Shown: piece by piece, positions 1 through 32,791 of the stretch | Numbering within the stretch: position 1 is the stretch's first letter | Layout of the letters: the number at the start of each line of letters is the position of its first letter | Assembly: GCA_003818495.1 (NCBI GenBank) | Contig: RPRK01000032.1 | Coordinates: forward strand, 1 to 32,791 | Source of the DNA: Burkholderiales bacterium | Lineage (GTDB): Bacteria; Pseudomonadota; Gammaproteobacteria; Burkholderiales; Burkholderiaceae_E | Direction of reading: 5' to 3' | DNA length: 32,791 nucleotides | Program-made: the position numbers and the translations under genes | Notes under the pieces: generated by a model | Seen by the model: only the letters and a program-made list of their open reading frames with translations | Told to the model about the DNA's origin: nothing | Databases searched by the model: none

Positions 1-115
1 AGCCCGGGGTGCGGGCCTCGGAGGAAGCAACGGCCTGAAGGGCAGCGACGCCGCGCGCCAACCTTCGAGCGAAGACCGCGAAACGAAGACCGAAGACCAA
101 CCCGCGATAAGCGCC

Positions 116-1255
116 CTAAAGCCCCCGCGCGATGATGTTCTTCAGCACTTCCGACGTCCCCCCCGCGATCCGCGTCACCCGCGCATCGACCCACGCCCGC
201 CCGATGCCGTACTCGTTCGAGTAGCCGTAGCCGCCGTGCAGCTGCAGGAACTCGTCCAGGTAGCGGCCCATCGTTTCCGTCGCGACCAGCTTCGCCATCG
301 AGGCCCGCTCGCTGCTGATGCCCCCGGCCACGTGCTCGGCGATGCACGCGTCGACGAAGGCACGCAGCGCGGTGATGTAGGCCTTCGCCTCCGCGAGCTT
401 GAACTGCGTGTTCTGGAAGTCGACCAGCGGCGTGCCGAAGGCCTTGCGGTCGCGCACGTAGCGGACCGTGTGCTCGAGCTGCGTCTCGAGGACCGCGCAG
501 CTGCGCACTGCGATCACCAGCCGCTCCTGAGGCAGCTGCTCCATCAGGTAGCGAAAGCCCCGACCCTCCTCGCCGACGAGGTTGGTCACCGGCACGCGCA
601 CGTCGTCGAAGAACAGCTCGGCGGTGTCCTGGGCCTTCAGTCCGATCTTGTCCATCGGCCGCGCCCCCTTGGTGAAGCCGGGCGTGCCTTCCTCGACCGC
701 GATCAGCGACACCCCCTTGGCCCCCGCGGCGGGATCGGTCTTGCAGGCGACCACGACGACGCCGCAGTTGAAGCCGTTCGTGATCCAGACCTTCTGGCCG
801 TTGATCACCCAGTGGTCGCCGTCGCGGACCGCGGTGGTCCGGATGTTCTTGAGGTCGCTGCCCGTGCCGGGCTCGGTCATGCCGATCGAGGCGACCACCT
901 CGCCGGCGCACAGGCGCGGCAGCAGTCGGCGCTTGAGGTCCTCGCTGCCGTAGTGCATCAGGTACGGCGAGACCATGTCGGAGTGCACGGGCAGGCCGAG
1001 GCTCGCGCCCACCCGAGCCATCTCCTCGGTCACCACGCAGGCGTGCAGGAAGGTGCCGCCGGGGCCGCCGTATTCGACGGGGATCGTCGTGCACAGGACG
1101 CCCGCCTCGCCGGCCTTGCGCCAGAACTCGCGGGGCGTCAGGCCCTCGTTCTCCCAGTCTCGGTAGTGCGGGGCGATCTCTCGCTCGCAGAACCGTCTGA
1201 CCTGTTCGCGGAACTGCTCGTGCTCGTCGTCGAAGAGGGCTCTGCGGTGCGTCAT
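116..1255 (-). CDS. acyl-CoA dehydrogenase family protein
   Basis: ORF 116..1387(-). Start trimmed to the internal ATG (MTHRRALFDDEHEQFREQVRRFCEREIAPHY). Typical ACAD motifs: GMTEPGTGSDL, VWITNG, LHGGYGYSNEY, RIAGGTSEVLKNIIAR. Confidence 0.93.
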   Translation of the reverse strand: MTHRRALFDDEHEQFREQVRRFCEREIAPHYRDWENEGLTPREFWRKAGEAGVLCTTIPVEYGGPGGTFLHACVVTEEMARVGASLGLPVHSDMVSPYLMHYGSEDLKRRLLPRLCAGEVVASIGMTEPGTGSDLKNIRTTAVRDGDHWVINGQKVWITNGFNCGVVVVACKTDPAAGAKGVSLIAVEEGTPGFTKGARPMDKIGLKAQDTAELFFDDVRVPVTNLVGEEGRGFRYLMEQLPQERLVIAVRSCAVLETQLEHTVRYVRDRKAFGTPLVDFQNTQFKLAEAKAYITALRAFVDACIAEHVAGGISSERASMAKLVATETMGRYLDEFLQLHGGYGYSNEYGIGRAWVDARVTRIAGGTSEVLKNIIARGL

Positions 1256-1305
1256 GGTGGTCTCGTGTGCGGCCGCGCGGGGCGGGCCGGTGTCTCCTCG
1301 GGCGG

Positions 1306-1311
1306 TAGAAT
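1306..1311 (+). promoter_or_regulatory. candidate sigma70 -10 element (TAGAAT) for the SDR gene
   Basis: TAGAAT about 78 nt upstream of the ATG at 1390. No strong -35 seen. Confidence 0.35.
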
Positions 1312-1389
1312 CGTGGCACCCGGCCACGCGCCCCGTCAAACCGGCGGCCCGCGGGTCGACACCCACGCGAACGACAGGAGGAGACACCC

Positions 1390-2214
1390 ATGGGACAACT
1401 CGACGGCAAGGTGGCGATCGTCACCGGCTCGGGCCGCGGCATCGGCCAGCAGATCGCGCTGCGCCTGGCGCGCGACGGTGCACGGGTCGTGGTCAACGAC
1501 ATCGACGAGGCGCCCGCGCTCGAGACCATCGCGCTGATCCGCGCCCTCGGGAGCGACGCGGTCGCGTGCAACGGCGACGTCGCGGCGGCCGATTTCGGCG
1601 AGCGCATCGTGAAGACCGCGCTCGATGCGTTCGGGGACGCGCACATCGTCGTCAACAACGCCGGCTACACCTGGGACAGCGTGATCCAGAAGATGAGCGA
1701 CGAGCAGTGGGACGCGATCCTGGACGTCCACCTCAAGGCGCCGTTCCGCATCCTGCGCGCCTTCTTCGCGCATCTGAAGACGGCGGTCGAGGCGGAGGCG
1801 AAGGACGGTCGGCGCGTGGTGCGCAAGGTGGTCAACATCTCTTCGACGTCGGGCGTCAACGGCAACGCAGGGCAGTCGAACTACGCCGCCGCGAAGTCCG
1901 GCATCAACGGACTGACGAAGACCCTCGCCAAGGAATGGGGCCGCTACAACGTGACGGTGAACTCGGTCGCGTTCGGCTACATCCAGACCCGCCTGACGCA
2001 GCCGCTGCAGGAGGGCGACACGGGCAAGATCGAGGTGCAGGGCCGGGAGGTGAAGATCGGCGTGCAGGCGGGTCGCATCGCGGCGCTGTCGCAGATGATC
2101 CCGCTCGGGCGCGGCGGCACCGCCGAGGAGGCGGCGGGCTCGGTCTATCTCTTCTGCAGCCCGGACAGCGACTACGTGAGCGGCCAGACGCTGGTGGTCA
2201 GCGGCGGGCTGTGA
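1390..2214 (+). CDS. SDR family NAD(P)-dependent oxidoreductase (FabG-like)
   Basis: TGSGRGIGQQ cofactor motif, NNAG, YAAAK catalytic motif, C-terminal SGQTLVVSGGL. Good Shine-Dalgarno (aggagga) before the ATG. Confidence 0.93.
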   Translation: MGQLDGKVAIVTGSGRGIGQQIALRLARDGARVVVNDIDEAPALETIALIRALGSDAVACNGDVAAADFGERIVKTALDAFGDAHIVVNNAGYTWDSVIQKMSDEQWDAILDVHLKAPFRILRAFFAHLKTAVEAEAKDGRRVVRKVVNISSTSGVNGNAGQSNYAAAKSGINGLTKTLAKEWGRYNVTVNSVAFGYIQTRLTQPLQEGDTGKIEVQGREVKIGVQAGRIAALSQMIPLGRGGTAEEAAGSVYLFCSPDSDYVSGQTLVVSGGL

Positions 2215-2248
2215 ACGCCGGCGCGACGCGCAGGGCAGGGGGGTCGGG

Positions 2249-3136
2249 ATGAGCGGCTCGGCGCCGCCGGCGTCCGGGGTACCCGGCGGCGACGCGGCGA
2301 AGCTCGTCCCGCTGCCGAACCTGATCGCGGCACTCGACGCCTGCGCTCGCATCGAGCGCACCCGCTGCGGCGGCGGCTCGCTCGTGTGGCGCCGCTGGGG
2401 CACGGGGCGCCCCCTGGTGCTGCTGCACGGCGGCGCCGGAAGCTGGAACCACTGGGTGCGGAACATCGGCACGCTGATGCGCACCCGCGAGGTCTGGGCC
2501 TGCGACCTGCCGGCGCTCGGCGACTCGGCCGATCCGCCCGAGCCCGGCGGGCTCGAGGGCATCGTCGCGGCCACCGCGGACGGCCTGGCGACCCTGCTGC
2601 CGGGTCCTCGGGCCTTCGACCTCGCCGGCTTCTCGTTCGGGTCGCTGGTCGGCACCTGCATCGCCGCACGCGGCCCGGGTCGCGTGCGACGCATGGTGAT
2701 CACGGGCGCCGCCTCGCTAGGACTGCCCGATCCTCGGATGGACCTGCGTGGATGGCGACGGGCCCGCGATCCGGCCGAACGGCTCGCCCTCCACGGTCAC
2801 AATTTCCGCACGCTGATGGTCGCCTCCGCGGCCGACGATCCGGACGGCGTGGCGCTGCATGCCGGGAACGTGGAGCGCGCGCGCTTCTTCGGCGGCGAGG
2901 TCGCGGCGATGCCGATCACGCGCGACACCCTCGGCGGGGTCGACGTGGAGCGCGTCGACGCGATCTACGGCGCGCTCGATCCGGTCGTGCGCCGCGATCC
3001 CGACAGCGCGCGCACGGTGCTGCAGGCCGCCCGACCGGGCCTGCGCTTCACGACGATCGCGGGCGCCGGACACTGGGTCAACTACGAGGCGCCGTCCGCC
3101 TTCGAAGCCGCGCTGCGGGCGCACCTCGAGGACTGA
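2249..3136 (+). CDS. alpha/beta hydrolase
   Basis: LVLLHGGAGSWNHW oxyanion-hole motif, GFSFGS nucleophile elbow, C-terminal GAGHWVNYEAP histidine. Confidence 0.88.
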   Translation: MSGSAPPASGVPGGDAAKLVPLPNLIAALDACARIERTRCGGGSLVWRRWGTGRPLVLLHGGAGSWNHWVRNIGTLMRTREVWACDLPALGDSADPPEPGGLEGIVAATADGLATLLPGPRAFDLAGFSFGSLVGTCIAARGPGRVRRMVITGAASLGLPDPRMDLRGWRRARDPAERLALHGHNFRTLMVASAADDPDGVALHAGNVERARFFGGEVAAMPITRDTLGGVDVERVDAIYGALDPVVRRDPDSARTVLQAARPGLRFTTIAGAGHWVNYEAPSAFEAALRAHLED

Positions 3137-3185
3137 CGCCGTCGGGGGGCGCCCTGTCCGTTCGCCGACCCCGACGCGGGCGTCC

Positions 3186-3596
3186 TCAGCCCCAGTCCGC
3201 CGCGAGCAGCGTCTTCAGTTCGTCCAGCCGCTCCCGGCCGATGCGTGCCGAGATCCGTTCCTCCACCCGCTCGATGATCTGGGCGCCCGCCCGGTTCACC
3301 TGGCGGCCGCGCTCGGTGTAGACCACGAGCTTGGCGTTGCGACGTTCGGGGTCCTCGCGGATCTCCAGGATGCCGCGGCGCACCAGCTCGGCCACGGTCT
3401 TGTGCACCGCCTGCCGCGAGATCGCCAGCCGGCGGGCGAGCTCGGACATGCTCGTCGGCTTGCCGCCCATGTGCGCGAGGAGCCGGCTCTGCGCCGGCGT
3501 GATGTAGGCGTATTCGCTGCGCCGCACGCCGCTCATGATCTCGCGCGCGAACCAGTCCGAGCGCGCGAGCAGCAGCTGCTTGAGGTTGGCGGCCAT
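3186..3596 (-). CDS. MarR-family winged-helix transcriptional regulator
   Basis: Start trimmed to MAANLKQLLLARSDWFAREIM. Contains MSELARRLAISRQAVHKTVAELVRRGILEIREDPERRNAKLVVYTERGR (HTH plus wing). Confidence 0.88.
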   Translation of the reverse strand: MAANLKQLLLARSDWFAREIMSGVRRSEYAYITPAQSRLLAHMGGKPTSMSELARRLAISRQAVHKTVAELVRRGILEIREDPERRNAKLVVYTERGRQVNRAGAQIIERVEERISARIGRERLDELKTLLAADWG

Positions 3597-3680
3597 GCGT
3601 GGGCGGGGGCGGTGGGGCGGACAGGTGGCGCCGGGCGGTGGAGCCGGACGGTGGGGTGGGTCCGGGGGAGGTGCGATCTC

Positions 3681-3696
3681 GTCAACCCGTGTTGAC
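3681..3696. promoter_or_regulatory. putative operator palindrome GTCAAC-CCGT-GTTGAC
   Basis: Perfect 6-bp inverted repeat with 4-nt spacer, between marR and etfB. Confidence 0.65.
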
Positions 3697-3721
3697 AAGA
3701 TCATTGTCGGGGGCCTATCCT
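3692..3721 (+). promoter_or_regulatory. candidate sigma70 promoter toward etfB: TTGACA-N18-TATCCT
   Basis: Consensus -35 at 3692-3697 embedded in operator 1; -10-like TATCCT at 3716-3721. Confidence 0.5.
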
Positions 3722-3732
3722 CGCCTTGTCAA
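3703..3732 (-). promoter_or_regulatory. candidate sigma70 promoter toward marR: TTGACA-N18-GACAAT
   Basis: On the minus strand, TTGACA (plus 3727-3732, TGTCAA) embedded in operator 2; GACAAT (plus 3703-3708, ATTGTC) 18 nt downstream. Confidence 0.5.
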
Positions 3733-3742
3733 CCAGGTTGAC
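3728..3742. promoter_or_regulatory. putative operator palindrome GTCAACC-A-GGTTGAC
   Basis: Perfect 7-bp inverted repeat, same half-site (GTCAAC) as 3681..3696, in the same divergent intergenic region. Confidence 0.65.
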
Positions 3743-3823
3743 GTGATCGCGCGCGACCGGCGCCCCCGGTGCCTATAATCGCCCGCATCCGCACCAGCCC
3801 CGAATCAACCCCCCGAGACCCCC

Positions 3824-4579
3824 ATGAAGATTCTCGTACCGGTCAAGCGCGTGGTCGACTACAACGTCAAGGTCCGCGTCAAGAGCGACGGCACCGGCGT
3901 GGACATCGCCAACGTCAAGATGTCGATGAACCCCTTCGACGAGATCGCCGTCGAGGAGGCGGTCCGTCTCAAGGAGAAGGGCGTCGCCACCGAGGTGATC
4001 GCCGTGAGCTGCGGCATCACCGCCTGCCAGGAGACGCTGCGCACCGCGATGGCGATCGGCGCGGACCGCGCGATCCTCGTCGAGGTGGACGCCTCGGTCG
4101 AGCTGCAGCCGCTGGCGGTCGCCAAGCTGCTGGCCGCACTGGTCGCGAAGGAGCAGCCCGGCCTCGTGATCCTGGGCAAGCAGGCGATCGACGACGACGC
4201 GAACCAGACCGGCCAGATGCTGGCCGCGCTGACGGGCCGTCCGCAGGCCACCTTCGCCTCCAAGGTCGAGGTCGCCGACGGTCGCGCCCGCGTCACCCGC
4301 GAGGTCGACGGCGGCCTCGAGACGCTGTCGATCGCGCTGCCCGCCATCGTGACGACCGACCTGCGCCTGAACGAGCCGCGCTACGTGACGCTGCCGAACA
4401 TCATGAAGGCGAAGAAGAAGACGCTGGAGACCGTCAAGCCCGCCGACCTCGGCGTGGATCCGGCCCCGCGTCTGAAGACCCTCAAGGTCCAGGAGCCGGC
4501 CTCGCGCAAGGCCGGCATCAAGGTGCCGGACGTCGCGGCGCTGGTCGACAAGCTCAAGAACGAAGCGAAGGTGATCTGA
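3824..4579 (+). CDS. etfB: electron transfer flavoprotein subunit beta
   Basis: [53 protein letters not shown]; typical EtfB length and C-terminus. Confidence 0.97.
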
Positions 4580-4580
4580 C

Positions 4581-5510
4581 ATGGCCGCACTCGTCATTGC
4601 CGAACACGACAACCACGCCATCCGCGGCGGCACGCTGAACGCGGTCACGGCGGCCCTGAAATGCGGCGGCGACGTGACCGTGCTGGTCGCGGGCTCGGGC
4701 TGCGCCGATGCGGGCAAGGCCGCCGCCGCCATCGCCGGCGTCGCCAAGGTGCTGGTCGCCGATGCGCCGCACCTCGCCGAGCAGCTTGCCGAGGCGGTCG
4801 CCGAGCAGGTGATCGCGGTCGCCGCCGGCTACACCCACGTGCTGGCGCCTGCCACCGCGTTCGGCAAGAACGTGCTGCCGCGCGTCGCCGCGCGTCTCGA
4901 CGTGGCCCAGGTCTCGGACATCACCTCGGTCGAGTCGCCCGACACCTTCCAGCGCCCGATCTACGCCGGCAACGCGATCGCGACCGTGCAGTCGACCGAT
5001 GCGGTCAAGGTGCTGACGGTCCGCACCACCGCGTTCGATCCGGCCGCCGCCTCCGGCGGCTCGGCCGCCATCGAGTCGGTCGCGGCCGCCGCGGATCCGG
5101 GCACGGCGAGCTTCGTTGGCCGCGAAGTCGCGAAGAGCGAGCGTCCCGAACTGGCGGGCGCGAAGATCGTCGTCTCGGGCGGCCGCGGCATGGGCAGCGC
5201 CGAGAACTTCAAGCTCCTCGAGCCGCTGGCCGACAAGCTCGGTGCGGCGATGGGCGCCTCGCGCGCGGCGGTCGACGCGGGCTACGCGCCGAACGACTGG
5301 CAGGTCGGTCAGACCGGCAAGATCGTCGCTCCGCAGCTGTACGTGGCGATCGGCATCTCCGGGGCGATCCAGCACCTGGCCGGCATGAAGGACTCGAAGG
5401 TCATCGTCGCGATCAACAAGGACGCCGAGGCCCCGATCTTCGGCGTGGCCGACTACGGTCTCGTGGGCGACCTCTTCCAGGCCGTCCCCGAGCTGGCCGG
5501 CAAGCTCTGA
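4581..5510 (+). CDS. etfA: electron transfer flavoprotein subunit alpha
   Basis: [26 protein letters not shown]-terminal FAD-domain motifs [39 protein letters not shown]. Directly follows etfB. Confidence 0.97.
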
Positions 5511-5538
5511 CCCCCCGATACGGCGAAGGACGACGACG

Positions 5539-7362
5539 ATGAGCTACCAGGCCCCGGTCAAGGACATGCTGTTCACGATCCGCGAGGTCGCGGGCCTGGA
5601 CTGCGTGCGCGAGCTGCCCGGCTTCGAGGACGCCACCGACGACACCGTCGAGGCGGTGCTGACCGAAGCCGCGAAGTTCAACGCCGAGGTGCTCGCGCCC
5701 CTGAACTGGGCCGGCGACCTCAAGCCCTCGTCCGTGTCGGACGGCGTGGTCACCACCACGCCGGGCTTCCGCGCCGCGTTCCGCGCCTTCGCCGAAGGCG
5801 GCTGGCAGGGCGTGCAGCATCCGGCGGCCTTCGGCGGCCAGCAGCTGCCCAAGCTGGTGGCCACCGCCTGCACCGAGATGACGAACAGCGCGAACCTGTC
5901 GTTCGCGCTGTGCCCGCTGCTGTCCGACGGCGCCATCGAGGCACTGCTCACCGCCGGCAGCGACGCGCAGCAGAAGCTGTACATCCCGAGGCTGGTCAGC
6001 GGCGAGTGGACCGGCACGATGAACCTCACCGAGCCGCAGGCAGGCTCGGACCTGTCGCAGGTGCGCTCGCGCGCCGAGCCGCAGCCGGACGGCAGCTACC
6101 GGATCTTCGGCCAGAAGATCTACATCACCTACGGCGAGCACGACATGGCGGACAACATCGTCCACCTGGTGCTCGCGCGCACGCCGGGCGCGCCCGAAGG
6201 CGTCAAGGGCATCTCGCTGTTCGTCGTGCCGAAGGTGATGGTCGACGCCGAGGGACGGCTGGGCGCGCGCAACGACGTGTTCTGCGCGTCGGTCGAGCAC
6301 AAGCTCGGCATCAAGGCGAGCCCGACCGCGGTGCTGCTCTACGGCGACGGCAAGTTCCCGGTCGCCGCGCCGGGCGGTGGTGCCGCCGCGGCCGGCGCGA
6401 TCGGCTGGCTGATCGGCGAGGAGAACCGCGGCCTCGAGTACATGTTCGTGATGATGAACGCCGCCCGCTTCTCGGTCGGCATGCAGGGTGTCGCGGTCGC
6501 CGAGCGGGCCTACCAGAAGGCGGTGCAGTACGCGCGCGACCGCGTGCAGGGCCGTGCGGTCGAGGGTTCGGCCGGACCGGTCGCGATCATCCGCCACCCG
6601 GACGTGCGCCGGATGCTGATGACCATGCGCGCGCTCACCGAAGGCGCCCGTTCGCTCGGCTACGTGGCTGCGGCCTCCTTCGACGCCGCCCATGCGTCGC
6701 CGCATGCCGAGGTGCGCAAGGCCAACCAGACCGTCTACGAATACCTGGTGCCGATCGTCAAGGGCTTCTCCACCGAGATGAGCCTGGAGGTCACCTCGCT
6801 CGGCGTGCAGGTGCACGGCGGCATGGGCTTCATCGAGGAAACGGGCGCGGCGCAGCACTACCGTGACGCGCGGATCCTGACGATCTACGAAGGCACGACC
6901 GCGATCCAGGCCAACGACCTGATCGGCCGCAAGACCGTGCGCGACGGCGGCCGCACCGGCATGGCGATGGTCGGCCAGGTCCGCGAGACCGTCGCGTCGC
7001 TGCCGAGCGAGGGCGACCTGGGCGCGATCCGCGCGAAGCTCGCCGAGGGCGCCGACGCGATGGAAGCCGCGATCGCCTGGTTCGTCGCGCAGGGCAAGGG
7101 CGATCCGCGCGCCACCTACGCCGGCAGCGTGCCCTTCCTGATGCTCTGCGGCACGGTGCTCGCCGGCTGGCAGCTCGCCCGCGCCGCGCTGCGCGCCACC
7201 GAGCTGCTCGCCACCGGCGGCGAGGACCCGGCCTTCCTCAAGGCCAAGATCGGCACCGCGCGCTTCTACGCGGACCACGTGCTGTCGCGCGCGGGCGGGC
7301 ATCGCGCCGCCATCGTCGACGGCGCGGCGGGCACGCTGGCGCTCGAGGACGCGATGTTCTGA
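5539..7362 (+). CDS. acyl-CoA dehydrogenase with C-terminal extension (about 607 aa; DmdC-like subfamily)
   Basis: MNLTEPQAGSDLSQVR, KIYITYGEHD, QVHGGMGFIEETGAAQHYRDARILTIYEGTTAIQANDL. The N-terminus MSYQAPVKDMLFTIREVAGLD is typical of the long ACAD subfamily. Confidence 0.93.
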   Translation: MSYQAPVKDMLFTIREVAGLDCVRELPGFEDATDDTVEAVLTEAAKFNAEVLAPLNWAGDLKPSSVSDGVVTTTPGFRAAFRAFAEGGWQGVQHPAAFGGQQLPKLVATACTEMTNSANLSFALCPLLSDGAIEALLTAGSDAQQKLYIPRLVSGEWTGTMNLTEPQAGSDLSQVRSRAEPQPDGSYRIFGQKIYITYGEHDMADNIVHLVLARTPGAPEGVKGISLFVVPKVMVDAEGRLGARNDVFCASVEHKLGIKASPTAVLLYGDGKFPVAAPGGGAAAAGAIGWLIGEENRGLEYMFVMMNAARFSVGMQGVAVAERAYQKAVQYARDRVQGRAVEGSAGPVAIIRHPDVRRMLMTMRALTEGARSLGYVAAASFDAAHASPHAEVRKANQTVYEYLVPIVKGFSTEMSLEVTSLGVQVHGGMGFIEETGAAQHYRDARILTIYEGTTAIQANDLIGRKTVRDGGRTGMAMVGQVRETVASLPSEGDLGAIRAKLAEGADAMEAAIAWFVAQGKGDPRATYAGSVPFLMLCGTVLAGWQLARAALRATELLATGGEDPAFLKAKIGTARFYADHVLSRAGGHRAAIVDGAAGTLALEDAMF

Positions 7363-7447
7363 AAGACGGGGCGCCGGGTCGGCCGCGTGTCGACCCGGCG
7401 TGCATACTCGGGCCGGATCAGGCGAACAACAGCCCGAGGAGACCGCC

Positions 7448-8377
7448 GTGCCCGCATCGTCCGCCCGCCCGTACAAGGGCGTGTTCCCCGTCGTTCCCAC
7501 CACCTTCACCGCCTCGGGCGAGCTCGACCTCGCGAGCCAGAAGCGCTGCGTCGACTTCATGATCGACGCAGGCTCCGACGGCCTGTGCATCCTCGCGAAC
7601 TACTCCGAGCAGTTCGCGCTCGGCGACGACGAGCGCGAGCTGCTGACTCGCGAGATCCTCGGGCACGTGGCCGGCCGCGTGCCGGTGATCGTCACCACCA
7701 CCCACTACTCGACCCGCATCTGCGCGGCCCGCAGTCGCCGCGCGCAGGAGCTCGGCGCGGCGATGGTGATGGTCATGCCGCCGTACCACGGCGCGTCGAT
7801 CCGGGTGGGGGAGGCCGGCATCGCCGCCTTCCTGCGCGAGCTCTCCGACGCCATCGACATCCCGATCATGATCCAGGACGCACCGGTCAGCGGGACGCCG
7901 CTGTCGGCGCCGTTTCTCGCGCAGCTCGCGCGCGAGATCGAGCATGTCGCGTACTTCAAGATCGAGACGCCCGGCGCGGCCGCGAAGCTGCGCGAGCTGC
8001 TGCGCCTGGGGGGCGACGCGATCGAGGGGCCGTGGGATGGCGAGGAGGGCATCACGCTGTTCGCCGACCTCGACGGCGGCGCGACCGGCACGATGACCGG
8101 CGGCGGCTACCCGGACGCGTTCCGCGAGATCCTCGCGCACTGGTTCGCCGGGCGCCGCGCCGAGGCGCTCGCCGCCTACGGGCGCTGGCTGCCCCTGATC
8201 AACCACGAGAACCGGCAGTGCGGGCTGCTCGCGGCCAAGGCGCTGATGCTCGAGGGCGGCGTCATCGCCTGCGACGCGCCGCGTTCGCCGTTCCCGCCGA
8301 TGCCGCCGGCGGCGCGCGCCGGCCTGCTCGAGATCGCCCGGGGGCTCGATCCGATGGTGCTGCGCTGGGGGCGTTGA
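7448..8377 (+). CDS. dihydrodipicolinate synthase family protein (class I aldolase)
   Basis: YKGVFPVVPTTFTASGELDLASQKRCVDFMIDAGSDGL; Schiff-base lysine context AYFKIETP. GTG start at 7448 chosen for the upstream gaggag-like SD; ATG 7400 is the alternative. Confidence 0.85.
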   Translation: MPASSARPYKGVFPVVPTTFTASGELDLASQKRCVDFMIDAGSDGLCILANYSEQFALGDDERELLTREILGHVAGRVPVIVTTTHYSTRICAARSRRAQELGAAMVMVMPPYHGASIRVGEAGIAAFLRELSDAIDIPIMIQDAPVSGTPLSAPFLAQLAREIEHVAYFKIETPGAAAKLRELLRLGGDAIEGPWDGEEGITLFADLDGGATGTMTGGGYPDAFREILAHWFAGRRAEALAAYGRWLPLINHENRQCGLLAAKALMLEGGVIACDAPRSPFPPMPPAARAGLLEIARGLDPMVLRWGR

Positions 8378-9140
8378 GCCGAGGCTCGCCCGCCCGGGCC
8401 GCCGGCTCGCTGCGCAGCATCGCCCGCAGATCCTCGAACCACCAGCCGCGCAGACCCATCAGCAGCGTGAACGCCGCGCGTTCGTCGTCCGGCAGCTGCT
8501 GGTCGGCGAGGTGCTGCTGCGCGAAGTCCTGCGCGAGCCGCTGCAGCCGCTCGGAGAACCATCGGGCCTGGGCGGGCGAGATCTGCCCGTGGACCAGGGT
8601 CAGCAGCTCGCCCTCGCCGTCGAAGCCGCCCGAGAAATAGTCGGCCATCGCCCGCTCGCGGAAGTAGCGCATCAGCGGGCCGTCGGGCTGCCAGCGCAGC
8701 GTCTTGTCGATCTTCAGCCGGTAGCGGTTGTTCGGCCGAAGCTCGAGCACCTCGAGCCGGTCGAGCGCGACCAGCGCGGCCACGACCTGCGCGGGCGCCA
8801 TCCGGTAGTGGTGGACGATCTGCTCGAAGGTCCATTGGCTGAGCGTGCACAGCGCGACGGTGAGCAGCCGCGGGTCGGCCACCAGTGCACGCTCCTGCTC
8901 CGGCTCGAGCATCAGGCGCGGCGGGCGCCGGTCGACGACCTGGCGGGCGAGCTCGGCGAAGTCCAGCTTCAGCACGGCGAGGATCTCGTCGATGCGGCCG
9001 AGCGGCATGTCCCCCTTCGCGAGGATGCGCTTGACGCTCGATTCGGCCAGACCGAGCTCGCGCGCAAGCTGCGCGTAGGTCAGACCCGCCCGGCGCAGCT
9101 CGGCCTTCAGCGCGGTGACGAGATCGCGGGTGCTGCTCAT
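8262..9140 (-). CDS. HTH (XRE-like) transcriptional regulator
   Basis: N-terminal HTH LTYAQLARELGLAESSVKRILAKGDMPLGRIDEILAVL followed by a conserved-looking C-terminal domain. The last ~40 aa are low-complexity and lie antisense to the aldolase gene. Confidence 0.83.
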   Translation of the reverse strand: MSSTRDLVTALKAELRRAGLTYAQLARELGLAESSVKRILAKGDMPLGRIDEILAVLKLDFAELARQVVDRRPPRLMLEPEQERALVADPRLLTVALCTLSQWTFEQIVHHYRMAPAQVVAALVALDRLEVLELRPNNRYRLKIDKTLRWQPDGPLMRYFRERAMADYFSGGFDGEGELLTLVHGQISPAQARWFSERLQRLAQDFAQQHLADQQLPDDERAAFTLLMGLRGWWFEDLRAMLRSEPAARAGEPRLNAPSAAPSDRAPGRSRAGRRAPPAASAGTANAARRRR

Positions 9141-9156
9141 GGTCGGATGAAAAAGA

Positions 9157-9173
9157 GTATCGATATACGATAC
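9157..9173. promoter_or_regulatory. putative operator: GTATCG-ATATA-CGATAC inverted repeat
   Basis: Perfect 6-bp inverted repeat with 5-nt AT centre, 16 nt upstream of the HTH-regulator ATG, in the intergenic region divergent to the MFS-PlsC gene. Confidence 0.6.
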
Positions 9174-9325
9174 CAGACGGCCGGTCTGTCGCGCCGTTTT
9201 CGATATGAGTTGATACTCCGGAGGTCCACGGCCACGATCCTTCCAGTGCCCTCCTGCAGGCGTTCGCCCTGTCCTCCTCCGCGCCCATGCAACGCCCGCG
9301 CTGCCTCCACCCCCAGGACATCATC

Positions 9326-11254
9326 GTGAGCCCCTCACCGCCCGATCAGTTCGCACTGCTCCGACAGCGCCGCTTCGCGCCGTTCTTCTGGGTCCAGTTC
9401 CTGGGCGCCGGCAACGACAACCTGTTCAAGTTCGCCTTCACCGTGATGGTGACCTACCAGGTGCAGGTCGAGTGGCTGCCGGCGTCGCTCGCCGGCCTGG
9501 TGATCGGCGCGCTGTTCATCGCGCCGTTCCTGCTGTTCTCGGCCACCAGCGGCCAGCTCGCGGACAAGCTCGACAAGGCGTCGCTGATGCGCTTCGTCAA
9601 GACCTTCGAGATCGCGGTGATGGCGCTCGCGGCATGGGGCTTCTGGACGCAGCACGTGCCGGTGCTGCTCGGCTGCGTGTTCCTGATGGGGCTGCACTCG
9701 ACCCTGTTCGGGCCGGTGAAGTACGCCTACCTGCCCCAGCACCTCGACGAGCGCGAGCTCACCGGCGGCAACGGCGTCGTCGAGATGGGCACCTTCGTCG
9801 CGATCCTGCTGGGCAACGTGGTCGGCGGACTGCTGATCGCGATCCCGGACACCGGCGCGCGCTGGACCGCCGCCGCCTGCGTCGCGGTCGCGATCGCGGG
9901 GCGGCTGGTCGCCCGCTCGATCCCGCACTCGCCCGCGAGCGACCCGGCGCTCCGGATCAACTGGAATCCGTTCACCGAAACCTGGCGCAACCTGCGGCTC
10001 GCCCACGGCAACATCGTCGTCTTCCGATCGCTGCTCGGCATCTCGTGGATGTGGTTCTTCGGCGCGGTGTTCCTCTCGACCTTCCCCGCCTTCGCGCGCG
10101 ACGTGCTGCACGGCGACGCGCGGGTCGCGTCGCTGCTGCTCGTGGTGTTCTCGATCGGCATCGCCACGGGCTCGCTGCTCTGCGAGCGGCTCTCGCACCG
10201 ACACGTGGAGATCGGCCTCGTGCCGCTGGGCGCCATCGGCATGACGGTGTTCGCGGTGGATCTGTTCTTCGCCACCCGCGGGCTCGCGCCGGCCCCGGCG
10301 CCGATGGGCCTGGCTGCCTTCGCCGGCGTGCCCGCGCACTGGCGCGTGCTCGCCGACCTCGCGCTGCTGGCGCTGTTCGCGGGGCTGTACAGCGTGCCGA
10401 TGTACGCGCTGATCCAGCTGCGCTGCGAGCCCACGCACCGCGCGCGAGTGATCGCGGCCAACAACATCCTCAACGCGCTGTTCATGATCGCGAGCGCGCT
10501 GGCGACCGGCGCGATGCTCGCCGCGGGGCTGACGCTGCCGCAGGTGTTCCTCGCGGTCGGCCTCCTCAACGCCGCGGTCGCGGCCTACATCTTCCTGCTG
10601 GTGCCGGAGTACCTGCTGCGGTTCCTGGCCTGGATCCTGTCGAACGTGGTCTACCGCTTCCGCGTGCGCGGCGGCGAGCACATCCCGGTGCAGGGCGCGG
10701 CGCTGCTGGTCTGCAACCACGTGAGCTTCGTCGATGCGATCCTGCTGATGGCGGCGAGCCCGCGGCCGATCCGCTTCGTGATGGACCATCGGATCTTCGC
10801 GATCCCGCTGCTGGGCGGGGTGTTCCGTCTGGCCAAGGCGATCCCCATCGCCTCGCAGAAGGAAGATCCGGCGACCTACGCGGCGGCCTTCGACGCGGCG
10901 CGCGCGGTGCTCGACGAGGGCGACCTGCTGGCGATCTTCCCCGAGGGCGCGATCACCCGGGACGGCTCGCTCGGCGAGTTCCGCGGCGGTGTCGCCAAGA
11001 TCCTGGCGACGCATCCGGTGCCGGTGGTGCCGATGGCGCTGACCCACCTCTGGGGCAGCTTCTTCTCGCGCATCGAGCGTGGCCGCGCGATGGTGCGGCC
11101 GTTCCGGCGCGGGCCGTTCAGTCGGGTGGGCCTGGAGGTCGGTGCGCCGATGACGGCGGCCGACGCGACACCCGCGCGGCTGCGCGAGCGGGTCGCGGCG
11201 CTGCTCGGCGACGACCTGCGCGCGGCCGCAGCCTTGACACCGGTCGGTCGGTAG
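9326..11254 (+). CDS. MFS transporter fused to a PlsC-type 1-acyl-glycerol-3-phosphate acyltransferase (LplT-PlsC-like)
   Basis: N-terminal multi-TM MFS (FFWVQFLGAGNDNLFKFAFTVMVTYQ...), C-terminal PlsC: VCNHVSFVDAILL (HX4D-type NHVSFVD) and FPEGAITRDG. GTG 9326 is the likely start; the ORF track starts at 9287. Confidence 0.88.
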   Translation: MSPSPPDQFALLRQRRFAPFFWVQFLGAGNDNLFKFAFTVMVTYQVQVEWLPASLAGLVIGALFIAPFLLFSATSGQLADKLDKASLMRFVKTFEIAVMALAAWGFWTQHVPVLLGCVFLMGLHSTLFGPVKYAYLPQHLDERELTGGNGVVEMGTFVAILLGNVVGGLLIAIPDTGARWTAAACVAVAIAGRLVARSIPHSPASDPALRINWNPFTETWRNLRLAHGNIVVFRSLLGISWMWFFGAVFLSTFPAFARDVLHGDARVASLLLVVFSIGIATGSLLCERLSHRHVEIGLVPLGAIGMTVFAVDLFFATRGLAPAPAPMGLAAFAGVPAHWRVLADLALLALFAGLYSVPMYALIQLRCEPTHRARVIAANNILNALFMIASALATGAMLAAGLTLPQVFLAVGLLNAAVAAYIFLLVPEYLLRFLAWILSNVVYRFRVRGGEHIPVQGAALLVCNHVSFVDAILLMAASPRPIRFVMDHRIFAIPLLGGVFRLAKAIPIASQKEDPATYAAAFDAARAVLDEGDLLAIFPEGAITRDGSLGEFRGGVAKILATHPVPVVPMALTHLWGSFFSRIERGRAMVRPFRRGPFSRVGLEVGAPMTAADATPARLRERVAALLGDDLRAAAALTPVGR

Positions 11255-11264
11255 ACTGTATATT
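11234..11264 (+). promoter_or_regulatory. candidate sigma70 promoter for the radical SAM gene
   Basis: TTGACA at 11234-11239, inside the 3' end of the preceding ORF. TGTATA at 11257-11262 (17-nt spacer) or TATATT at 11259-11264 (19-nt spacer) as -10. Confidence 0.55.
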
Positions 11265-11271
11265 CATACAG
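11256..11271. promoter_or_regulatory. LexA (SOS) box CTGTATATTCATACAG
   Basis: Matches CTGT-N8-ACAG with an AT-rich centre. Overlaps the -10 region, about 60 nt upstream of the radical SAM ORF. Confidence 0.8.
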
Positions 11272-11332
11272 TCCCGAGGCGTCCCGCACCCCTGCGGTCG
11301 GCCTGCGGCGACACCGTCGCCGGAGGGGCAGG

Positions 11333-12454
11333 ATGCAGCCGATCGCCATCGTCAGGAAGGGCCGGGGCGCAGTGTCGAACCCGGCCGGTCGCTTCGAGCG
11401 CGACGCGCGCGAACGCATCGACGACGGCTGGCCCGTCGACGATACCGACGCGCCGCCGCCGCCCGCGACCGTGATCGAGCCGGACGCCGCCCGCTCGATC
11501 ATCGCCCGCAACACCTCGCCCGACATCGGCTTCGACGCCTCCATCAATCCCTACCGGGGCTGCGAGCACGGCTGCGTCTACTGCTACGCGCGGCCGGGTC
11601 ATGCGTTCCTCGGGCTGTCGCCGGGGCTGGATTTCGAGACCCGGCTCTTCGCCAAGCACCAGGCCGCGGCACTGCTCGAAGCCGAACTCGCCGCGCCGGG
11701 CTACCGGTGCACGCCGATCGCGATCGGCACGGTCACCGACGCCTGGCAGCCCGTCGAGCGTGACCTGCGACTGACCCGAGGCTGCCTCGAGGTCTTCGCC
11801 CGCACGCGTCATCCGATATCGCTGATCACCAAGTCGAGCGGGGTCGAACGCGATCTGGACCTGCTCGCCCCGATGGCCCGCGACGGTCTGGCGCAGGCCA
11901 TGGTCACCGTCACCACCCTCGACCCGGCCCTCTCGCGCATCCTCGAGCCGCGTGCGCCCGCGCCCTGGCGTCGTCTCCAGACGATCCGCCGGCTGGCCGA
12001 TGCGGGCGTGCCCGTCGGCGTGTCGCTCGCTCCGCTGATCCCCTTCGTCAACGAGCCCGAGATCGAATCCATCCTGGATGCCGCCCACGAGGCGGGGGCC
12101 CGCCACGCCAACTACGTGGTGCTGCGTCTGCCCAACGAGCTGGTCGCGGTCTTCCACGACTGGCTCGGCCAGCATTTCCCCGATCGTCGCGCCCGGGTCG
12201 TCGCCCGCCTGCGCGACATGCGCGGCGGCCGGGACAACGACCCCCGCTTCGGCTGGCGGATGCGAGGCGTCGGCCCCTGGGCGGACATGATCCGGATGCG
12301 CATCGACGCCCGGCTGCGGCGGCTGGGCATCGGACGCGCTCGGCCGACGCTGCGGACCGACCTGTTCGTGCCGCCGACGGTCGGCATGCAGGCGAGCCGA
12401 CGGGATCCGGTCCGGTTCGCCCCGGATCCTCCGGTCCAGGGCAGCCTGTTCTGA
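11333..12454 (+). CDS. PA0069-family radical SAM protein (SplB-like / COG1533-type)
   Basis: Cx3Cx2C cluster in NPYRGCEHGCVYCYARP; PDIGFDASINPYRGC, LITKSSGVERDLDLL, RVSLAPL-like (VGVSLAPLIPFVNEPEIESIL). Confidence 0.9.
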   Translation: MQPIAIVRKGRGAVSNPAGRFERDARERIDDGWPVDDTDAPPPPATVIEPDAARSIIARNTSPDIGFDASINPYRGCEHGCVYCYARPGHAFLGLSPGLDFETRLFAKHQAAALLEAELAAPGYRCTPIAIGTVTDAWQPVERDLRLTRGCLEVFARTRHPISLITKSSGVERDLDLLAPMARDGLAQAMVTVTTLDPALSRILEPRAPAPWRRLQTIRRLADAGVPVGVSLAPLIPFVNEPEIESILDAAHEAGARHANYVVLRLPNELVAVFHDWLGQHFPDRRARVVARLRDMRGGRDNDPRFGWRMRGVGPWADMIRMRIDARLRRLGIGRARPTLRTDLFVPPTVGMQASRRDPVRFAPDPPVQGSLF

Positions 12455-12486
12455 GTGTCGGGAGGGCCTCGCGGGGAGGGCGGTGC

Positions 12487-12514
12487 TTGCGTTCGGGTCG
12501 CGAGCGTCTAGAAT
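12487..12514 (+). promoter_or_regulatory. candidate sigma70 promoter TTGCGT-N16-TAGAAT
   Basis: Located between the radical SAM gene and the secreted hypothetical protein gene. Confidence 0.4.
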
Positions 12515-12593
12515 CCGGAAAGATCCTGAAAAATCAGTCTGTTAAGTTTTCCGACACCGGTGGCTCGCACCGCGCGTCGGGCCGGAGGCAGTG

Positions 12594-13283
12594 ATGGCGA
12601 AGCGCGGTCGGACGACGGGTGCGGTGCTGGCGGCGGCGGTGACCGCCACCTGGGCGATGACGGCGGCGGGCAGCGTGGCCGCGGCCTCGCCGTCCCCCGG
12701 CGGACAGATCGGCGCCGCCGTGGTCGGCGGGGGCCGCGCGATGAGTGCCGAGGAGCTCGCCCGGGCCGGCCGCGCGATCGAGGCCGCGCCCGCGACCACC
12801 ATCTGGCAGTCGCGACTTCCCGACGGCACCCTCGAGCTCAGCGACCGGCCGCCGCCGGCGGGCGCGGCCCAGGTCGGCCAGCGCAGCTACACGCTGCCGA
12901 AGGAGGGTGCGGCCCGCCAGCGCGCGGATGCCGAGCGCGAGTACTGGCGCAAGCAGGCCGAGGGCTTCAACCGCCGCCAGCAGGACCGCGACCGGATGGA
13001 GCAGGCCGAGTCCGAGCGCCGTGCCCGAGCCCAGCCCCAGGTCGTCTTCGCGGATGCCGGCCGGCCGGTCTGGTACGGGGCGCCGACCCTGCGACCCTGG
13101 CCGCCGCATGGCGGCCTGCCCCCCGGCGTGGGTCCCTCGGGTCCATATCCGCAGCCGGACCCGCGGCCGCTCCCGGGGCCCATCCAGGGCAGCGGCGCCT
13201 CGTCGTACAGCAGTTCGCCCGGGGCCGTCCAGGGACGGGCCACGGGGGGCTTCATCGGAAGCGGTTTCGCAACCGGGCGCTGA
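12594..13283 (+). CDS. hypothetical secreted protein, possibly DUF4124-like N-terminal domain, proline/glycine-rich C-terminus
   Basis: Signal-peptide-like N-terminus ([27 protein letters not shown]), [21 protein letters not shown] segment, Pro-rich tail. The family call is tentative. Confidence 0.65.
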
Positions 13284-13291
13284 AGGTCGCT

Positions 13292-13312
13292 AGGGCTTCA
13301 CCGCGAGGCCCT
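13292..13312. other. hairpin AGGGCTTC-ACCGC-GAGGCCCT upstream of rpsP
   Basis: 8-bp stem (one G-T wobble) with 5-nt loop; no clear U-tract follows. Confidence 0.4.
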
Positions 13313-13360
13313 AAATGGGCTATCATCGTGGGTTTCCCGGAAAGTCTGCAAGGAACCTCG

Positions 13361-13639
13361 ATGGTCGTTCTGCGTCTCTCGCGCGGCGGTGCCAAGGCCC
13401 GCCCGTTCTTCAACGTCGTTGCCACCGACAGCCGCAACCGCCGCGACGGTCGCTTCATCGAACGGCTCGGCTTCTACAATCCGATCGCCTCGGGCAACGA
13501 GCAGGGCCTTCGCCTGTCGCTCGAGCGCATCGAGTACTGGAAGAGCCATGGTGCGCAGGTCTCGCCGACCGTGCAGCGCCTGATCAAGCAGTTCGCCAAG
13601 CAAGCCGCGGCACCGGCTGCAGCACCGGCCGCGGCCTGA
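13361..13639 (+). CDS. rpsP: 30S ribosomal protein S16
   Basis: [43 protein letters not shown], found as an internal ATG in the frame of ORF 12560..13639. Confidence 0.97.
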
Positions 13640-13719
13640 GCATCGCCTCCGGCGCGTCGCCGAGCGAGGCTGCGATCACCGTCCGGCCGTCCGATCCGGC
13701 TGCAGCATCTGCCGGATCG

Positions 13720-14274
13720 GTGTCCCCGCAGCCCGCGCCGAGGCTCGCGCGCGACCCTCAGCGCACCGTGCCGCTCGGCAGGGTGGTCGATGCATGGGGC
13801 GTGCGCGGCTGGGTCAAGGTGGAGCCGTTCGCCGGCGCCGGCGATACCGCGCTGTTGCGAGCGGGGGTCTGGCACGTCCAGCGCCCGGCAGCCCCGGCGC
13901 ACCCGGCCATCGACCGATGGCTCACGCTCGAGCGCTCACGGCGCCACGCGTCCACCGTCGTCGCGAAGCCCGAGGGCATCGAGGACCGTGACGGCGCGCT
14001 CGCGCTGAAGGGGGCCGAGGTCGGCGTGCGGCGGGTGGATTTCCCGCCGCTGCCGGAGGGCGAGGTCTACTGGGTCGACCTGGAAGGCTGCGCGGTCGTG
14101 AACCAGGCCGGGGAGTCCTTCGGCACGGTGGTGTCGGTCGACGACCACGGCGCGCACCCGATCCTCGAGACCGACACCGGCCATCTGATCCCGTTCGTCG
14201 ACGCCTACGTGGTCGATGCCCTGCCGGCCGAGGGCCGTGTCGTCGTGGACTGGCAGGCGGACTGGTCGCGCTGA
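13720..14274 (+). CDS. rimM: ribosome maturation factor RimM
   Basis: VPLGRVVDAWGVRGWVKVEPF ... GEVYWVDLEGCAVVNQAGESFGTVVSVDDHGAHPILE ... LIPFVDAYVVD. Located between rpsP and trmD. Start codon uncertain (GTG 13720 chosen). Confidence 0.92.
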   Translation: MSPQPAPRLARDPQRTVPLGRVVDAWGVRGWVKVEPFAGAGDTALLRAGVWHVQRPAAPAHPAIDRWLTLERSRRHASTVVAKPEGIEDRDGALALKGAEVGVRRVDFPPLPEGEVYWVDLEGCAVVNQAGESFGTVVSVDDHGAHPILETDTGHLIPFVDAYVVDALPAEGRVVVDWQADWSR

Positions 14275-14308
14275 AGCCGGGGCGCAAACCGAGGCGCACA
14301 CCGCCACG

Positions 14309-15058
14309 ATGGACATCGAGGTCGTCACCCTGTTCCCCGAGATGGTCGAGCCCGCGGCGGGGTTCGGCGTGACCGGGCGCGCCATCGAGCGCGGCATCTG
14401 GCGGCTGCGCTGCTGGAACCCGCGCGATCATGCGAGCGACGCCTATCGCCGCGTCGACGACCGACCCTTCGGGGGCGGCCCCGGCATGGTCATGCTGCCC
14501 GAGCCGCTGGCCGCCTGCCTGGGGGCGATGCATGCGCGTCGCGAGACGGACCTCCGCCCGCGGGCGCACGTCGTGCACCTGTCGCCGCGGGGGGCGCCGA
14601 TCACGCAGCGCCGCGTCGCCGAACTGGCCGCGCTGCCCGCCCTGGCGCTGCTGTGCAGCCGCTACGAAGGGGTCGACCAGAGGCTGCTCGATGCCGAGAT
14701 CGACGAGGAACTGTCGGTCGGCGACTTCGTCGTGTCGGGGGGCGAGCTCCCCGCGCTGGCGCTGATCGACGCGGTGGTGCGGCTGCTGCCCGGCGTGATG
14801 ACCGACGGCGCCTCGCCGCAGCAGGACTCGTTCTCCGACGGCCTGCTCGAGGGCCCCCATTTCACCCGTCCCGAGGCCTGGCGCGGGCTGCCCGTTCCGG
14901 CGGTCCTGCTGTCCGGCCACCATGCGCGGATCGCCCGCTGGCGCCGCGAGCAGGCCTTGAAGGCGACCGCCGAGCGCCGCCCCGAACTGATCGAGCTGGC
15001 CCGGCGCGAACACCGGCTGTCGGCGGACGATGAGGCGTTCCTGCGCGGATTGAGCTAG
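14309..15058 (+). CDS. trmD: tRNA (guanine-N1)-methyltransferase TrmD
   Basis: [31 protein letters not shown]; trefoil-knot motifs [33 protein letters not shown]. Confidence 0.97.
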
Positions 15059-15225
15059 AATCGAAGGCTTTGCATCGTCGACCGCGGTTCCAAGCGGTCC
15101 GTAGACGCAAAAAGCGACGCAAGAACGACGTCATCGACGTCGAATCGACGCCATCCTCTGCCCCGGGCATTCCGGTCTCGAACCGGCCCTACCAACAATC
15201 CGGCGCACGATGGCATGGAGCTTCC

Positions 15226-15615
15226 ATGGATGTGATCAAGCAGCTCGAGCAGGAAGAGATCGCTCGCCTGAACAAGACGATTCCGGTCTTCGCCCCCGGC
15301 GACACCGTGATCGTCAACGTCAACGTCGTCGAGGGCACGCGCAAGCGCGTCCAGGCGTATGAAGGCGTCGTCATCGCCAAGCGCAACCGCAGCCTCAATT
15401 CGTCGTTCATCGTCCGCAAGATCTCGTCGGGCGAGGGTGTCGAGCGGACGTTCCAGCTGTACTCGCCCCTGATCGCCTCGATCGAGGTCAAGCGCCGCGG
15501 CGACGTGCGCCGCGCGAAGCTGTACTACCTCCGCGAGCGCTCGGGCAAGTCGGCGCGCATCAAGGAAAAGCTGCCGGGACGCGCACCCGCCTCGTCGGCC
15601 GCGCAGCCGAAGTGA
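15226..15615 (+). CDS. rplS: 50S ribosomal protein L19
   Basis: [81 protein letters not shown]. Confidence 0.98.
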
Positions 15616-15634
15616 TGCGGGCGCCGGTCGCGCG

Positions 15635-16387
15635 ATGAGCGCGGCCGACCGCCCCCCGGAGCGGGCCGCGGTCATCCGCGCCGCGGCCGAACCGGGCACC
15701 ACGCGCCGATCCATCCCGGATCCGCGCACCGCACCGATCGACGACACCGCACCGGCCATGCCGGGGGTGTCGGCCGACCGGCTGCGGCCCGAGGCCCTGC
15801 GCGAGCGCTTTCGCCGCCCGCCGGTCTGGACTCCCGAATTCATCGACGATCGCTGGCGACTCGGCCCCGAGACGCCGCGTCCGGCCGCCGTGCTGGTGCC
15901 GCTGGTGCCGCGGGAGCACGGGCTCTCGGTGATGCTGACCGTACGCACCGCGCACCTGTCGGCGCATGCGGGCCAGATCGCGTTTCCGGGCGGGCGCACC
16001 GAGCCGCACGACGGCTCGCCGGTGGGCACCGCGCTGCGCGAGACCGAAGAGGAGATCGGGCTGGCGCGTGCTCTCGTCGAGGTGCTGGGCCAGATGCCGA
16101 CCTACACGACCGGCACCGGCTTCGTGGTCACGCCGGTGGTCGGCCTGGTCGATCCGGACCACGCGCTCGCGCCCGACGCGAACGAGGTGGCCGAGGTCTT
16201 CGAGGTGCCGCTGGCCTTCCTGATGGACCCCGGCAATCACCAGCGCCGCCTCTACCGCTGGGACGACGGGCTGGAGCGCAGCTTCCTGGCGATGCCGTGG
16301 ACGCGGCCCGGCGACGGTCGGGAGTTCTTCGTCTGGGGCGTCACGGCCGCGATGCTGCGCAACCTCTACCGGTACGTGGCCGCCTGA
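15635..16387 (+). CDS. NUDIX hydrolase / CoA pyrophosphatase
   Basis: UPF0035-like QIAFPGGRTEPHDGSPVGTALRETEEEIGL (NUDIX box) and TGTGFVVTPVVGLV. Confidence 0.9.
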   Translation: MSAADRPPERAAVIRAAAEPGTTRRSIPDPRTAPIDDTAPAMPGVSADRLRPEALRERFRRPPVWTPEFIDDRWRLGPETPRPAAVLVPLVPREHGLSVMLTVRTAHLSAHAGQIAFPGGRTEPHDGSPVGTALRETEEEIGLARALVEVLGQMPTYTTGTGFVVTPVVGLVDPDHALAPDANEVAEVFEVPLAFLMDPGNHQRRLYRWDDGLERSFLAMPWTRPGDGREFFVWGVTAAMLRNLYRYVAA

Positions 16388-16471
16388 AGTCCGGCGCCCT
16401 GCTGCGCGCCAAGTGACCCTGCCGCGGGTGCCGACTCGGGCCCGGGGCCCCAGCCTCGGTATCATCCGCCC

Positions 16472-17536
16472 ATGGGATTCGTCGCACTGATCCTCGCGCT
16501 GACGCTCGAGCAGCTCCGCCCGCTGCCTCGCGACAATGGCGTGCATCGCGCGGCCGGCACGGTGGTGGACGCGATCGCGGGCGCCACCGATGCCGGCCAG
16601 TGGCGTCACGGAGCCTTCGGCTGGGCGCTGACGGTGGGGCTCGCCGTGGTCGGCATCTGGGCCGCGCAGTGGGTGCTGGCGCTGTTCGGCGTGCTGCCGG
16701 TCCTGGCGCTGCACGTGCTGGTGCTCTACCACACCGTGGGCTTTCGCCAGTTCAGCCACGCGTTCACCGAGATCCAGCTCGCCCTCGCCGCGAGCGACAC
16801 CGAGGGTGCGCGCCAGGCGCTGCAGCGCTGGATCCGTCAGCGGGACCCGGACTTCGCCGTCGGCGAGCTTCCGGTCGACGAGCTCTGCCGGATGGCGATC
16901 GCGCACGCCCTCGTCGCGGCCCACCGCCATGTGTTCGGCCCGCTGTTCTGGTACATCCTGCTGCCCGGCGCGATCGGCCCGGTGTTGTACCGGGCCGCGC
17001 AGTTCCTCTCCGAGCACTGGGCGCGCGGCGGGCATCCGGCCCGCGCGGCCGCGCCCGACACGCTGATGGCGGCGGTCGCAGGCGCCACGGCGGCGCCGGC
17101 CGCCGTCGTCCCGGCCGCCGAGCCCTACGGCCGCTTCGCCGCGCGCGCGTACCGGGTGCTCGACTGGCTGCCGGTGCGCCTGTCGGCGGCCGGGTTCGCG
17201 GTGGTCGGCAACTTCGAGGACGCGGTCTACTGCTGGCGCGCGGCGTCGGCGGTGCGTGGTGGCGACGAGCAGCGCCGGTTGCTGCTGATGACCGGTGGCG
17301 GCGCGCTCGGGCTGCACATCGCGGACGCGCGCGTCGAGGCCGAGATCCGGGGCGACGCGGCGGCGCTCGACGCCGATCCGTCGCTGTCGGGCGGCGCCCC
17401 GAGCGGCTTCGACTGGACGGGAGGGCCGCCGGACGCCACCGGTCTGCGCAGCGCGGTCGGACTCGTCTGGCGCTCCGTGGTGCTGTGGATCGGGCTCTTC
17501 GCCATGCTCACCATCGCGAACTGGCTCGGCCAGTAG
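16472..17536 (+). CDS. CobD/CbiB-family membrane protein
   Basis: Multi-TM; conserved-looking YHTVGFRQFSHAF, EGARQALQRWI, FGPLFWYILLPGAIGPVLYRAAQFL. Family assigned by recognition only. Confidence 0.72.
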   Translation: MGFVALILALTLEQLRPLPRDNGVHRAAGTVVDAIAGATDAGQWRHGAFGWALTVGLAVVGIWAAQWVLALFGVLPVLALHVLVLYHTVGFRQFSHAFTEIQLALAASDTEGARQALQRWIRQRDPDFAVGELPVDELCRMAIAHALVAAHRHVFGPLFWYILLPGAIGPVLYRAAQFLSEHWARGGHPARAAAPDTLMAAVAGATAAPAAVVPAAEPYGRFAARAYRVLDWLPVRLSAAGFAVVGNFEDAVYCWRAASAVRGGDEQRRLLLMTGGGALGLHIADARVEAEIRGDAAALDADPSLSGGAPSGFDWTGGPPDATGLRSAVGLVWRSVVLWIGLFAMLTIANWLGQ

Positions 17537-17563
17537 GCCCGGCCCTTCGAGCGCCCCGCAGCC

Positions 17564-18475
17564 TCAGCGCTCCCGCGCGCCGTCGCGCAGCTGCTCGTAG
17601 AGCGTGTGCCGGCGGGTGTCGATCCGGCCCTCGGCGACCGCGGTCCGGATCGCGCAGCCCGGCTCGTGACGGTGCGTGCAGTTGTAGTACCTGCAGTGGC
17701 CGAGCAGGGGCTGAAACTCCCTCATGCCGTGCTCGAGCTCCGTCGCCGACAGATGTGCGAGGCCGAACACCTGGAACCCCGGCGAGTCGATCAGCCGGCC
17801 TCCGCCCGCGAGGTCGAAGGCGCGGGTGAAGGTGGTCGTGTGCTTGCCGGTCTGCAGGGCCTCCGAGATCGCCTGCGTGGCGAGGTCGGCATCGGGCACC
17901 AGCAGGTTCACCAGCGTCGACTTGCCCATGCCGCTCTGGCCGAGGAGCAGCGTCGTGCGTCCGCCGAGCTCGGGCCGCAGCCGCGCGACCGTCTCCTCGG
18001 GCTCGGCCTTCGCCGCGATGCGGAACACCGGATAGCCGAGCGACTCGTAGACGTGGAGCCGCGGCTCGATCGATTCCAGCGCGCCGGGCACGTCGGCCTT
18101 GGTCGCGATCAGCAGGCACTCGATGCCTTCGCGCTCGGCCGCGATCAGCACGCGGACCAGCAGCTCCTCGGAGAAGGGCGGCTCGCCGCTGATGACGATG
18201 GCCGCGCGGTCGAGGTTCGCGGCCAGGGCCTTCTCGCGCCGGTCGTCGCTGCGGCGCAGCAGGTTGCGCCGCGGCAGCACCTCCTCGATCACTGCCTGGC
18301 CCGAGCCGAGGTCGCGCCAGGCGACGCGGTCGCCCGCGACGACGTCGCCGCGGCGGCCCCGCGTCACCGCGCTGCGCTCCCCCGCCTCGGCGCCGGTGCC
18401 GTCGCCGTCGAGCCTGAGCCAGAACTGCCGGCCGTAGGCGGCGAGCACGGTGGCCTGCGCGAGCGGCGCGTTCAA
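17564..18475 (-). CDS. rsgA: ribosome small subunit-dependent GTPase A
   Basis: [14 protein letters not shown] (permuted GTPase G1), [10 protein letters not shown] (G3), C-terminal zinc knuckle C-x7-8-H-x-[17 protein letters not shown]. Confidence 0.95.
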
Positions 18476-18512
18476 GGGGCGCGCCGAACGGGACGGAACC
18501 GGTTCGCGGGCG

Positions 18513-18869
18513 TCACGCGCCCGGCCTCGCGTCGTGGATCGCGTCGGTGCGCGCCGCGCAGACGAAGTCGTTGACCGTCACGCCGCCCGCCGAATGCGTG
18601 CTCCAGCGCACGGTGCAGCGGTCGTAGGACACGGCGAGGTCGGGATGGTGGTCCTGCCGGTGGACCATCCAGGCGAGGGCGTTCACGAAGGCGATGGTCT
18701 CCCACCAGTCGGCGAACGCATAGCTCGCCTGGAGCGCCCCGTCGACCATCGACCAGCGGGGCAGCACGGCAAGCTGCGCATCGATCGCGTCGGCGCGCAT
18801 CGCGTCGCGACCGGACAGCGGCGCGCAGTCGCGCTCGCGCAGGTGCTCAGGACTCTGTGGCACGTGCAT
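18513..18869 (-). CDS. 4a-hydroxytetrahydrobiopterin dehydratase (PCD)
   Basis: Catalytic region [38 protein letters not shown] is diagnostic. Confidence 0.92.
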
Positions 18870-18893
18870 CGTGGACCTCCGGGGTCGTCGGAT

Positions 18894-20207
18894 TCAGATC
18901 GCCGGTGCGACGGGCGCGACGGGTGCGCCGTCGCGCAGCGCCGCGAGCCGTGCGAGGCGCAGGGCGGCCGGCGGATGGGAGTCGTAGAACGCCGAGTGCA
19001 CCGGATCCGGGGTCAGCGTCGCGGCATTGTCCTCGTAGAGCTTGACCAGCGCGCGCGACAGATCCTCGGCGCTCGACTGCCGCGCGGCGAAGGCATCGGC
19101 CTCGAACTCGTGACGCCGCGACAGCCAGCTCGTCAGCGGCTGCAGCACGAAGGTGAAGACCGGCATCGCCATGAAGAACAGCAGCAGCGCGTAGCCACCG
19201 AGCGCGTCGCCCGCCTGCGGGGTGGCGCCCAGCCCCTGGTAGAACCACGGTCGCGCCGACAGCCAGCCGAGCAGCCACAGCCCCGCCAGGCTGATCGCGA
19301 AGGTGGCGGCGATGCGCTTGAGGATGTGCCGGTGCTTGAAGTGGCCGAGTTCGTGCGCGAGCACCGCCTCGATCTCGTCGGCATCCAGCCGCGACAGCAG
19401 CGTGTCGAAGAACACGATGCGCTTGCCCCGACCGAAGCCGGTGAAGTACGCGTTGCCGTGCGCCGAGCGCCGGCTGCCGTCCATCACGAACAGCCCCTTG
19501 GAGGCGAAGCCGCAGCGCGCCAGCAGCCGCTCGACGCGCTCGCGCACCGGGCCCGGCTCGAGCGGCACGAAGCGGTTGAACATCGGCGCGATCACGGTCG
19601 GATAGAGCACCAGCACCGTCAGGTTGAAGGCGACCCACAGCGCCCACGCCCACAGCCACCAGGTCTGGCCGGCGCGCTCCATCAGCCACAGCACCGCGAC
19701 CAGCAGCGGCGTGCCCAGCACGATCGCGACGGCGGTGCCCTTGGCGAGGTCGGCGAGGAAGAGGCCCGGGGTCATGCGGTTGAAGCCGAAGCGCTTCTCG
19801 AGCACGAACTGTCTGTACCAGGACAGCGGCAGGTCGATGGCGCCGCCGATGGCGGCGACCGCGCCGATCAGCAGCACCTGGTTCCAGAAGGGGGCGCCCG
19901 GCAGCGCCTCGCGCAGCACGTCGGCGATCGCGGCGATGCCGCCCAGCAGCGTGAAGCCGACCAGGACCGCCGCGCCGAGCAGGGTCTCGACGAGCCCGAG
20001 GCGTACCCGCGCCACGGTGTAGTCGGCGGCACGCTGGTGGGCCGACAGCGGGATGCGCTCGGCGAACTGGGCGGGCACCGCATCGCGATGGCGGGCGACA
20101 TGGCGCGCCTGGCGTGTCGCCAGATACAGCCGGGTGGCCACCGAGGCCAGCAGGGCGACCACGAAGGCCAGCGTGAAGCTCAGGGCCGGGGACGCCGTGA
20201 AGGGCAA
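18894..20207 (-). CDS. M48 family (Ste24-like) metallopeptidase
   Basis: [11 protein letters not shown] (HExxH), [28 protein letters not shown], multi-TM N-terminus. Confidence 0.93.
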
Positions 20208-20246
20208 GGGGGCGCTCGTGAGAGAATGCAGGCGGAGCCGAAAATT

Positions 20247-20822
20247 ATGTCACAGCCCCTTCCTGCCTCGCCGAACGAGACCCATCTCATCTGGGTCGAC
20301 ATGGAAATGACCGGGCTGCGTCCCGACGTCGACCGCATCATCGAGGTCGCGGTGGTCGTGACCGACGGCAACCTCGAGATCCTGGCGCAGGGGCCGGTGC
20401 TCGCGATCCACCAGCCCGACGCGGTGCTGGCGGCGATGGACGCCTGGAACACGGCCACGCACGGCCGCTCCGGCCTCACCGAGCGGGTGCGGGCCTCCAC
20501 CGTCACCGAGGCCGACGCGCAGGCGCAGCTCATCGCCTTCCTGCGGCCGTGGGTGCCGGCGGGCAAGTCGCCGATGTGCGGCAACTCGATCTGCCAGGAC
20601 CGGCGCTTCATGGCGCGGACCATGCCCGAGCTCGAGGCCTATTTCCACTACCGCAACCTCGACGTCTCCACCGTCAAGGAGCTGTGCAAGCGCTGGCGGC
20701 CCGAGGTCGCGAAGTCCTTCGCCAAGCGCAGCGCGCACACGGCCCTCGCCGACATCGAGGAATCGATCGACGAGCTGCGCCACTACCGCGAGCACTTCTT
20801 CAAGCTGACGGCCGCGCAGTGA
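20247..20822 (+). CDS. orn: oligoribonuclease
   Basis: [82 protein letters not shown] (DEDDh). Confidence 0.97.
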
Positions 20823-20871
20823 GCCCGGCCGCCGCGCGGGTCGGTCGCCCCGCGTGCGCGGGGACGGACCG

Positions 20872-21759
20872 ATGACCCTCGCCCTGCTCGAACGGATCGC
20901 CGGCATCATGGTGCCGGTGCTGGCGATGATCGGAGTGGGCTGGCTGTACGCGCGCCGCCATGCCCCCGACATGTCGGCGATCAACCGCGTCAACATGGAG
21001 CTGTTCGCGCCGGCGCTGATCTTCTCGGCGCTCGCGAGCCGTGATTTCAGCATCGCCGACAACCGCTGGCTGCTGCTCGCCTCGGCGCTCATCGTGCTCG
21101 GCTCGGGCGTGCTGGCCTACGGCGTGGCGCGCGCCGCGCGCGTGCAGGCGCGGACCTTCGTCCCGCCGATGATGTTCAACAACTGCGGCAACATGGGGCT
21201 GCCGATCTCGGTGCTCGCCTACGGGCAGGCCGGACTCGCGCCGGCGGTCGCGATGTTCGTCGTCTCCAATGCGATCCACTTCACGCTGGGTGCGCGCATC
21301 GTCGATCCGCGCGCCTCGATCCGTCAGCTGCTGGTCACGCCGATGAACGTCGCGACCGTGGCCGGCTTCGCGATCGCCGCGACCGATCTGCCGCGACCCG
21401 AGATCGTGATGACCACGCTCAAGCTCGCGGGCGACGCGATGATCCCGCTGATGCTGTTCGCCCTCGGTGTGCGGATGGTGTCGGTCAACCGCGGCAGCTG
21501 GCGGATCGGGCTGCTCGGCGCGGTGGTCTGCCCGCTGACGGGCCTGGCGGTCGCGCTGGTGGTCGACTGGCTGCTGCCCCTGTCGCCCGAGCAGCGCGGG
21601 CTGATGTACATCTTCGCGAGCCTGCCGCCGGCGGTGCTGAACTTCATGGTCGCCGAGCGCTGGAACCGTGAACCCGGCAAGGTCGCGGCGATCGTGCTGG
21701 TCGGCAACATCGCGTCGGTGGTGTTCGTGCCGATCGGACTCGCGCTAGGCCTGCGCTGA
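20872..21759 (+). CDS. AEC family transporter
   Basis: Multi-TM; MMFNNCGNMGLPISVLAYG is the auxin-efflux-carrier motif. Start trimmed to MTLALLERIAGIMVPVLAMIGVGW. Confidence 0.9.
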   Translation: MTLALLERIAGIMVPVLAMIGVGWLYARRHAPDMSAINRVNMELFAPALIFSALASRDFSIADNRWLLLASALIVLGSGVLAYGVARAARVQARTFVPPMMFNNCGNMGLPISVLAYGQAGLAPAVAMFVVSNAIHFTLGARIVDPRASIRQLLVTPMNVATVAGFAIAATDLPRPEIVMTTLKLAGDAMIPLMLFALGVRMVSVNRGSWRIGLLGAVVCPLTGLAVALVVDWLLPLSPEQRGLMYIFASLPPAVLNFMVAERWNREPGKVAAIVLVGNIASVVFVPIGLALGLR

Positions 21760-23133
21760 CCCCGCCGCGGCGCCCGGCTCGACCCGGCGACCGGTCGCGT
21801 CTCGCGTCGTGCGCACGAACAGCAGCGCGAGGCCCGCCGAGGCGAGCGCGAGCGCCGCGATGGCCGCCAGCCAGAAGCCCGGAGCGCCCAGCGACAGGCG
21901 GACCGCGAGCCACCAGCCGCCACCGAGGCCCACCCCCCACAGCGACACCGCGAACACCACCATCGGCAGCACGGCCACCTTCCAGGCGCGCAGCGCGAAG
22001 GCCAGCGCGCACTGCAGCGCGTCGACCACGTGGTACGCGGCGACCCACGCGAGCAGCGTCGCCGCGACCGTGGCCACCCCTGGCGCGTCGGTGTAGGCAC
22101 GCGACAGCGGTCCGCGTGCGAGCGCCAGCGCGATCGCCGCGAGCACCGCGAGGCCGAGCACCAGCCGGATCCCGCGCAGCGCGACCGCGCGCGCGACCGC
22201 CGGTTCACCTCGGCCCAGGGCCTGGCCGGCGAGCACGCCGGCCGCGCCGGACAGTGCCAGCGGCAGCATGTACAGCGTCGCGGCCACGTTCGCCGCGATC
22301 GCGTGACCACCGACCACGCTGGTGCCGAAGCCCGCCACCAGGAGCGTCACCACGTTGAATGCGCTGACGTCGATCAGGTAGATGCCGCCGATGGGCAGTC
22401 CCAGTCGCGCCAGTTCGACGAGCGGCGCGCGGCGTGGCCGGCCCAGGCCGTGCAGCGCGAAGCGCACGTAGAACCGGTCGCGCCGCAGCAGCACGAAGCC
22501 GATCGACGCCGAGATCCAGAACACCAGCGCGGTGGCCAGTCCGCAGCCGGCTCCGCCCATCGCCGGCACCGGCGGCAGCCCGATCGCGACCGGGGCGTCG
22601 CTGCCGTACATGAAGAGTGCGTTGAGCGGCACCTTCAGCGCGGGCCCGAGCAGGTTGATAGCCATCACCGTGCGCGGCCGCGACACCGCGACGTTGAGCG
22701 TCGTGAAGGCGCGGAACCACAGGGCCGCGGGCAGCCCGAGGGCCACCGCCTGCAGATACGAGACCGCGCCGGCGCGCACCTCGGGCTCGGCGTCGGCCAG
22801 CCCGAGCAGCGGCTGGGGGAAGGCGAGCAGCAGCGCGCCGGGCACCAGGAGGGCGGCCGCCAGCCACTGCCCCTGTCGCCAGGTCTCGCCGACCTCGCGC
22901 ATCCGGCCGGCGCCGAAGTGCTGGGCGGCGACCGGCGAGATCGCCTGCAGCGTGCCCATCAGGCCGACGAAGACGACGAAGTAGATGCTCGAGCCGATCG
23001 CCACCGCGGCGAGATCGCGCGGCGACAGGTGGCCGGCCATCACGTTGTCCACGATGCCGTTGGCCATCACCGCGAGCTGGCCGATGAACATCGGCCACCC
23101 GAGGGTGACGATGGCGCGCGTGTCGGGGTGCAC
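21745..23133 (-). CDS. MATE family efflux transporter
   Basis: GWPMFIGQLAVMANGIVDNVMAGHLSPRDLAAVAIGSSIYFVVFVGLMGTLQAISPVAAQHFGAGR; 12-TM-like pattern. Confidence 0.93.
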   Translation of the reverse strand: MHPDTRAIVTLGWPMFIGQLAVMANGIVDNVMAGHLSPRDLAAVAIGSSIYFVVFVGLMGTLQAISPVAAQHFGAGRMREVGETWRQGQWLAAALLVPGALLLAFPQPLLGLADAEPEVRAGAVSYLQAVALGLPAALWFRAFTTLNVAVSRPRTVMAINLLGPALKVPLNALFMYGSDAPVAIGLPPVPAMGGAGCGLATALVFWISASIGFVLLRRDRFYVRFALHGLGRPRRAPLVELARLGLPIGGIYLIDVSAFNVVTLLVAGFGTSVVGGHAIAANVAATLYMLPLALSGAAGVLAGQALGRGEPAVARAVALRGIRLVLGLAVLAAIALALARGPLSRAYTDAPGVATVAATLLAWVAAYHVVDALQCALAFALRAWKVAVLPMVVFAVSLWGVGLGGGWWLAVRLSLGAPGFWLAAIAALALASAGLALLFVRTTRDATGRRVEPGAAAGSAQA

Positions 23134-23169
23134 CGGCGCCGTCCGCGTCAGCGCCGGCCCGGCAGGCGC

Positions 23170-24882
23170 TCAGCCGGGCACACGGCGGAACAGCCGGAAC
23201 TGCTCCTGGCGGTCGACCGGCCGCTGGCCCCGCCAGGCGGGGCGCCAGGAGCCGGGCACCTGCGCCGGGTCGAGCGGCGCGTTGGCGCGGTCCGCGACCA
23301 GCAGCCATTCGCAGTCGCGCCGGGTGTCGTCGAGCCGAAGCGCGCCGAAGTACGCGAAGGTCGCACGCTGCGCGACGTCCAGGCCCAGCGTCGCGACGCA
23401 GCCGTGACGCGGCGACACCACCAGACCGGCCTGCTGGGCGGCATCGCGGTAGGTCTTGCGGTGGTTGCCGGCCGGCAGCCACAGTGTCATCAGCAGGCAC
23501 CATGCGAGCACCATGCCCCCGCCGGACAGGATCACCGAGCGCCACATCGCGCGCGGCTGGCGCGAGATGCGCCAGGCCACCAGCCCGAGCCATGCGAGCG
23601 TCACCACCGCGCCGGCCACCACCTCGAAGACGTCGATCGACGGCAGGAATCCGAGCACCGACTGCTGGGCGCGGAAGGCCATCCTGGGCGGCCAACCCGT
23701 CTGGAACGCGATCCAGTACGCCCAGAGCGCCGCACCCACCAGGGTGAAGGTCATCACGGCGAACCAGTCGATCAGGCTGATCAGGCCGCGCCGGATGGTC
23801 GGCAGGCCGAGGGCGCCGAGCATCGCTGCGGCCGGTACCAGCGGCAGCAGCATCGCCTCGGTGCCGCGGGGCGACAGCATCGCGACGAGTGCGAGGAGGG
23901 CTGCGCAGACGATCGGCACCGCGAGCGCGGGCTCGAGCCAGCGCCCGCGCCAGCGCCACATCGCCCAGCCCGCGATCGGCCAGGCCGGCCAGAAGAACCA
24001 CGGGATGGTCTGGGCGGCGTAGGCCACGGTATCGAGGGAGGGGCCGGAGACGAGCGCGAGGTTCCAGTCGAGCCAGCGTGCGAGGTGCCATCGCCCCGCC
24101 TCGCCGGAGCCGGCGAGCGCGAGCGGCCAGGCCGCGGTGCCGAGCACCGCCACCGGCAGCAGGCCCACGAGCATGGGGCGGGCGACGAGCCGGAAGGCGC
24201 CGGCGCGGGTGGCCAGCAGGACCGCGGCCAGCAGCAGGGCCGCCGCCAGCGGCAGACCGCGCGAGGCGGCGGTCAGTCCGATCGCCAGGCCCGCGACCGC
24301 GCCGCCGAGCCGCGGGCGCTCCAGCGACAGCGCACACCCCAGCAGGAACACCGCGATCCAAGCCACCTGGGCCGACTCGGCCGTCGTCTCGTGCGCCCGG
24401 GCGAGCAGCCCGAAGGTGGCGAGCGTCAGCAGCAGCGCCGAATCGGCGATCGCCCGGCCGTAGTCGACGTGGTTCGCGGAGGCGCCGAACGGGTCCATCG
24501 GCTGGGCCTCGGGCCGCCGGGCGAGCAGCCACGTGGCGTACCAGATGCACAGCAGCGCCAGCGCGAGCCAGGCCATCGCGACGCCGCGGACCGCCGTGTC
24601 GGGGGCGAGGAACGGCAGCACCCTGATCCCGATCGCACCCAGCCAGAAGGGAAGGGGGCCTTCCTCGACCATCGGCACGCCGACCACGTTGGGCATCAGC
24701 CAGTCGTCGAGGCCGCGCGTGGCGACCGCCATCGTCCAGGCCACCCCGAACCCGGCCGCGTCCTCGTACCGCCACGGATCACGCCCGACCAGCCCCGGCA
24801 CGACATAGAGCGCGCACATCAGCAGGAGCAGCCACCGCGGCATCTTGGCGGCCTGCAGGGCGGTGACGAAGAAGGGCTTCAC
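23170..24882 (-). CDS. GT39/ArnT-like integral membrane glycosyltransferase
   Basis: GLVGRDPWRYEDAAGFGVAWTMA...DDWLMPNVVGVPMVEEGPLPFWLGA resembles the N-terminal acceptor/catalytic loop of ArnT/PMT-like proteins; many TM segments. GTG start at 24882 or internal ATG at 24843. Confidence 0.8.
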   Translation of the reverse strand: MKPFFVTALQAAKMPRWLLLLMCALYVVPGLVGRDPWRYEDAAGFGVAWTMAVATRGLDDWLMPNVVGVPMVEEGPLPFWLGAIGIRVLPFLAPDTAVRGVAMAWLALALLCIWYATWLLARRPEAQPMDPFGASANHVDYGRAIADSALLLTLATFGLLARAHETTAESAQVAWIAVFLLGCALSLERPRLGGAVAGLAIGLTAASRGLPLAAALLLAAVLLATRAGAFRLVARPMLVGLLPVAVLGTAAWPLALAGSGEAGRWHLARWLDWNLALVSGPSLDTVAYAAQTIPWFFWPAWPIAGWAMWRWRGRWLEPALAVPIVCAALLALVAMLSPRGTEAMLLPLVPAAAMLGALGLPTIRRGLISLIDWFAVMTFTLVGAALWAYWIAFQTGWPPRMAFRAQQSVLGFLPSIDVFEVVAGAVVTLAWLGLVAWRISRQPRAMWRSVILSGGGMVLAWCLLMTLWLPAGNHRKTYRDAAQQAGLVVSPRHGCVATLGLDVAQRATFAYFGALRLDDTRRDCEWLLVADRANAPLDPAQVPGSWRPAWRGQRPVDRQEQFRLFRRVPG

Positions 24883-24980
24883 GGTCCGGACGTCCGGCAG
24901 CGGGCCCGCGTCTCGGGCAGGGGCGCCGCGCCTGGCGACGGAGCCGGCGACGGTCCCGGGCAGGCGCGGCGGAAACGACG

Positions 24981-25004
24981 CAGGGCAGCCGCGAGGCTGC
25001 CCTG
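24981..25004. other. hairpin HP1: CAGGGCAGCC-GCGA-GGCTGCCCTG (10-bp perfect stem)
   Basis: Directly visible inverted repeat downstream of rpmE2; no U-tract on the minus strand after it. Confidence 0.8.
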
Positions 25005-25009
25005 GGGAG

Positions 25010-25073
25010 CGGAGCGCGACGAGGGCGCTCCGGGATCGGCGTCGGCGACGATCCCGGACCGACGGGTCCGGGA
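25010..25073. other. overlapping hairpins HP2 (25010-25032), HP3 (25029-25058), HP4 (25052-25073)
   Basis: CGGAGCGC/GCGCTCCG, TCCGGGATCG/CGATCCCGGA and TCCCGGACC/GGTCCGGGA; neighbouring arms overlap. Confidence 0.75.
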
Positions 25074-25087
25074 CAGCCGACCCACGA

Positions 25088-25360
25088 TCAGGACGCCGAG
25101 GTCGGCTTGGTCGCGCCGGTGCGCGCGAAGCGCTGGCGGAACTTCTCGACCCGGCCGGTCTCGCTGATGCGCTGCTGCGCGCCGGTGTAGAACGGGTGCG
25201 ACTCCGAGGTCACGTCCAGCTTGTACAGCGGATATTCCTTGCCGTCGTCCATCGTGATCTTCTCGCGGGTGTGCGCGGTCGAGCGGGTGATGAACTTGAA
25301 GCCGTTCGACATGTCGAGGAACACGACGTCGCGGTACTCGGGGTGGATGCCGTCTTTCAT
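25088..25360 (-). CDS. rpmE2: type B 50S ribosomal protein L31
   Basis: [78 protein letters not shown]. No CxxC zinc motif, so type B. Confidence 0.96.
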
Positions 25361-25418
25361 GCTGGAGCCTCGGTCTTTTGGGTCGCCACGCGCGGGCTGG
25401 ACAGATGGGGCGCGCACG

Positions 25419-25448
25419 TTCCCGGATTTGGGAAAGCCTACGAGTATA
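25419..25448 (-). promoter_or_regulatory. candidate -10 (TATACT, 25443-25448) and 5'-leader hairpin (25419-25434) of rpmE2
   Basis: Minus-strand TATACT, then TTCCC-AAATCC-GGGAA hairpin near the predicted 5' end of the rpmE2 mRNA. Confidence 0.4.
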
Positions 25449-25569
25449 TCAGGCCGGGGGGAAATTGGCCGCCTCTCGGCGGATTCCCGTTCGGGGCGCA
25501 CCAGGCCGCCGCAAGTATGCGGCGTCCGCCGACGAGGCTCGCTGCCTGTCGGCAGCTCGAAACCCCTCG

Positions 25570-26832
<1,263 letters not shown>

Positions 26833-27066
26833 CGTGGGGGGGGGTGCGGACAGCGTGACGGCTGATCGGAGCCCTGCGGGACGTCCATGGGCGCCTGGGC
26901 GTTATCGCCCGAGTGCGCGTCCCGTCCGGGGGGCTGGGGGGGTGAACCGGCGGGGGGCCGGTCGGAAAAACACGGAGTGAAGCAGGCGGGGTGCGACGGG
27001 CGGATGGGCCCGGCCCTGTCGCCGCGGGACCGATCGCCGGGGTGCCGGGAATCGCCCGCAGCGGGC

Positions 27067-27086
27067 GGGAGCGCTCGCGCGCTCCC
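27067..27086. terminator. hairpin downstream of trxA: GGGAGCGC-TCGC-GCGCTCCC
   Basis: Perfect 8-bp stem with tetraloop, 17 nt beyond the trxA stop. No U-tract, so terminator status is uncertain. Confidence 0.5.
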
Positions 27087-27102
27087 TAGAGAATACGACG
27101 GA

Positions 27103-27432
27103 TCAGAGGTTGGTGTCCAGGAACTGCGTGAGCTGCGACTTCGACAGGGCGCCGACCTTGGTGGCGACCTCTTCTCCATTCTTGAACAGCTTCAGCGTCG
27201 GGATCCCGCGGATGCCGTACTTGGCGGTGATCTCCTGGTTGTCGTCGACGTTGACCTTCACGATGCGCACCTTGCCGTCGTAGTCCTTGGCGACTTCGTC
27301 GAGCAGGGGGGCGATCATCTTGCACGGGCCGCACCATTCGGCCCAGTAGTCGACGAGCACCGGCGCGTCGGACTTGAGCACGTCGGCCTCGAAGTTCGCG
27401 TCGGAAGTGTGGGTGATCTGAGTGCTGGACAT
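27103..27432 (-). CDS. trxA: thioredoxin
   Basis: [63 protein letters not shown]; 109 aa, internal start within ORF 27103..28629. Confidence 0.98.
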
Positions 27433-27493
27433 GAGCGTGGGTCTCCTGCCGTCTAAATTACCATAGCCCAATGGCGAGTGCTGATCATCCCCG

Positions 27494-30283
27494 GTGCGGT
27501 CGTTGAGCGGCGTCCCCGTGCGCGAGGGGTCGGGCGGGACCGTCGCGGTCCGTCGGTTCGCGCCGACCGCGCCCGGCGGGGCCGCGTTCTGGGCGGCGGC
27601 CGCCGATGTGCTCGTGCCGTGGCTGCAGGCCGCCGCCGCCGACGGCGTGGCGCCCGCGCTGGTGGTTCCGCGCGGCGCGCTGGTCGCCCCGCTGCAGCGG
27701 GCCCTGCGCCAGCGGCTCGCGGCCCCGGGCCGGCCCTGGGCCCCGCCTCCGATCCGGCCGTGCGCGGCCTGGGCCGACGAGCTGGTGCCCGCGGTGCCGG
27801 TCGACGCGCTCGCCCGCACGCTCTCGCTTCTCGAAGCGCTCGACGCCGCGCTGCCGGACGCCATGCCCCAGCGCGCGCCGGCCGATCGGCTGGCCTTCGC
27901 GGGCGGTCTGCTCGAAGTGCTCGATGCCTTCGCGCAGGCGGGGGCCGCCGGCCGTCTCGGCGATCCGGCCTGGATCGCCACCGTCGTCGACGCCTTCGGA
28001 TCGCCGGCCGCCGAGGAGCGCCTGCGCGAGGACCTGTCGCTGCTCGCCCGGATCGCGAGGGCGACCGACGGCGGCGGCTCCGATCCGACCGCGCAGGGCA
28101 TCGAGCGGATGCGCCGGCTCGCGGCGGCCTGGGCGGCCCGCGGCGCTGCGATCGCATGGATCGCGTGGCAGCCGCCCGAGCCGCTCGAGGCGGTGCTGAT
28201 CGCCGAACTCGAGGCCCGGCTGCCGGCCGGACGCCTCCTCAGGCTCGAGCCCGACTGGGCGGCGATCGGCCGAGTCGCGCCGCTGATCGCGGCCGCCTGG
28301 CCGGAGTGCGTCGGCACCGCGCCGCCGGCACCGCTGCGCGATCGCCGCCGCGGCTGGGCCGCGCGGCCCGTCGACACGCTCGGGCCGGTGCCGGTGATCC
28401 TGCATGCCGCCGACCGTGAGCGCGAGGCGCAGCTCGCCGCGCAGTGGGTGCACGCCCGGCTCGCCGACGCGGCCCGCGACCCTGCGGCGCCCGTGCCCTC
28501 GCTCGCGATCGTCGCGCTCGACCGGTGGCTCGCGCGCCGCGTGCGCGCCCTGCTCGAGCGGGCGGGCGTGCTGATCGACGATCGGGAGGGCTGGCTGCTG
28601 TCGACCACCGTGGCGGCGACCGCGGCCATGGGATGGCTCGATGCGGTGGCCGCGGACGGCTACTACGACGACCTGCTCGGCTGGCTCGACTCGCGCTTCC
28701 TGCGGCCCCCGGGCGGCCTCGCCCTTCGCGACTGGATCGAGCGTCGGGCGACGGGTCACGGCTACCTGCGTGGCTGGGACGGCCTGCAGGGAGACGCCGA
28801 CACGCCGTCGCCCGAGGCGCTCGCCCGGCTGCGCGAGCTCGCGGCGCGCCAGGCGCGGCCGCAGTCCCTGCGCGCGCACCTCGATGCGCTCGAGGACGCG
28901 ATGCGCTGGGCCGGTGCGCCGCGCAGGCTCGCCGGCGACGCGGCCGGCCGCCAGCTGCTGTCGCGGCTCGAGTCCCTGCGCCGGACCGCGGACTCCGACG
29001 GACACGCCCGGGCGCTGCCCTTCGCGGAATTCCGGGCGCTGCTCGCGATGACGCTCGAGCGCCACCGCTTCTACGGCCCGATCGAGAGCCCCGTCGAACT
29101 GCTGACGCCGGTCGACGCCGCCGGCCGCGGCTTCGATGCGGTGCTGGTGCTCGGCGCGTCCGACGCGGCGCTGCCGGCGGCGCCGGGGCCCCTGCCCCTG
29201 GTGAACGAACCGCTGCGGGCGCTGATCGGCCTGCCGACTGCGGCCTCCGCGGCGGCGTCCCAGCAGCGCGATCTCGCGCTGCTGCTCGCGCTGGCACCGG
29301 CGAGCGCGATGACCTGCCGCACGGACCCCGGCGACGGCACGCGGCCGAGCCCCTGGGTCGAGCGGTTCGAGGCGATCACGACGGACGCGACGCTCGCCGG
29401 ACGCGAGGACCGGCCCGGCCTCCCTCGCGAACTGCTGCCGCGGCGCGCGTCGCGCCCCGGCCTCGCGCTGCACGGTGTTCCCCCCGGGCTGTCGGTGGGC
29501 GCGATCGAGCGGCTGGTCGCCTGTCCGTTCAGGTTCCTCGTGCAGGACGGCTGGCGCCTGCGCGAGGCCGACGTGCCGGTCGACGTGCCCGGCGTGCGCG
29601 AGCGTGGGGAACTGGTGCACGAGCTGCTCGAGCGGTTTCACCGCGAGGCGCCGGCCCGCGGCGTCGTGCTCGACGCGGGCGGCGTCGCCCGCGCCCGAGC
29701 GTTGCTGGTCGAGATCACCGACGCGGTCGCCGCGCGCGAGCTCGCCACCGGCGGCGGCGCGCTCGGCGAGCTGGCCGAATGGCGCGCGACGATCGACGCG
29801 TATCTCGAGTGGGCGGTCGCCGACGCGGCGCTCGGCTGGACCTGGCGGGACGGGGAGCGCGCCGCTGCGATCGACGTGGGGTTCGATGCGCTCGACGGTC
29901 CGCGCACCGTTCGTGTCGAAGGCCGGCTCGATCGTCTCGACGAGGGGCCGGGCGGGCTTCGCGTCGTCGACTACAAGCTCGGCGACCCCGCGCGCCTGCG
30001 GCGCATCGCCGCCAAGCCGGACCAGGCGGCGCAGCTCGCGCTCTATGCGCTGATGGCGGCCGAGACGGGCGAAGTCGCGCAGAGCGGATACCTGTCGCTG
30101 CGCCGGGACGGGGTGAAGTGGGTGCCGCTGTCGCAGCCGACGGCCACGGTGCTCGCCGGCTGGCGTGACCGCCTGCCCGCGGTGCTCGCCCGCATCCATG
30201 ACGGCGAGGCGCTGCATGCGACGGGCGTCGAGTGCGGCCACTGCGCCAGCCGCGGGCTGTGCCGCAAGGGACACTGGTCGTGA
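27494..30283 (+). CDS. addB: AddB-like PD-(D/E)XK nuclease family protein
   Basis: C-terminal RecB-type nuclease: [42 protein letters not shown], and C-terminal [15 protein letters not shown]. Immediately upstream of and overlapping a UvrD-type helicase. Confidence 0.82.
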
Positions 30284-32791
30284 CGCGCTCGGGCGAGCGC
30301 TTCGAGGTCGACGGCCGTGCGGTCGATGCCGGCGCGTTCCGGCTCGCCTCGATCGACCCGATCGCGAGCGTGATCGTCGATGCGTGCGCCGGCAGCGGCA
30401 AGACGACGCTGCTGGTCACCCGGATCGTGCGAGCGCTGCTCGACGGATGCGAGCCCGACCAGGTGCTGGCCGTGACCTTCACCCGGCTGGCCGCCCACGA
30501 GATGCGGGAGCGACTCGACCGGGCGTTGCGCGAGCTGGCGCTGGCGGACGACGCCACGCTGCACGAGACGCTCGCCGGCTGGTACGGGCTCGGCGAGGCC
30601 GGTGCCGATGCGGCGGCGCCGCGGGCGCGCGCGCTGTACGAGGCGGTGCTGCGCCACCCTCGCGGCCCCGAGATCACCACCTTCCACCGCTGGTTCCGCA
30701 CGCTGGCCACGATCGGGCCGCTGTCGGCCGAATCCGCCGAGGGCACGCAGCTGAGCGAGGAGGGGGCCGCGCTGCTGCAGCAGGCCTGGTTCGCTTGGCT
30801 CGACGCGCTGCGGGCGCCGTCGCGGGTGCCGGAGCGCGCGGACTTCGAGGCGCTGGTCGACGCGATCGGGCTGTCCGGCGCGCGAAGCTGCCTGATGTCG
30901 CTCGTCGCGCAGCGCACCGACTGGGCCGTGGCGCTCGACGCCGACCTCGACGGGCCGCGCGAGGCGCTCGATGCCGCGGCGCTGCGCGCCGCGCACGCGT
31001 ATCGCGAAGCGTGGCGGGACGCCGCGCAGGCCTTCGCGCGCGGCGGGCACTGGCGCGACGACCCTTCGACGGGTCGCCGCGGGGCGGCTTCGGCGGACGC
31101 CGCCGATGCCGGGCTGCCGGGCCCGATCGACGACGACGCCGACCTGCTGCGCGCGGTCGCGGTCGACACCCGCGTGCGTGACGAACTGCGCGCGCTCGCG
31201 CGGGTGCTGGCCCTCGGGACCGACCCGGCGCGCGCCCTGGCGCTCGTGCTCGACGCGGCCGCCGACCGCGAGTGTGCCGACGTCGAGTCGGCTCGCGACT
31301 GGCTGCGCGGACTCGGGGCCGCCGTGCTCACCGCGGAGGGCGGGGCCCGTGCGTGGAAGAAGAGCAAGGCGCTCACGGCCGCCATTCAGGCCGCCGGCGG
31401 CGACGAGTCGGTGGAGCAGGCGCGCTGGTTCTCGCTGTGCGAATGGGTCGCCACCGCGGTGACGCTCCTCGACGAATGGCGCGCGGTCGGCCTGAACGCC
31501 GCTGCGATGCGCTGCGGCGTCGGTCTGCTCGAGACGTTCCGTCGAACGAAGCGGGCGCAGGGCGTGATCGACTTCGCCGACCTCGAGTCGATCGCGTGGC
31601 GGATGCTTCGCGACCCGGGCACCGCCGCGTACGTGCAGTGCCGGATGGACCGCCGCTATCGGCACCTGCTGTTCGACGAGTTCCAGGACACCAGCAGCCT
31701 GCAGTGGCGGGTGATCGCCGACTGGCTGCAGTCGTACGCCGGAGCCGGCGAGCGGCCATCGGTGTTCGTCGTCGGCGATCCCAAGCAGTCGATCTATCGG
31801 TTCCGGCGGGCCGAGGCGCGGGTCTTCGATGCGGCCAAGGCGCTGCTGCGCGAGGGTTTCGGCGCACGCGAGGCCGGCACCGACACGACGCGTCGCAATG
31901 CCCGCGCGATCGTCGACGTGCTCAACCGCTGCCTGCCCGCCTGCATGCCGCACTACCGCGAGCAGGCGACCGCCGCGGTCGGGCCCGTCGGCTTCGTGTG
32001 GCGCCTGCCGCTCGTCGAAGCCGATCCGGCAGTCGATGCGGACGACGCGCCCTTCGACTGGCTCACCTCGCCGCGCGACGACGAGGCGTCGCTGCGGCAT
32101 CGCGAAGGGCTGGCGATCGCCGACGCGATCCTGATGGCGCGCGACGAACTGGCCGCGCAAGGCCGCACGCTGCGCTGGCGCGAGGTCTACGTGCTCGCCC
32201 GCAGCCGGGGCGGCTTCGAGGCCTACGAGCGCGCGTTGCGCGAGCGTGGCCTGCCCGTGCAGTCCGACCGTGCGGGCGGCCTGCTGCGCACGCTCGAGGG
32301 CGACGACCTGCGCGCGCTGATCGGCTTCGTGCGCCGTCCGGCCGACGATCTCGCCCTCGCGCAGGTGCTGGCCTCGCCGCTCGTGGGGCTCGCGGCGGCA
32401 TCGATCGCGTGGATCGCAGCGCGGGGCCCGGCCCGGGCGTCGGGTGATGCCGCGCCTGGGCCGGCCGCGCCACCGGTCGCCGGGGTGGGCGAGGCGCCGC
32501 GCCCCATGCCGCGTGGCTGGTGGGCGCGGCTGCGCCGGATCGCCGCCGAACCGGATCCGGCGGACCCGGCCCCGTTCGATGCCGCCGCGCTCGTCGCGCT
32601 GCTCGCCGACTGGATCGATGCCGCAGCGCGCCTGCCCGTCCACGACTTCCTGGACGCGGCGCTCGCGCGGGTCGATGCGTTCGCCGCGTATCCGATGGCG
32701 GTCGAGCCCGCGCAGCGCGACGTCGCCCACGCCAACCTGTGCGCGATGCTCGGGCTGGCGCTCGACGTCGACGCCGGCCGCTATCCGAGCC
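30280..32791 (+). CDS. addA: AddA-like UvrD/RecB-type helicase (exonuclease V beta-like), 3'-truncated by the window edge
   Basis: My translation of frame 1 from GTG 30280: [54 protein letters not shown] (Walker A), VTFTRLAAHEMRERL (motif Ia), HLLFDEFQDTSSLQW (Walker B), VVGDPKQSIYRFRRAE (motif III). I checked the frame at several points and saw no stop before the window end. Not in the ORF track. Confidence 0.85.
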   Translation, partial: MTRSGERFEVDGRAVDAGAFRLASIDPIASVIVDACAGSGKTTLLVTRIVRALLDGCEPDQVLAVTFTRLAAHEMRERLDRALRELALADDATLHETLAGWYGLGEAGADAAAPRARALYEAVLRHPRGPEITTFHRWFRTLATIGPLSAESAEGTQLSEEGAALLQQAWFAWLDALRAPSRVPERADFEALVDAIGLSGARSCLMSLVAQRTDWAVALDADLDGPREALDAAALRAAHAYREAWRDAAQAFARGGHWRDDPSTGRRGAASADAADAGLPGPIDDDADLLRAVAVDTRVRDELRALARVLALGTDPARALALVLDAAADRECADVESARDWLRGLGAAVLTAEGGARAWKKSKALTAAIQAAGGDESVEQARWFSLCEWVATAVTLLDEWRAVGLNAAAMRCGVGLLETFRRTKRAQGVIDFADLESIAWRMLRDPGTAAYVQCRMDRRYRHLLFDEFQDTSSLQWRVIADWLQSYAGAGERPSVFVVGDPKQSIYRFRRAEARVFDAAKALLREGFGAREAGTDTTRRNARAIVDVLNRCLPACMPHYREQATAAVGPVGFVWRLPLVEADPAVDADDAPFDWLTSPRDDEASLRHREGLAIADAILMARDELAAQGRTLRWREVYVLARSRGGFEAYERALRERGLPVQSDRAGGLLRTLEGDDLRALIGFVRRPADDLALAQVLASPLVGLAAASIAWIAARGPARASGDAAPGPAAPPVAGVGEAPRPMPRGWWARLRRIAAEPDPADPAPFDAAALVALLADWIDAAARLPVHDFLDAALARVDAFAAYPMAVEPAQRDVAHANLCAMLGLALDVDAGRYPS

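Follow-up and report, generated by a model that had tools for sequence, protein, structure and literature searches.

We found that the minus strand of the window, by which we mean the whole stretch of 32,791 nucleotides analysed here, probably carries the leader of an autoregulated rho gene, in which C-rich RNA would allow Rho loading and attenuation and the start codon would be kept weak. At the sequence level, this reading is supported by a start without a Shine–Dalgarno (SD) motif, a leader in which C exceeds G, conservation of these properties across three classes, conserved Rho residues and a C9 tract that is predicted to be unpaired. We infer promoter use, Rho binding, a termination site and weak translation. 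Rho is a global regulator, and its level must be held steady. Although attenuation of rho is long established in E. coli, the basis on which rho leaders respond to Rho across bacteria is less clear. Our survey suggests a simple common design, a C-rich leader followed by a start without an accessible SD, in three proteobacterial classes.

The window comes from a Burkholderiales genome (5.34 Mb in 572 contigs) and has a GC content of 72%. On its minus strand, trxA is followed by a 270-nt gap and then by rho (Table 1), so that the leader lies directly 5′ of a true rho gene and has the usual trxA–rho surroundings. The best named matches of the encoded protein are from the Burkholderiales (Lautropia, 88% identity; Burkholderiaceae, 85%). 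Residues F62, F64, R66, Y80, E108, R109 and Y110, which we take to form the cytosine-binding primary site, are all conserved in the window Rho, as are K184 and T185, presumably of the P-loop. A preliminary description of this DNA had placed the rho start at the ATG at 26832, correctly: a gap-free alignment places the MHLSELK start level with those of E. coli Rho and of relatives, and this ATG is kept in close relatives. An alternative start further upstream was rejected, as there is no in-frame ATG, GTG or TTG between the upstream stop and ATG 26832.

Table 1. Features of the trxA–rho region of the window, in order of position.
Feature	Position	Strand	Details
rho, transcription termination factor Rho, 420 aa	25570..26832	−	72% identical to E. 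coli Rho
32-codon upstream ORF (ATG 26888), overlaps rho start	26790..26888	−	probably non-functional
trxA–rho intergenic region, proposed Rho-responsive leader	26833..27102	−	C 126, G 78, T 36, A 30
C9 tract, −12 to −4 of the rho ATG, in the place of the SD	26844-26836	−	direct sequence
36-nt block identical in G000, G007 and G011	26847..26882	−	absent from 71 other family genomes searched
C7-AG-C6 (C7 26942-26936, C6 26933-26928)	26928..26942	−	direct sequence
C6 run	26952..26957 (26957-26952)	−	direct sequence
Hairpin behind trxA, no T tract	27067..27086	−	
Candidate rho promoter TGGACA-N18-TATTCT, overlaps trxA stop	27090..27119	−	1 found, 0.0 expected
trxA (thioredoxin), ordinary SD	27103..27432	−	within-locus control

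Of the strongest C-over-G 78-nt stretches in the window, two fall within the leader, with starts at 27014 and 26880. Over its 270 nt this untranslated region is C-rich and G-poor (C 47%, G 29%), C-richness of leaders being here a measure of composition only. The candidate promoter is the only one in the region, and its spacing and −10 region are largely kept across the genus; we infer from it a transcription start that would give a leader of ~250 nt. No intrinsic terminator was found in the leader, and an Rfam scan of the locus gave no relevant family, its one match, to a human lncRNA model on the opposite strand, being at chance level. The hairpin behind trxA has the form GGGAGCGC-GCGA-GCGCTCCC. 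Strong hairpins directly behind the trxA stop were also seen in L012, L013, L016, L019, L038 and L040; their sequences are unrelated between relatives, with the pairing kept and often no T tract, and the hairpin overlaps the place where the rho transcript would start. We rejected the upstream ORF as a leader peptide: its frame relation to rho is not kept, with an offset to the rho ATG of 56 in G000, 53 in G007 and 54 in G011, and other genus members have no such ORF. At L022 (G011), the ORF begins with a GTG 54 nt 5′ of the rho ATG, is in frame with rho and reads C9 as prolines, and it would give an N-terminally extended Rho in the G011 genome only.

Immediately before rho, the minus strand reads ...TGTCCGCA-CCCCCCCCC-ACG-ATG. 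The three C-run features reported in the preliminary description (C9 at −12 to −4, C7-AG-C6 and an extra C6) are all present where it had placed them, and the start lacks an SD, as it had stated, with no SD motif at −20 to −4. The predicted unpaired value is 0.95 for C9 and about 0.7 for C7-AG-C6. Tracts of this length are rare genome-wide, with ~18 separate tracts of at least nine C among the matches listed (124 overlapping matches in 5.34 Mb). Within the same genome, the pattern C8-N0-8-ATG occurs on the minus strand only at rho and on the plus strand at two places at most. Two contigs of this genome (C140 and C166) contain very long C homopolymers, of about 60–70 nt in C166, that look like assembly or sequencing artefacts. 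When the leader was shuffled, a run of at least nine C appeared in 11–12% of the shuffles and four runs of C6 or longer in 2–3%. Because shuffles of a leader with 47% C give a C9 run at this rate, the unusual property is the C-richness of the leader and not the C9 run as such.

One possible explanation for C9 is neutral composition or homopolymer drift in GC-rich non-coding DNA, in which case only the missing SD would matter, or neither feature would. The shuffles agree with this, as does the difference in tract length between species (C4 to C9), but drift would cover only C9 and neither the phylum-wide lack of an SD nor the C-over-G bias relative to trxA of the same genome, and we regard it as decidedly improbable. 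It is extremely improbable that the runs act instead through the G-rich template strand (G6-CT-G7 and G6), by forming a G-quadruplex at which RNA polymerase would pause within the leader: the G4Hunter score of 2.2 at 26928, a sequence heuristic, is among the top 0.02% for the window, but outside the three closest genomes the runs are not conserved.

Across the genus, the run at the rho start is C9 in this genome, C8 in G007, C9 in G011, C7 in G003 and C5 in G005 and G001, with C4 or less in the remaining members. C9 as a conserved element, which the preliminary description had left to be checked in related genomes, is ruled out by this range of C4–C9, and the tract is short or absent in most relatives. 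On the sequences compared, C9 is a lineage-specific, variable expansion common to three close genomes. As neither its length nor its presence is conserved, any mechanism that requires C9 is therefore lineage-specific at most. A long tract is real, although of uncertain exact length, and a pure assembly artefact is unlikely, because the corresponding position holds C8 and C9 in two separately assembled sisters. The 36-nt block identical in these three genomes lies just 5′ of C9, and these genomes show about 91% identity at the third codon positions of rho. Runs of C7 abutting the rho ATG (−7 to −1), seen in L013 and, independently, in L066 (Mitsuaria), arose in a further lineage too.

Two uses of C9 itself had been proposed in the preliminary description. 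The first is that Rho bound to C9 in the ribosome docking site blocks its own translation directly, apart from or before termination. The tract is well placed for this at −12 to −4 and is predicted to be unpaired, the cytosine-binding residues are conserved, two sisters have C8 and C9, and C7 lies at the start in L013 and, independently, in L066. It is nevertheless short or absent in most relatives, genus included, and a limited, open-licence literature search found no published case. Direct Rho–ribosome competition on C9 is a possible special case that the data do not favour, and we consider it distinctly unlikely. The second, that slippage in C9 phase-varies Rho expression, fared worse and is very improbable. 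A homopolymer of nine could slip, its length differs among the three close genomes, and the in-frame GTG 54 nt upstream in G011 means that a change in length might, in principle, extend the N terminus. However, C9 lies in the 5′ UTR, downstream of the candidate promoter and outside the rho reading frame, where changes in its length cannot shift the rho frame; the upstream start is not conserved, the length differences are seen between species only, and rho is a housekeeping gene.

The missing SD, by contrast with C9, extends far beyond these genomes. We surveyed 169 rho starts with 100 nt of upstream sequence (10 from the genus, 86 from other beta-, 60 from gamma- and 13 from alphaproteobacteria, with class labels that come from search rank and record titles, a few of which may be wrong). 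Seven rho regions in which the start was not clear or the upstream sequence was too short were left out, as were two with wrong starts. An SD motif, defined as GGAG, GAGG, AGGA, GGGG or AAGG at −20 to −4, was found at 0/10 rho starts in the genus, 20/86 (23%) in other beta-, 3/60 (5%) in gamma- and 1/13 (8%) in alphaproteobacteria, or about 14% of the rho genes in the set. Put the other way, all ten genus members lack it, as do 135 of the 159 other beta-, gamma- and alphaproteobacterial genes, including that of E. coli K-12. The preliminary description had named ordinary SDs in relatives as evidence that would speak against it; the rho starts of the relatives do not have them. For comparison, we used named control genes. 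At trxA, the motif was present in 9/10 genus members (90%), 44/51 beta- (86%) and 29/34 gammaproteobacteria (85%), and the other controls ranged from 77 to 100% (rpsB 30/30, rpmE 38/46, recA 23/30); atpD had four usable starts only and carries no weight. The difference between rho and trxA gives P of about 1e-16 in the betaproteobacteria and again in the gammaproteobacteria, for genomes that are related and not independent. Because of this relatedness, the spread over three classes is a stronger argument than the P values.

The excess of C over G is similarly widespread. In the region from −80 to −1, the mean of C minus G was 0.180 for rho versus 0.051 for trxA, and rho exceeded trxA in 112 of the 130 pairs. 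C exceeded G in 96% of the 169 rho leaders, although one genus member, L017, has almost no excess in this region (0.01). In E. coli K-12, the best anti-SD pairing is −0.1 kcal/mol for rho versus −5.9 for trxA, and the last 60 nt before the rho start contain 18 C and 6 G. Judged from these sequences, rho genes of Proteobacteria normally have a C-rich leader that offers no usable SD, in agreement with a Rho that limits its own synthesis. A limited, open-licence literature search found no description of a phylum-wide SD-less rho start, although one may well exist elsewhere.

Where a rho gene does carry an SD motif, the motif tends to be masked in a hairpin. For the 24 such genes, the mean predicted unpaired value was 0.24, versus 0.35 for trxA, 0.44 for rpsB and 0.46 for recA. 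In the Comamonadaceae type, which has an MHLN start, the SD region lies in a stem of at least 5 bp (for example, ACUCC-loop-GGAGU) in 13 of 22 genes versus 1.7 in shuffles, and a few compensating changes were seen (ATTCC/GGAAT in L307 and CCCC/GGGG in L067); this pattern comes from a manual alignment and is no more than suggestive. SD hairpins at −22 to −7 of rho were observed in L071, L129, L130, L305, L311, L313, L316, L068 and L076, among others.

These data bear on whether the region serves the ribosome and not Rho. Under a translation-only explanation, the open, G-poor, pyrimidine-rich stretch, C9 included, would be a standby or S1 site. A start that lacks an SD needs unfolded RNA, the prediction for C9 is an unpaired state, and the composition pattern extends right up to the start codon. 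Such a site, however, leaves unexplained why rho, among the genes compared, lacks an SD in three classes and why its remaining SDs tend to be buried, and the C-over-G bias spans more than 80 nt, which is broader than an initiation site. We therefore consider this explanation unlikely. A more general proposal is that the rho start across Proteobacteria is kept without a usable SD, the motif being either missing or hidden by the C-rich arm of a hairpin, which would let Rho out-compete ribosomes on its own mRNA. The start would then act as a shared sensor of free Rho versus free ribosomes, and poly-C at this site would be the most extreme version of it. We put this forward tentatively and think it rather doubtful in this general form.

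The reading that we prefer, an autoregulated leader that loads Rho, agrees by analogy with published work on rho. In E. coli and other bacteria, the gene is subject to attenuation in its own leader (PMC6582626), a rho R66S mutant shows a 12-fold rise in RNA polymerase occupancy within E. coli rho (PMC12121999), and E. coli Rho chose rut sites in the 5′ UTR and early coding sequence of B. subtilis rho (PMC12350095). In the proposed mechanism, a promoter at the end of trxA would produce a rho mRNA with a ~250-nt C-rich, G-poor leader, onto which Rho would load through its cytosine-binding primary site. When Rho is plentiful, transcription would end in the leader or in early rho. The SD-less start, or in some relatives an SD buried in a hairpin, would slow ribosome loading and leave the nascent RNA unshielded, and the unshielded RNA would keep rho sensitive to the amount of free Rho. 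C9 would be a lineage-specific expansion within this C-rich stretch, where it may contribute to the binding of Rho. The earlier interpretation is therefore supported in part: use of the leader as a Rho loading region agrees with what is established for rho of E. coli and B. subtilis, and the C-rich, G-poor composition, the predicted unpaired state of C9 and the retained cytosine-binding residues of Rho are in its favour, whereas C9 itself is not conserved.

Among known systems, E. coli rpsA has an SD-less, S1-dependent start. The window rho resembles it in lacking an SD and in having a predicted open region before the start, but this region is dominated by C and is not U/A-rich. Poly-C phase variation involves simple-sequence contingency tracts, for example in Neisseria. 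The window has a poly-C tract of comparable length next to a start, but C9 lies outside both the coding frame and the promoter spacer, and variation is seen between species only. With rut sites, the leader shares C-rich, G-poor RNA that is predicted to be partly unpaired; classical rut sites, however, are long, spaced YC-rich stretches, and a lone C9 is not one; the likeness of the leader to them is one of composition. The E. coli/Salmonella rho leader is a known system with attenuation by Rho (Matsumoto 1986 and Barik 1985, as cited in PMC6582626) and control by SraL. It shares with the window the order trxA–leader–rho, the absence of an SD at rho and the excess of C over G before the start, with a trxA–rho gap of about 330 nt in E. 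coli versus 270 nt here. By contrast, the leader in E. coli is rich in A and T, lacks C homopolymers and carries an annotated leader peptide (rhoL), whereas the window leader has C runs of up to 9 and yielded no conserved leader ORF. On this comparison, the simplest reading is that the locus adds a member to the known class of Rho-autoregulated rho leaders.
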